Part shown: positions 1-51,980 of the stretch, one piece after another
Layout: each line of letters starts with the position of its first letter
Position numbering within the stretch: the stretch's first letter is position 1
Origin: an uncultured Anaerolineae bacterium
GTDB taxonomy: Bacteria; Chloroflexota; Anaerolineae; JACIWP01
NCBI GenBank assembly: GCA_938049385.1
Contig: CALIBQ010000069.1
Span: 1-51,980, forward strand
Reading direction: 5' to 3'
DNA: 51,980 bases
The notes under the pieces: generated by a model
What the model was told of the DNA's origin: nothing
The model's database searches: none
What the model saw: the letters and a program-made list of their open reading frames with translations, nothing else
Translations under genes and position numbers: made by a program

Positions 1-117
1 GTGCAGCAGGAGGTAGAGGCCTGGGCGAAGACCCGCAATGCGGCGCAGGCCACCGTCGAATGGCGCTTTACCACGACCGATGCTCGGCTTAAGTTCCATC
101 GCCTATATCATCAATAA
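1..117 (+). mobile_element. C-terminal end of an IS630-family transposase (cut by window edge)
   Basis: Frame 1 is open from the first base to the TAA at 115-117 and gives 38 residues. The peptide contains WAKTRNAA, then WRFTTTDAR, then LKFHRLY before the stop. This W-x-x-x-RN...W-x-FTT-x-DAR-x-K-x-x-RLY pattern is the usual C-terminus of IS630-type DDE transposases, recalled from the family rather than aligned. The catalytic part lies outside the window, so it is not known whether the copy is intact. No terminal inverted repeat was recognised in 118-161. The call rests on a short peptide. Confidence 0.6.
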
Positions 118-161
118 TTATTGTGGTGAAGTACTAGTATAACCTCTTGCCCGCCTGACCC

Positions 162-815
162 TTATCCGCGTGCCTCGGCAACGCGACGCACCAGCGCTGC
201 CGCCCGCTCCGTCAGCGCCGGCCACCGGCCCTCGGCGATGGCGCGGGCGTCCAGCAAATCGCCCCCTACCCCGACAGCAGTCGCGCCGGCGCGGATGTAC
301 TCCGCCGCGTTCTCTATCGTTACCCCGCCGGTGGGGATCAGCCGCAGATGCGGGAGGGGCGCCAGGATGTCTTTGAGATAGCGCGGTCCCAACACGCCGG
401 CGGGAAACACTTTGACCATATCCGCGCTCAGCTCCCAGGCGGTCAATATCTCCGTCGGAGTCATGGCACCGGGGATGACCGGCACACCGTAGCGCCGGCA
501 CAGCCGAATCACTTCCGAAGACTGCACCGGGCTGACGATAAACCGCGCCCCAGCCAGTATGGCGGAGCGCGCTGTCTCGGCATCCAGCACCGTGCCGGCG
601 CCAAATATACTCGCGCCGGGGGCACTGGACACCTTCGCCAGCACCTCCAGCGCGTTAGGTGTGGTCATGGTGAACTCGATGACCCGCACCCCGCCGGCGG
701 CAATCGCTTCCGCCACCTGCAGTAGCGGTTCCGCCGATGCCAGCCGGATGACCGCCACCACGCCGGTCTCCGCAATGACCCGCAGGACTTCCTCTTTGCC
801 TTGATCACGGGACAT
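162..815 (-). CDS. eda: KDPG/KHG aldolase (2-dehydro-3-deoxy-phosphogluconate aldolase)
   Basis: Cytoplasmic class I aldolase of 217 residues that splits 2-keto-3-deoxy-6-phosphogluconate into pyruvate and glyceraldehyde 3-phosphate, the last step of the Entner-Doudoroff and uronate routes. The whole TIM barrel is present. The catalytic acid is E47 in VIEFTM, the Schiff-base lysine is K135 in MVKVFPAG, and the phosphate-binding GGV and GVGG loops follow. An ATG at 824 lies too close to the AGGGG ribosome site; the ATG at 815 sits 9 nt behind it and is preferred. The gene lies 27 bp downstream of KDG kinase on the same strand, so the two form a KDG-to-KDPG-to-pyruvate unit. The family is clear; preference for KDPG over KHG is inferred from the neighbour. 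Confidence 0.92.
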
Positions 816-842
816 GATATGCATCCCCTGTTTTATCTCGCG

Positions 843-1826
843 CTACCGAGTGATCGTGAAACGTGAGCCGCCGGCCAGCAACTGCTCCACTTCCTCGCGC
901 TCCGCCCAGCACATGTCCCCCACCATGGTATGTTTCAGCGCGCACATGGCGTTCCCCAACCGCACGGCCCGTTCCAGATCGCCTTCCAGATAGCCGCAGA
1001 TGAAGCCGGCGGTGAAGGCATCGCCGGCCCCCACCCGATCCACGATTTCCACCTCGTACCAGTCATCCTGGATGATCTGCCCGCCGGCGAACGCCATAGC
1101 CGAGACGCGGTTGCGCAGTACACTGGGAGCCTCGCGCAGGGTGACCGCCACAACCTCGAAGCCGTAGCGCTCCGCCAGCCGGCGCGCGGCCGCCGCCGGC
1201 ACTGCTTCCCGCACCCCGAACACCACCTCCGCACACGCCTCCGAGGTGATCAGCACATCTACATACTGCATGAACGGTTCCTGCACGCGGCGAGCCTTCT
1301 CCGGCGGCCACAGGTTGCCGCGGTAGTTCAGGTCGTAGGTGACGCTCAGACCGGCCTCTTTGGCCGCTTTCAGCGCCGCTCCCACCGCTTGTGCCGCCGA
1401 ATCGCTCAACGCCGGCGTGATGCCGCTAGTATGGAACAGCGCCGCGCCTGCGAAGGCCTTCGCCCAATCCACATCCGCCGGCCCCAGCATACTGGCGCAG
1501 GAGCCGGCGCGGTCATATACCACCCGGCTGGGGCGCGGCGATGCCCCGTGTTCTATGAAGTACAGCCCTACTCTGCCCGCCGGCTTCCAAACCAGGAACG
1601 ACGTGCCCACACCCAATCTGCGCACGGCGTTGTGCACCAGCCGGCCCAACGGCGTCTGCGGCAGGGCGCTGATCCACTCCGCCGTATATCCCATGCGGAC
1701 CACGCCAGCGGCTACGTTCAGCTCCGCGCCGCCGACCTGCACCTCAAATACGCTGGTCTGTTCGATCCGCACATGATCGGGCGGGGACAACCGGATCATG
1801 GCTTCGCCGAGGGTCACAATGCGCAT
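843..1826 (-). CDS. kdgK: 2-keto-3-deoxygluconate kinase, PfkB family
   Basis: ATP-dependent sugar kinase of 327 residues, most likely making KDPG from KDG for the aldolase encoded 27 bp downstream. The first PfkB signature is VGGAELNVA (31-39). The second is DRVGAGDAFTAGF, with the catalytic aspartate at D269 inside the GAGD anion hole. The internal YDLNYRGNLW is the D-x-N-x-R segment seen in KDG kinases. A start at 1841 is open, but GGAGG stands 8 nt before the ATG at 1826, which begins MRIVTLGE like the family. A promoter is visible at 1871-1899. Other PfkB sugars such as fructose or ribose are possible, but the aldolase neighbour favours KDG. Confidence 0.87.
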   Translation of the reverse strand: MRIVTLGEAMIRLSPPDHVRIEQTSVFEVQVGGAELNVAAGVVRMGYTAEWISALPQTPLGRLVHNAVRRLGVGTSFLVWKPAGRVGLYFIEHGASPRPSRVVYDRAGSCASMLGPADVDWAKAFAGAALFHTSGITPALSDSAAQAVGAALKAAKEAGLSVTYDLNYRGNLWPPEKARRVQEPFMQYVDVLITSEACAEVVFGVREAVPAAAARRLAERYGFEVVAVTLREAPSVLRNRVSAMAFAGGQIIQDDWYEVEIVDRVGAGDAFTAGFICGYLEGDLERAVRLGNAMCALKHTMVGDMCWAEREEVEQLLAGGSRFTITR

Positions 1827-1870
1827 TGCCAGGGCCTCCATTCAGGCATGATTGCCAGACCACTTGACAC

Positions 1871-1899
1871 ACTATACCCGCTCGGCGTGAACCGCGCAA
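1871..1899 (-). promoter_or_regulatory. Promoter of kdgK-eda
   Basis: On the minus strand TTGCGC (1899-1894) and TATAGT (1876-1871) are separated by exactly 17 bp. The start of transcription would fall near 1864, about 38 nt before the kdgK ATG. The -10 is good and the -35 is weak. Confidence 0.5.
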
Positions 1900-1913
1900 A
1901 TATGGGCGCAGAC

Positions 1914-1941
1914 AAAAACCCGCGGGACATGGACCCGCGGG
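1914..1941 (-). terminator. Intrinsic terminator of the NusG-like gene
   Basis: Two 8-base arms CCCGCGGG (1941-1934 and 1926-1919) enclose the 7-nt loop TCCATGT and are followed on the minus strand by TTTTTG. It lies about 40 bp past the NusG-like stop codon and just upstream of the kdgK promoter, insulating the two units. Confidence 0.85.
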
Positions 1942-1981
1942 CAGAAGGCACGGGTCGGACAAGCACCGGTATGCGAGAAGC

Positions 1982-2545
1982 TCACCGCTTCACGGCACCG
2001 GCCGGCTCCAGCATCGCGATATCCACCTCACAGGTGGACAGCCGCCCCAGGATATGGACCAGGATGCGCACCCGGCCGGCATCCGATATCGGCCGCTCGA
2101 AAATGGCCTCCAGGTCTTTCAGCGGGCCGCTGGTGATGCGCACCCGCTCCCCGGGCGCGATATAACCGTAGCCGTGCTGGTTGAGCAGAGCGACGCGCTC
2201 GCGCAGGTACTCAATGACGCTATCGGGCACACGCGCCGGCTCGCCACCGAAGCTCACCAGCGCGGTTACTCCCGGAAGCCATTCCAACCGGGAGCGCGGC
2301 ACCTGCAGTAGGACGGCGCGCACGAAGAGATAGCGCGGGAAGAGAGGCTTCCACGGCCGGCGGTCGGCGCGGATATGTGCCGGCCGGATCATAGGCAGGA
2401 ACGTCTCCAGCCCCATCGAGGCCAGCAGTCCCCGCACCACTTCCTCTTTGTGCGGCTGGGTGAACAGCACCCACCAGTGGTCGTACAGCTGTAGAGCTTG
2501 GGCCGGATCAGACAACTTCAATGGGCTGGCCGGCGGATTTCCCAT
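1982..2545 (-). CDS. NusG/RfaH-family transcription factor (NusG paralog)
   Basis: 187-residue protein with an N-terminal NGN domain (about 22-115, containing WWVLFTQPHKEE and PLFPRYLFVR) and a C-terminal KOW-type domain (about 122-180, with GERVRITSGPLKDL). These factors ride on RNA polymerase and suppress pausing or termination; RfaH-like paralogs usually serve particular long operons. It is not the housekeeping nusG, because secE, rplK and rplA are absent next to it. A GTG at 2560 is open, but the ATG at 2545 follows a GAGGAGGG site and is chosen. It is a single-gene unit with its own promoter (2577-2605) and terminator (1914-1941). The target operon cannot be read from the sequence. Confidence 0.85.
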   Translation of the reverse strand: MGNPPASPLKLSDPAQALQLYDHWWVLFTQPHKEEVVRGLLASMGLETFLPMIRPAHIRADRRPWKPLFPRYLFVRAVLLQVPRSRLEWLPGVTALVSFGGEPARVPDSVIEYLRERVALLNQHGYGYIAPGERVRITSGPLKDLEAIFERPISDAGRVRILVHILGRLSTCEVDIAMLEPAGAVKR

Positions 2546-2576
2546 ATTCCCTCCTCGCACCCCGAACGCAGGTTAC

Positions 2577-2605
2577 AATCTACAGCATTTGCGCCGTTCC
2601 GTCAA
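2577..2605 (-). promoter_or_regulatory. Promoter of the NusG-like gene
   Basis: Minus strand TTGACG (2605-2600), 17-bp spacer, TAGATT (2582-2577). The spacing is ideal and the -35 matches at five of six positions. Confidence 0.6.
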
Positions 2606-2676
2606 TGCCATAGGGTGGCAATCTGGTTAAGGAATGGTAAAAAATCGGCCGTCATGTCCGTTTGGCCAAATCGCGG

Positions 2677-2689
2677 TATAATAGGGCCA
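2677..2689 (+). promoter_or_regulatory. Consensus -10 box of the uridine-kinase-like gene
   Basis: TATAAT at 2677-2682 lies 34 nt upstream of the ATG at 2716. No good -35 hexamer is present at 16-18 bp, so activator dependence or an unusual -35 is possible. Confidence 0.4.
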
Positions 2690-2715
2690 GCCTGACAGAA
2701 ACGGAGCAGTATGCC

Positions 2716-4437
2716 ATGCGCAGTTCCGAGAAAGCATCCGATACACCTATCCGGCCGGCCAAACCGCGCCGCACTGTGCAGGCCCGCTTCCCCGACGGCC
2801 GCATCTTCCAGGGACCCATTAGCACGCCGGTCGGGGCGTTCATCCGCGCCGCCGTGCCGGCCGAAGAGGTACCGGTCATGGCCGCCATCGTCAACGGCAA
2901 ACTGCGCGAGCTTTCCCATACCCTCTCCTGGGATTCCACCATCCAGCCCCTTTCCATGCAGACCAGCGACGGCATGCGCATTTTCCAGCGCTCCCTGACC
3001 TTCGTCCTGGTCGCCGCCGCGCACGAGCTGTTCCCTGAGGCCACCATTGTGGTGGACCACTCCATCCCCACCGGCGGCTTTTTCTGCGAGGTCGCCGGCC
3101 GGCCGCTGTTTTCCACCGACGAATTGACTCAGCTCGAAGGGCGCATGCGCGAGATTGTCCAGGCGGATGAACCCATCCGCAAGCATGTCGTCCCCATTTC
3201 CAAGGCGGTGGACATTTTCCAATGGCAGGGCTACACCGATAAGGTGCGCCTGCTCCAGGGATACGCCGGCGAGCGCCAGAACATTTCCATCTACTCGCTT
3301 CGCGACGTGTATGACTACTTCTACGGCTACATGGCCCCTTCCACCGGCCAACTGCATCCCTTTGCCCTGCGGCCGGCGGAGGGCGGGTTCCTGCTCCTCT
3401 TCCCCACCCGGCACCGCCCGCGGGAGCTGACCGAGCCGGCCAGCGCGTCCCGGCTCTCCGCCGTGTTCCGTGAGCACCTGGACTGGATGCGCATCATGGA
3501 TATTGATGATGTGGCGTCGTTGAACGATGCGGCCCGAGCGGGCAGACTGCGGGAAATCATCCTGGTGGCCGAGGCCCTGCATGAGAAACGCATCGCCGAG
3601 ATCGCGGGGCAGATCGCACAGCGCCGGCCGCGCCTGGTGCTCATCGCCGGCCCCTCTTCATCAGGCAAGACCACCTTCATCAAGCGCCTGGCCATCCAGC
3701 TCTTGGCCGCCGGCGTGCGCCCGGTCTCCCTGGGCTTGGATGACTATTTCTTGGATCGGGAGCAGACGCCGCGCGATGAGAAAGGGGAGTACGATTTCGA
3801 GGCGTTGGAAGCGGTGGACCTGGCGCTCTTCAACCGCCAGCTCCTGGAGCTGTTCGCCGGCGAGGAGGTGCTCACGCCGCGCTACAACTTTCATACCGGC
3901 CGGCGGGAGCCGGGCCGGCGCCTGCGCATCACGCCGGACCACATTGTCCTGGTGGAAGGCATCCACGGGCTGAACCCCCGGCTGGTGCCCCAAATACCGC
4001 CCGAGCAGGTCTTCCGCATCTACGTTTCGGCGCTGACCCAGCTCAACCTGGACTGCCACAACCGCATCCCCACCACCGACACCCGGCTCATCCGGCGCAT
4101 CGTGCGCGACGCCCAGTTTCGCGGCTACAACGCCCAGCAGACCATCGCCGGCTGGGAAAAGGTGCGGCGAGGCGAGCGGCTGTACATTTATCCCTATCAG
4201 GAACATGCCGATGTAATGTTCAACTCCGCCCTGCTGTATGAGCTGGCGGTGCTCAAGCCCTTTGTGGAGCCGCTCCTGCGCCAGATCGCCCCATCCCACA
4301 CCATAGAATACATCGAGGCATCGCGCCTGCTGGCCTTTTTGAGCTGGTTCGAGGGTGCCGGCCCCGAGCTGGTGCCCGAAACCTCTATCCTGCGGGAGTT
4401 TATCGGCGGTTCCGCGCTCGCCGATGTGAGTTACTGA
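2716..4437 (+). CDS. TGS-domain nucleoside (uridine) kinase-like protein
   Basis: 573-residue cytoplasmic protein. The N-terminal third (about 18-215) resembles the TGS plus editing-like part of threonyl-tRNA synthetase, including a VDHSIPTGGFF segment. The C-terminal part is a uridine kinase/phosphoribulokinase P-loop kinase. The Walker A motif GPSSSGKT is at 312-319, followed by LGLDDYFLDRE and LVEGIHGLNP, the lid and substrate segments of uridine kinases. Such ThrRS-kinase hybrids are widespread in Firmicutes, Chloroflexi and Thermotogae, and their physiological substrate is not well settled. A TTG at 2662 is open in frame, but the ATG at 2716 has GGAG 9 nt ahead. The peroxiredoxin gene follows after 37 bp and is probably co-transcribed. 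Confidence 0.85.
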   Translation: MRSSEKASDTPIRPAKPRRTVQARFPDGRIFQGPISTPVGAFIRAAVPAEEVPVMAAIVNGKLRELSHTLSWDSTIQPLSMQTSDGMRIFQRSLTFVLVAAAHELFPEATIVVDHSIPTGGFFCEVAGRPLFSTDELTQLEGRMREIVQADEPIRKHVVPISKAVDIFQWQGYTDKVRLLQGYAGERQNISIYSLRDVYDYFYGYMAPSTGQLHPFALRPAEGGFLLLFPTRHRPRELTEPASASRLSAVFREHLDWMRIMDIDDVASLNDAARAGRLREIILVAEALHEKRIAEIAGQIAQRRPRLVLIAGPSSSGKTTFIKRLAIQLLAAGVRPVSLGLDDYFLDREQTPRDEKGEYDFEALEAVDLALFNRQLLELFAGEEVLTPRYNFHTGRREPGRRLRITPDHIVLVEGIHGLNPRLVPQIPPEQVFRIYVSALTQLNLDCHNRIPTTDTRLIRRIVRDAQFRGYNAQQTIAGWEKVRRGERLYIYPYQEHADVMFNSALLYELAVLKPFVEPLLRQIAPSHTIEYIEASRLLAFLSWFEGAGPELVPETSILREFIGGSALADVSY

Positions 4438-4474
4438 GCGAACATGCGTCATAACAATACGAAAGGAGAGGACC

Positions 4475-4951
4475 ATGGTCAGCATCGGAGACCAGGCTCC
4501 GGATTTCGCCTTGCCCGACCCGGACGGCCGTATTGTGAGGTTGAGCGACCTGCGCGGCAAACGGGTGGTGCTCTATTTCTACCCGAAAGCCATGACCAGC
4601 GGCTGAACCCAGCACGCCATCGGATTCCGGGACGAATCTGACGAGCTGACCCGGCTGAACGCTGTCGTGGTAGGCATCAGCCCCGACCCGGTGAAGCAGT
4701 TGCGTCTCTTCCGGGACAAATACGGACTGCCGTTCATCCTGCTCTCGGACACAGACCACCAGGTCGCCGAGCAGTACGGGGCTTGGCGGGAGAAAAAGAT
4801 GTACGGCCGCGCGGTCATGGGCATTGTGCGGAGCCATTTCATCATCGATGAAAATGGCCGCATTGTGGACGCGCAGATGAAAGTCACGCCGGCCCAGAGT
4901 GTAGAGCGCGCCCTGGCCGCGCTGCACGCCCTGCCGGGTTCCGCCGGCTGA
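4475..4951 (+). CDS. Selenocysteine-containing peroxiredoxin (BCP/AhpC-TSA type), UGA at codon 44
   Basis: Reading from the ATG at 4475 (AGGAGAGG just ahead) gives a 158-residue BCP-type thiol peroxidase if the in-frame TGA at 4604-4606 is decoded. The residues before it are YFYPKAMTSG and those after it are TQHAIGFRD. In ordinary BCP the same segment is YFYPK-D-x-T-P-G-C-T-x-x-A-x-x-F-R-D, so the TGA falls exactly on the peroxidatic cysteine. The frame stays open for 114 more codons with a normal peroxiredoxin fold (VVVGISPD, FILLSDTD, RSHFIIDENGRI). There is no cysteine anywhere, so it would be a 1-Sec enzyme reducing peroxides with an external thiol. A hairpin fitting the bacterial SECIS model lies at 4618-4643. 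Conventional gene callers would report only the fragment from 4667. A nonsense mutation is the alternative. Confidence 0.82.
4618..4643 (+). promoter_or_regulatory. Bacterial SECIS element (predicted)
   Basis: TCGGATTC (4620-4627) pairs with GAATCTGA (4634-4641) around the six-base loop CGGGAC (4628-4633). One G-U pair is included, and an outer C-G pair lies beyond an A/C mismatch. The loop starts 21 nt after the UGA and has G as its second base. This meets the published general rule for bacterial SECIS (loop 16-37 nt after UGA, a G in the first two loop bases). It lies inside the coding frame, as expected for bacteria. Confidence 0.65.
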
Positions 4952-4954
4952 CGC

Positions 4955-6433
4955 TCACCCGTCCCCACCGCCGCGCAGGAGGCGCACCACCTGCACCAGG
5001 GTCTCGTCATCCCCCACATTGCCGGGGAAGACCACATAGGGCGCGCCCGGCGACAGCCTCAGCGAACAGCTCTCCTCGCTCGACCGCGTGATGCGCCACA
5101 CCGGCACACCGGGCGCGATCTGCCCCAGCACCCGCGTGCGCCGCGCCCCCAACGCCCGATGCGCCAGCTCATGGGAGGTGATGCCCCCCTTGGCGACGAC
5201 GAAATCGGCCGGCACCCGCGCCAGCACCCCCCGCACGGCCTCCACCAGGGCCTGTGAAGCCCTCCCCATAATGGCCAGGCTTTCTGCCGGCGACCCGCCA
5301 GCACGCACCTCCCGGCTGGTGTATATCACGGGCACCCGGCCGGCGGTGACAGCCGCACACGCCCCCTCCACCACCCGCGCAATCACTCCCTCTCGCTCAT
5401 GCGCCAGGAGCCTTTCCACCGGCAGTTCGACGCCGGCTGCCGCCGGCCACTCCAGCAGACGCCGCAACTGCCGCGTACTGCGCGGCACGAACGACCCCAC
5501 CGCCACCAGCCCCACCGCCGGCGCCGGCGCATCCAGCAGTTCCTCCCGCATCAGCAGAGGGCGCGGCCCAATGCCGGCACGCACCCGCAGGAACGAGGCC
5601 CCCGTGCGGTACATGAAGCGCCGGCCGCGGGCTTCCGCCTCCAGCAGGCCGGCCACCACCCGCTCCAGGTCAGCATATTCCAGCGCATCCACCACGACCG
5701 GCCGGCCGCCCTCCACCTGCATCAGCCGCTCCACCACATACGCCGGCCCATGTACGCGCACCTGCGCCGCATCCAGCACCAGCACATCCGCCGCCTTCCA
5801 GCGCCCCCCGGTCTTCTCCTCCACCCACGCCGGCAAGTACGAGTGGGAGAACCCGAAGACCGGATCGCGCGCGAACTCGGTCTGCGCCGCCGGCACCAGC
5901 ACCTCCCCCTGCGCCACCCAGTGGACACCGTGCACGGTGTATCTGCCAGCCTCGAAGAAACAGGGCGCGATGATGACCCCATCGAACGGCCCCAGCTCCT
6001 CGTCCAGCACATCCGGCTCCAGCGGGAAATGGCCGCGCAGGGTCGAATCGCTCCGGCTGAGCACCGCAAACCGCCGGCCAGTGCGCCGGGATGCCTCCTT
6101 CAGGCCACGCGCGATCTCACGGTTGACCCTGGCGGCCGCCGCCGGCGGCACGGCGCGCGTGTTCGCCAGCACGAAGAGCGCCGGCGCCGGGTCACACAGC
6201 CCCTCCGCCAGCGCCTCCACCGTCCACTCGAGCAGAAGCGGGACGTCATACACCGTCTGACAGCCGGTGGGGTCATCGTCAACAGCTACCACCTTGACGC
6301 CGCTCTCCAGGATGCGCCGGCGCAGGGCCTCGCTGAAGGTGCTGTCCAGACGCACCGCCGGCAGAGAACCCACCAAGGACTGCATGGGAACAGGCGCAAT
6401 CTTGCTCTCATCCGATAAAGGTAAAAGTTTCAT
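4955..6433 (-). CDS. Four-carbon acid sugar kinase family protein (DUF1537, OtnK/OiaK-like)
   Basis: 492-residue kinase family protein. The N-terminal DUF1537 domain starts with VVAVDDDPTGCQTV (about 48-61) and contains SRSDSTLRGHFP. The C-terminal nucleotide-binding domain has VAVGSFVPRSTRQL, FVVAKGGITSH and VVFPGNVGDD, the ATP-binding signatures of the family. Known members phosphorylate threonate, erythronate, 3-oxo-tetronates or 3-oxo-isoapionate. The gene stands alone and converges on the peroxiredoxin with 3 bp between, so context does not name the substrate. An AGGGGGTAGG site precedes the ATG at 6433. A RuBisCO-like protein, which pairs with a DUF1537 kinase in apionate catabolism, is encoded 19 kb away, but the link is speculative. 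Confidence 0.85.
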   Translation of the reverse strand: MKLLPLSDESKIAPVPMQSLVGSLPAVRLDSTFSEALRRRILESGVKVVAVDDDPTGCQTVYDVPLLLEWTVEALAEGLCDPAPALFVLANTRAVPPAAAARVNREIARGLKEASRRTGRRFAVLSRSDSTLRGHFPLEPDVLDEELGPFDGVIIAPCFFEAGRYTVHGVHWVAQGEVLVPAAQTEFARDPVFGFSHSYLPAWVEEKTGGRWKAADVLVLDAAQVRVHGPAYVVERLMQVEGGRPVVVDALEYADLERVVAGLLEAEARGRRFMYRTGASFLRVRAGIGPRPLLMREELLDAPAPAVGLVAVGSFVPRSTRQLRRLLEWPAAAGVELPVERLLAHEREGVIARVVEGACAAVTAGRVPVIYTSREVRAGGSPAESLAIMGRASQALVEAVRGVLARVPADFVVAKGGITSHELAHRALGARRTRVLGQIAPGVPVWRITRSSEESCSLRLSPGAPYVVFPGNVGDDETLVQVVRLLRGGGDG

Positions 6434-6572
6434 CCTACCCCCTGCGACTCAGTTAGAGCATCCCAATAGACCTGCTGGTACATCCCAACACAGACCCAAT
6501 CCGTAGCTCCAGCACGCTGTGTTTCCATGACTTTGAGAGCGGTCTCGAACCTTTATGGTTTCGCATTTATGG

Positions 6573-6588
6573 TATAACGCGTTATAAT
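6573..6588 (+). promoter_or_regulatory. -10 box overlapped by a 14-bp palindrome upstream of pncB
   Basis: TATAAT (6583-6588) overlaps the perfect palindrome TATAACGCGTTATA (6573-6586). The -35 region is poor (TTTCGC at 6559-6564, 18-bp spacer). The arrangement suits a repressor site for an NAD-salvage regulator, but no regulator is encoded beside it. Confidence 0.4.
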
Positions 6589-6618
6589 GCGGGCAAATCG
6601 CCTGCGGAGGTTTAGCGC

Positions 6619-8199
6619 ATGAAGGCCGCCCAAAGAGCGCTTGCGGAGGGCATCCTCTTCACTGATGAATACCAGCTCACCATGGCGCAGTTGTATTTCC
6701 GCGCCGGCATCCATGAAAAGCCGGCGCAGTTCGAGCATTTCTTCCGCAGTTACCCGGACTACGGCGCCCATCAGGCCGGCTTTTGCATCAACGCCGGCCT
6801 GCAGTGGCTCCTGGACTGGATGGAAGAGGCCCGCTTCCGCGACGAGGACATCGCCTGCCTGCGGAGCCAGAAAGGCCGCACCGGCAGACCCCTCTTCGCC
6901 GAAGATTTCCTGCGCTGGCTCGCCGGCCGGCGGCCCATGGACTTCCTCACTATTCGCGCCATCCCGGAAGGACGCGTCGTCCATCCGAACGTCCCGCTCA
7001 CGGTGGTGGAAGGCCCCCTCGCCATGGCCCAACTGCTGGAGACACCCCTGCTGAACTTCCTGAACTTCCAGACCCTTATCGCCACCAAGGCCGCCCGTGT
7101 GCGGGAAAGCTGCGGCGTGCAGGTGGTGCTGGAGTTCGGCCTGCGGCGCGGGCCGGAGCGCGGCTCCAACGCCGGCGCCCGTGCCGCCCTTATCGGCGGC
7201 GCGGATTTCACCTCCAACGTCGGCATCTCCCATGTGCTGGGCTACCCTCCCAAGGGAACCCATGCCCACAGCATGGTCCAGGCCTTCATCGCCTTGGGCG
7301 CCAGCGAGCTGGATGCCTTCCGCGCCTTTGCCGAGGTCTACCCGGACGACTGCATCCTCCTGGTGGACACCATCAACACCCTGGAGAGCGGTGTGCCCAA
7401 CGCCATCAAAGTGTTCGAAGAACTGCGCCGTAAAGGGCATGAGCCGGTGGGCATCCGCCTGGATTCCGGCGACCTGGCCTATCTCAGCATTCAGGCCGCC
7501 AAAATGCTGGACGAGGCCGGCTTCCCCAACACGACTATCGTCCTCTCCAGCAACCTGGACGAGCTGGTCATCTGGCAGATCATCACCCAGATCCGCGATG
7601 AGGCACCCCGCTACGGCGTGGACCCAGAGCGGCTCATCCGCCGGCTCACCTACGGCGTCGGCACCCGCCTCATCACTTCCCACGGCCACAGCGCCCTGGA
7701 CGGCGTGTACAAGCTGGTGGCGGTGCGCAACCGCGCCGGCTGGGAGCCGGCCATCAAGATATCCGAGACCCCCGACAAAACCCTGAACCCAGGGGAAAAG
7801 CGCGTCTGGCGTATCTATGACCGCCGCGGCAAGGCCACCGCCGACTTGCTCAGCCTGGCAGATGAGGACCCCCGCTCAGCCCCACGCCTGCTCCTGCATC
7901 ACCCATCCGACCCCGAGAGATGGCGGGTGCTGACAAGGGATGAAATCTCCGGCATCGAGTCCTTGCTGGTGGACATCCTGGTGGAGGGCAAACTGGTTTA
8001 TGAACTGCCCACCCTCGAAGAAATCCGCGCTCTGCGGCGCGCCGACGTGGAGCGCCTGGACGCCGGCGTGAAGCGCCTGGTCAACCCGCATATTTATCAC
8101 GTCTCGCTGTCCGAAGGGCTGTGGAATCTGAAACAGGAGCTCATCCAGGCGGCTCGCCAGAAGGCGCGTCAGGAGCAGAGAAACTCGCCGGCCCCCTGA
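6619..8199 (+). CDS. pncB: Nicotinate phosphoribosyltransferase
   Basis: 526-residue NAD-salvage enzyme that joins nicotinate and PRPP to give nicotinate mononucleotide with ATP hydrolysis. The N-terminus [14 protein letters not shown] is the family start. Then come [23 protein letters not shown] and [11 protein letters not shown], which holds the histidine that is phosphorylated in this family. [30 protein letters not shown] and [10 protein letters not shown] form the PRPP and product site. The length is slightly above the usual 480-490 because of a charged C-terminal tail. GGAGG lies 8 nt before the ATG. It stands alone between two oppositely oriented units. Confidence 0.93.
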
Positions 8200-8201
8200 C
8201 C

Positions 8202-8657
8202 TTACTCTGCGGAAAGCTCCGCCGGCGCGCCGGCCAGCCGCTCCAGCAGTTTGCGCTCGCTGGTATGGCTGGCCCAGCGCGCCGCTTCCGCCAAGGGGAA
8301 CCAGCGCACCTCCTCAACCTCGGTGTCATGCCGGCGTTCATCTCCGCCGACGGCCCGCATCAGGAAGAAATACACCTTCTTGTGCACCCGCACGCGCTGT
8401 CCGCCCTCTTCCCACCAGTACCAGTACTCGAGCGGCTCCAGCCGGCGGACTACCTCCACCTCCAGCCCGGTCTCCTCGCGCACTTCGCGGCAGGCCGCCT
8501 GTTCCAGCGGCTCCCCGCGCTCCACCAACCCCTTGGGGAGCGCCCAGCGCTCGGACCCGTCGGGGAAACGCACCCGTATCAGCGCCGCCTCCCAGCCGCC
8601 GGCCGGCCCCCTGCGCAGGACGACGCCGCCGGCGGAAAGCTCAAAGCGCGCTGTCAT
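8202..8657 (-). CDS. Nudix hydrolase
   Basis: 151-residue pyrophosphohydrolase. The Nudix box is complete: G-x5-E-x7-REVREE-TGL within GLVERGEP...ACREVREETGL. The fold begins SAGGVVLRRG and ends with an EVRWFPLAEAARW helix typical of bacterial MutT-like proteins. Possible substrates are diadenosine polyphosphates, NDP-sugars or oxidised nucleotides; the sequence does not decide. Its start codon overlaps the mutS stop by 4 bp (ATGA), so it is translated with mutS. This suggests, without proof, a nucleotide-pool sanitation role. The 3' end lies 2 bp from the convergent pncB. Confidence 0.88.
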   Translation of the reverse strand: MTARFELSAGGVVLRRGPAGGWEAALIRVRFPDGSERWALPKGLVERGEPLEQAACREVREETGLEVEVVRRLEPLEYWYWWEEGGQRVRVHKKVYFFLMRAVGGDERRHDTEVEEVRWFPLAEAARWASHTSERKLLERLAGAPAELSAE

Positions 8658-11245
8658 TCTTTCCCTCTGGACCGCGCCCGCTTCTGCAGGGCATACAGCG
8701 TGTTCAGCGCCTCCAGCGGCGTCATCGTGTTGATGTCGAGCTGTAACAGCTCCTCTACAATGGGGTCGGTGAGGGTAAAGAGCGGGAGCTGGCTCGCCGG
8801 CGGCTCGCGCACGCCCACACCGGGCGCCCGCGTGCCGTTGCGCTCCAGCCGCTCCAGTATCTCCTGCGCCCGCTGTACGACGGCTCGCGGCAGGCCGGCC
8901 AACTGCGCCACGTGGATGCCGTAGGACTTATCCGCACCGCCCGGCACGATGCGGTGCTGGAACACGATCTGATCCCCTACTTCCGTAACCGCCACATTAT
9001 AGTTCCGCACGTGCGGCAGGCGCTCCGCCAGCTCCGTCAGCTCATGATAGTGCGTGGCAAATAGGGTTTTGGCGCGCAGGTTAGGGTGATGGTGCAGATA
9101 TTCCACCACCGCCCAGGCGATGGAGATGCCGTCATAGGTGCTGGTGCCGCGGCCGATCTCGTCGAGGATGACTAGACTGCGCGGCGTGGCGTGGTGCAGG
9201 ATATTGGCCGTCTCGATCATCTCGACCATGAAGGTGGACTGGCCGGCGGCAATCTCATCCTGCGCCCCGATGCGCGTGAAAATGCGGTCCACCAGGCCGA
9301 TATGCGCGGCGTCTGCCGGCACGAACGAGCCGATCTGCGCCATCAGCACAATCAGCGCCGCCATGCGCAGATAGGTGGACTTTCCGCTCATGTTCGGCCC
9401 AGTGAGGATGATGATCTGCTGGTCCGGAGATAGATACACGTCGTTAGGGACGAAAGGATGGTCGCGCAGGGTCACTTCCACCACCGGGTGCCGGCCGGCG
9501 CGGATGTCTATCACATCATCCTCGGCGATCTCCGGCCGCACGTAGCGGTTGGTGACCGCCACTTCCGCCAGCGATGCCAGCACATCCAACTGCGCCAGCC
9601 GGCGCGCCGTGTCGAGGATTCGGCCGGCCTCCGCCGCCACCCTCTCGCAGACCTCCTTAAAGAGCACTGTCTCCAGCTCCAGGATGCGGTCCTCCGCGTG
9701 CAGGATCAGCGCCTCATACTCCTTCAGCTCCGGCGTGACGAAGCGCTCCGCGTTGGCCAGCGTCTGTTTGCGGATGTAATCCGCCGGCACCAAATGCAGG
9801 TTCGGCCGCGTCACCTCCACATAGTATCCGAAGACTTTGTTGTAGCCCACCTTGAGCGACTTGATGCCCGTGCGCTCACGCTCCGTCTGCTCCAGCCGCG
9901 CCACCCAATCCTTGGCATCGTGCGAGCGGCGGCGCAGTTCATCCAGTTCGGCATGAAACCCCTCGCGGATGACACCGCCCTGGGACAACAGCGCCGGCGG
10001 GTCCTCCACAATGGCCCTTGTCAGCAGGTCCACCACTTCCCCACAGGCATCCAGGCCGGCCATCAGCTCTGCCAGCGGTGAGCCGGCCGGCACCTTGTCC
10101 GCCAGGCCGGCGATCGTCGGCACCACCTCCAGCCCGCGCCGCAGTCCCACCAGATCGCGCGGCCGGGCAGTACCCATACGCACGCGGTTGATGAGCCGCT
10201 CCAGGTCTCCCACCTGCTCCAGGTGCTTGTGCAGGTTGGCACGCAGGAGGCCGTCCCCCACCAGAGCCTCAACGCTGTCCAGCCGGCGCTCCAGCCTGGC
10301 ACGGTCCAGCAGAGGCTGGTTCAGCCACTGCCGCAGTAGCCGCGCCCCCATGGAAGTGCGCGTGCGGTCCAGCACGCCCAGCAGGGAGCCCTCCGTGGAG
10401 CGGGTGCGGATGGTCTCCACCAGCTCCAGGTTGCGCCGGGTGGCTGGGTCCAAGGTCATGAAATCTTGGGTGGAATAGGTGTGCAGGCCGGCCAGTTGGG
10501 AGAGCGCGCCCTTCTGCGTATGCTGGAGGTACTGCAGGAGCGCGCCGGCGGCCCGCACTGCCAGCGGCAGGCCCTCACAGCCATAGCCGGCCAGCGACGA
10601 GACGTCGAAATGATCCATCAGAGCGCGTCGGGCGGTCTCCTCATCGAAGTGCCAGGCATCTTGATCGGTGCGGGTCGAGGTCAGCAGTTGAAATGCCGCC
10701 GGCCATGGGCTGTCCGCCGGCCACAGCAGTTCCGCCGGCTGGAGGCGGGTTAGCTCTTCCATCAGGCGCTGGAGGATATCGCGGCTTTCCATCTGCGTGG
10801 TGGCGAATTCCCCGGTGGTGATATCAGCATAGGCCAGGCCGGCCCGTTCCCCTTCCAGGAGCGCCGCGGCGATGTAATTGTTGCGCCGCTCCGGGAGGAG
10901 GGCCGGCTCGATCACCGTGCCGGGCGTCACCACCCGCACCACCTCCCGCTCCACCAGCTCGCGCCCGTTGGGGTCGCTGACCTGCTCGCAGATGGCGACC
11001 TTGTAGCCGGCGGCCAGCAGTTTGGCCAGGTAGCTCTCGAGGGCATGATAGGGGACGCCGGCCAAGGGCACCCGCTTATCACCCCCTACCGGCCGCGAGG
11101 TGAGCACGATGTCGCACACCTGCGAGACGATGCGCGCGTCGTCGTCGAAGGTCTCGTAAAAATCCCCCAGCCGGAAAAGCAGGATGGCGTCGGGGTACTG
11201 GCGCTTGATATTGAGATACTGCCGGCGCATGGGCGTGACCGACAT
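8654..11245 (-). CDS. mutS: DNA mismatch repair protein MutS
   Basis: 863-residue MutS that binds mismatches and recruits MutL. Domain I begins MSVTPMRRQYLNIKRQYPD and holds the mismatch-wedge F-x-E in LGDFYETFDDD. The connector, lever and clamp domains follow. The ATPase domain has Walker A GPNMSGKSTYLR, Walker B LVILDEIGRGTSTYDG and the FATHYHEL loop. The length matches bacterial MutS1. An upstream extension to 11425 is open but unrelated to MutS; the ATG at 11245 follows AGGAAGG by 4 nt and starts the conserved N-terminus. mutL is not in the window. It is followed by the overlapping Nudix gene. Confidence 0.96.
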   Translation of the reverse strand: MSVTPMRRQYLNIKRQYPDAILLFRLGDFYETFDDDARIVSQVCDIVLTSRPVGGDKRVPLAGVPYHALESYLAKLLAAGYKVAICEQVSDPNGRELVEREVVRVVTPGTVIEPALLPERRNNYIAAALLEGERAGLAYADITTGEFATTQMESRDILQRLMEELTRLQPAELLWPADSPWPAAFQLLTSTRTDQDAWHFDEETARRALMDHFDVSSLAGYGCEGLPLAVRAAGALLQYLQHTQKGALSQLAGLHTYSTQDFMTLDPATRRNLELVETIRTRSTEGSLLGVLDRTRTSMGARLLRQWLNQPLLDRARLERRLDSVEALVGDGLLRANLHKHLEQVGDLERLINRVRMGTARPRDLVGLRRGLEVVPTIAGLADKVPAGSPLAELMAGLDACGEVVDLLTRAIVEDPPALLSQGGVIREGFHAELDELRRRSHDAKDWVARLEQTERERTGIKSLKVGYNKVFGYYVEVTRPNLHLVPADYIRKQTLANAERFVTPELKEYEALILHAEDRILELETVLFKEVCERVAAEAGRILDTARRLAQLDVLASLAEVAVTNRYVRPEIAEDDVIDIRAGRHPVVEVTLRDHPFVPNDVYLSPDQQIIILTGPNMSGKSTYLRMAALIVLMAQIGSFVPADAAHIGLVDRIFTRIGAQDEIAAGQSTFMVEMIETANILHHATPRSLVILDEIGRGTSTYDGISIAWAVVEYLHHHPNLRAKTLFATHYHELTELAERLPHVRNYNVAVTEVGDQIVFQHRIVPGGADKSYGIHVAQLAGLPRAVVQRAQEILERLERNGTRAPGVGVREPPASQLPLFTLTDPIVEELLQLDINTMTPLEALNTLYALQKRARSRGKE

Positions 11246-11331
11246 CGGACCTTCCTCGCCAACACACCAAGATGCGGAATGCATTGTAATCCACGCCGGC
11301 CATTTGGTCAACGCGAGCAAGTATGGACAAT

Positions 11332-11359
11332 TTGACGCATACCCAATCTCATGTATAAT
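11332..11359 (+). promoter_or_regulatory. Promoter of the pyrimidine operon
   Basis: TTGACG (11332-11337), 16-bp spacer, TATAAT (11354-11359). Transcription would start near 11366, about 160 nt before pyrC, leaving room for the leader described below. Confidence 0.75.
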
Positions 11360-11385
11360 GGGCGAAAATGCCGTGAGGCCAGGCC

Positions 11386-11460
11386 ATGTCCTGTACGCGC
11401 ATGGGCTTGCGAAAAATACCTGCACAAGCTCGGTGGTTAGCGACGACGCTCAAGGGATAA
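11386..11460 (+). CDS. Possible leader peptide of the pyr operon (24 codons)
   Basis: A 24-residue frame opens with ATG at 11386, preceded by GAGG at 7 nt, and stops with TAA at 11458-11460. The stop lies in the loop of the leader terminator, and the last four codons cover its 5' arm. A ribosome reading this frame would block the terminator, the logic of the E. coli pyrBI attenuator. The peptide has no run of one amino acid and no obvious U-rich pause site lies upstream. It could be a chance frame, and its translation is inferred. Confidence 0.35.
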   Translation: MSCTRMGLRKIPAQARWLATTLKG

Positions 11461-11483
11461 TTGTTTCTCTTGAGCGTTTTTTT
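11446..11483 (+). terminator. Leader terminator (attenuator) of the pyr operon
   Basis: ACGCTCAAGGGA (11446-11457) pairs over 12 bp, one G-U included, with TCTCTTGAGCGT (11466-11477) across an 8-nt loop and runs into seven T residues (11477-11483). It lies between the promoter and pyrC, so it must be overcome for operon expression. No canonical PyrR-binding loop was recognised, and pyrR is not in the window. Confidence 0.85.
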
Positions 11484-11527
11484 GCGCCCTGTGACAGGCA
11501 GGCCCACGAGGAGCAGAGCAATACCCG

Positions 11528-12586
11528 ATGGGAACGATCATCCTGCCGGCCTTAGCTGACGTCCATGTCCACTTCCGGGACCCCGGAGGGACCCACAAAG
11601 AGGATTTTGCCACCGGCACCCGAGCGGCGCTGGCGGGAGGCATTGTCGTGGTACTGGATATGCCCAATACCAGCCCCCCGACAGTGCACGAAGCGGCTTT
11701 GCAGGAAAAAGCCCGAATCGCAGAAGAGAAAGCACATTGCGATTTCGGGCTTTTCCTTGGCGCTGGCCCGGACAACGCCAGTGAGGCTTCTGCATTGGGG
11801 AGCCGAGCGGCCGGCCTGAAGATGTACCTGGGCCATACCTACGGGCCGCTCCTGATGAACGACCTGCCGGCTATGATCGCCCATTTTCAACGCTGGCGCG
11901 GCCCCGGCCCCATCGCCATCCATGCCGAAGGCCCTATGCTGGCGGCGGCCATCGCCCTGGCGCGTGCCTATGACCAGCCCACCCATCTCTGCCATGTGAG
12001 CCGGGCGGAGGAGATCGCGCTCATCCGCCGCAGTAAGGCCTCCGGCGCTCCCATCACCTGCGAGGTCACACCGCACCACCTGTTTCTCACCGAGGCAGAC
12101 GCCAGCCGGCTGGGCCCCTTCGGATTCATGAGGCCGACGCTGGGCACCGAGCGGGACCGCGCCGCGCTGTGGGAAAACCTGGACGTCATCGACTGCTTCG
12201 CCACCGACCACGCCCCCCACACCCGCCAGGAAAAGCTGGGCGAGAACCCACCGCCCGGCGTGCCAGGGCTGGAAACCATACTGCCGCTACTTCTGACCGC
12301 CGTGAGCGAAGGACGCCTGAGCATGCAGGACGTGGTACAGCGCCTGCATCACGCGCCGGCGCACATCTATCACCTCCCCATGCCGGCCGCTGAAGCGGAG
12401 ATTGACCCCGACGCGGAATGGGAGATCACCGATGAAGCCCTGCACACCCGATGCGGCTGGAGCCCCTTCGCCGGCATGAAGGTGCGCGGCCGGGTGCGCC
12501 GTGTGTGGCTGCGCGGCACCCTGGCCTACGAGGATGGGCAGGTGCTTGTCCCGGCCGGATTTGGCCGGAACCTATTCGCCGGCTGA
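11528..12586 (+). CDS. pyrC: Dihydroorotase, CAD-like
   Basis: 352-residue zinc amidohydrolase that cyclises carbamoyl-aspartate to dihydroorotate. It starts almost at the metal motif DVHVHFRDPGGTHKEDF. AGLKMYLGHT carries the bridging lysine, which is carbamylated in this family, and FATDHAPHT supplies the catalytic aspartate. Compared with usual bacterial type I enzymes (about 420-430) it lacks most of the N-terminal beta-sandwich. Length, start and segments such as CEVTPHHLFLTE and PGLETILPLLLTAVSEGRLS closely resemble the dihydroorotase domain of animal CAD, judged from memory. It is the first gene of the operon, 59 bp ahead of pyrB. A long inverted repeat lies inside it at 11704-11756. 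Confidence 0.93.
   Translation: MGTIILPALADVHVHFRDPGGTHKEDFATGTRAALAGGIVVVLDMPNTSPPTVHEAALQEKARIAEEKAHCDFGLFLGAGPDNASEASALGSRAAGLKMYLGHTYGPLLMNDLPAMIAHFQRWRGPGPIAIHAEGPMLAAAIALARAYDQPTHLCHVSRAEEIALIRRSKASGAPITCEVTPHHLFLTEADASRLGPFGFMRPTLGTERDRAALWENLDVIDCFATDHAPHTRQEKLGENPPPGVPGLETILPLLLTAVSEGRLSMQDVVQRLHHAPAHIYHLPMPAAEAEIDPDAEWEITDEALHTRCGWSPFAGMKVRGRVRRVWLRGTLAYEDGQVLVPAGFGRNLFAG
11704..11756 (+). repeat. Long inverted repeat inside pyrC
   Basis: Nineteen-base arms at 11704-11722 and 11738-11756 are complementary apart from one bulged A on each side, with a 15-nt loop. The second arm ends CGGGCTTTTCC, so the RNA hairpin looks like an intragenic terminator or pause site. The protein across it is ordinary dihydroorotase. 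Confidence 0.7.
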
Positions 12587-12645
12587 GCCGGCGCAAACCA
12601 TCAAGGACAGGACGATACGCAAACAACGCATAAAGGAGGTGGACC

Positions 12646-13638
12646 ATGTTGTATCAGTCGTATGATATGAAGGACCCGCACCAAGCCGCCGTGCCGGCGG
12701 ATAACGTCAACAACGGCTTGTACGGACAGGACATCCTTTCGGTGAAGCAGTTCAATCGCCAGCTCTTGACCTACATTATGGGCGTGGCTGATGAAATGCG
12801 CGCCCTGGTCAAGCGCTTCGGCAAGGCCAACCTGCTGGACGGCAAAATCCTCGCTAATCTCTTCTATGAGCCAAGCACCCGCACCAGCTCCTCGTTCCAA
12901 GCCGCCATGCTGCGCCTGGGCGGCCGCGTCATCGCCATCAATGAGGTGCGCTACTCCTCCGTGACCAAGGGTGAATCGCTCCCCGACACGGTGCGCACGC
13001 TGGAGAGCTACTGCGACGTCATCGTCATCCGCCACCCGGAGGTCGGTTCCGCCGCCATTGCGGCCAAGGCGGCGCGCAAGCCGGTCATCAACGCCGGCGA
13101 TGGCCCCGGCGAGCACCCCACCCAGGCCCTGCTGGACCTGTACACCATCGCCGACGAGCTGAAGCGTCTGGACGGGCTGAAGGTCGCCATGCTGGGCGAC
13201 CTGAAGTACGGCCGCACCGTACACTCCCTCACCCGTCTGCTCAGCCTCTATGACACCGAGTTCTACTTCGTCTCGCCCGAAATCCTGCGCATGCCGGAGG
13301 AAATCCTGCAGGAGCTCCGCCAGTCCGGCCATACCTATCACGAGTTTGAGGATGTGCATGACGTCATCAGCAAGGTGGATGTGCTCTACGTGACACGCGT
13401 CCAACGGGAGCGCTTCGACGATCCCGACGAGTACGAGCGGGTCAAGGATTACTACGTGATTGACCCGGAGGTCATGTCCAAGGCCAAGCAGGATATGATC
13501 CTGATGCATCCCCTGCCGCGCGTGTACGAGATTGATATGCGCGTGGATGACGACCCGCGCGCGGCCTACTTCCGCCAGATGGAAAACGGCATGTACATCC
13601 GCATGGCCCTGCTGGCGGCCGTTCTGGGCAAAGCGTAA
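12646..13638 (+). CDS. pyrB: Aspartate carbamoyltransferase catalytic chain
   Basis: 330-residue enzyme that condenses carbamoyl phosphate and aspartate. The carbamoyl-phosphate loop [12 protein letters not shown] has STRT at 77-80. SSVTKGESL supplies K108 of the mobile 80s-type loop, [11 protein letters not shown] is at 157-167, and [12 protein letters not shown] closes the aspartate site. The C-terminal DPRAAYFRQ[12 protein letters not shown] segment is close to that of CAD and ATCases that work without a regulatory chain; no pyrI is present. An N-terminal extension of about 25 residues precedes the core. AAGGAGGTGG stands before the ATG. Gene order pyrC-pyrB matches the DHOase-ATCase domain order of CAD. 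Confidence 0.95.
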
Positions 13639-13656
13639 TCCAAGAGGAGAAGGCCC

Positions 13657-15054
13657 ATGGGGTTTTTCCAGCAGTTGGAAGAGGTCACTCTGCGCAACCA
13701 ATCGCTGGTATGCGTGGGGCTGGACCCGCAGATGGAGCATATCCCGGAGCGCTTCCGCGGCCGGCCCGATGCCGTGTTCGCCTTCAACCGCTACATCATT
13801 GACCAGACGCGCGACCTGGTCTGCGCCTATAAGCCCAACTTCGCCTTCTATGAGGCGTTGGGGCTGGAAGGCCTCCAGGCCCTTCAACGCACCATTGACT
13901 ATATCGGCGGCGCAGTGCCGGTCATCCTGGATGTCAAGCGCGGCGATATCGGGAGCACCGCCGAGGCCTATGCGCGGGCGGCTTTCGAGGTATGGGGCGC
14001 CGGCGCGGTCACTGTCAACCCCTACCTGGGCGCCGACAGCCTGGAGCCCTTCCTCCGCTATCGGGATAAAGGGGTGTTCGTGCTGTGCCACACCTCCAAT
14101 CCTGGCGCAGAGCAACTGCAAATGCTCTCCTGCGAAGGAAAGCCCCTCTTCGAGCGCGTGGCAGAGATGGTCGCCGGCCTGTCCCCTGCTAACAACGTCG
14201 GTGTCGTCGTCGGTGCCACCTACCCCGACCGTCTGAAAGCCGTGCGCAAGATACTGCCGCAGGCATGGGTGCTTCTGCCAGGCGTGGGTGCCCAGGGCGG
14301 CGACCTGGAAGCCAGCTTGGACGCCGGCCTGCGGCCCGACGGCCTCGGCCTTATCGTCAATTCCTCGCGCGGCATCATCGGTGCCCCGGACCCACGGCAG
14401 GCCGCCCTAGAACTGCGCGAACGCATCAACGCCCGGCGCGGCTCCCTGCCGGCGGAGCGTATCGCCCTGGGGCTGTTCGACGCCGGCTGTGTGCGCTTCG
14501 GGGAATTCACCCTGAAGTCCGGCCTGGTCTCGCCCATATACATTGACCTGCGCCGGCTGGCCTCGTACCCACGCCTGCTGGACGAGGTCGCCGGCGCCTA
14601 CGCCCATCTGCTGGAGAAGCTGACTTTCGACCGCATCGCCGGCATCCCCTATGCCGCCCTGCCCATCGCCACGGCGGTTTCCCTGCGCACCGGCCGGCCC
14701 ATGATCTACCCGCGCAAAGAGGTCAAGGAATACGGCACCCGCCAGGCCATCGAGGGGGAATACCGCGCCGGCGAGCGGGTGGTGGTGCTGGATGACCTGA
14801 TCACCACCGGCGCCAGCAAGTTCGAGGCCATCCAGCCCCTCACCGACGCCGGCTTGGTCGTGGAAGATGTCGTCGTGCTCATTGACCGGCAGTCCGGCGG
14901 CCGAGAAGACCTGGCGGCGCGCGGGGTGCGCCTGCATGCCGTGCTGACCCTGACGCAGATGCTGGACATCCTCCTGCGGCACGGCCGCATCGACGCCGGC
15001 GAGCGCCAGAAGGTGCTGACATGGCTGAACAGCTCACGCCTCACCTCCGCGTGA
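13657..15054 (+). CDS. pyrFE: OMP decarboxylase-orotate phosphoribosyltransferase fusion (PyrF-PyrE)
   Basis: 465-residue bifunctional UMP synthase. Residues 1 to about 260 are an OMP decarboxylase of the long PyrF type, with LVCVGLDPQ, catalytic LDVKRGDIGSTAE (D92, K94, D97) and the phosphate loop near the end. Residues from about 268 are an orotate phosphoribosyltransferase, with FTLKSGLVSPIYIDLR, YPRKEVKEYGT and the PRPP motif VVVLDDLITTGAS (376-388). The order is the reverse of animal UMPS (PyrE-PyrF). It catalyses the last two steps, from orotate to UMP. The 3' end overlaps pyrD by 34 bp, so translation is coupled. Confidence 0.94.
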   Translation: MGFFQQLEEVTLRNQSLVCVGLDPQMEHIPERFRGRPDAVFAFNRYIIDQTRDLVCAYKPNFAFYEALGLEGLQALQRTIDYIGGAVPVILDVKRGDIGSTAEAYARAAFEVWGAGAVTVNPYLGADSLEPFLRYRDKGVFVLCHTSNPGAEQLQMLSCEGKPLFERVAEMVAGLSPANNVGVVVGATYPDRLKAVRKILPQAWVLLPGVGAQGGDLEASLDAGLRPDGLGLIVNSSRGIIGAPDPRQAALELRERINARRGSLPAERIALGLFDAGCVRFGEFTLKSGLVSPIYIDLRRLASYPRLLDEVAGAYAHLLEKLTFDRIAGIPYAALPIATAVSLRTGRPMIYPRKEVKEYGTRQAIEGEYRAGERVVVLDDLITTGASKFEAIQPLTDAGLVVEDVVVLIDRQSGGREDLAARGVRLHAVLTLTQMLDILLRHGRIDAGERQKVLTWLNSSRLTSA

Positions 15055-15980
15055 ACCTATGCGGCGTGCCCCTGCCCAACCCGCTGGTGCTGGCATCGGG
15101 CATCCTGGGCACGACCGCCGAGCTGATGGAGCGGGTGGCGAAGAACGGCGCCGGCGCCGTGACCTGCAAATCCTGTGGGCCGGAGCCGCGCGTCGGCCAT
15201 CCCAATCCCACCGTGCTCGATTGGGGGCCGGGGCTTATCAACGCCGTCGGGCTGGCGAACCCGGGCATTGACGAGGCGGTCGAAATCCTGCGGGAAGCGC
15301 GCCGGCGGCTCCAGCCCTTGGGCGTCCCGCTCATCGCCAGCGTCTTCGCTGACTCGGTCAAAGGGTTCGCAGAGGTAACCCGCCGGGTCTGTCAGGCAGA
15401 GCCTGACCTGGTGGAGCTGAACATCTCTTGCCCGAATGTGGAGGCGGAGTTCGGCCGGCCGTTCTCCCTCGATCCCGAAGCCGCGGCGGAGGTCACCCGC
15501 GCCGCGCGCCCCGTCTGCGACCGTCCCCTGCTGGTCAAGCTCTCCCCCAACGTCACGGACGTAGTGGCCATTGGGAAGGCAGTGATTGCCGCCGGCGCGG
15601 ACGGTCTCACCGCCATCAACACCCTAGGGCCGGGGATGATCATTGATATCGAAAGCGGCTGGCCTATCCTGGCGAACCGGGTCGGGGGCGTTTCGGGGCC
15701 GGCCATCCGGCCCATTGCTGTGCGCATCGTGTACGACCTATGGGCGCATCTGCACGTGCCCATCATCGGGACGGGTGGCGTGACCTGCGGGCGCGATGTC
15801 ATCGAGATGATCATGGCCGGCGCCACCGCAGTCGGCATCGGCTCGGCGGTGATCCAGGATGGGCCGGCAGTCTTCTCCCGCATCGCCGGCGAGGTGCGGG
15901 ACTTCCTGACATCTCACGGCTATGCATCCCTCAACGAAATCCGGGGGCTGGCACATGCGCGACGGCACATGGAATCCTGA
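15021..15980 (+). CDS. pyrD: Dihydroorotate dehydrogenase class 1B, catalytic subunit
   Basis: 319-residue FMN enzyme that oxidises dihydroorotate to orotate. The class 1 active-site cysteine is C137 in LNISCPNVE. LVKLSPNVTD, INTLGPGMIID and GTGGVTCGRDVIEMIMAGA form the FMN phosphate site. The adjoining pyrK shows it is the NAD-linked 1B type, in which electrons pass from FMN through PyrK iron-sulfur and FAD to NAD. It overlaps pyrFE by 34 bp and pyrK by 26 bp, so the stoichiometric subunits are translationally coupled. Confidence 0.95.
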   Translation: MAEQLTPHLRVNLCGVPLPNPLVLASGILGTTAELMERVAKNGAGAVTCKSCGPEPRVGHPNPTVLDWGPGLINAVGLANPGIDEAVEILREARRRLQPLGVPLIASVFADSVKGFAEVTRRVCQAEPDLVELNISCPNVEAEFGRPFSLDPEAAAEVTRAARPVCDRPLLVKLSPNVTDVVAIGKAVIAAGADGLTAINTLGPGMIIDIESGWPILANRVGGVSGPAIRPIAVRIVYDLWAHLHVPIIGTGGVTCGRDVIEMIMAGATAVGIGSAVIQDGPAVFSRIAGEVRDFLTSHGYASLNEIRGLAHARRHMES

Positions 15981-16692
15981 GCTTCCCATCCCCATGACCA
16001 TTCGCGAGGTGCGGCAGGAGACGCCGGCGGTCAAGCGCTTCGTGCTGGACGGCTCCCTGAATGCATACCCCGGCCAGTTCGTCATGGTCTGGCTGCCGGG
16101 CATTGACGAAAAGCCCTTCAGCCTGATGAACGCGAACCCCGTGACGTTGGCCATCGCCGAGGTCGGCCGCTTTACCCGGGCGATGCACCTTTTGGATGTG
16201 GGAAGCCGGCTGTGGCTGCGCGGACCGTTCGGACAAGGCTTTTCGCTCGAGGGCCGGCATCTCCTACTGGCCGCCGGCGGCTACGGAGCGGCCCCGCTGG
16301 TCTTCCTGGCGCGGCGCGCCCGGGAAGACGGCCGAAGGATCACTGTCCTCGTCGCGGCACGCTCGCGCGAGCACCTGCTGTTGGTGGAAGAGTTTCGCCG
16401 GCTGGGCTGTGAAGTCTTGACCTGCACGGACGATGGTTCCGACGGCCAGCCGCCGCGATTGGCTCCCCTGGCCGTCGAGGAACTGCTCCAGCGCGCCGCG
16501 CCGGACGCCCTGTATGCCTGTGGGCCGGCTGGCATGCTCGATGCGCTGGAAGCGCTGGCCAGGAAATACCATTTGTCGACCCAGCTCAGCCGCGAGGCGT
16601 ACATGCGCTGTGGCATCGGCGTATGCGGCTCCTGCACTTGCGGCGACCAGCTCGTCTGCCGGGACGGGCCGGTCTTCAGGATTCCCGGCTAG
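15955..16692 (+). CDS. pyrK: Dihydroorotate dehydrogenase electron transfer subunit
   Basis: 245-residue FAD/[2Fe-2S] protein that partners PyrD. The ferredoxin-reductase-type FAD domain includes YPGQFVMVWLPG and KPFSLMNANP. The NAD domain has LLLAAGGYGAAPLVFLA and ALYACGPAGML. The C-terminal cluster ligands are MRCGIGVCGSC followed by LVCRDGPVF, the C-x4-C-x2-C...C pattern of PyrK. A start at 15922 is open; the ATG at 15955, with a GGGGG stretch ahead, fits the family length better. It is the last gene of the operon and overlaps the convergent ATC-hydrolase-like gene by 17 bp. carA and carB are absent from the window. Confidence 0.93.
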   Translation: MRDGTWNPELPIPMTIREVRQETPAVKRFVLDGSLNAYPGQFVMVWLPGIDEKPFSLMNANPVTLAIAEVGRFTRAMHLLDVGSRLWLRGPFGQGFSLEGRHLLLAAGGYGAAPLVFLARRAREDGRRITVLVAARSREHLLLVEEFRRLGCEVLTCTDDGSDGQPPRLAPLAVEELLQRAAPDALYACGPAGMLDALEALARKYHLSTQLSREAYMRCGIGVCGSCTCGDQLVCRDGPVFRIPG

Positions 16693-17404
16693 CATCTCGC
16701 CGGCACCAGCGGAAATCGCAGTGCTGTGCGCCGGTGCCGATGGTTCCCTGTCTGGACCACACAATCGCCGTCGGCACCAGCCCTGCCAGATAATCGTCCA
16801 TCTTGCAGAACACCGCCGTCAGCTCCGGCGCGCCCAGCGCGCTGAGCGTCTCGTGGTACCAGCACCCCACCACATCGAAACCGTAGCAGGTGCCGTCATC
16901 CACCGCCGGCACGGTGCGCCAGCCGGCCGGCGGGAAAATGGTCCGCATGGCCAGCCGCACCAGCGCACGCCATGTCGGGAATGGATCGGGAACCGCTCGG
17001 AGCCAGCCGGTGGCGCGCCGATACAGCTGGCCGATTTCCAGCCAGGCCAGCCGTCCGACTTCACGCAAAGCCAGGGTCTGCTCCATGCCATGCTCGCGCA
17101 GGGCGGTATACAGCGCCAGCGCCGGCAGAATCTGCCAGCGCAGATGATACGCCAGCACTGGATGTCGCGGACAGGACCCTTTAGACACCAGCTCATGATA
17201 CCGCATGCCGGCAGACCCCAGCACCCGGTGCGCGGTATCAGCCCCTACGGCATCCGCCAGAGCGGAGCACCAGCGCCGGCGGTACGGTAGACCTGGTGCA
17301 CGAGGTTGAAGCCACCGCATCAGGAGCGCGCCGGCCAGCAAGCCGATGAGCAGGCCCATCAGGCGCCGGCCGGAAACCCCGCCCCTGCGCATAAAAAGGC
17401 GCAT
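16676..17404 (-). CDS. L-2-amino-thiazoline-4-carboxylic acid hydrolase family protein, membrane-anchored
   Basis: 242-residue protein with a short basic N-terminus and one hydrophobic helix (about 15-30, LMGLLIGLLAGALLM). The soluble domain ends with FDVVGCWYHETLSALGAPEL, a CKMDDY segment, then TIGTGAQHCDFRW. This D-V-x-x-C-x-Y...GxPEL...C-x-x-D...T-x-x-x-GAxxCDFR pattern belongs to the ATC hydrolase family, which is widespread and mostly of unknown function in vivo. A GAGGAGGGG site lies 4 nt before the ATG at 17404. It converges on pyrK and no partner gene is visible. The family call is fairly sure; the activity is not. Confidence 0.7.
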   Translation of the reverse strand: MRLFMRRGGVSGRRLMGLLIGLLAGALLMRWLQPRAPGLPYRRRWCSALADAVGADTAHRVLGSAGMRYHELVSKGSCPRHPVLAYHLRWQILPALALYTALREHGMEQTLALREVGRLAWLEIGQLYRRATGWLRAVPDPFPTWRALVRLAMRTIFPPAGWRTVPAVDDGTCYGFDVVGCWYHETLSALGAPELTAVFCKMDDYLAGLVPTAIVWSRQGTIGTGAQHCDFRWCRRDASRES

Positions 17405-17460
17405 TTATCCCCTCCTCTGCCTTATCCGGGCTTCTTAAGCTTAAAGACTAGACATAAGCA

Positions 17461-17490
17461 TTGACGTCAATATCCTGCCGCTCGTATAAT
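17461..17490 (+). promoter_or_regulatory. Promoter upstream of the small gene at 17597
   Basis: TTGACG (17461-17466), 18-bp spacer, TATAAT (17485-17490). The -35 is embedded in TGACGTCA, an 8-bp palindrome. It points towards the unknown gene that follows. The rest of 17405-17596 shows nothing else. Confidence 0.6.
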
Positions 17491-17596
17491 GGAGGTGTGT
17501 GCGGCGGGTTGAGAACGCGCTCGCCGGCGGCAGGCTTTCAGTCCTGAAGGATTCCGCGGTGATCTGACATTGAAAATGTGGCCAGGAGCAACCCAA

Positions 17597-17962
17597 GTGA
17601 TCATCACTGAACATGCCGCCATCCTTGTCACGCGGGAGCCGCTGGGAAAGGACATGGCCGACTGGATGCAGTGCATCGCGGGCGATGCCGCACAACCCCC
17701 TTTGATCGGCATGCTGATCTGCCCTCGAGGGTGCGGTACCCGCATCTACTGGGCGCTGTCCCCAGAGCTGGCGGCATACAAAGAAGACCTCCTTGTATTC
17801 CTCTATCAGCAGTTGTACTGGACCGAATGTCCCGATCATCGGGACATCCAACCGCAGGTTCGCTCCCGTAGTAGCTGTACAAATCAGGGGACCACAGTCC
17901 CGGCCTCCGGCAAACCATCTTCAGGTCAAGCTCCGCAGTATTACCGCAATCGCTACGAATAA
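17597..17962 (+). CDS. Hypothetical protein
   Basis: I do not recognise this protein. The frame gives 121 residues from the GTG at 17597, with GGAG 8 nt ahead; an ATG at 17570 is also open but has no ribosome site. The first 80 residues look like a globular alpha/beta fragment (VIITEHAAILVT, LIGMLICPRGCG, a C-P-x-G-C-G pair of cysteines, and LLVFLYQQLYW). The last 35 residues are polar and low in hydrophobic content. Third codon positions are GC-rich like neighbouring genes, and a good promoter precedes it. It lies between two convergent or divergent units with no partner. Confidence 0.45.
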   Translation: MIITEHAAILVTREPLGKDMADWMQCIAGDAAQPPLIGMLICPRGCGTRIYWALSPELAAYKEDLLVFLYQQLYWTECPDHRDIQPQVRSRSSCTNQGTTVPASGKPSSGQAPQYYRNRYE

Positions 17963-17984
17963 TGCTCCCTGACATCAGGCTCCC

Positions 17985-18851
17985 CTACGGATGCGCCTGC
18001 CGCCAGGCCGTCGAATCCGGGAAGAAAATGGGCTGACCAAACTCCTCTTTCCCGAAGGATGCGATAAGCTCTTGTGCCGGCAGAGACGTGATCCACTCGC
18101 TGAACGCTTTCGCGCCGCCATAGCATATCTGGGGATAGCGCTGAGGATTGACCGCGATAACCGAATACGGATTCCGAAGGCATTGATCCCCTTCCAGCAT
18201 GATTTCCAGCGCGAGGCCCTTGGCCTGCATGGTGAGAAAGGTGGCGCGATCGGAAAGGGTATAGGCCCTCATCTCCGCGGCAGTGGTCAGGGTCTGCCCC
18301 ATCCCCTGCCCGATGGAGCGGTACCACTGCCCTGCCGGCGCGATGCCGGCGGCCTGCCAGATTTCTTTCTCTTTGACGTGCGTCCCCGATTCATCCCCGC
18401 GCGACACAAACGCCGCCTGGGATCCCGCAATGCGAAGAAAAGCCTCCGGCGCTGAACCCAGGCCGCGCACGCCGGCCGGGTCGTCGGCCGGCCCCACGAT
18501 GACAAAATCATTGGACATCACCGGCTGGCGGTCCACGCCGTAACCGGCGGCCACAAACGCATCTTCCAACGCCGGCGCATGCACCAGCAGGACATCCGCA
18601 TTGCCATCCTCGCCCAGCTTCAGTGCCTGACCCGTTCCTACCGCCACCACTTTCACCGCTATGCCGGTCTCGCGTTCAAAGTAGGGCAGGAGATAATCCA
18701 GCAGGCCGGAGTTCTCGGTACTGGTCGTGGTCGCCAGGATGATGGAGGAGCAGGATGGACTGCTCACCGGCCGCACGGACTGCGAGCCGCAGGCCGTCAG
18801 CACAGCAGTGAGCAGAAGCATTAGGCTGACAAAAGAGCGTCGAATCATCAT
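17985..18851 (-). CDS. tupA: Tungstate ABC transporter substrate-binding lipoprotein
   Basis: 288-residue exported oxyanion-binding protein. A signal peptide with the lipobox LTAC (cysteine near residue 21) anchors it as a lipoprotein. The mature protein opens with ILATTTSTENSGLLDYLLP, followed by VGTGQALKLGEDGNADVLLV and FVSRGDESGTHVKEKEIW. These are the conserved ligand loops of TupA rather than of ModA or PstS. The ATG at 18851 has GGAG 7 nt ahead and is preferred over 18890. It is the last gene of the tupBCA operon, under the cofactor riboswitch at 20433-20551. Specificity for tungstate over molybdate is inferred from family motifs. Confidence 0.88.
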   Translation of the reverse strand: MMIRRSFVSLMLLLTAVLTACGSQSVRPVSSPSCSSIILATTTSTENSGLLDYLLPYFERETGIAVKVVAVGTGQALKLGEDGNADVLLVHAPALEDAFVAAGYGVDRQPVMSNDFVIVGPADDPAGVRGLGSAPEAFLRIAGSQAAFVSRGDESGTHVKEKEIWQAAGIAPAGQWYRSIGQGMGQTLTTAAEMRAYTLSDRATFLTMQAKGLALEIMLEGDQCLRNPYSVIAVNPQRYPQICYGGAKAFSEWITSLPAQELIASFGKEEFGQPIFFPDSTAWRQAHP

Positions 18852-18886
18852 GACGCATCTCCGATGAGGATGTCGAAAGGGGAGGC

Positions 18887-19618
18887 TCACCAGACCAGTT
18901 CGCCGTTGAGGAAGGCGCGGGTGCGAGCATCCTGGGGCGCGGAGAAAAACTGCTCCGCCGGAGCGATCTCCACCACCTGCCCGTTCAGCAGGAACGCTAC
19001 CCGATGTCCCAGCCGGCGGGCCTGAAACACGTTATGCGTCACCAGCACAATTGTGGTGCCCTGCTCACGATTCAGGTCCCGGATTAACCCTTCGATGAGA
19101 CTGACGTTGTACGGGTCAAGATTGGCCGTCGGTTCGTCCAGGAGGAGCACCGCCGGCTGAAACGCCAGCGCGCGGGCCAGCGCGACGCGCTGGCGTTCGC
19201 CGCCGGAGAGCGTGGGCGCATGATTGCCGGCCAGCGCTGCCAGACCAAGCCGATCTAGCAAGCGCGTCATCGCACCGTTCTGGGCTGGCATGCCCCGCAC
19301 CTTCCGGCCGTAGGCGACGTTGGTCAGCACGGAGCGGTTCAGCAGAGCCGGCTGTTGGAACACCATCGTGACCTGCCGGCGCAGATGCAGACTCACCGGC
19401 GTGCCCGGCAGTATGGAATGCCCCATGAACTCGATTTCTCCCGATGTGGCCGGCTCCAGAAAGTTCAGCAGGCGCAGTAGCGTGCTTTTCCCAGAACCGT
19501 TCGGGCCGACCACCACCAGTATTTCGCCGCGGTAAATGTCCAGATGGGAGATATCCAGCACAACCCTTTGCTGGTATTCCTTGCGCAGGTTGCGCAGTCG
19601 GAAAATAGCCTCGCTCAT
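18887..19618 (-). CDS. tupC: Tungstate ABC transporter ATP-binding protein
   Basis: 243-residue ABC ATPase that drives oxyanion uptake. Walker A is GPNGSGKST, the Q-loop is MVFQQPALL, the signature is LSGGERQRVALARAL, Walker B is AVLLLDEPTANLD, and the switch histidine is in VLVTHNVFQA. No regulatory C-terminal domain of the ModC TOBE type is present. Its ATG overlaps the tupB stop (ATGA), and tupA begins 35 bp after its stop. Confidence 0.9.
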   Translation of the reverse strand: MSEAIFRLRNLRKEYQQRVVLDISHLDIYRGEILVVVGPNGSGKSTLLRLLNFLEPATSGEIEFMGHSILPGTPVSLHLRRQVTMVFQQPALLNRSVLTNVAYGRKVRGMPAQNGAMTRLLDRLGLAALAGNHAPTLSGGERQRVALARALAFQPAVLLLDEPTANLDPYNVSLIEGLIRDLNREQGTTIVLVTHNVFQARRLGHRVAFLLNGQVVEIAPAEQFFSAPQDARTRAFLNGELVW

Positions 19619-20331
19619 AATGGCCGGATAAACCTTTCCTCAAGCTGGAGGATCACGAAGTTGATGACCAGCGCCATGGCCAACAGAATGATGCCCAGAG
19701 CAATAGCCATGTCGAAATTCCCCTTGCTGGTCTCCAGTACAATAGCCGTGGTGAGCACCCGGGTCTCGCCGGCAATATTGCCGCCCACTATCATGACCGC
19801 GCCGACCTCGGCCAGCGCCCTGCCCAGGCCGGCGGCCACCGCCGCGGCGATGCCGGCGCGCGCCTCCACCAGCAGTGTGAGGGTCACCTGCCAAGGAGTG
19901 GCACCCAGCGAGAGAAGCTGTTGTCTTAGCATAGGGTCCACTCCCAGCAGTGCCGCCATGGTAAAGCCGGTGACGATGGGGAAAATGATGAGTGCCTGGG
20001 CGGTGATCATGGCCGCCGGCGTAAACAGCCGGGGGATAATCACAGCGTTGAGCGAACCAAGCGGACCACTGCGCGAGAGAAGCACATAGACGAACAAGCC
20101 GACCACCACCGGCGGCAGGCCCATTCCAGTGTAGAGCATCAACCGCAGGAAAGACCATCCTGGGAAGCGCCGCAGGCCGAGGGCCGCGCCCAGCGGCACG
20201 CCGAGCAGGACGCTGATGGCCAGCGCCGTACCGGAGACACGCAGGGAAAGGCCGGCTATCTCCAGCACCTGCGGGTTGAAGCTTATAATGAGGTAAACGG
20301 CCTGACGCAGGCCCTGCAGGAGCGTTTCGAT
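19615..20331 (-). CDS. tupB: Tungstate ABC transporter permease, probable ATC start
   Basis: Inner-membrane permease with about five or six hydrophobic helices and the ABC-contact loop LGATPWQVTLTLLVEAR. TupB proteins normally begin with a short LLxGLxxAxxLI segment. That segment (LLQGLRQAVYLIISFNP) lies upstream of the first ordinary start (GTG at 20268) and has no ATG, GTG or TTG. AGGAGGAGG followed by CCACC places the ATC at 20331-20329 at ideal spacing, so I take ATC as the start (238 residues). If this is wrong, the protein starts at 20268 (217 residues) and lacks 21 family residues. It is the first gene after the riboswitch. Confidence 0.75.
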   Translation of the reverse strand: METLLQGLRQAVYLIISFNPQVLEIAGLSLRVSGTALAISVLLGVPLGAALGLRRFPGWSFLRLMLYTGMGLPPVVVGLFVYVLLSRSGPLGSLNAVIIPRLFTPAAMITAQALIIFPIVTGFTMAALLGVDPMLRQQLLSLGATPWQVTLTLLVEARAGIAAAVAAGLGRALAEVGAVMIVGGNIAGETRVLTTAIVLETSKGNFDMAIALGIILLAMALVINFVILQLEERFIRPL

Positions 20332-20376
20332 GGTGGCCTCCTCCTGTGCTGGCTGGCCGGCGGCATTCCCGCCGGC

Positions 20377-20412
20377 AAAAAGAAACCGACGTCTTCGCAG
20401 AGGAGACGCCGG
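20377..20412 (-). terminator. Riboswitch-controlled intrinsic terminator
   Basis: Minus strand CCGGCGTCT (20412-20404) pairs with AGACGTCGG (20394-20386) over 9 bp (one G-U) with a 9-nt loop, then TTTCTTTTT (20385-20377). Its 5' arm is shared with the antiterminator, as set out under the riboswitch. Confidence 0.8.
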
Positions 20413-20432
20413 CGGATATCAGCTCGCAAGGC

Positions 20433-20551
20433 GTTCTCCTTTCCAAATACGGGGGGCGAAGACGTTTCCATCTTCACCTTTGACCTCGCCGTTGAGGTAC
20501 TGCGGTTGCAGTCCATAGCCCGGCGGCCGTAGGCCCTGCAACTCGGAGAAC
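20433..20551 (-). ncRNA. Molybdenum/tungsten cofactor (Moco/Tuco) riboswitch
   Basis: 119-nt aptamer. P1 is GTTCTCC (20551-20545) with GGAGAAC (20439-20433). A 10-bp stem (20478-20469 with 20464-20455) is capped by a GAAA tetraloop (20468-20465). CCTACG (20533-20528) and TATGG (20517-20513) look like its tetraloop receptor. The 3' part CCCGTATTTGGAAAGG is nearly the same as the E. coli moaA leader Moco RNA, from memory. Expression platform: GGAGAACGCC (20439-20430) can instead pair with GGCGTCTCC (20410-20402) as an antiterminator; that blocks the terminator at 20412-20377. Bound cofactor stabilises P1, frees the terminator and turns tupBCA off. Confidence 0.85.
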
Positions 20552-20575
20552 GTGCAGTTTCTCACATTTGCATCC

Positions 20576-20604
20576 AATATAAGGGAAAATCCTGATATTG
20601 TCAA
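20576..20604 (-). promoter_or_regulatory. Promoter of the riboswitch-tupBCA operon
   Basis: Minus strand TTGACA (20604-20599), 17-bp spacer, TATATT (20581-20576). The transcript would start near 20569, about 18 nt before the aptamer P1 stem. Confidence 0.8.
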
Positions 20605-20610
20605 ACGCGG

Positions 20611-22822
<2,212 letters not shown>

Positions 22823-22856
22823 TCACGGCCGGCTGTATCGCATGCCGGCCTGGCCT

Positions 22857-22885
22857 ATTGTGGCACAATCGGCCCATTTCCGCAA
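22857..22885 (-). promoter_or_regulatory. Weak promoter candidate for galTK
   Basis: Minus strand TTGCGG (22885-22880), 17-bp spacer, CACAAT (22862-22857). Spacing is right but both boxes are poor matches. Confidence 0.3.
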
Positions 22886-22891
22886 CAAACT

Positions 22892-22914
22892 GCCTGGCGG
22901 CTGAAGCCGCGGCA
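22892..22914 (+). repeat. Dispersed repeat copy 1 (REP-like)
   Basis: A 23-bp unit beginning GCCTGGCGGCTGAAGCCGCG is identical to the unit at 51640-51662, almost 29 kb away. Its core GCGGCTGAAGCCGC can form a small hairpin. It sits in the non-coding stretch between galT and gntR. Confidence 0.6.
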
Positions 22915-22980
22915 GTGACTGCGAAGCCGGCCGGCGCCGGCCCATTGCCCGCCGGCTTCGGCCACTTGGCAGGCGTAGCC

Positions 22981-23122
22981 GCAGTTTCAACTGCCAGGGC
23001 TTTTCAATGCTATAACACTCTGGGCAACTGGAAGCCGTAGCAACGATGGCGAAGCCTACCGGCGTGGGCTTGTCAGTCGGCGCAGGCCGACTTTGTAGCC
23101 GTTGGTGCAGTTTCAACTGCCA
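22981..23122 (+). repeat. Repeat-rich non-coding stretch with a 16-bp direct repeat
   Basis: GCAGTTTCAACTGCCA occurs at 22981-22996 and again at 23107-23122, each time after a GTAGCCG motif, and is itself a partial hairpin (CAGTT/AACTG). With the REP-like unit at 22892 this accounts for most of the 22799-23160 gap, in which I see no gene. The stretch resembles a degraded cluster of short interspersed repeats. Confidence 0.55.
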
Positions 23123-23166
23123 TTTTGTTAGAACATGGAAAAGCCCTGTTCAACCGCTGGGCCAGT

Positions 23167-23195
23167 TTGACAGCCTCGAGGGATTGTGCTATATT
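23167..23195 (+). promoter_or_regulatory. Promoter of the gntR-RLP operon
   Basis: TTGACA (23167-23172), 17-bp spacer, TATATT (23190-23195). Transcription would start inside the palindrome that follows, so a repressor there would block initiation. Confidence 0.8.
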
Positions 23196-23197
23196 AG

Positions 23198-23224
23198 CTT
23201 GTGTACACAAGTACATAAGTGTAC
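23198..23224 (+). promoter_or_regulatory. Operator, probably for the GntR regulator
   Basis: A perfect 14-bp palindrome CTTGTGTACACAAG (23198-23211) lies directly behind the -10. It is followed by an imperfect second site GTACATAAGTGTAC (23211-23224) sharing the last base. Two abutting sites at the transcription start fit dimeric GntR binding and autoregulation by the first gene. Confidence 0.6.
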
Positions 23225-23271
23225 AGGGGGGAGAATGGTTCTCCGCTCCCTCAATCCAGCAGGACTTGCCA

Positions 23272-24006
23272 ATGGAACTGATTGACAAAAACAGCGCCAC
23301 ACCCTATTACATCCAGCTTGCCGAGATACTGAAACGCCAGATCACCACACCACCTCCTGGCGAAAAGTGGCGCCTGCCGTCCGAAAACGAGCTGGCCGCC
23401 CTCCACGGCATTACACGCACCACCGTGCGGCGCGCGCTGGAAATCCTTGAGCGGGAGGGGTGGATTTACAAAGAAAAAGGCAAGGGGTCCTTTGCCGTCG
23501 CACGCCGCGTCGGGCAGGAGGTGACCCAACTGGTCTCCACCACCGAGTACATGCGGGCGCGCGGCTGGAACCTGACGACCCGCGTGATTTCGCTGGCGAA
23601 GATCGCGCCGCCGGCCAACATCGCTTCCGCCCTGGCCCTCTCCGAAGACGACCTGTGCTACCAGCTCCGCCGACTGCGCCTCGTGGACGACGAACCCATC
23701 AGCATCCAGACATCCTACCTGCCGGCACGCCTCTGCCCCGATCTGGAAAGCAACGATCTTTCCGCTTCCCTCTACCGACTGCTCGAAACGCGCTATAAGC
23801 TCCGCCTCTGGAGCGGCGAGCAGGTCATCCGCGCCCGCTGTGCCACCGCCGAGGAGCGTAAGCTTCTGCAGGTCAAGCCGTGCACCGCTGTCCTGTACAT
23901 GGAGCGCGTCTCCTATGCCGCTACGGGCGAACCGGTGGAATATCTGGAGGCGGTATGGCGCGGCGACCGCTACGAGTTCAAGGCATCACTGGCCCGGCCC
24001 CGCTGA
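23272..24006 (+). CDS. GntR-family regulator, HutC/UTRA subfamily
   Basis: 244-residue repressor-type protein. The winged helix (about 10-75) has the GntR signature PSENELAALHGITRTTVRRALEIL read in two parts: LPSENELAALHGI and TRTTVRRALEIL, then GWIYKEKGKGSF. The C-terminal UTRA effector domain (about 95-240) includes the LRRLRLVDDEPI strand and VLYMERVSYAATGEPVEY. UTRA proteins usually bind sugar phosphates or related small molecules. A frame opens at 23125, but the homologous start MELIDKNSATPYY is at 23272 with AGGA 8 nt ahead. It heads the RuBisCO-like operon and probably binds 23198-23224; the inducer is unknown. Confidence 0.9.
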   Translation: MELIDKNSATPYYIQLAEILKRQITTPPPGEKWRLPSENELAALHGITRTTVRRALEILEREGWIYKEKGKGSFAVARRVGQEVTQLVSTTEYMRARGWNLTTRVISLAKIAPPANIASALALSEDDLCYQLRRLRLVDDEPISIQTSYLPARLCPDLESNDLSASLYRLLETRYKLRLWSGEQVIRARCATAEERKLLQVKPCTAVLYMERVSYAATGEPVEYLEAVWRGDRYEFKASLARPR

Positions 24007-24059
24007 TAGGCCGGCCATCATGACTGCGCGCACTGCGCGCCGGGAAAGGAGGAATACGA

Positions 24060-25043
24060 ATGCCTGCCAAACTGCGTTTTTCGGCCAACATCAACACCTT
24101 CAACGCCTGCGCCGACCGCTACGTGCTGTCCGGCTATGGCAAACGGCTGACCACCGAGGAGCTGATCCAAGCCGCCACGCGGGTGGAGGGCCTGACCGGG
24201 GTCGAAGTGGTGGGCTTCTGGCACGTCAACGATGACAACGTCGAGCGCGTGTACCGCCAGATTCGCGACGCCGGCCTAGAGGTCACCTGCGTCACGCCCG
24301 ACATCTGGGCATCGGCCAAATGGGGCTGGGGGTCCTTCGCCTCGAACGACCCGGAGATCCGCCGGCAGGCCATCCATGAGGTCAAGAAATCCATGGAATG
24401 GGCCAAACAGATGCACTGCGAGATTGTGGACCTCTGGTTCGGGCAGGATGGCTACGATTATCCCTTCCAGGCCGACTTCCTCGCCGCCTGGGACCGCATT
24501 ATCGAAGGCACCATCGAGTGCGCTGAATATTTACCAGACGTCAAGCTCGCCATCGAGTACAAGCCCAAAGAACCGCGCACCCACTGCTTTATCGGCACGG
24601 TGGGGAAGACCTTGCTCCTCCTGCAGAAGGTCAATAAGCCGAACGTCGGCGCCATGATTGACGTCGGCCATGCCCTCATGGCCTATGAGAACGCCGCCGA
24701 ATCCGCCGCCCTGCTCCATTATTTCGGCAATAAGCTCTTCTACATGCATTTCAACGACAACTGGCGCCTGTGGGACGATGACATGACCGTCGGCTCCGTG
24801 CACACGATTGAAATGCTGGAACTGCTCTATTGGCTGGATCGCCTGAACTATCAGGGCTGGTACGCGCTGGACATCTTCCCGTATCGCGAGGACGGCGTGC
24901 GGGCCGCCGGCGAGAGCATCCGCTGGATACAGGGCCTGCACGGACTGCTGGACAAAATCGGCAGAGAGCGCATCGCGGAGATCATTGCCAAGGGAGATGC
25001 CATGGAAGCCTCGGCCGTGATTCGCGAAGCCCTGCTCGGCTGA
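24060..25043 (+). CDS. Sugar phosphate isomerase/epimerase-like TIM-barrel protein
   Basis: 327-residue xylose-isomerase-like (AP endonuclease family 2) barrel. Metal-site candidates are the glutamate in LAIEYKPKEPR, the D-x-GH in AMIDVGHALMAYEN and the histidine in FYMHFNDNWRLWDDD. WFGQDGYDYPFQ is an unusual conserved-looking loop. Members isomerise or epimerise ketoses or act as decarboxylases on oxo-sugar acids; 3-oxo-isoapionate decarboxylase belongs to this fold. AAGGAGG precedes the ATG. It lies 53 bp after gntR and 27 bp before the RuBisCO-like gene, so it should act in the same pathway. The exact reaction is not assigned. Confidence 0.82.
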   Translation: MPAKLRFSANINTFNACADRYVLSGYGKRLTTEELIQAATRVEGLTGVEVVGFWHVNDDNVERVYRQIRDAGLEVTCVTPDIWASAKWGWGSFASNDPEIRRQAIHEVKKSMEWAKQMHCEIVDLWFGQDGYDYPFQADFLAAWDRIIEGTIECAEYLPDVKLAIEYKPKEPRTHCFIGTVGKTLLLLQKVNKPNVGAMIDVGHALMAYENAAESAALLHYFGNKLFYMHFNDNWRLWDDDMTVGSVHTIEMLELLYWLDRLNYQGWYALDIFPYREDGVRAAGESIRWIQGLHGLLDKIGRERIAEIIAKGDAMEASAVIREALLG

Positions 25044-25070
25044 ACCAAATTTATTTCAGGAGATGCGACA

Positions 25071-26417
25071 ATGGTGAAAGAACTGTACGACCCACACATG
25101 TTCAACTACATGTGGGAAAGCCTCGACCAGGACCACTTTGTGGTGGGCACGTATTACATCGAGGACAGCCGGCCGGATTGGGACTTCATTGACCACCTCG
25201 GCCAGGTCCAGCGCCTCGCCCTGGAAGGCTCCACTGCCACCTGGATGGACATCAAAGAAGAAACCCCAGAGGTGCGCGAACGCCTGTGCAGTAAGGTGCT
25301 CGGGTACTACGAAATCCCCTCCCCGCCGGGGACGCGCCGCGCCGTGATCCAGCTCGCCTTCCCCACCGCCGCCTGGGACGTGCACGTCAACGTGCCGATG
25401 ATGCTCCTTTCCATTTCCGGCAATATTTTCGCCTTCTGCGACAAGGTGCGCCTGCTGGACGTGTTCATCCCCAAGGCCATCGCCCAAAAGTTCCAGGGTC
25501 CTAAGTTCGGCATCGAGGGACTGCGCGAGAAGCTGGGGGTGTACGGCCGGCCGCTCGTGCTCCAGATCATCAAGCCCAAAATGGGCATGACCCCAGAGGA
25601 AACCGCCAACCAGGTCTACCAGACCGCCCTTGGCGGCGCGGACTTATATAAAGACGACGAGATGTGCAGTGAGCTGGAGAACTGCCCCTTCGAGGCACGC
25701 TTGGAGGCAGTGCTCAAGGCGCTGGAAAAGGCTGAGCGCGAGACCGGCCACAAAACGCTCTACATGGTTAGCATCACCGACGAAGTGGACCGGGTGCACG
25801 AAAAGGCGCGCCGCGCCGTCAAGCTGGGCGCGACCGGTCTGCTCCTCGCTTACCCCGTCGGCCTGTCCACGCTGAAGGTCATCGCCAGTGACCCGGAGAT
25901 CAATGTGCCCATCCTCTGGCATGTCTCGCACATGCTGGGCATGCTCCCGACCATGAGCTACACTGTGCTGGCCAAGCTGGCACGGCTGTGCGGCGCGGAC
26001 ATGATGCTGACGCCGTCCCTCTGGTCCAGCCTGCAGGTCTGCTCGGTGGAAGAGGAACTGCGCACTTCCCAGACCCTGCGGGCGCCGTTCTATCACATCA
26101 AGCGGGCGTGGCCTATGCCGGCCGCCGGCATGTACCCCGGCCTGGCTGAAGTGCTGATCCAGGAGCACGGCATTGACTTCATCGTGCCGGCCGGCGGTGG
26201 TATGCTCGGCCACCCCATGGGCTATAAGGCCGGCGCCATGGCCTGGCGCCAGGCCATCGACGCGGTGCTGGCCGGCATGTCCCTGCAGGAAGCCGCCGAG
26301 AAATATCCAGAATTCCGCGCCGCGGCCGAACTCTGGGGCATCCGCAAGCGCCCGCAGTGCCCTTGGGGCTACCGCAGTCCCGAGTTCCATCCTAAATTTG
26401 CCCCGAAAAATATCTGA
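25071..26417 (+). CDS. RuBisCO-like protein (form IV)
   Basis: 448 residues with the whole RuBisCO large-subunit fold. Aligned by motif to plant RbcL, E60 is E52 (LEGSTATW) and N123 is N118 (SISGNIF). K175/K177 are K168/K170 (IIKPKMG), and the carbamate lysine and metal acids K201/D203/E204 are K194/D196/E197 (GGADLYKDDE). Residues 375-382 keep GGGMLGHP. The HIHRAMH segment has become WHVSHML, the GDHIH segment is GADMML, loop 6 has no K334, and S379 is replaced in PMPAAGMYP. It can therefore make an enolate on a metal but should not fix CO2. Known RLPs are enolases, isomerases or decarboxylases on ketose phosphates. It lies between the TIM-barrel gene and the E1alpha gene; the substrate is unknown. 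Confidence 0.93.
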   Translation: MVKELYDPHMFNYMWESLDQDHFVVGTYYIEDSRPDWDFIDHLGQVQRLALEGSTATWMDIKEETPEVRERLCSKVLGYYEIPSPPGTRRAVIQLAFPTAAWDVHVNVPMMLLSISGNIFAFCDKVRLLDVFIPKAIAQKFQGPKFGIEGLREKLGVYGRPLVLQIIKPKMGMTPEETANQVYQTALGGADLYKDDEMCSELENCPFEARLEAVLKALEKAERETGHKTLYMVSITDEVDRVHEKARRAVKLGATGLLLAYPVGLSTLKVIASDPEINVPILWHVSHMLGMLPTMSYTVLAKLARLCGADMMLTPSLWSSLQVCSVEEELRTSQTLRAPFYHIKRAWPMPAAGMYPGLAEVLIQEHGIDFIVPAGGGMLGHPMGYKAGAMAWRQAIDAVLAGMSLQEAAEKYPEFRAAAELWGIRKRPQCPWGYRSPEFHPKFAPKNI

Positions 26418-26433
26418 GGGAGTTTGGCAATCA

Positions 26434-27405
26434 ATGAGCGGCTCAGAAATTCCTCTGCTTCAACTGTACCGCACTATGCTGACCATCCGCCGCTTTGAGG
26501 AGCGGTGCAACTACCTGTTCATGCAGGGGCGCATTCCATCCACCCTGCACCTGTACATCGGGCAGGAGGCGGTGGCCGCCGGCGTCTGCGCCCACTTGCG
26601 CCGCGACGACTACCTTTTCAGCACCCACCGGCCGCACGGCCACGCCATCGCCAAAGGTGTGGAACCGCGCGCCATCATGGCGGAGCTGTACGGCAAGCGC
26701 ACCGGGTGCTGTAAGGGCAAGGGCGGCTCTATGCACGTGGGCGATGTGCGGGTAGGCATGTTCCCGGCCGTCGCCATTGTGGGCGCCAACGCGCCGCTGG
26801 CCGCCGGCGCCGCCCTGGCCGCCAAATGGCTCGACAAAGACCGCGTCAGCGTCTGCTTCTTCGGCGAAGGCGCCGCCAATGAGGGCGCGGTGCACGAGGC
26901 CATGAACATGGCCGCCATCTGGGACCTGCCGGTGGTCTATGTCTGTGAGAACAACCTGTACGCCGCCTCGACACCATTCTCGAAAGCGTTCAAAATCCAG
27001 AACGTGGCGGACCGCGCCGCCGCCTACGGCATGCCGGGCGTGGTCGTGGACGGCAATGACGTGGAAGCGGTGTACCGGGTCGCCGGCGAGGCCATCGCCC
27101 GTGCCCGGCGCCGCGAGGGGCCGACGCTCATCGAGGCCAAGACGTATCGGCTGTGCGGCCACTCCCGCAGTGACCCGCGCACCTACCGCTCTCGCGAGGA
27201 AGAGGAGGAGTGGGCCAAGCGCGACCCCATCCCCCGGCTGGCCGGCCGGCTCAAAGAGCTGGGCCTCGCCACCGATGAGACCCTGGCCTCCATCGAACAG
27301 GAAGTCCAGGCGCTCATTGATGAGGCGGTGCGCTTCGCCGAGGAAAGCCCCCTGCCCGAACCCGAGGAGACCCTCCAGCATGTGTTCTGGACGGAGGAGG
27401 GATGA
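26434..27405 (+). CDS. 2-oxoacid (pyruvate/acetoin-type) dehydrogenase E1 alpha subunit, copy 1
   Basis: 323-residue thiamine-diphosphate subunit. The family N-terminus LYRTMLTIRRFEERC is present, then STHRPHGHAIAKG and CKGKGGSMHV. The ThDP motif is GEGAANEG...CENN, with the first D of GDG replaced by E. The phosphorylation-loop region HSRSDPRTYR follows. The size matches bacterial PDH or acetoin dehydrogenase E1 alpha (AcoA). The start at 26434 is 16 bp after the RLP stop. With E1 beta and E2 directly downstream it forms the decarboxylating part of a complex; E3 is not in the window. Its substrate (pyruvate, acetoin or a sugar-derived 2-oxoacid) is open. Confidence 0.9.
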   Translation: MSGSEIPLLQLYRTMLTIRRFEERCNYLFMQGRIPSTLHLYIGQEAVAAGVCAHLRRDDYLFSTHRPHGHAIAKGVEPRAIMAELYGKRTGCCKGKGGSMHVGDVRVGMFPAVAIVGANAPLAAGAALAAKWLDKDRVSVCFFGEGAANEGAVHEAMNMAAIWDLPVVYVCENNLYAASTPFSKAFKIQNVADRAAAYGMPGVVVDGNDVEAVYRVAGEAIARARRREGPTLIEAKTYRLCGHSRSDPRTYRSREEEEEWAKRDPIPRLAGRLKELGLATDETLASIEQEVQALIDEAVRFAEESPLPEPEETLQHVFWTEEG

Positions 27406-27408
27406 GCC

Positions 27409-28422
27409 ATGGCCATGATGACCATTGCCGAAGCTCTGCGCCAAGCGATTCGTGAGGAAATGCGCCGTGACCCGCGCGTCTTCTGCATCGGGGAAGATAT
27501 CGGCATCCCTGGCGGCTTTGGCGGCGCCTTCACCGTCACTCTGGGCCTCTCCGAGGAATTCGGGCATGAGCGCATCCTGGATACCCCCATCTCCGAAACC
27601 GGGCTGATCGGTGTCGCCATCGGCGCGGCCATGGCCGGCCTGCGCCCCATCGCCGACGTGCAATACGGCGATTTCCTCTTCTGCGCCATGGACCAGATCG
27701 CCAATCAGGCCGCCAAGATGACCTATATGTCCGGCGGCACAGTCAAGGTCCCGATCGTCATCCGCGCCCCTGTCGGGGCCACCGGCCGCGGCGCTCAGCA
27801 CGCCCAGAGCTTGGAGGCATTCTTCACCCATATCCCGGGCCTGAAAGTGGTCGCGCCGGCCACCGCCTATGATGCCAAAGGCCTGCTGAAGAGCGCCGTG
27901 CGCGATGACAATCCGGTGATTATCTTCGAGCACAAACTGCTCTACGGCAGTAAAGGCCCGCGCGCCGAACGCGGCGCCCTCAGCCCGGTCGGCGAGGTGC
28001 CCGAGGAAGAATACCTCGTGCCCATCGGCAAGGGCATCATCCGCCGCGAGGGCCGGGATGTGACCATCATAGGGAAGCTCCTGACCGTCTACCGCGCCCT
28101 GGAGGCCGCCGAACTGTTGGCCAAAGAGGGCATCGAGGCGGAAGTGATTGACCCGCGCACGTTAGTGCCGCTGGATAAGGAGCTGATCCTCGACTCCGTG
28201 CGCAAGACCGGCCGGCTGGTCATCGTCGAGGAAGACAACTACACCGGCGGCTGGGGCGCCGATGTCGCCGCTATGGTGGCGGCGGAGGCCTTCTTCTGGC
28301 TCGACGCGCCTATCGTGCGCGTCAGCGCGCCGGACACACCGCCGCCCTTCTCGCCGCCGATGGAGCAGTTCTACGTGCCCAGCGCCGAGCGCGTCGTCCA
28401 AGCCGTGAAATCCATACTCTGA
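27409..28422 (+). CDS. 2-oxoacid dehydrogenase E1 beta subunit, copy 1
   Basis: 337-residue partner of the preceding E1 alpha. The transketolase pyrimidine domain has FCIGEDIGIPGGFGGAF and DTPISETGLIGVAIGAAMAG, with the catalytic glutamate in the E-T-G turn. ADVQYGDFLFCAMDQIANQAAK and RAPVGATGRGAQHAQ are family blocks. The C-terminal domain contains EVIDPRTLVPLD. It begins 3 bp after E1 alpha and E2 follows at 10 bp. Confidence 0.92.
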   Translation: MAMMTIAEALRQAIREEMRRDPRVFCIGEDIGIPGGFGGAFTVTLGLSEEFGHERILDTPISETGLIGVAIGAAMAGLRPIADVQYGDFLFCAMDQIANQAAKMTYMSGGTVKVPIVIRAPVGATGRGAQHAQSLEAFFTHIPGLKVVAPATAYDAKGLLKSAVRDDNPVIIFEHKLLYGSKGPRAERGALSPVGEVPEEEYLVPIGKGIIRREGRDVTIIGKLLTVYRALEAAELLAKEGIEAEVIDPRTLVPLDKELILDSVRKTGRLVIVEEDNYTGGWGADVAAMVAAEAFFWLDAPIVRVSAPDTPPPFSPPMEQFYVPSAERVVQAVKSIL

Positions 28423-28432
28423 GGGAATGCCC

Positions 28433-29653
28433 ATGGCAATGGATGTGCTCGTCCCACCCCTGGGACAAACGGTGGACACGGTCACCTTGGTAACATGGTA
28501 CAAGCGTGAAGGAGATGCCGTAACCCAGGGGGAAAAGCTCTACGCCATCGAGACCGATAAGGCCACGCTGGATATCGAGGCGCCGGCCTCCGGCATCCTG
28601 CGCCATATCACCGCCCAACCGGGGCAGAAGATACGCGTGCTCGCTCCGATCGCGCGCATCGTCGCACCAGGGGAAGAGGCAGGAGCCGCGCCGGCGCCTG
28701 CGCCAGCACCAACTGCCGGCGCTCCCGTATCACCCGCGCCAGAACCTGCGCCGGCCATAACAGCACCGAAGGCGCCGCCGGCCGGACGGATCTTCATCTC
28801 GCCGCGCGCCCGCCGGCTGGCCGAGGAGCACCACATCCCCTGGCAGACACTGCGCGGTACGGGGCCGCAAGGCGCCATCGTCGAGCGGGACGTGCGGGCG
28901 TATCTGCAGTCTCAGGCGGCGGTGACAGCACCACCGCCCACTGCCGTTCCCGTGATTTCCCCTGCGCCGGCCGCCGCCGTCATGCGGGCCATCCCGCTGG
29001 AAGGCCCGCGGGCGGTCATCGCCCAGCGCATGCTCGAAAGCCGGCAGACCACCGCGTCGGTCACGCTTATGGCGGAGGTCGACGCGACGGCACTGGTGGA
29101 ACTGCGCGAACAGCTTCGGCAGGCCGGCATCCCCGTCAGCTATAACGATATCTTCCTTTACATCTGCGGCCGCGCCCTGCGCCAGTTCCCGCGCCTCAAT
29201 GCCTCCTTGGAAGGGGAGGCCATCCGTCTCTGGGACGAGGTGCACATCGGCCTGGCGGTGGACACGGAACGCGGACTGCTGGTGCCGGTGGTGCGGGACG
29301 CGGACCGCAAGGGGCTGGCGGACATCGCCCGCGAGACACAGCGCTTGATCGAGCGGGCGCGTGCCGGCCAGCTCACCCTCGAAGAGATGAGCGGCGGCAC
29401 CTTCACCATCACCAACCTGGGCATGTACGAGATCGACGCCTTTACCCCCATCATCAATTTGCCGCAGTGTGCTATACTGGGTATTGGCAGAATCGCACCA
29501 AGGCCGGCGGTGTTCCAAGGAACGGTAGCCGTGCGCCATCGGGTGTGGCTCAGCCTGACCTTCGACCACCGCCTGGTGGACGGCGCGCCGGCCGCCCAAT
29601 TCCTCCAGCGCATCATCCAGTGGGTGGAAATGCCGCATCTGTTGCTGATGTGA
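28433..29653 (+). CDS. Dihydrolipoamide acyltransferase E2
   Basis: 406-residue core of the complex. The N-terminal lipoyl domain carries the lipoylated lysine in IETDKATLDIEAP. An alanine/proline hinge (about 83-115) follows. The E3/E1-binding domain is FISPRARRLAEEH...GTGPQGAIVERDV, and a second Ala/Pro linker leads to the catalytic domain with FTITNLGMYEID and active-site DHRLVDGAPAA. It therefore needs an E3 from elsewhere in the genome. Three in-frame ATGs lie close together; the one at 28433 has GAGGG at 7 nt. It ends 30 bp before rhaB. Confidence 0.92.
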   Translation: MAMDVLVPPLGQTVDTVTLVTWYKREGDAVTQGEKLYAIETDKATLDIEAPASGILRHITAQPGQKIRVLAPIARIVAPGEEAGAAPAPAPAPTAGAPVSPAPEPAPAITAPKAPPAGRIFISPRARRLAEEHHIPWQTLRGTGPQGAIVERDVRAYLQSQAAVTAPPPTAVPVISPAPAAAVMRAIPLEGPRAVIAQRMLESRQTTASVTLMAEVDATALVELREQLRQAGIPVSYNDIFLYICGRALRQFPRLNASLEGEAIRLWDEVHIGLAVDTERGLLVPVVRDADRKGLADIARETQRLIERARAGQLTLEEMSGGTFTITNLGMYEIDAFTPIINLPQCAILGIGRIAPRPAVFQGTVAVRHRVWLSLTFDHRLVDGAPAAQFLQRIIQWVEMPHLLLM

Positions 29654-29683
29654 TGATGGGAATATCACCAAGGAGGATGCATC

Positions 29684-31192
29684 ATGACAGCGCAGACCTA
29701 TCTGGCGTTCGACATCGGAGCGGAAAGCGGACGGGCGATGCTGGCATCCTTCGACGGCGGCCGGCTCTCCCTCTCCGAACTGCACCGCTTCCCCAACGGC
29801 CCGGTGCGCCTCCCGGACGGCCTGCACTGGGACATCCTGCGCATCTGGAGCGACGTCAAGAGCGCCATCGGCTTGGCCTTCCGTGATTCGGAATCCCCGC
29901 CAGTGAGCCTGGGTATTGACACCTGGGCGGTGGATTTCGGTCTGCTGGACCGCACCGGCGCGCTCATCGGCAACCCGTATCACTACCGCGACAGCCGCAC
30001 CGACGGCATGATTGAGGAGGCTTGCCGGCGCGTCCCGCGTGCCGAAATCTTCGAGCAGACCGGCATTCAATTCCTCCAGCTCAACACCCTGTACCAGCTC
30101 CTGGCCATGGTGGTGGCGAAATCGCCGGCGCTGGAAATCGCCCATACCTTCCTGACCATCCCAGACCTGCTCAACTACTGGCTCACCGGCGAAAAGGTGT
30201 GCGAATTTACCAATGCCACTACCACGCAGTTCTACAACCCGCGCCGGGGTGATTGGGCCTGGGACCTGCTGGAGCGCATGGGCATTCCCAAGCACATCTT
30301 CCCGGCCATTATTCCGCCAGGCACAAGGCTGGGCAAGCTGACGCCGGCGGTCCGAGAGGAACTGGGCATAGACGAGGCCCAATGCCCTGAAGTTATCGCG
30401 CCGGCCTGTCACGACACCGGTTCCGCGGTCGCCGCAGTGCCGGCGGTGGAATCCCGCTTCGTCTGGATCAGCTCCGGCACCTGGTCGGTGATGGGCACCG
30501 AGGCCACGCATCCCATCATCACTCCGGAGAGTCTGCGCAACAACTTCACCAACGAAGGCGGCGTCGCCGGCACCTTCCGCTTCTCCAAAAACGTCATGGG
30601 GCTGTGGCTGGTGCAGGAATGCCGGCGCACCTGGGCACAGCAGGGCGAGTCCTATTCCTACGAGGAGCTGGTGAAGATGGCCAGCCAGGCGCCGGCCTTC
30701 CTGGCAGTCATTGACCCGGACTACCCCGAGTTCTTCAAGCCCGGCGATATGCCGGAGCGCATCCGCCGCTTCTGCGCACTGACCGGCCAGCCCATCCCGC
30801 AGGACAAAGGGGCGGTTATCCGCTGTGCGCTGGAGGGCATCGCGCTCAAGTACCGCTGGGTGCTGGAGCGCCTGGAGGAAATGCTCGGCTACCGGCTTCC
30901 AACGATATACATCGTCGGGGGCGGGACCCAGAACCGTCTGCTTTCGCAGTTCACGGCGGACGCCCTGCGCCGGCCGGTCTATACCGGCCCCATCGAGGCC
31001 ACTGCCCTGGGCAACATCATGATGCAGATGATCGCCATGGGGACACTGCACAATGTGGCCGAGGGGCGCGAGCTGATCCGCAACTCTTTCCCGCTGACGG
31101 TGTATGAGCCGGCAGGGACCGCCGGCTGGGACGAAGCGTATGACAAGCTGTGCGCCATCATGGCGCGCTACCCGCTGAACGCCGGCGGCTGA
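29684..31192 (+). CDS. rhaB: Rhamnulokinase (FGGY family)
   Basis: 502-residue kinase that makes L-rhamnulose 1-phosphate from L-rhamnulose. The N-terminal FDIGAESGRAML is the phosphate loop. IDTWAVDFGLLDRTG, GNPYHYRDSRTDGM and QTGIQFLQLNTLYQLL are the distinctive rhamnulokinase blocks, and ISSGTWSVMG and IVGGGTQNRLL close the ATP site. AAGGAGG lies before the ATG. It is 30 bp behind E2 and so belongs to the gntR operon, although the isomerase and aldolase of the pathway lie 13-15 kb downstream. A 6-deoxy-ketose other than rhamnulose, such as fuculose, is possible. Confidence 0.9.
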   Translation: MTAQTYLAFDIGAESGRAMLASFDGGRLSLSELHRFPNGPVRLPDGLHWDILRIWSDVKSAIGLAFRDSESPPVSLGIDTWAVDFGLLDRTGALIGNPYHYRDSRTDGMIEEACRRVPRAEIFEQTGIQFLQLNTLYQLLAMVVAKSPALEIAHTFLTIPDLLNYWLTGEKVCEFTNATTTQFYNPRRGDWAWDLLERMGIPKHIFPAIIPPGTRLGKLTPAVREELGIDEAQCPEVIAPACHDTGSAVAAVPAVESRFVWISSGTWSVMGTEATHPIITPESLRNNFTNEGGVAGTFRFSKNVMGLWLVQECRRTWAQQGESYSYEELVKMASQAPAFLAVIDPDYPEFFKPGDMPERIRRFCALTGQPIPQDKGAVIRCALEGIALKYRWVLERLEEMLGYRLPTIYIVGGGTQNRLLSQFTADALRRPVYTGPIEATALGNIMMQMIAMGTLHNVAEGRELIRNSFPLTVYEPAGTAGWDEAYDKLCAIMARYPLNAGG

Positions 31193-31260
31193 GCCGTGCC
31201 GGCAGTGCCGGCATTCTGAACCGTACCGAGGGAGCACCGGAGCAAATTCGTCCCGAAAAT

Positions 31261-31355
31261 ATTGCGCAAGCTCTTGACAAACAAACAAAAATCTGCTATG
31301 CTGTAATTAGCAATCTTCAACAACACTTCGACAATTTTCAACAATCTTGCGCAAT
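31261..31355 (+). promoter_or_regulatory. Pair of inverted 10-bp operator-like sites flanking a promoter
   Basis: ATTGCGCAAG (31261-31270) lies just before the -35, and its exact reverse complement CTTGCGCAAT (31346-31355) lies beyond the start of transcription. Both contain the palindrome TTGCGCAA. The centres are 85 bp apart, about eight helical turns, suited to looping by a regulator dimer pair. The likely ligand is the DeoR-type protein encoded next. Confidence 0.55.
31274..31302 (+). promoter_or_regulatory. Promoter of the regulator-transporter operon
   Basis: TTGACA (31274-31279), 17-bp spacer, TATGCT (31297-31302). The leader behind it holds repeated TTCAACAA-like words, possibly more regulator contacts. 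Confidence 0.75.
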
Positions 31356-31378
31356 CATAACACTGGCGGACGGTCGCG

Positions 31379-33121
31379 GTGCTCCCTCTCGAACGGCAGG
31401 CGAGTATCTTACAATTACTGCGCCAGACACCGGGCATCACGGTGAGTGAGTTGGCCCAAATGCTTGGTGTATCGGAGGGCACGATTCGCAACGATCTGAA
31501 GGCGCTCGAAAGCGCCGGCAAGATTCAGCGCGTGCGCGGCGGCGCCATCGTCCCCGACCATCACACCTTCATCAGCCCCACATTTGCGGCTCGCGCTCGC
31601 ACGAATGTGCGCGCCAAAGAATGCATCGCCCGCTGGGCCGCCGAACTGGTTGAGGACGGCGATTCCATCATGCTCGACGCCAGCACTACCGTCTATGCCA
31701 TGGTCCCGTACCTGCAGAAGCGCAAGAACCTGACGGTGATCACCAACGGCATCGAGATCGCCCTTGCCCTCGCCAAGAACCTCACCCACACGGTTATCCT
31801 CATCGGCGGCAAGGTGCGGCCCGATGGGACCTCGGTGGGCGGCAGTCTGGGCGAGCAGATCGTGCGCAACCTCCACGCCCGCACCGCTTTCGTCTCATGC
31901 ACGGGATTTTCGGTATCCGCCGGCCTTACCGAAGTGGACCTGCCCGAAATCGAATTGAAGCGGTTGATGATCCAAAGCGCGGATCGGGTGGTGGCGCTGA
32001 TCGATTCCAGCAAATTCGGCCGGGTGGACCTCACCTCGTTCGCCACCATTGACCAGATCGCCCACATTTTCACCGATGACCAGATCGCCCCCTCCTTCGT
32101 CGAAGAACTGCGTCAGACCTCGGTCCAGCTCACGGTATGCGGCGAAGAAAGTGCGTCCACCTATTCCCCCAGCCGGCACCCGCCCAGACCGAAACGCTAC
32201 AAGATCGGCTTCGCCAACCTCAGCGACGCCCTGCCCTTCGCCGCAGACGTGCGCCGCGGGCTGGAGCGAGCCATCCAGACCGCCCCCGACATGGAGCTGA
32301 TCGCACGGGACAACCAGTTGGACACCGACGTCGCCCTGCGCGTCTCGGACGAGCTGATCGCCGCCGGCGTCCATCTGGTCATCGAATACCACCTGGACGA
32401 ACATGCCGGCCCACTGCTGATGGACAAGTTCCAGCGCGCCGGTATCCCCGTCATCGCCGTCGACATCCCCATTGTGGGAGCCACCTTCTTCGGCGTGGAC
32501 AACTACCGCGCCGGCCACCTGGCCGGCCTGGCGGTAGGAGAATGGATCCTGCGGCACTGGAACGGCCATTTGGAGCAGATTATCATGCTGGAGGAGCCGC
32601 GCGCCGGCAAGCTCCCCGCCGCACGCATGCAGGGCCAGCTCGACGGCCTCCAGAAAATCTTGGGGCCTATGCCTGCGGAGCGCATCCTCACTGTCAACTG
32701 CGGCAACAACTGTCTGATGAGCGAGGAGCAGATCTTACAGGTCCTACAACGCCTGCCGGACGTACACCACATCGCAGTGCTCTGCTTCAACGATGAGGCG
32801 GCAATGGGCGCCGTGCGCGCCGCCCGCAAACTTGGGCGCGAAGAGGACCTTGTGATAGTGGGACAGGGTGCCGACCGACAGGTGCGCCGCGAGATTCGTG
32901 ATCCCCATTCTCGCATCATCGGCTCCACGGCGTACTGGCCCGAGCGCTACGGTCCCAAGCTGGTGGAAATCGCCGGCAAAATCCTGGCCGGCCAGCCGGT
33001 CCCGCCGGCCATCTTCAACGAGCACGTCTTCATCTCTCGCGAGAACATCAACTTGTACTACCCACAGGATGTTGATTCTGCCGTGTACGAATTACCTATT
33101 GCCCAAGAGGAAATGCCATGA
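31379..33121 (+). CDS. DeoR-family regulator fused to a periplasmic-binding-type sugar-sensing domain
   Basis: 580-residue cytoplasmic regulator with three parts. Residues 5-60 are a DeoR helix-turn-helix ([21 protein letters not shown]). About 75-235 is the DeoR effector domain, with [30 protein letters not shown] and [10 protein letters not shown]. After a proline-rich linker, about 263-560 is a type 1 periplasmic-binding fold ([20 protein letters not shown] through [20 protein letters not shown]) as in LacI regulators. DeoR proteins normally stop near residue 255, so the second sensor is extra. The start is GTG at 31379 with a weak ribosome site. Its stop overlaps the ABC ATPase start (ATGA), so it controls and is made with the importer. 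Confidence 0.88.
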
Positions 33122-34629
33122 CGGAACCGATTCTAGAACTGCGGCATATCTCCAAGCGATTCGACATGACTCAGGCGCTGGATGACGTCTCTCTGGCCAT
33201 CTACCCTGGGGAGATCCACGCGCTGGTGGGGGAAAACGGCGCCGGCAAATCCACCCTCATCAAAATCGCCACCGGCGTCCATCAGCCGGACACGGGCGAA
33301 ATCCTGGTGCAAGGCCGGCCGGTGGTCATCCACAACTCCCAGGAGGCCCAGGCCCTCGGCATCGCCGCCATTTATCAGGAACCCATGATCTTCCCTGACC
33401 TGAACGTGGCGGAGAACATCTTCATCAGCCATCGCTCTCGCGGCCCCATTGTCCGCTGGAACAAGATGTACCAGGACGCCCGGGAAATCCTGGCCAAGCT
33501 CGGTGTGGTCATGGATGTGCGCCAGTCCGCCCAGGGCTTGACCGTGGCGCAACAGCAGACCGTGGAAATTGCCCGCGCCATATCCCTGGATGTGCGCGTG
33601 CTCATCATGGACGAGCCTACCTCTGCCCTCTCCCTGCATGAGGTCCAGCAGTTGTTCAAGCTGGTGCGCTCCTTGCGCGACCGCGGCATTGCAGTACTGT
33701 TCATCGGCCACCGGCTGGAAGAGGTGTTTGACATCGCCGACCGCATCACCGTTCTGCGGGATGGCAAGCTTATCTCGTCCCGGCCGCGCAGTGAGGCGAC
33801 TGTCGAGCAGGTCATTCGGGATATGGTCGGGCGTGAGGTGGAAGAATTCTTTGCCAAGAGCTCTGTACGGCTTGGCGAACTGGTCATGTCCGTGCGGGGT
33901 CTCACCAAACACAACGTTTTCACTGATGTCAACTTTGATCTTCATCGGGGAGAAGTGTTGGGGTTCGCCGGCCTGGTCGGCTCCCACCGCACCGATGTGG
34001 CGTTGGCGCTGTTCGGCATCGAGCCAGCCGATGCCGGCGAAATCGTCATTGACGGCAAGTCCGTCCACATCCGCTCTCCCCAGCAGGCCATGGAACTTGG
34101 CATCGCCTACGTCACCGAGGACCGCCGCAAGTTCGGCTTAGTCATGCCCATGCCCATTTGCGCCAACATCACACTCCCTACCCTGCCCAAGTATGTGAAC
34201 GGACTCGGACTCATCCAGCGGCAGAAGGAGATGGAGGTTGCGGAGGAATTTCGCCGGCGGCTCAATATCATGACCCCGTCGGTGATGAATACCGTGGAGC
34301 GCCTTTCCGGCGGGAACCAGCAAAAGGTGCTCCTCTGCAAGTGGCTGAACGTCCAACCGAAGGTGCTTATCCTGGATGAGCCGACCCGCGGCATTGACGT
34401 GGGCGCCAAGGTGGAAGTCCACCACATGATCAATGACCTTGCCGCCCAGGGCATCGGCATCATCCTGATTTCGTCTGACCTACCCGAAGTGCTGGCCATG
34501 AGCGACCGCATTCTGGTCATGCATGAGGGCCGGCAGATGGGCATCTACACCCGCGAGGAAGCCACCCAGGAGAAAATCATGGCCGCCGCCATGGGTCATC
34601 CCGAAGCGATTCTGGAGAGACAGGCATGA
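33118..34629 (+). CDS. Rhamnose-type sugar ABC transporter ATP-binding protein (duplicated ATPase)
   Basis: 503-residue protein with two ABC cassettes in tandem, as in RbsA and RhaT of the CUT2 family. The first has Walker [10 protein letters not shown] and Walker [12 protein letters not shown], but its signature is the degenerate [14 protein letters not shown]. The second has a lax Walker A region ([16 protein letters not shown]), a full LSGGNQQKV signature and [16 protein letters not shown]. This asymmetry is normal for the family. It energises two permeases and the binding protein encoded immediately downstream; the next gene overlaps by 4 bp. Confidence 0.92.
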
Positions 34630-35690
34630 AATTCATCACGCGCATCCTTCGGCCCGAACAGGTTCGCGAGCTGGTCACGCTTTTCCTAATCGTCATCATC
34701 GTACTGGGCTTCGGCGCCTTTCTGAAGGACTACTACACCGGGCGCACCTTTGTCCGCATCTCCACCAGCATTGCGATTATCGCAGTGGTCGCCATGGCCC
34801 AGACGCTGGTGGCCATCACACGCAACATTGACCTCTCGCTGGGTTCTATCGTTGGGTTCTGCGCCTTTTTCCTGGGTGTCCAGCTCTCGTATCACCACGA
34901 GATCGGCCCGGTGCCGGCGGCGCTTATCGCCATTGCGGTGGGCACTGCAATGGGATTGATCAACGGTCTCATTATCGCCTACGGTCGGGTGCCGGCCATC
35001 ATTACCACGCTCGGCACCATGGCCATCTACCGCACCGCCATTGTCTTCTACTCCGCCCCAGAGGGCGGCATCGTCTCTGCCCACCGCTTGCCCCTTTGGG
35101 CGCGCCAGTTTGCAAGCTGGAGCATCTTTAAGATGGGCGATCTCGACTTTCGAGTAATGGTGGGCATTGCCATCCTGGTGGTCATCATCTTCCAGTTGAT
35201 ACTGACATATCTGCCGTACGGCCGCCGGCTGTACGCCATCGGCTCTAACCCCGAGGCAGCGCGCATCGCCGGCTTCCCTGCCCAGCGCATCGTCTTTATC
35301 GCCTATCTGATCGGCGGCGCGCTGGCCGGCCTGGGCGGCTACCTGTTCCTGCTCCAGTATGGGAACCTGATGGTCCTCGCCGGCGTGGGGTTGGAATTTG
35401 ATGCCGTTGCGGCCGCGGTGGTGGGCGGCGTGAACATCTTTGGTGGAACAGGCACAGCCATCGGCGCCTTCCTCGGTGCAACGCTCATCGGGACCCTGGA
35501 CTACAGCCTGCGGCGTTGGCCGGCCATCAGCGAGTTCTGGCGCAACGCCATCCTTGGCTTGCTCATCCTGCTCGCCGTCGCGACGGACAGCGCCATCATG
35601 GCCCGCTTGCGCCTGATGTGGGCACGTGCCGCCGCCGCCATGACCATGGAGCTGGCGGAATCGAAGACCAGCTCCTCGCCGCAGGCGTAA
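34626..35690 (+). CDS. Sugar ABC transporter permease 1 (CUT2 family)
   Basis: 354-residue inner-membrane protein with about nine hydrophobic segments. The CUT2 signatures [28 protein letters not shown] and [16 protein letters not shown] are present, as is the cytoplasmic [12 protein letters not shown] loop that contacts the ATPase. Rhamnose importers use two different permeases, as here. Its ATG overlaps the ATPase stop by 4 bp. Confidence 0.9.
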
Positions 35691-35745
35691 TCGTTCGGAG
35701 AAGCAAGCGGACTACTGAATCAACGAGACGAGGAGGAAGATATCC

Positions 35746-36798
<1,053 letters not shown>

Positions 36799-36873
36799 GA
36801 ACGCCAACAGTCAGTATACCATCGCGAGAATTGGTCCACCACACCATGAGTTAAGGAGAAGGAGGAAGTAAGT

Positions 36874-38025
36874 ATGAAAGCGATTGCCATGCGTCTCATC
36901 GCTGTACTAGTGATCCTGAGCCTGGTGCTCACCGCTTGTGCGCCGGCCGCCACGCCTGCGCCAACCCAACCGCCGACCCAGGCACCGACCCAACCGCCGA
37001 CCGCGGCGCCAACCCAAGCCCCAACCGCGGCGCCGACCAAAGCGGCCGGGCCGGTAAAGGCAACCCCGGGCAAGAAGGTGGACATGGTGCTCCTGCCCAA
37101 GTTCCTGGGCAACATCGTCTTCGACCAGGCCTATGCCGGCGCTCAGGAGGCCCACAAGGAGCTTCAGAACCCCGGCCAGCTCCAGTTCCTCGGCCCCACG
37201 CCTGAGAACAGCGTCGCCGGCCAGATCGAGATCATCACCGCCGCCACCACCCAGCGCGTCAACGCCATCATGATCTCCAACAACGCCGGCGACCAGATCG
37301 TCCCCGCCGTCAAGAAGGCCCGCGAGGCCGGCATCACCGTCGTCACCTGGGACTCCCCCATCCCCTCCGCTGAGGGCGAGCAGGTCTTCGTCGCCCAGGT
37401 CGACTTCAACGAGACCGGCCGCGTCATGGCCGAAATGGCCCTCCACATCCTCGGCGAGGGCGGCGGCAAGCTGGCCATCCTCTCCGCCTCCCCAGACGCC
37501 GCCAACCAGAACGCCTGGATCGCCGCCTTCAAAGAGGTGCTCAAGACCGACCCCAAGTACTCCAAGCTCGAGCTCCTCGACATCGTCTACGGCAATGACC
37601 AGTTCGAGGACTCCTACCGCCAGGCCCTCGCCCTCGTCGACAAGTACCCCGACATGAGGCTCATCATGGCCCCCACCACCATCGGCATCGCCGCCGCCTC
37701 CAAGGCCATGCAGGATGAGGGCCTCTGCGATAAGGTCAAGGTCTCCGGCCTCGGCCTGCCCGTCGAGATGGTCTCCTACACCCTCAACGGCTGCGCCCCT
37801 GAGTTCGCCCTCTGGAGCTTCACCGACCTCGGCTACCTGACCTACTACGTCACCTACCTCCTCGCCACCGGCGCCATCAAGGGCGAGATCGGCGAACGCT
37901 TCGAGGCCGGCCGCATGGGCACCTACACCATCGAGAAAGACCCCACCCGCCCCGTCGGCCTGCGCGTCCTCATGGGCCCCTTCTCGATCTACAACAAGGA
38001 CAACGTCGAGGCTGAGGCCAAGTAG
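36874..38025 (+). CDS. Sugar ABC transporter substrate-binding lipoprotein (RhaS-like)
   Basis: 383-residue exported binding protein. The signal peptide ends in lipobox LTAC (cysteine near residue 22). A 36-residue Pro/Thr/Ala/Gln linker made of PTQPPTQAP-like repeats (36956-37047) tethers the domain, as is common in Chloroflexi and Gram-positives. The type 1 periplasmic-binding fold includes [34 protein letters not shown] and [16 protein letters not shown], close to RhaS. Leucine, valine and isoleucine codons end almost only in C (CTC, GTC, ATC) from about 37140 on, unlike neighbours, which suggests selection for very high expression. A strong hairpin follows the gene. Confidence 0.9.
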
Positions 38026-38044
38026 CACCCCGATGGGCACATCC

Positions 38045-38082
38045 GCCGATGGGTATCAGGCCGTGTCCTGATACCCATCGGC
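38045..38082 (+). terminator. Strong hairpin after the binding-protein gene (partial terminator or mRNA stabiliser)
   Basis: GCCGATGGGTATCAGG (38045-38060) and its exact complement (38067-38082) form a 16-bp perfect stem with a CCGTGT loop. Only CTTATT follows, not a full U-run. Hairpins here often protect binding-protein mRNA and reduce downstream transcription. Confidence 0.65.
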
Positions 38083-38144
38083 CTTATTAGGGGAGGAATA
38101 GACGCTGGCATGCTCCCCCAGGCACTATTCAGCGGAGGTTATCC

Positions 38145-39245
38145 ATGAACTCGAAAGAGCGCGTCAAAATCGCCCTGACCCGCAAGGGACTGCCCGATCG
38201 CGTCCCTATCCAGTTTGACCTGTCGCGCGCCCTGGCGGAGAAATTCTGTCAGAAATACGGCATCCAGCCGCATTTCACCACGGCGTACTACGAGGACGTT
38301 ACCTACCGTATCTCCAACAATGATCTGCGGGTGGCCATGGGCAGTGACTGCGTGGTGGTCGGCGCCAGCCTGCCGCGCGGCTATCAGCACCCGACCGACG
38401 AAGAGGGCAACATCATCAACGAGTTCGGGATGAAGATGCGGCAGGGGCCGATTTACATGGAGGTGATTCAGCACCCCATGGCCCATGTAACTGACCCGAA
38501 AGAGGTCGAGGAATTTCCTTTCCCTGACCCGCTGGCCGATGGACGCTATGACGACGCCGCGTACTACATCGAGAAGTACAAGGACGAATACTTTATCATC
38601 GGCGACATGGAACTGACCATGTTCGACATGATGCAGCAGTTGGTGGGGCTGGAGAAACTGCTGATCGACATGGCGCGCGGCGAGCCGTATATTGACGTGT
38701 TGATTGATAAGTGCAAGGACTTCGCCCTCGCTGTGGGCAAAAAGCTGGTATCTATGGGGGTGGACGGCATCTGGGCCGGCGACGATTTCGGCTCTCAACA
38801 GGGCATGCTGATCTCCCCCAACATGTGGCGCAAATACTTCAAAGAGCGCTACCGTCAAGTATACGCCGAGCTGAAAGCCATTAACCCGGATGTCATCATC
38901 ATGCAGCACTGCGACGGCGCGGTGGCCCCCATCCTGGGCGAGTGGGCCGACGTGGGCATGGAAGTCTTCAACCCCGTCCAGCCCAATGTCCCCGGCCACG
39001 AACCGGAGGAGCTGAAGACCAAATTTGGCGACCGCATCTCCTTCTGGGGAGCGATTGACCAGCAGTGGCTTCTGCCGTTCGGCACACCGGAACAGATAGA
39101 GGAAGACGTCAAGCAGAAGATCGCGGTGCTGGGGCGCGGCGGCGGCTATATGATTGCGCCGGCCCACATCATCCAGGCCGACACGCCCATGGAAAACGTC
39201 GAAGCCTTCATCGCCGCGGCTATGAAGCACGGCGTGTACAAATAG
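38145..39245 (+). CDS. Uroporphyrinogen decarboxylase-like (MtaA/CmuA superfamily) protein
   Basis: 366-residue TIM barrel of the UroD superfamily. It starts MNSKERVKIALTRKGLPDRVPIQFD. It carries GIWAGDDFGSQQGMLISPNMWRKYF and IIMQHCDGAVAPIL, then PGHEPEELKTKFGDRISFWGAID in pieces. The H-x-D/C-rich MQHCDG segment is where methyltransferase members bind zinc. True HemE residues are not all present, and no haem genes are near. Such genes recur beside sugar-catabolism operons with no known activity; a methyl transfer or lyase role on a modified sugar is possible. It lies between the importer and the oxidoreductases. Confidence 0.75.
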   Translation: MNSKERVKIALTRKGLPDRVPIQFDLSRALAEKFCQKYGIQPHFTTAYYEDVTYRISNNDLRVAMGSDCVVVGASLPRGYQHPTDEEGNIINEFGMKMRQGPIYMEVIQHPMAHVTDPKEVEEFPFPDPLADGRYDDAAYYIEKYKDEYFIIGDMELTMFDMMQQLVGLEKLLIDMARGEPYIDVLIDKCKDFALAVGKKLVSMGVDGIWAGDDFGSQQGMLISPNMWRKYFKERYRQVYAELKAINPDVIIMQHCDGAVAPILGEWADVGMEVFNPVQPNVPGHEPEELKTKFGDRISFWGAIDQQWLLPFGTPEQIEEDVKQKIAVLGRGGGYMIAPAHIIQADTPMENVEAFIAAAMKHGVYK

Positions 39246-39278
39246 CCCATCCATCGGAGCATGCAGGAGGATATGGCC

Positions 39279-40037
39279 ATGCGGTTGAAAGGCAAGGTTG
39301 CCATTGTGACCGGCGCCACGCGCGGCATCGGCAGGGCCATCGCTGTGCGCTTCGGACAGGAAGGCGCGCGGGTGGCAGTGGTCGGAAGGAGCGAGCCGGA
39401 GGGATTGGAAACCGTCCGACAGATTGAGGAAGCCGGCTCCGAGGCGATCTTCATCCAGGCCGACGTCTCCGACAAGGCCCAGGTGGATGCTATGGTGCAG
39501 AAGGTGCTCGAGAAGTGGGGCACCATTGACATCCTGGTCAACAACGCCGGCATCTGCCCCTTCGCCGAATTCCTTGATATCACGGAAGAACTGTGGGATC
39601 GGGTCCTGGACACGAACCTGAAGGGCTATTTCCTCTGTTCCCAAGCTGTGGCACGCGTGATGATTGAGAAAGGCGTCAAGGGACGCATCATCGCCGTCAG
39701 CTCCATATCCTCGGAATTCGGCGGGCGCCAGCAGGCGCACTACTGCGCCTCCAAGGCCGGCATCAACCTGCTCATCAAGTCCATGGCCATTGCCCTGGGT
39801 CCATACGGCATCACCTGCAACGCCGTACTGCCGGGTACCGTGGAAACCGACATCAACCGGCACGTGCTGGCACAGCCGGAGGTGCGCGCCTACTGGGAAA
39901 AGCGCGCACCGCTGGGTGGCATCGGCCGGCCGGAGGACATTGCCGGCCCAGTCCTCTTCTTCGCCAGCGATGACGCAAGCTGGTGCACCGGCTCCATGCT
40001 CGTCGTGGACGGTGGGACTTCGGTCTTCCTCCAGTAG
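39279..40037 (+). CDS. Short-chain dehydrogenase, possible L-rhamnose 1-dehydrogenase
   Basis: 252-residue SDR. The cofactor motif is TGATRGIGRAIA, followed by NNAGICPFAEF, the catalytic serine in AVSSISSEFGG and Y-x-x-x-K in HYCASKAG. VVGRSEPEG after the second strand lacks the acidic residue that selects NAD, so NADP use is possible. Similarity to sugar 1-dehydrogenases of the L-rhamnose/L-fucose group is from memory and context. Three ATGs are in frame; the one at 39279 has AGGAGG 8 nt ahead. A lactonase-like gene follows at 22 bp, which fits oxidation of a sugar to a lactone. Confidence 0.8.
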   Translation: MRLKGKVAIVTGATRGIGRAIAVRFGQEGARVAVVGRSEPEGLETVRQIEEAGSEAIFIQADVSDKAQVDAMVQKVLEKWGTIDILVNNAGICPFAEFLDITEELWDRVLDTNLKGYFLCSQAVARVMIEKGVKGRIIAVSSISSEFGGRQQAHYCASKAGINLLIKSMAIALGPYGITCNAVLPGTVETDINRHVLAQPEVRAYWEKRAPLGGIGRPEDIAGPVLFFASDDASWCTGSMLVVDGGTSVFLQ

Positions 40038-40059
40038 CAGACAGAGAAGGAAGGCACAC

Positions 40060-40839
40060 ATGGCAACGTACAGCATTAAGGCCATCAAGTACTGCGAACA
40101 AAGCGTCCCCGGGCCGCAGATGTTCTACATGTCGCGCTGGGGCGAATGGATGGTGGCGGATTTCTTCCTGTTTGTCCTGCGCCGGGACGATGGGGCGGTC
40201 ATGCTGATTGACACCGGCGTGCGGGACGTGAACGAGATTCAGCCGCTGGTCGTCGCCGGTGTCGGCCACGAGGGGCGCTTCCGCATGGACATGGAGACCC
40301 AGAATATTCCCCTTCTGCTCCGCAGAGAGGGCATTGACCCGGCGCAGGTGGAGTACGTCTTCATCACTCACCTGCACTACGACCACTGCTCCAACGCCAA
40401 GCTGTTCCCCAACGCCAAATTTGTCGTGTCGCGCACCGGTTGGCACCTGACGCTGGACCCGCCTCACCCTGCGCTGGTGCCGGACATCCTTTTCCCGCGC
40501 GATGTATTGGCATACTTCGCCGGCGAGGCCCGCGACCGCCTCATACTGGCCGATGACGAGGCACCGGAAATCGTCCCCGGCATCGGCGCCTTCTACATCG
40601 GCGGCCACACGCTCTGCAGTCAGGCCATCACCGTGCAGACCAAGCAGGGCGTTGCTGTTTTCCCCGGCGATACCATCTTCTACTATGAGAACCTGGAAAA
40701 GAACCACCCGGTCGGGCTGGCGGTCAATATCGCGCAGTGCTACCAAGCCATGGAGCGGGTGCGGAAAATCGCCGATATTTTCGTCCCACCCCATGACCCC
40801 TTGCTCCTTCAGCGCTATCCGGATGGGGTGATTGTCTGA
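40060..40839 (+). CDS. Metallo-beta-lactamase-fold hydrolase (lactonase-like)
   Basis: 259-residue MBL-fold protein. The metal motif is THLHYDHCSN (H-x-H-x-D-H), with the second histidine in IGGHTLCSQ, aspartate in FPGDTIFYY and histidine in VPPHDPLL. It resembles N-acyl-homoserine-lactone lactonases and other small lactonases. Beside two sugar-oxidising SDR genes, a sugar-lactone substrate is more likely than a signal molecule; this is inferred from position. AAGGAAGG precedes the ATG at 40060. Confidence 0.8.
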   Translation: MATYSIKAIKYCEQSVPGPQMFYMSRWGEWMVADFFLFVLRRDDGAVMLIDTGVRDVNEIQPLVVAGVGHEGRFRMDMETQNIPLLLRREGIDPAQVEYVFITHLHYDHCSNAKLFPNAKFVVSRTGWHLTLDPPHPALVPDILFPRDVLAYFAGEARDRLILADDEAPEIVPGIGAFYIGGHTLCSQAITVQTKQGVAVFPGDTIFYYENLEKNHPVGLAVNIAQCYQAMERVRKIADIFVPPHDPLLLQRYPDGVIV

Positions 40840-40875
40840 CAAACCGCCTTACATCGAGGAGGGAACAAGCCCATC

Positions 40876-41247
40876 ATGTCGAAGCTGGAAATCTCGCACC
40901 TCGACTCCTGCACGGTCTATCATCTGCCTGGCCGGGACTGGTACTATCTCCTTGGGCCGCTGAACAGCCAGGCGCGCAATCTGGCCTTCGGCGTGGCGGA
41001 GTTCCCCGCCGGCACCATGGCCGCCGCCCATACCCATTCCGGCGAAGAAGAAATCATCTTCATCCTCTCGGGAAGCGGCGGCATCATCGCCGACGGCGAG
41101 GAAATCCCTCTCAAGCCCGGCACAGCGGTCTTCATCCCCGCCGGCCAGCCCCACCAGATTCGCGCCGACGCCGAAGCGCCACTGCGGCTAGTCACGGTGT
41201 TCTCGCCGCCCGTTACACCGGGCGCCTACGACCCGGGCAAACGCTGA
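40876..41247 (+). CDS. Cupin-domain protein
   Basis: 123-residue single-domain cupin. Motif 1 is HTHSGEEEIIFILSG, with ligands H52, H54 and E58; motif 2 is PAGQPHQI with H92. All four metal ligands are present, so it may be an isomerase, epimerase or lyase on a sugar or sugar acid, or a binding protein. It lies 36 bp after the MBL-fold gene and 29 bp before an SDR. The specific role is unknown. Confidence 0.82.
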   Translation: MSKLEISHLDSCTVYHLPGRDWYYLLGPLNSQARNLAFGVAEFPAGTMAAAHTHSGEEEIIFILSGSGGIIADGEEIPLKPGTAVFIPAGQPHQIRADAEAPLRLVTVFSPPVTPGAYDPGKR

Positions 41248-41276
41248 TGTTTGGCCCGATGTAGAGAAAGGGTTCC

Positions 41277-42020
41277 ATGAACGAGCGATACCTGGAGGGC
41301 AGAACCGCATTGGTCACGGGAGCCGGCCGCGGGCTGGGCCGGGCCATCAGCCGGCGGCTCGCCAGGCTGGGCGCGGAGGTCATTCTAGCGGACATTGACC
41401 AGGCGGCCCTGACGGAATCCGCCCATCTCATCTCCGAAGAGGGCGGCCGGCCCTCAACCCGCATCTTCGATGTATCGAACGCGGAGGAGGTGCGCGCCGT
41501 CTTCGCCGGCCTTCCGCAACTGCACATCCTGGTCAACAACGCCGGCATCTGCCCTCTGACCCCTGTGGAACAAATCAGCGAATCCGAATGGGACCGTGTG
41601 CTGAACATCAATCTCAAGGGCGCGTTCTTGTGCACCCAGGCCGCCCTGCCCCTTCTGCGTGCGGCCGGCTGGGGCAGGGTCATCAACATCTCTTCCCTTG
41701 CCGGCCAGATGGGCGGCATCGCCGTCGGGGTGCACTACGCCGCCAGCAAGGCCGGGCTTCTGGGCCTGACCAAATCCTTCGCCCGACTGCTGGCGCCGCA
41801 CGGCATCACGGTCAACGCCATCGCGCCGGCGACGCTGGAAACCGACCTGACCGCGCAGTGGCCGGCGGAACTGCGGCGGGACCTGGGACAGCGCATGTCC
41901 ATCGGCCGGCTTATCCGGCCGGATGAGGTGGCAGAAGCAGTGGCGTTCCTGTGTTCGCCGGTGGCAGACCCCATCACCGGCGCCACCATTGACATCAATG
42001 CCGGCCTGCTGATGCGCTAG
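41277..42020 (+). CDS. Short-chain dehydrogenase/reductase
   Basis: 247-residue classical SDR. It has TGAGRGLGRAIS, an acidic residue in ILADIDQAA that favours NAD, NNAGICPLTP, catalytic serine in NISSLAGQMGG and Y-x-x-x-K in HYAASKAG. The second SDR of the cluster, it differs from the one at 39279 in cofactor pocket, so the two probably oxidise different alcohol groups or intermediates. It precedes the second E1 alpha by 26 bp. Confidence 0.88.
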   Translation: MNERYLEGRTALVTGAGRGLGRAISRRLARLGAEVILADIDQAALTESAHLISEEGGRPSTRIFDVSNAEEVRAVFAGLPQLHILVNNAGICPLTPVEQISESEWDRVLNINLKGAFLCTQAALPLLRAAGWGRVINISSLAGQMGGIAVGVHYAASKAGLLGLTKSFARLLAPHGITVNAIAPATLETDLTAQWPAELRRDLGQRMSIGRLIRPDEVAEAVAFLCSPVADPITGATIDINAGLLMR

Positions 42021-42046
42021 GATGCACTGAACGGAGCACAAGGCAA

Positions 42047-43012
42047 ATGACACTGGATCGTGCCAAACTCGCCGATATGTACTACCGCATGTGGCTCATC
42101 CGCCACTTTGAAGCGCGCGCCCGCTGGCTCTTCCAGCAGGACCTGGTGCGCGGCTCGACCCATACGTACACCGGTGAAGAAGCTGTGGCGGTCGGCGCCT
42201 GTGCCGCGCTGAACCGCGATGACTACATCACCAGCACCCATCGCGGGCACGGGCACTGCCTGGCGAAAGGGGGCGACCCGCGCCGCATGATGGCCGAACT
42301 GCTGGGCAAGGCGACGGGATACTGCAAGGGCAAGGGCGGCTCCATGCATATCGCCGATTTGGACCTGGGCATCCTGGGGGCCAACGGCATCGTCGGCGGC
42401 GGCATTGCTATCGCCACCGGCGCGGCCTACTCCGCCAAGGTGCGCGGCACCCGCCAAGTGGTGGTCTGCTTTTTCGGCGACGGGGCCGCCAACCAAGGGG
42501 TACTGTTGGAAGCCGGCAATATGGCCGCCCTCTGGAAGCTCCCTGTTATATACCTCTGCGAGGAGAACCAGTACGCCGAATTCAGCCCCAGCCGGCCCTT
42601 CTTCGCCGTGGAGCGCCTCGAACAGCGAGCGCTGGGCCTTGGCATGGAGGGGATTCCCGTGGACGGCAACGACGTGCTGGCGGTGTATGAGACGGTACGC
42701 CAGGCCGTGGAACGGGCGCGCGCCGGCCAGGGTCCTTCCTTCATCGTCGCCAAGACCTACCGTTGGGAAGGCCATACCGTCGGTGACCCCCTCACCTATC
42801 GGCCGGCCGGCGAGGCAGAGCAGTGGAAGACGCCGGAGCGCGACCCTATCGCTCGCTTCGGCAAATACCTGGTGGAACAGGCCGGCTTCTCGCCGGCGGA
42901 GCTGGAAGAGATGAATCAGCGCGCCGAGGCGGAGATCGAGGCCGCGGTGCTGTTCGCCATGGAAAGCCCGGAGCCGGCGATCGCTACCCTTTGGGAAGAC
43001 GTCTACGCGTGA
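42047..43012 (+). CDS. 2-oxoacid dehydrogenase E1 alpha subunit, copy 2
   Basis: 321-residue paralog of the protein at 26434. It has MYYRMWLIRHFEARARWLF, STHRGHGHCLAKG, CKGKGGSMHIADLD and the ThDP motif GDGAANQG...CEENQYA, here with the standard GDG. It is closer in style to acetoin dehydrogenase AcoA. Unlike copy 1 it has an E1 beta partner but no E2 next to it, so it either shares the E2 at 28433 or works without the lipoyl relay. Confidence 0.9.
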   Translation: MTLDRAKLADMYYRMWLIRHFEARARWLFQQDLVRGSTHTYTGEEAVAVGACAALNRDDYITSTHRGHGHCLAKGGDPRRMMAELLGKATGYCKGKGGSMHIADLDLGILGANGIVGGGIAIATGAAYSAKVRGTRQVVVCFFGDGAANQGVLLEAGNMAALWKLPVIYLCEENQYAEFSPSRPFFAVERLEQRALGLGMEGIPVDGNDVLAVYETVRQAVERARAGQGPSFIVAKTYRWEGHTVGDPLTYRPAGEAEQWKTPERDPIARFGKYLVEQAGFSPAELEEMNQRAEAEIEAAVLFAMESPEPAIATLWEDVYA

Positions 43013-43024
43013 GGATGCGTCAGC

Positions 43025-44008
43025 ATGGCCATACGTGAGATCAGCTATCGGGATGCCATCAACGAAGCCCTGCGCGAGGAGATGGAGCGCGACCCGACTG
43101 TATGCATCTTCGGGGAAGATGTCGGACGGTACGGCGGGCCGTTCCAGGTAACGCGCGGCCTGTATGAGCGCTTTGGCGAATGGCGCGTGCGCGACACGCC
43201 TATTTCGGAAGAGGGGTTCACCGGCATGGCTGTCGGTGCCGCCATGACCGGCCTGCGCCCCGTGGTCGAGATCATGTACAACGATTTCGTCACCCTGGCC
43301 ATGGACCAGATCATCAACCAGGCGGCCAAGGCGCGCTACATGTTCGGCGGCAAGGCTCGCGTTCCTATGGTCATCCGCACCCAAGGGGGCGCTGGCCGCG
43401 GCAACGCCGCCCAGCATTCCCAGAGCCTGGAAATGTGGTTCGTCCATATCCCAGGCCTCATCGTCATCCAGCCGTCCACCCCGTACGATGCCAAGGGCCT
43501 GCTCAAGTCTGCCATCCGCAACGACAACCCGGTCATTTTTATCGAGCATAAACTGCTCTACATCACTACCGGGCCGGTGCCGGAGGAAGAGTACCTGATA
43601 CCCATTGGTGTGGCAGATATCAAGCGCGCCGGCGATGATGTCACCATCGTCGCCACCTCGCGCATGGTGCACTTTGCCCTACAGGCCGCCGGCGAACTGG
43701 AAAAAGAGGGCATTCAGGCGGAGGTCATTGACCCGCGCACGCTGAAGCCGTTAGATATCGAGACCATCGTGCGGTCAGTCAAAAAGACCGGCCGGCTGGT
43801 GGTGGTCAACGAAGGTCATCTCACCGGCGGCTTCACCGCCGAAGTGGCCGCCCGCGTCCAGCGCGAAGCATTCGATTGGCTCGATGCCCCTATCATGCAG
43901 GTAGCGACGGAAGATGTGCCCATCCCGTACAACCGCCAGCTTGAATGGGAGGCTATGCCCAGCGCGGCCGATATCATCCAAGCCGTAAAGTCGGTCGTCT
44001 ACCGCTGA
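43025..44008 (+). CDS. 2-oxoacid dehydrogenase E1 beta subunit, copy 2
   Basis: 327-residue partner of copy 2 E1 alpha. It has CIFGEDVGRYGGPFQVTRGL, DTPISEEGFTGMAVGAAMTG with the catalytic glutamate, RTQGGAGRGNAAQHSQ and EVIDPRTLKPLD. The spacing of 12 bp and shared order with E1 alpha show one complex. rhaM begins 25 bp later, so a thiamine-dependent step is embedded in the rhamnose genes. Confidence 0.92.
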   Translation: MAIREISYRDAINEALREEMERDPTVCIFGEDVGRYGGPFQVTRGLYERFGEWRVRDTPISEEGFTGMAVGAAMTGLRPVVEIMYNDFVTLAMDQIINQAAKARYMFGGKARVPMVIRTQGGAGRGNAAQHSQSLEMWFVHIPGLIVIQPSTPYDAKGLLKSAIRNDNPVIFIEHKLLYITTGPVPEEEYLIPIGVADIKRAGDDVTIVATSRMVHFALQAAGELEKEGIQAEVIDPRTLKPLDIETIVRSVKKTGRLVVVNEGHLTGGFTAEVAARVQREAFDWLDAPIMQVATEDVPIPYNRQLEWEAMPSAADIIQAVKSVVYR

Positions 44009-44033
44009 TTCGCATAAAGGAGGAAATACTACA

Positions 44034-44357
44034 ATGAAGCGCGTCGCCTTTCTGCTGAAGGTCAAGCCCGACAAGATCGAGGAATACAAGCGCATCCACC
44101 AGAACGTATGGCCGGAAATGCTGGATGCCCTGCGCCGCAACGGCTGGCACAACTATTCGCTCTTCATGCGCGATGACGGCCTGCTGTTCGGCTATTTCGA
44201 GACGCCAGAGAGCTTCCAGGCGGCGCTGGCCGGCATGGCCAAGGAAGAGGTCAATAAGCGCTGGCAGGATATGATGGCCCCCTTCTTCGAAGGGCTGACC
44301 GGCGCGCATGCCGACCAGAGCATGATCGAACTGGAAGAGGTATTCCATCTGGATTAA
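44034..44357 (+). CDS. rhaM: L-rhamnose mutarotase
   Basis: 107-residue dimeric alpha/beta-barrel protein that interconverts alpha and beta L-rhamnose. It has the family start [20 protein letters not shown], then [23 protein letters not shown] in parts, [15 protein letters not shown] and the terminal [11 protein letters not shown]. The catalytic histidine lies in the NGWHNYS segment. AAGGAGG precedes the ATG. It is 25 bp upstream of rhaA and is the best single marker that the cluster handles L-rhamnose. Confidence 0.93.
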
Positions 44358-44382
44358 TGCGCCGCATTATACGAGGTGCCCA

Positions 44383-45660
44383 ATGAACAACCAACCATCT
44401 GAACAGAGCATCCGCCAGGCCTATGCCCTGGCGAGGGAGCGCTACGCAGCGCTGGGGGTGGATACCGATCAGGCACTCCAGCGGCTGGCCGGCATTGCCC
44501 TCAGCCTGCACTGCTGGCAGGGCGATGATGTGCGCGGCTTTGAAGCGCCCGAGGCCGGCCTGAGCGGCGGCATCGCCGCCACCGGCAACTACCCCGGGCG
44601 CGCCCGCACCCCTGAGGAACTGCGCCAGGACCTGGATACGGCCTACCGCCTCATCCCCGGCCGGCACCGCCTCAACCTGCACGCCATCTACGCCGAAACC
44701 GGCGGCCGCAGGGTCGAGCGCAACGAGCTTCAGCCCGAGCATTTCGCCGGCTGGGCCGATTGGGCGATGGAGAAGGGACACGGCATTGACTTCAACCCCA
44801 CTTTCTTCTCCCACCCACTCGCCGACAGCGGCTTCACCCTGACGCATCCGGACGCCGGCATCCGCCGCTTCTGGATCGAACACGGCATCGCCTGCAGAAA
44901 CATCGGCGAGTACTTCGGGAAGACCCTGGGCACGCCCTGCATCACCAATATCTGGATACCGGATGGGTATAAGGACCTGCCGGCGGACCGCAAAGGCCCT
45001 CGCCAGCGCCTGATCGAATCGCTGGACGCCATCCTGGCGGAGAAAATCGACCCGCGCTTCAACCGCGACTCGGTGGAGGGCAAGCTCTTCGGCATCGGCT
45101 CCGAGAGCTACGTGGCCGGCTCCCATGAGTTTTACCTGGCCTACGCCGTGACCCGCCGCATCCTGGTCTGTCTGGACACCGGACACTTCCACCCTACCGA
45201 GCTGGTATCGGACAAAATCTCGGCGGCGCTCCTCTTCGTGGATGAACTGCTCCTGCACATCAGCCGCGGCGTCCGTTGGGACAGCGACCATGTGGTCATC
45301 CTGACGGAAGAACTGCTCGCCATCATGCAGGAGATCGTGCGCGGCGGCTTCCTGGAGCGGGTACATATCGGGCTGGACTACTTCGACGCCAGTATCAACC
45401 GCGTCGCCGCCTGGGTCATCGGCGCCCGCAGTGCGCTGAAGGCCCTGCTGATGGCCCTGCTGGAACCGACCGACCGCCTGCGGGAGATGGAGCTCGCCGG
45501 CGACTTCACCGGCCGGCTCGCCCTCGTGGAAGAGCTGAAAACCATGCCCCACCAGGCGGTGTGGGACTACTACTGCCTCCAGCAGGGCGTGCCGGTGGGT
45601 ATACGCTTCATGGACGAGATTCGCGCCTACGAAACCAGTGTGCTGGCCAAGCGGGGTTGA
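44383..45660 (+). CDS. rhaA: L-rhamnose isomerase
   Basis: 425-residue metal-dependent isomerase converting L-rhamnose to L-rhamnulose. It follows the E. coli/Bacillus RhaA type closely: [88 protein letters not shown] and WDSDHVVIL, which together provide the two-metal site. The small palindrome TAATGCGCCGCATTA (44355-44369) lies between it and rhaM. The class II aldolase begins 2 bp after its stop. Confidence 0.95.
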
Positions 45661-45662
45661 CC

Positions 45663-46943
45663 ATGCGCTTTGAGCTTCTGCATCCCAGGGAACAACTGGT
45701 CCACATCATGGACCGCATCTACCGCTACGGGCTGACCACCACCTCCGGCGGCAACCTCTCCGTGCTGGAGGAGGACGGCACCCTGTGGATCACGCCCTCG
45801 GCGGTGGACAAGGGGAGTCTGCGCCCCACCGATATCATACGTATTGACCCCGATGGGCGCGCCGCCGGCCCGCATCAGCCGTCCAGCGAACTTCCTTTCC
45901 ATCAAACGATCTACGCCCGCCGGCCGGATGTGCGCGCCATCGTCCACGCCCATTCGCCGTACCTCATGTCCTTCAGCATCGCCCGGCGCATCCCCGATAC
46001 CCGCATCATCCCCCAGGCCCATCATGTCTGTGGGATGGTGGGATACGCGCCCTATGCTCTGCCGGGAAGCCCCCAGCTCGGCGAGGTCATTGCCGACACC
46101 TTTGCACAGGGCTATGACGTTGTCCTGCTGGAGAACCACGGCGTGGTCACGGTCGGGCCGGACCTGCTGACCGCCTTCCAGCGGCTGGAGACGCTGGACT
46201 TCTGCGCCAAGACCCAGATTATGGCCGGCCGGCTGGGCCCCATCTTCATCCTGACCGATGAACAGATCGCCCGCTTCGAAGCGCCGCCGCCCCCGCTTCC
46301 AACCTTCACGCCGGCGCGCCCCTCCAGCCGCGAGCGGGAACTGCGCGCCGAAATCTGCCGCTTCGTGCACCGCGCCTACGAACAGCGCCTGATGACCAGC
46401 ACCGAGGGCACCATGTCCGCTCGCTTGGGCCAGGATGCCTTCCTTATCACACCCTACGGGATTGACCGCCGCTACATCGACGTAGAGGATATCGTGCTCA
46501 TCCAGGATGGACGCGCCGAAGAAGGCAAGCGCCCCAGCCGCGCAGTCAACCTGCACCGCCGCATCTACGCCGACCATCCTGATATCGCCTGCATCGTGAC
46601 GGCACAGTCGCCGCACGCCATGGCCTTTGCGGTAACCCGCCGGCCGCTGGACACCACGACCATCCCCGAAAGCTATGTCGTGCTCCGCAGGGTACCCCTG
46701 GTGCCGCACGGCCGGGTGTACCTGGCCCCGGAGACCATCTCAGCCGCCATTACCCCGCAGAGCCCGACCCTGCTCATCGAGAACGACACTGTGCTCGCCA
46801 CAGGGAAAAGCATCCATCAGGCCTTCGACCGGCTGGAGGTAGTGGACTTCACCGCCATGGCCGTCCTGAACGCGCTGGCCATTGGCCCCATTGTCCCCAT
46901 CGGGGAGAGGGAAATCTGGGAATTGGAACAACACTTCGCGTAG
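45663..46943 (+). CDS. Tandem class II aldolase/adducin-domain protein with a degenerate second domain
   Basis: 426 residues forming two class II aldolase domains joined near residue 215. Domain 1 is complete: TTSGGNLSV, the catalytic glutamate E76 in SSELPFH, zinc ligands H95/H97 in VHAHSP and H159 in ENHG. Domain 2 (about 222-420) aligns over the same segments but has SRAVNLH for SSELPFH, VTAQSP for VHAHSP and ENDT for ENHG, so every metal ligand and the glutamate are gone. One half is catalytic and the other structural or regulatory. It probably cleaves rhamnulose 1-phosphate or a related ketose phosphate. It starts 2 bp after rhaA. Confidence 0.88.
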   Translation: MRFELLHPREQLVHIMDRIYRYGLTTTSGGNLSVLEEDGTLWITPSAVDKGSLRPTDIIRIDPDGRAAGPHQPSSELPFHQTIYARRPDVRAIVHAHSPYLMSFSIARRIPDTRIIPQAHHVCGMVGYAPYALPGSPQLGEVIADTFAQGYDVVLLENHGVVTVGPDLLTAFQRLETLDFCAKTQIMAGRLGPIFILTDEQIARFEAPPPPLPTFTPARPSSRERELRAEICRFVHRAYEQRLMTSTEGTMSARLGQDAFLITPYGIDRRYIDVEDIVLIQDGRAEEGKRPSRAVNLHRRIYADHPDIACIVTAQSPHAMAFAVTRRPLDTTTIPESYVVLRRVPLVPHGRVYLAPETISAAITPQSPTLLIENDTVLATGKSIHQAFDRLEVVDFTAMAVLNALAIGPIVPIGEREIWELEQHFA

Positions 46944-46950
46944 GAGCCGA

Positions 46951-47721
46951 ATGTCTATGACCGCAGAGACGATTCTGGAAAAGCTTGTGGAAATGTCCCG
47001 CTATCTGGGTGATCCAGCCAATGACCTCGCCATCTTGGGGGAGGGCAACACCTCCGCGCGCATTGACGACGAGACCTTTTGGGTCAAGGCCAGCGGTTTC
47101 GAACTGCGGACGATTGACGCCGCCGGCTTCGTGCGGATGCGCTTCCGGGATGTCCTCGCCGCGCTCGAACTGCCCAATCCCACCGATAAGGACATCCTGG
47201 AACTCCTGGAGCGGGCCAAAGCGGACGCCGGCGTGACCATCCGCCCCTCTGTGGAAACTATCCTGCACGCCCTGGTGCTTCAGCTCGAAGGCGTGAACTT
47301 CGTGGGCCATACCCACCCCACAGTGGTGAACGCCATCCTGTGCTCCCAGAAGGCCGAAGAGGCAGTCAGCGGCCGGCTCTTCCCCGAGGAAATCGTCTAC
47401 TGCGGCGTGGCTCCGCTGTTCATCCCATATACCGACCCGGGAGTTGCTTTGGCCCGCGCCGTGCGCGATGGCCTGAACCGCTACTTGGATACCTACTACC
47501 AGCCGCCCAAAGTCATCCTTCTGCAGAATCACGGTTTGATCGCCCTGGGCAAGAGCGCCGCGGATGTCCAGCACACCACGGCCATGTACGTGAAGACCGC
47601 CCGGGTGATCCTGGGCACGTATGCGCTGGGTGGGCCCCATTTTCTGCCGGCGAGCGCTGTGGACCGCATCCACACCCGGCCGGACGAGGAATACCGCCGC
47701 TCGCTGTGGCGGCAGCGCTGA
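46951..47721 (+). CDS. Class II aldolase, probable rhamnulose-1-phosphate aldolase
   Basis: 256-residue zinc aldolase. The phosphate loop ILGEGNTSARI, the catalytic glutamate E102 in PSVETILHA, zinc ligands H120/H122 in GHTHPTV and the third histidine in LQNHGLIALG are all present. The family includes RhaD, FucA and AraD; with rhaA, rhaB and rhaM near, cleavage of L-rhamnulose 1-phosphate to DHAP and L-lactaldehyde is likely. It is the second aldolase gene in a row, so division of labour with the tandem protein is open. AGGAG lies 5 nt before the ATG at 46951. Confidence 0.85.
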   Translation: MSMTAETILEKLVEMSRYLGDPANDLAILGEGNTSARIDDETFWVKASGFELRTIDAAGFVRMRFRDVLAALELPNPTDKDILELLERAKADAGVTIRPSVETILHALVLQLEGVNFVGHTHPTVVNAILCSQKAEEAVSGRLFPEEIVYCGVAPLFIPYTDPGVALARAVRDGLNRYLDTYYQPPKVILLQNHGLIALGKSAADVQHTTAMYVKTARVILGTYALGGPHFLPASAVDRIHTRPDEEYRRSLWRQR

Positions 47722-47729
47722 TTGAGTGC

Positions 47730-49085
47730 ATGAACCGGCATATGAACGACATCGCAGAACTGGAGAGGCAGTTATCGGACTTTGACCTATCCCGCCGGCG
47801 GGAAGCCCTGCACGCGCTGGTCAGCCTGGTGCGGCAGGGCAAAGTATCCTTCCCGCCGGAATCAGACGTGGTCAACATGCACTGCCACACCTTCTTTTCC
47901 TTCAACGCCTACGGCTATTCCCCGACCGCCTTGTCCTGGCTAGCGAAGCGCCGGGGATTTCGCGCGGTGGGCATTGTGGATTTCGATGTGCTGGACGGCG
48001 TGGAGGAATTCCTGGAGGCCTGCGCGCTGCTGGAGGTGCGGGGGGCCGCCGGCCTGGAGACCCGCGTTTACATCCCCGAATATGGAGATAAGGAGATCAA
48101 TTCGCCCGGCGAACCCGGCATCTGCTACCACATCGGCATCGGGTTCGTCTCAGGCCAGGCGCCGGCGGAGGTGGCCGCCACCCTGGAGGGCATGCGCCGG
48201 CGCGCCGCCCAGCGCAACCAGGAGATCGTGGCGCGCGTCAACGCTTTCCTGGACCCGGTCACGGTGGACTATCAGCGGGACGTCCTGCCGCTGTCGCCGG
48301 CGGACAATCCGACCGAGCGCCACATCGTGCAGGCCTATATCCAGGCCGTAGCTCAGCGCTGTGCCGATCCCGCCGGCTTCTGGGCTGAAAAACTGGAACT
48401 GCCCCGCCCGCAGGTCGAGGAAGTCATGCGGGACAGCGCCGGCTTTCAGAACCTGGTGCGCTCCCGGCTCATGAAGCGCGGCGGCGTGGGCTATGTACCG
48501 CCCAGCCCGGCCATGTTCCCAACGCTGGAAGAGCTGAACCGCCTGATCCACGCCTGCGGCGCCCTTTCCTGCTGTGCCTGGCTGGACGGCTTTTCGGAAA
48601 CGGAACGGGATGCCGCCGGCTGGCTCTCTTTCCAGGTCGCCAACGGCGCGGTGGCGCTCAACATCGTCCCCGACCGCAACTGGAACGTCGCGGACGAGTC
48701 CCTGCGCCGGCAGAAAATCGCCCGCTTGCACGAGATCATCACCCTGGCCGACGAGTTCCACCTGCCGATACTTGTCGGGACGGAGATGAACAGCTTCGGC
48801 CAGAAGCTGGTGGACGATTTCGACGCGCCGGCGCTGGCACCGTACCGCCAGCACTTCCTGGACGGCGCCTATTTCGTCGTCGGGCACACGCTCTTACAGC
48901 GGACATTGGGGCTGGGCTTCCACAGTGCCTGGGCAGTCGGACATTTCCCCGAACGGCCGGCCCGCAACGCCTTTTTCACCGAGGTCGGCCGGCGCGCGCC
49001 GGCCGGCGCGCGGGGAGAGACGCTTCTTCGCTCGCTGGGCCCCTCCCCTTCCCCACAGGATATTTTGCGCGCCCTGGGCGCATGA
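47730..49085 (+). CDS. PHP-domain metal-dependent hydrolase
   Basis: 451-residue protein with a PHP (polymerase and histidinol phosphatase) fold. After a helical N-terminus the first metal motif is VNMHCHTFFSFNAYGYSP (H51, H53). VGIVDFDVLDGVEEFLEAC and GLETRVYIPEYGDKE follow, and the C-terminal half has ILVGTEMNSFGQKLVDDF. Members hydrolyse phosphoesters, including sugar phosphates and histidinol phosphate. No polymerase domain is present. Its place directly after the aldolase suggests action on a sugar phosphate. The ATG at 47730 lies 8 bp after the aldolase stop; the ribosome site is weak and 47742 is an alternative start. Confidence 0.75.
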   Translation: MNRHMNDIAELERQLSDFDLSRRREALHALVSLVRQGKVSFPPESDVVNMHCHTFFSFNAYGYSPTALSWLAKRRGFRAVGIVDFDVLDGVEEFLEACALLEVRGAAGLETRVYIPEYGDKEINSPGEPGICYHIGIGFVSGQAPAEVAATLEGMRRRAAQRNQEIVARVNAFLDPVTVDYQRDVLPLSPADNPTERHIVQAYIQAVAQRCADPAGFWAEKLELPRPQVEEVMRDSAGFQNLVRSRLMKRGGVGYVPPSPAMFPTLEELNRLIHACGALSCCAWLDGFSETERDAAGWLSFQVANGAVALNIVPDRNWNVADESLRRQKIARLHEIITLADEFHLPILVGTEMNSFGQKLVDDFDAPALAPYRQHFLDGAYFVVGHTLLQRTLGLGFHSAWAVGHFPERPARNAFFTEVGRRAPAGARGETLLRSLGPSPSPQDILRALGA

Positions 49086-49116
49086 TATATTTAGTTAGTA
49101 CACTCTGGAGAATCCC

Positions 49117-50832
49117 ATGGATAAGCTTGAACGCTATAAACGAGGACTGACCCCACTGCCCAAAACGAACCTGCTCTGGCCGCTGTACGGCGCCGGCTTC
49201 GAGAACCTCGGCCGCGACGGCCAGCCCATCGCGGTGCCCATGCCGGCGTTCGGGCCGGATGAACTGCTGGTGCGCCACGACGCCTGCGGCCTCTGCTTCT
49301 CCGACATCAAGGTCATCAAACTCGGCGAGGAGCACCCCCGTATTTACCGCAACATGCGGGAAAACCCTGTGGTCCTCGGCCATGAGGTCTGCATGACGGT
49401 CGTTGGCGTCGGCGATAACCTGCGCGAGCAGTACCGCATCGGTGACCGCTTCGTCATCCAGGCAGATATTTATGTCAAGGGCGTGGGGTACGCGTACGGA
49501 TACGAGATTCAGGGCGGCCTGTCGCAGTACAACGTCATTGACCAGCGCATCCTGAACGGGGATCACGGCAATTATCTTATCCCGGTTCAGCCTGGCACCG
49601 GCTATGCGGAGAGCGCCCTGACGGAGCCGTGGGCGTGCGTGGTAGCCGCCTATCACCTCAATTACCGCACCGCGCCGAAGCCGGCCGGCGTCATGTGGGT
49701 CATCGGCTCCGCAGATGCGCCCTCACTGCCCTATACATTCAGCGCCGGTTTCGATGCCGCCCACCATCCCCGCCAGCTCATGCTGACGAACGTGCCAGAG
49801 GAATTTGCCGATTGGCTCCGCCGGCGCGCCGCGGAGCTGGACATCCCCGTGCTGGAAGCGCCGGACCCTGCCAACCCTCTCCTCTCCCCCGTGGATGATA
49901 TCATCCTGTTGGGGGCAGACCCGGACCTCATCGAGCAGGCCAGCCCGCGCCTGAGCGACTTCGGCGTGTTCGTCATCATCGCCGACCACCCCCTGCCGCG
50001 CAAGGTGGCAGTAGATGTGGGGCGCATTCATTACAACCGCTGGCTGTACGCCGGCGGCCCGGGACCCGACATCGCGCAGGCCTATCTGCCGGCCGTGCGC
50101 TCGGCGCTGAAGCCAGGCGGCCGCGCCTGGTTCGTCGGCGCCGGCGGCCCTATGGGTCGGATGCACGTCCAGCATGCCCTTCAGCAGGCCTCGCCGCCCT
50201 CGGTGGTCGTCTGCACGGAGCGCAACGCCCGCCGGCGCGCCGACCTGTGGGAGACCTTCCAGCCGGAGATGCAGGCGCGCGGCATCCACTTCGTCTGCAT
50301 CAACCCGGAGGACCCGGTGGATTTCGGGGCCGGCATGGCACCCTTTGCCGCCGCAGGCTTCGACGATGTCATCGTCCTGGCGCCGGTGGCATCCATTATC
50401 GAGGGGGCGGCGGAGTATCTGGCGAAGGGCGGGACGATGAACATCTTTGCCGGCGTGCCGCGCGGCACCATGGCCCAGCTTGACCTCAGCCCGATTTACC
50501 TGCACGGCTCGCGCATCATCGGACATTCCGCCTCCAGCATTGACGACCTGCGCCTGATGCTGCACGAGACGGAGGCCGGCATCCTCTCGCCCAACGCCTC
50601 GGTGGCGGCCGTCGGCTCGCTCAGCGCGGCCAAGGAGGGGCTGAAGGCGGTGGTAGAATCCCGTTTCCCTGGCAAAATCGTCATTTTCCCCAACATCCGG
50701 GAGTTCCCCCTCACGGGACTGCCGGAGCTGAAAGATGTACTGCCATCGGTATACGCCAAACTGAAGAACGGTCGCGAGTGGACCCTGAAAGCGGAGGAAG
50801 AATTTCTGCGAATATTATTACCGGAGGAGTGA
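49117..50832 (+). CDS. Oversized zinc-type alcohol dehydrogenase-like protein
   Basis: 571 residues against about 340-410 for usual medium-chain dehydrogenases. The N-terminal catalytic domain has CGLCFSDIK (C57, C60) and VVLGHEV (H89, E90), the catalytic zinc ligands. The NAD domain with FVGAGGPMGRMHVQHAL starts only near residue 340. Between them (about 190-335) is a second Rossmann-like segment beginning VMWVIGSADAPS. The fold resembles sugar-phosphate reductases of the SorE type, which fits the sorbitol-6-phosphate-dehydrogenase-like gene 3 bp downstream. CTGGAGAATC precedes the ATG. Substrate unknown. Confidence 0.78.
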   Translation: MDKLERYKRGLTPLPKTNLLWPLYGAGFENLGRDGQPIAVPMPAFGPDELLVRHDACGLCFSDIKVIKLGEEHPRIYRNMRENPVVLGHEVCMTVVGVGDNLREQYRIGDRFVIQADIYVKGVGYAYGYEIQGGLSQYNVIDQRILNGDHGNYLIPVQPGTGYAESALTEPWACVVAAYHLNYRTAPKPAGVMWVIGSADAPSLPYTFSAGFDAAHHPRQLMLTNVPEEFADWLRRRAAELDIPVLEAPDPANPLLSPVDDIILLGADPDLIEQASPRLSDFGVFVIIADHPLPRKVAVDVGRIHYNRWLYAGGPGPDIAQAYLPAVRSALKPGGRAWFVGAGGPMGRMHVQHALQQASPPSVVVCTERNARRRADLWETFQPEMQARGIHFVCINPEDPVDFGAGMAPFAAAGFDDVIVLAPVASIIEGAAEYLAKGGTMNIFAGVPRGTMAQLDLSPIYLHGSRIIGHSASSIDDLRLMLHETEAGILSPNASVAAVGSLSAAKEGLKAVVESRFPGKIVIFPNIREFPLTGLPELKDVLPSVYAKLKNGREWTLKAEEEFLRILLPEE

Positions 50833-50835
50833 AAG

Positions 50836-51630
50836 GTGTTAGAGAAACCGCTGTTGGATCGGATTGCCATCGTCACGGGCGGCGCCCAGGGACTGGGCGA
50901 GGCCATCTGTCATCGGCTGGCCCAGGAGGGCGCGCACGTGGTGGTTGCGGATATTAACCTGGAAGGGGCGGAGAAAACCGCCGCGGCCATACGAGAAGCG
51001 ACCGGCCGGCGCGCCATTGCCGTGCGCGTCGACGTCACAAAAGAGGATGAGGTTGAAGCGATGGTGAACCGCGCGCTGGAGGAGTTCGGCCGGCTGGACA
51101 TCATGGTGGCCAATGCCGGCATCCTCATCTCCGGCGCCATCGAGGAATTCCCCCTGGAGCAGTGGCGTAAGGTCATTGATGTCAACCTCATCGGCTACTT
51201 TCTCTGCGCCAAGCACGCGGCGCGGGTCATGAAAGCCCAGCGGAGCGGTGTCATCATCCAGATTAACTCCAAGTCCGGCAAGCGCGGCAGTTACAAGAAC
51301 TCCGCTTATGCGGCGAGCAAATTCGGCGGCATCGGTTTGACCCAGAGCATCGCCCTGGAGCTGGCGGAGTACGGTGTGCGGGTCAACGCTGTATGTCCTG
51401 GCAACCTGCTGGATTCCCCGCTGTGGGTACAGTCGCTGTATACGCAGTACGCCAAGCGCTGGGGCGTGAGCGAGGAAGAGGTACGCCGGCGCTACATCGA
51501 ACAGGTGCCGATGAAGCGCGCCTGCACCTATGAGGATGTGACCAACGTGGTGGTTTTCCTGGCCTCCGATTATTCCAGCTACATGACCGGCCAGGCCATC
51601 AACGTCACCGGTGGCCAGGAGATGCATTAG
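50836..51630 (+). CDS. SDR, sorbitol-6-phosphate 2-dehydrogenase-like
   Basis: 264-residue short-chain dehydrogenase. It has TGGAQGLGEAIC, the NAD-selecting acidic residue in VVADINLEGA, ANAGILISGAI and Y-x-x-x-K in AYAASKFGG preceded by QINSKSGKRGSYKN. It ends with the loop PGNLLDSPLWVQSLYTQYAKRW in two parts. The last blocks are characteristic of SrlD-type sorbitol-6-phosphate dehydrogenases. The start is GTG at 50836 with GGAGGAG ahead. It is the last gene of the carbohydrate region, and a REP-like unit follows 9 bp after its stop. Confidence 0.85.
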   Translation: MLEKPLLDRIAIVTGGAQGLGEAICHRLAQEGAHVVVADINLEGAEKTAAAIREATGRRAIAVRVDVTKEDEVEAMVNRALEEFGRLDIMVANAGILISGAIEEFPLEQWRKVIDVNLIGYFLCAKHAARVMKAQRSGVIIQINSKSGKRGSYKNSAYAASKFGGIGLTQSIALELAEYGVRVNAVCPGNLLDSPLWVQSLYTQYAKRWGVSEEEVRRRYIEQVPMKRACTYEDVTNVVVFLASDYSSYMTGQAINVTGGQEMH

Positions 51631-51639
51631 CCGTTCAAC

Positions 51640-51662
51640 GCCTGGCGGCTGAAGCCGCGGCA
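51640..51662 (+). repeat. Dispersed repeat copy 2 (REP-like)
   Basis: Identical over 23 bp to 22892-22914. Here it is extended by ACAACT and GCCAGGC (51669-51675), so GCCTGGC and GCCAGGC form an outer stem around the GCGGCTGAAGCCGC hairpin. It may act as a transcript end for the upstream operon. Confidence 0.6.
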
Positions 51663-51705
51663 ACAACTGCCAGGCGATGAGTTTTTAACACCCTCGCCCA
51701 AAACT

Positions 51706-51734
51706 TTGACAAGGCCTTGCCGGCATGCTATAAT
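51706..51734 (+). promoter_or_regulatory. Consensus promoter of the tRNA-Ser pair
   Basis: TTGACA (51706-51711), 17-bp spacer, TATAAT (51729-51734): a perfect sigma-70 match. Transcription would start near 51741, 7 nt before the first tRNA. Confidence 0.9.
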
Positions 51735-51747
51735 CGGGGTTGCCTCA

Positions 51748-51838
51748 GGAGGGGTAGCATAGTCTGGCCTAATGCGCGCGTCTCGAAAACGCGTGTGGGT
51801 AACTCCCACCGTGGGTTCGAATCCCACCCCCTCCGCCA
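51748..51838 (+). tRNA. tRNA-Ser (anticodon CGA)
   Basis: Acceptor arms GGAGGGG (51748-51754) and CCCCTCC (51828-51834) pair fully. The anticodon stem CGCGT/ACGCG holds loop CTCGAAA with anticodon CGA at 51784-51786, reading UCG. A long variable arm (GTGGGTAACTCCCAC) marks it as serine type. The T arm is GTGGG-TTCGAAT-CCCAC, the discriminator is G51835, and CCA is encoded (51836-51838). Confidence 0.96.
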
Positions 51839-51844
51839 TATCCT

Positions 51845-51932
<88 letters not shown>

Positions 51933-51939
51933 TGAACTG

Positions 51940-51971
51940 GCTCCCTGGCCTCCAGGGAGCAATTTGTTTGG
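51940..51971 (+). terminator. Terminator of the tRNA-Ser transcript
   Basis: GCTCCCTGG (51940-51948) and CCAGGGAGC (51952-51960) form a perfect 9-bp stem with a 3-nt loop, followed by AATTTGTTTGG. Confidence 0.85.
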
Positions 51972-51980
51972 TCAAAACAA

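Follow-up and report, generated by a model that had tools for sequence, protein, structure and literature searches.

The tupBCA operon of an uncultured Anaerolineae bacterium, located on the minus strand of contig CALIBQ010000069.1 (the whole analysed stretch of 51,980 nucleotides is referred to as the window), is preceded by an RNA of the Moco riboswitch class which contains the P3 stem. Its sequence indicates that it very probably works by transcription termination and switches the operon off when the cofactor is bound. With less certainty, though on balance, we favor the view that two brakes act on this operon, namely the P3-type terminator riboswitch, breaking the rule by which such RNAs serve molybdenum genes only, and a conserved AUC or AUU start codon of tupB, near-exclusive to operons beginning with tupB, which would hold synthesis of the permease low. 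The riboswitch is a further member of an already known class and the sensor itself is ordinary. The features are collected in Table 1.

Table 1. Features of the tupBCA leader and operon, with positions in the window.
Feature	Position	Strand	Basis
Sigma-70 promoter: -35 TTGACA (20604-20599), 17-nt spacer, -10 TATATT (20581-20576)	20576..20604	-	11 of 12 matches
Moco riboswitch aptamer (RF01055), P3-containing type	20420..20560	-	Rfam covariance match; helices backed by covariation
Aptamer core, closed by P1	20433..20551	-	folding, alignment, covariation
P2 (20542-20536/20511-20505) with tetraloop-receptor-like bulge CCTACG...TATGG	20505..20542	-	sequence and alignment
P3 hairpin, ACCUC (20498-20494)/GAGGU (20487-20483)	20483..20498	-	refolding, alignment, covariation
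P4, 10 bp, GAAA tetraloop	20455..20478	-	Rfam match, folding, covariation
Antiterminator 3' strand GGCGUCUCC, pairing with GGAGA(A)CGCC (20439-20430)	20402..20410	-	duplex energy, folding
Intrinsic terminator: stem 20413-20385 and U tract UUUCUUUUU (20384-20376)	20376..20413	-	folding, -15.3 kcal/mol
Shine-Dalgarno of tupB, AGGAGGAGG	20337..20345	-	sequence; conserved in congeners
Predicted AUC start codon of tupB	20329..20331	-	aligns with ATG/GTG/TTG of tupA-first operons
tupB, tungstate-type ABC permease	19615..20331	-	NF038017 243.5 bits (cut-off 100); NF041773 (TupB) 159 bits (below cut-off 320)
tupC, ABC ATPase	18887..19618	-	profile search
tupA, substrate-binding protein	17985..18890	-	NF041772 237.7 bits (below cut-off 400); matches solved TupA chains 3lr1 and 5my5

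The Moco aptamer

The Rfam model RF01055 (Moco riboswitch, curated cut-off 36 bits) matches the leader over its full length (model positions 1-135 of 135) with 77.6 bits and an E-value of 3.7e-17, which is far over the cut-off and bears out the Moco-type aptamer proposed in an earlier note made from the letters of this DNA. Every element named there is found in its place on the minus strand: P1, formed by 20551-20545 with 20439-20433 (GUUCUCC/GGAGAAC), the GAAA-capped 10-bp stem and the receptor-like CCTACG and TATGG. The features of the family (P1, P2, P4 with GNRA tetraloop and receptor, and the conserved junction) are all present, and the junction letters of the class are intact. The Rfam alignment gives the impression of a broken P3, but this stem is misplaced there; refolding yields an intact hairpin of 5 perfect base pairs, displaced by a CAGU insert ahead of it.

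Covariation was evaluated by aligning 29 P3-containing relatives from Anaerolineae, the class of the window; 91.3% of the cells in this alignment are paired. Compensatory changes, looked for in homologous leaders as the earlier note had suggested, back all five helices: 198 cells are changed on both sides vs 65 +/- 7 in shuffles, none of which reaches as high. The covariation score is 0.538; the shuffles give 0.187 +/- 0.013, and slid structures do not exceed 0.111. The shuffle control leaves relatedness in, and the slid structures retain relatedness, yet fail too. Double changes are seen in 7 of 7 pairs of P2 and 5 of 5 pairs of P3, and 95.5% of the P4 cells are paired. Judged by the cmscan alignment, where P2 and P3 depart from the Rfam consensus, the aptamer might be taken for a degenerate, non-functional copy. 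This is hardly credible, as the departures come down to a P3 that is shifted yet perfectly paired, three species share a near-identical aptamer and the conserved letters of the junction are intact.

Promoter, antiterminator and terminator

The aptamer lies, as had been noticed earlier, between a good promoter and tupB. Matches of this quality occur with a mean of 0.0 in shuffles, and the promoter is kept in both congeners. The pairings of the P1 3' strand (20439-20433, extended to 20430) and of 20410-20402, the heart of the terminator 5' arm, are mutually exclusive. The duplex of GGCGUCUCC with the P1 3' strand has an energy of -16.2 kcal/mol, equalled by 0.4% of shuffles, in agreement with the sharing of this P1 strand with an antiterminator that the earlier note described. 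A simple terminator scanner lists no site here; a nominal loop longer than the 8 nt it allows is the probable cause, and the folding evidence was used instead. By folding energies, which leave aside ligand, proteins and kinetics, the full leader without ligand prefers the antiterminator (-81.5 kcal/mol) to P1 plus terminator (-76.9 kcal/mol) by 4.6 kcal/mol, and before the terminator is complete the preference amounts to 7.7 kcal/mol (-71.5 vs -63.8 kcal/mol). The terminator forms when P1 is forced in the folding. The antiterminator being favored without ligand suggests that the default state is ON, and a closed P1, which frees the terminator, would make the ligand-bound state OFF; the folding energies thus support the transcription-off logic suggested before.

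We infer the ligand, the switching and the transported ion as follows. Without ligand the P1 3' strand would pair with GGCGUCUCC, no terminator would form and tupBCA would be transcribed. The bound cofactor, most likely Moco, would hold P1 closed and release GGCGUCUCC into the terminator hairpin, upon which RNA polymerase would halt ahead of tupB. Plentiful cofactor would then mean less oxyanion import, that is, end-product feedback on the metal supply.

Moco production brings about repression by the Moco RNA of E. coli (PMC2408646). With the E. coli moaA RNA (PMC2408646) the window RNA shares the conserved helices, the GAAA tetraloop and its receptor, P3, the P1 switch strand and the proposed OFF logic; it differs in controlling a tungstate-type importer, in having P3 set back by the CAGU insert, and in its terminator platform, sequestration of the ribosome site being the proposal for the E. 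coli RNA. Transcription termination has been inferred for the latter from RNA-seq (PMC12121620). For many Moco RNAs, that of E. coli moaA included, P1 is believed to mask the ribosome site (PMC2408646), and a weak AUC start would make tupB translation-limited. The leader might accordingly be supposed to set mainly ribosome access, with the terminator-like hairpin being incidental. We regard this as improbable: the tupB Shine-Dalgarno is situated ~90 nt 3' of P1 and outside it, and the partner of P1 is a terminator arm with the U tract directly after.

Termination as the preferred mechanism can also be viewed in related leaders. The two congeners have a near-identical aptamer, promoter and leader, with an identical terminator stem and the Shine-Dalgarno conserved; similarity among these three leaders of the genus is too high for compensatory changes to be read in the terminator itself. 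The exclusive pairing of P1 and terminator recurs with other letters in other families (G244, -16.9; G013, -16.6; G007, -15.5; L170, -16.9 kcal/mol), each duplex being better than 98-99.6% of shuffles. No terminator was found in 3 of the 20 Chloroflexota tup leaders examined. In another locus (L101 of G036) the P1 3' strand lies inside a terminator-like hairpin (GGAGAG...CUCUCC UUUUU) just 3' of the aptamer, the latter being at 3000-3139 (-). This arrangement would have the opposite (ON) logic, if the hairpin is real. Together with the three leaders lacking a terminator, it indicates that the expression platform varies.

The tup operon, P3 and the ligand

The earlier note called the product of the operon a tungstate importer. 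The TupA site residues read from the sequence (TTTS 54-57, H104, R164, T170 and D214) can be set beside those of the reference site (TTTS motif, H59, R118, T124 and D170; PMC5517513), and TupA is 79% identical to its nearest named relative (from an Anaerolineae MAG), which assigns the window to class Anaerolineae of Chloroflexota. The best permease model, NF038017, passes its cut-off, and the scores for the NCBI equivalogs NF041772 and NF041773 stay below theirs; for this reason "TupABC family" is a safe name and "proved tungstate transporter" is not, and we speak of a tungstate-type importer of this family. Compared with TupABC of Eubacterium acidaminophilum and TupA of Desulfovibrio alaskensis (PMC5517513), the gene content and the TTTS, His, Arg, Thr and Asp residues are shared; the window differs by the order tupBCA, the sub-cut-off scores, the AUC start of tupB and by having apparently no other Mo/W importer. 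The affinity of Desulfovibrio TupA is 6 pM for tungstate, but molybdate is bound too, at 6 nM (PMC5517513).

Neither ModA nor WtpA was found in the genome of the window or in its two congeners, and TupBCA is, as far as these genomes can be read, the only recognized Mo/W importer of the genus, which makes the proposed switch a simple end-product feedback. ModA over its cut-off occurs in 0 of 18 genomes with a Moco RNA at tup and in 71 of 138 other TupA genomes of Anaerolineae; the Fisher p of 1e-5 for this contrast is indicative only, the genomes being related and the RNAs being those among the matches listed. ModA is absent as well from a nineteenth genome with a tup-linked RNA (G224, L220). 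The genome encodes 14 AFOR_N, 5 PF02738 (molybdenum hydroxylase domain) and 6 PF00384 proteins. Fourteen proteins of the AFOR_N (aldehyde ferredoxin oxidoreductase) family in 3.4 Mb make up a heavily tungsten-type enzyme set. Since molybdenum-type and tungsten-type enzymes are both encoded, the organism probably uses both metals. Its second Moco RNA, of which the earlier note does not speak, is also of P3 type (G000:C34:3625-3765 (-)) and precedes the moaA start by roughly 100 nt, so that one RNA of the family stands before tupBCA and the other before moaA. The apparent absence of MoeA is probably an assembly gap, as both congeners have MoeA parts at contig ends.

Regulski et al. (2008) split the class into P3-containing (Moco) and P3-lacking (proposed Tuco) RNAs and read tup genes as a sign that tungsten is used (PMC2408646). 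Comparison of the P3 region with Tuco-type variants, which the earlier note had recommended, places the window RNA, by the 2008 rule, in the P3-containing, Moco-type group. Assignment to the Tuco type is ruled out by the presence of P3 (5 bp, covarying), the absence of which defines that type, whereas the target operon and the overall fold are shared with the Tuco-type RNAs found before tup of Firmicutes and some Chloroflexota. The accompanying context rule (MPT/Moco genes only), which is a correlation, does not hold here, the target being a tup operon.

A P3 census was made for 89 RNAs from Anaerolineae among the matches listed, sorted by the P2-P4 linker with 7 hand overrides where the P2 parse was doubtful. 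P3 is present in 44 and lacking in 45 of them. Again among the matches listed, all 7 RNAs preceding mog-moe-moa operons have it, none of the 10 preceding an ECF transporter with a PF09819 protein that resembles an S component does, and it occurs in 12 of 18 tup-linked RNAs of Anaerolineae (6 of 18 lack it).

The simplest interpretation places Tup, in genomes having no other importer, under a general cofactor sensor, and on this reading Moco is the likelier ligand, an assignment we hold with moderate confidence. The earlier note had left the repressor as a tungsten (or molybdenum) cofactor; with P3 present, the molybdenum cofactor has gained and the tungsten cofactor lost in likelihood. A possible but less probable reading is that Tuco or both cofactors are bound, with an unchanged mechanism and the P3 rule failing in this lineage. 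It would agree with the tungstate-type transporter and its conserved site residues, with the 14 AFOR_N proteins, with P3-lacking RNAs on 6 of the 18 tup operons of the class (among the matches listed) and with the fact that both Moco RNAs of the genome are of P3 type, which leaves no P3-lacking sensor for tungsten. However, published data link P3-type RNAs to Moco, the P3-type RNA of E. coli is unresponsive to tungsten (PMC2408646), and P3 is informative in this class, as its distribution over the mog-moe-moa and ECF-linked RNAs (among the matches listed) demonstrates. With Moco remaining the preferred ligand, it should be kept in mind that P3 as a discriminator of Moco and Tuco so far rests on the gene-context correlation of 2008. 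The clade offers a natural test, having P3-type and P3-less RNAs on tup in sister families, in genomes without a recognizable ModA-type importer.

Tup-linked Moco RNAs do not originate from Firmicutes only, being carried by at least nine Chloroflexota families. A P3-type Moco RNA before tupA was seen in a Desulfitobacteriaceae MAG (L219:101-235), a Firmicutes case by which the exception of P3 on tup extends beyond Chloroflexota. Tandem Moco RNAs, the first with and the second without P3, precede wtpABC-moaA at L119:3987-4404 (-) (G087:C88); it is possible that they form a two-input gate for molybdenum and tungsten. At L121:4426-4747 (-) and L147:442-757 (+) both tandem RNAs before wtpABC-moaA lack P3 and adjoin a selenocysteine tRNA gene. 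The P3-lacking RNAs before the ECF-type transporter (L123:578-4226 (+), L114, L125, L063, L067, L139, L149, L154, L156 and L157) accompany a PF09819 S-component-like protein, a double ABC ATPase and a CbiQ-type T component, the substrate perhaps being a Mo/W ion or a pterin.

The start codon of tupB

Between the stop lying 30 codons upstream and codon 21, the reading frame of tupB is free of ATG, GTG and TTG. An ATC codon sits 5 nt after AGGAGGAGG, and tupB apparently begins with this rare AUC start codon. At the aligned start, ATC or ATT is found in 23 of 30 tupB-first operons vs 1 of 46 tupA-first operons (p 2.5e-12, with relatedness left in), the latter using ATG, GTG or TTG. In 10 tupB-first cases an in-frame stop occurs no more than 12 codons upstream, and the six codons that follow hold no canonical start, so the ATC/ATT codon cannot simply be internal. 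For tupC, all of the same 30 operons have a canonical start no more than a few codons away from the aligned position. AUC or AUU starts of tupB behind a strong Shine-Dalgarno were observed at L050, L158, L168, L191, L224, L184, L175, L178, L273, L166 and other loci.

Such a start would probably keep the permease low when tupB is first in the operon. Non-canonical starts are known in infC and pcnB of E. coli and in cvfC1 and ccpN of S. aureus; reporter assays in S. aureus put their output at about one tenth of that from AUG (PMC13009471). With these genes (AUU/AUA; PMC13009471) tupB would share a conserved weak start behind a strong Shine-Dalgarno; it differs from them in encoding a transporter permease, in using mostly AUC, in its spread over several Chloroflexota families and in the link to the tupB-first order. 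No report of a non-canonical tupB start was found in open-licence papers. If the AUC/AUU start is confirmed, a transporter joins the very few bacterial genes known to conserve a weak start codon, and automatic annotation likely truncates TupB.

A tie of the AUC start to the riboswitch itself was rejected: tupB-first operons for which the search gave no Moco RNA (L168, L178 and L184, for example) show AUC or AUU too. A short open reading frame that starts at 20366 and overlaps the beginning of tupB was also discarded, as the congeners do not conserve it. Elsewhere in the window, at 25071-26417 (+), an open reading frame judged from its sequence to be RuBisCO-like (large subunit) is located upstream of genes resembling 2-oxoacid dehydrogenase E1.
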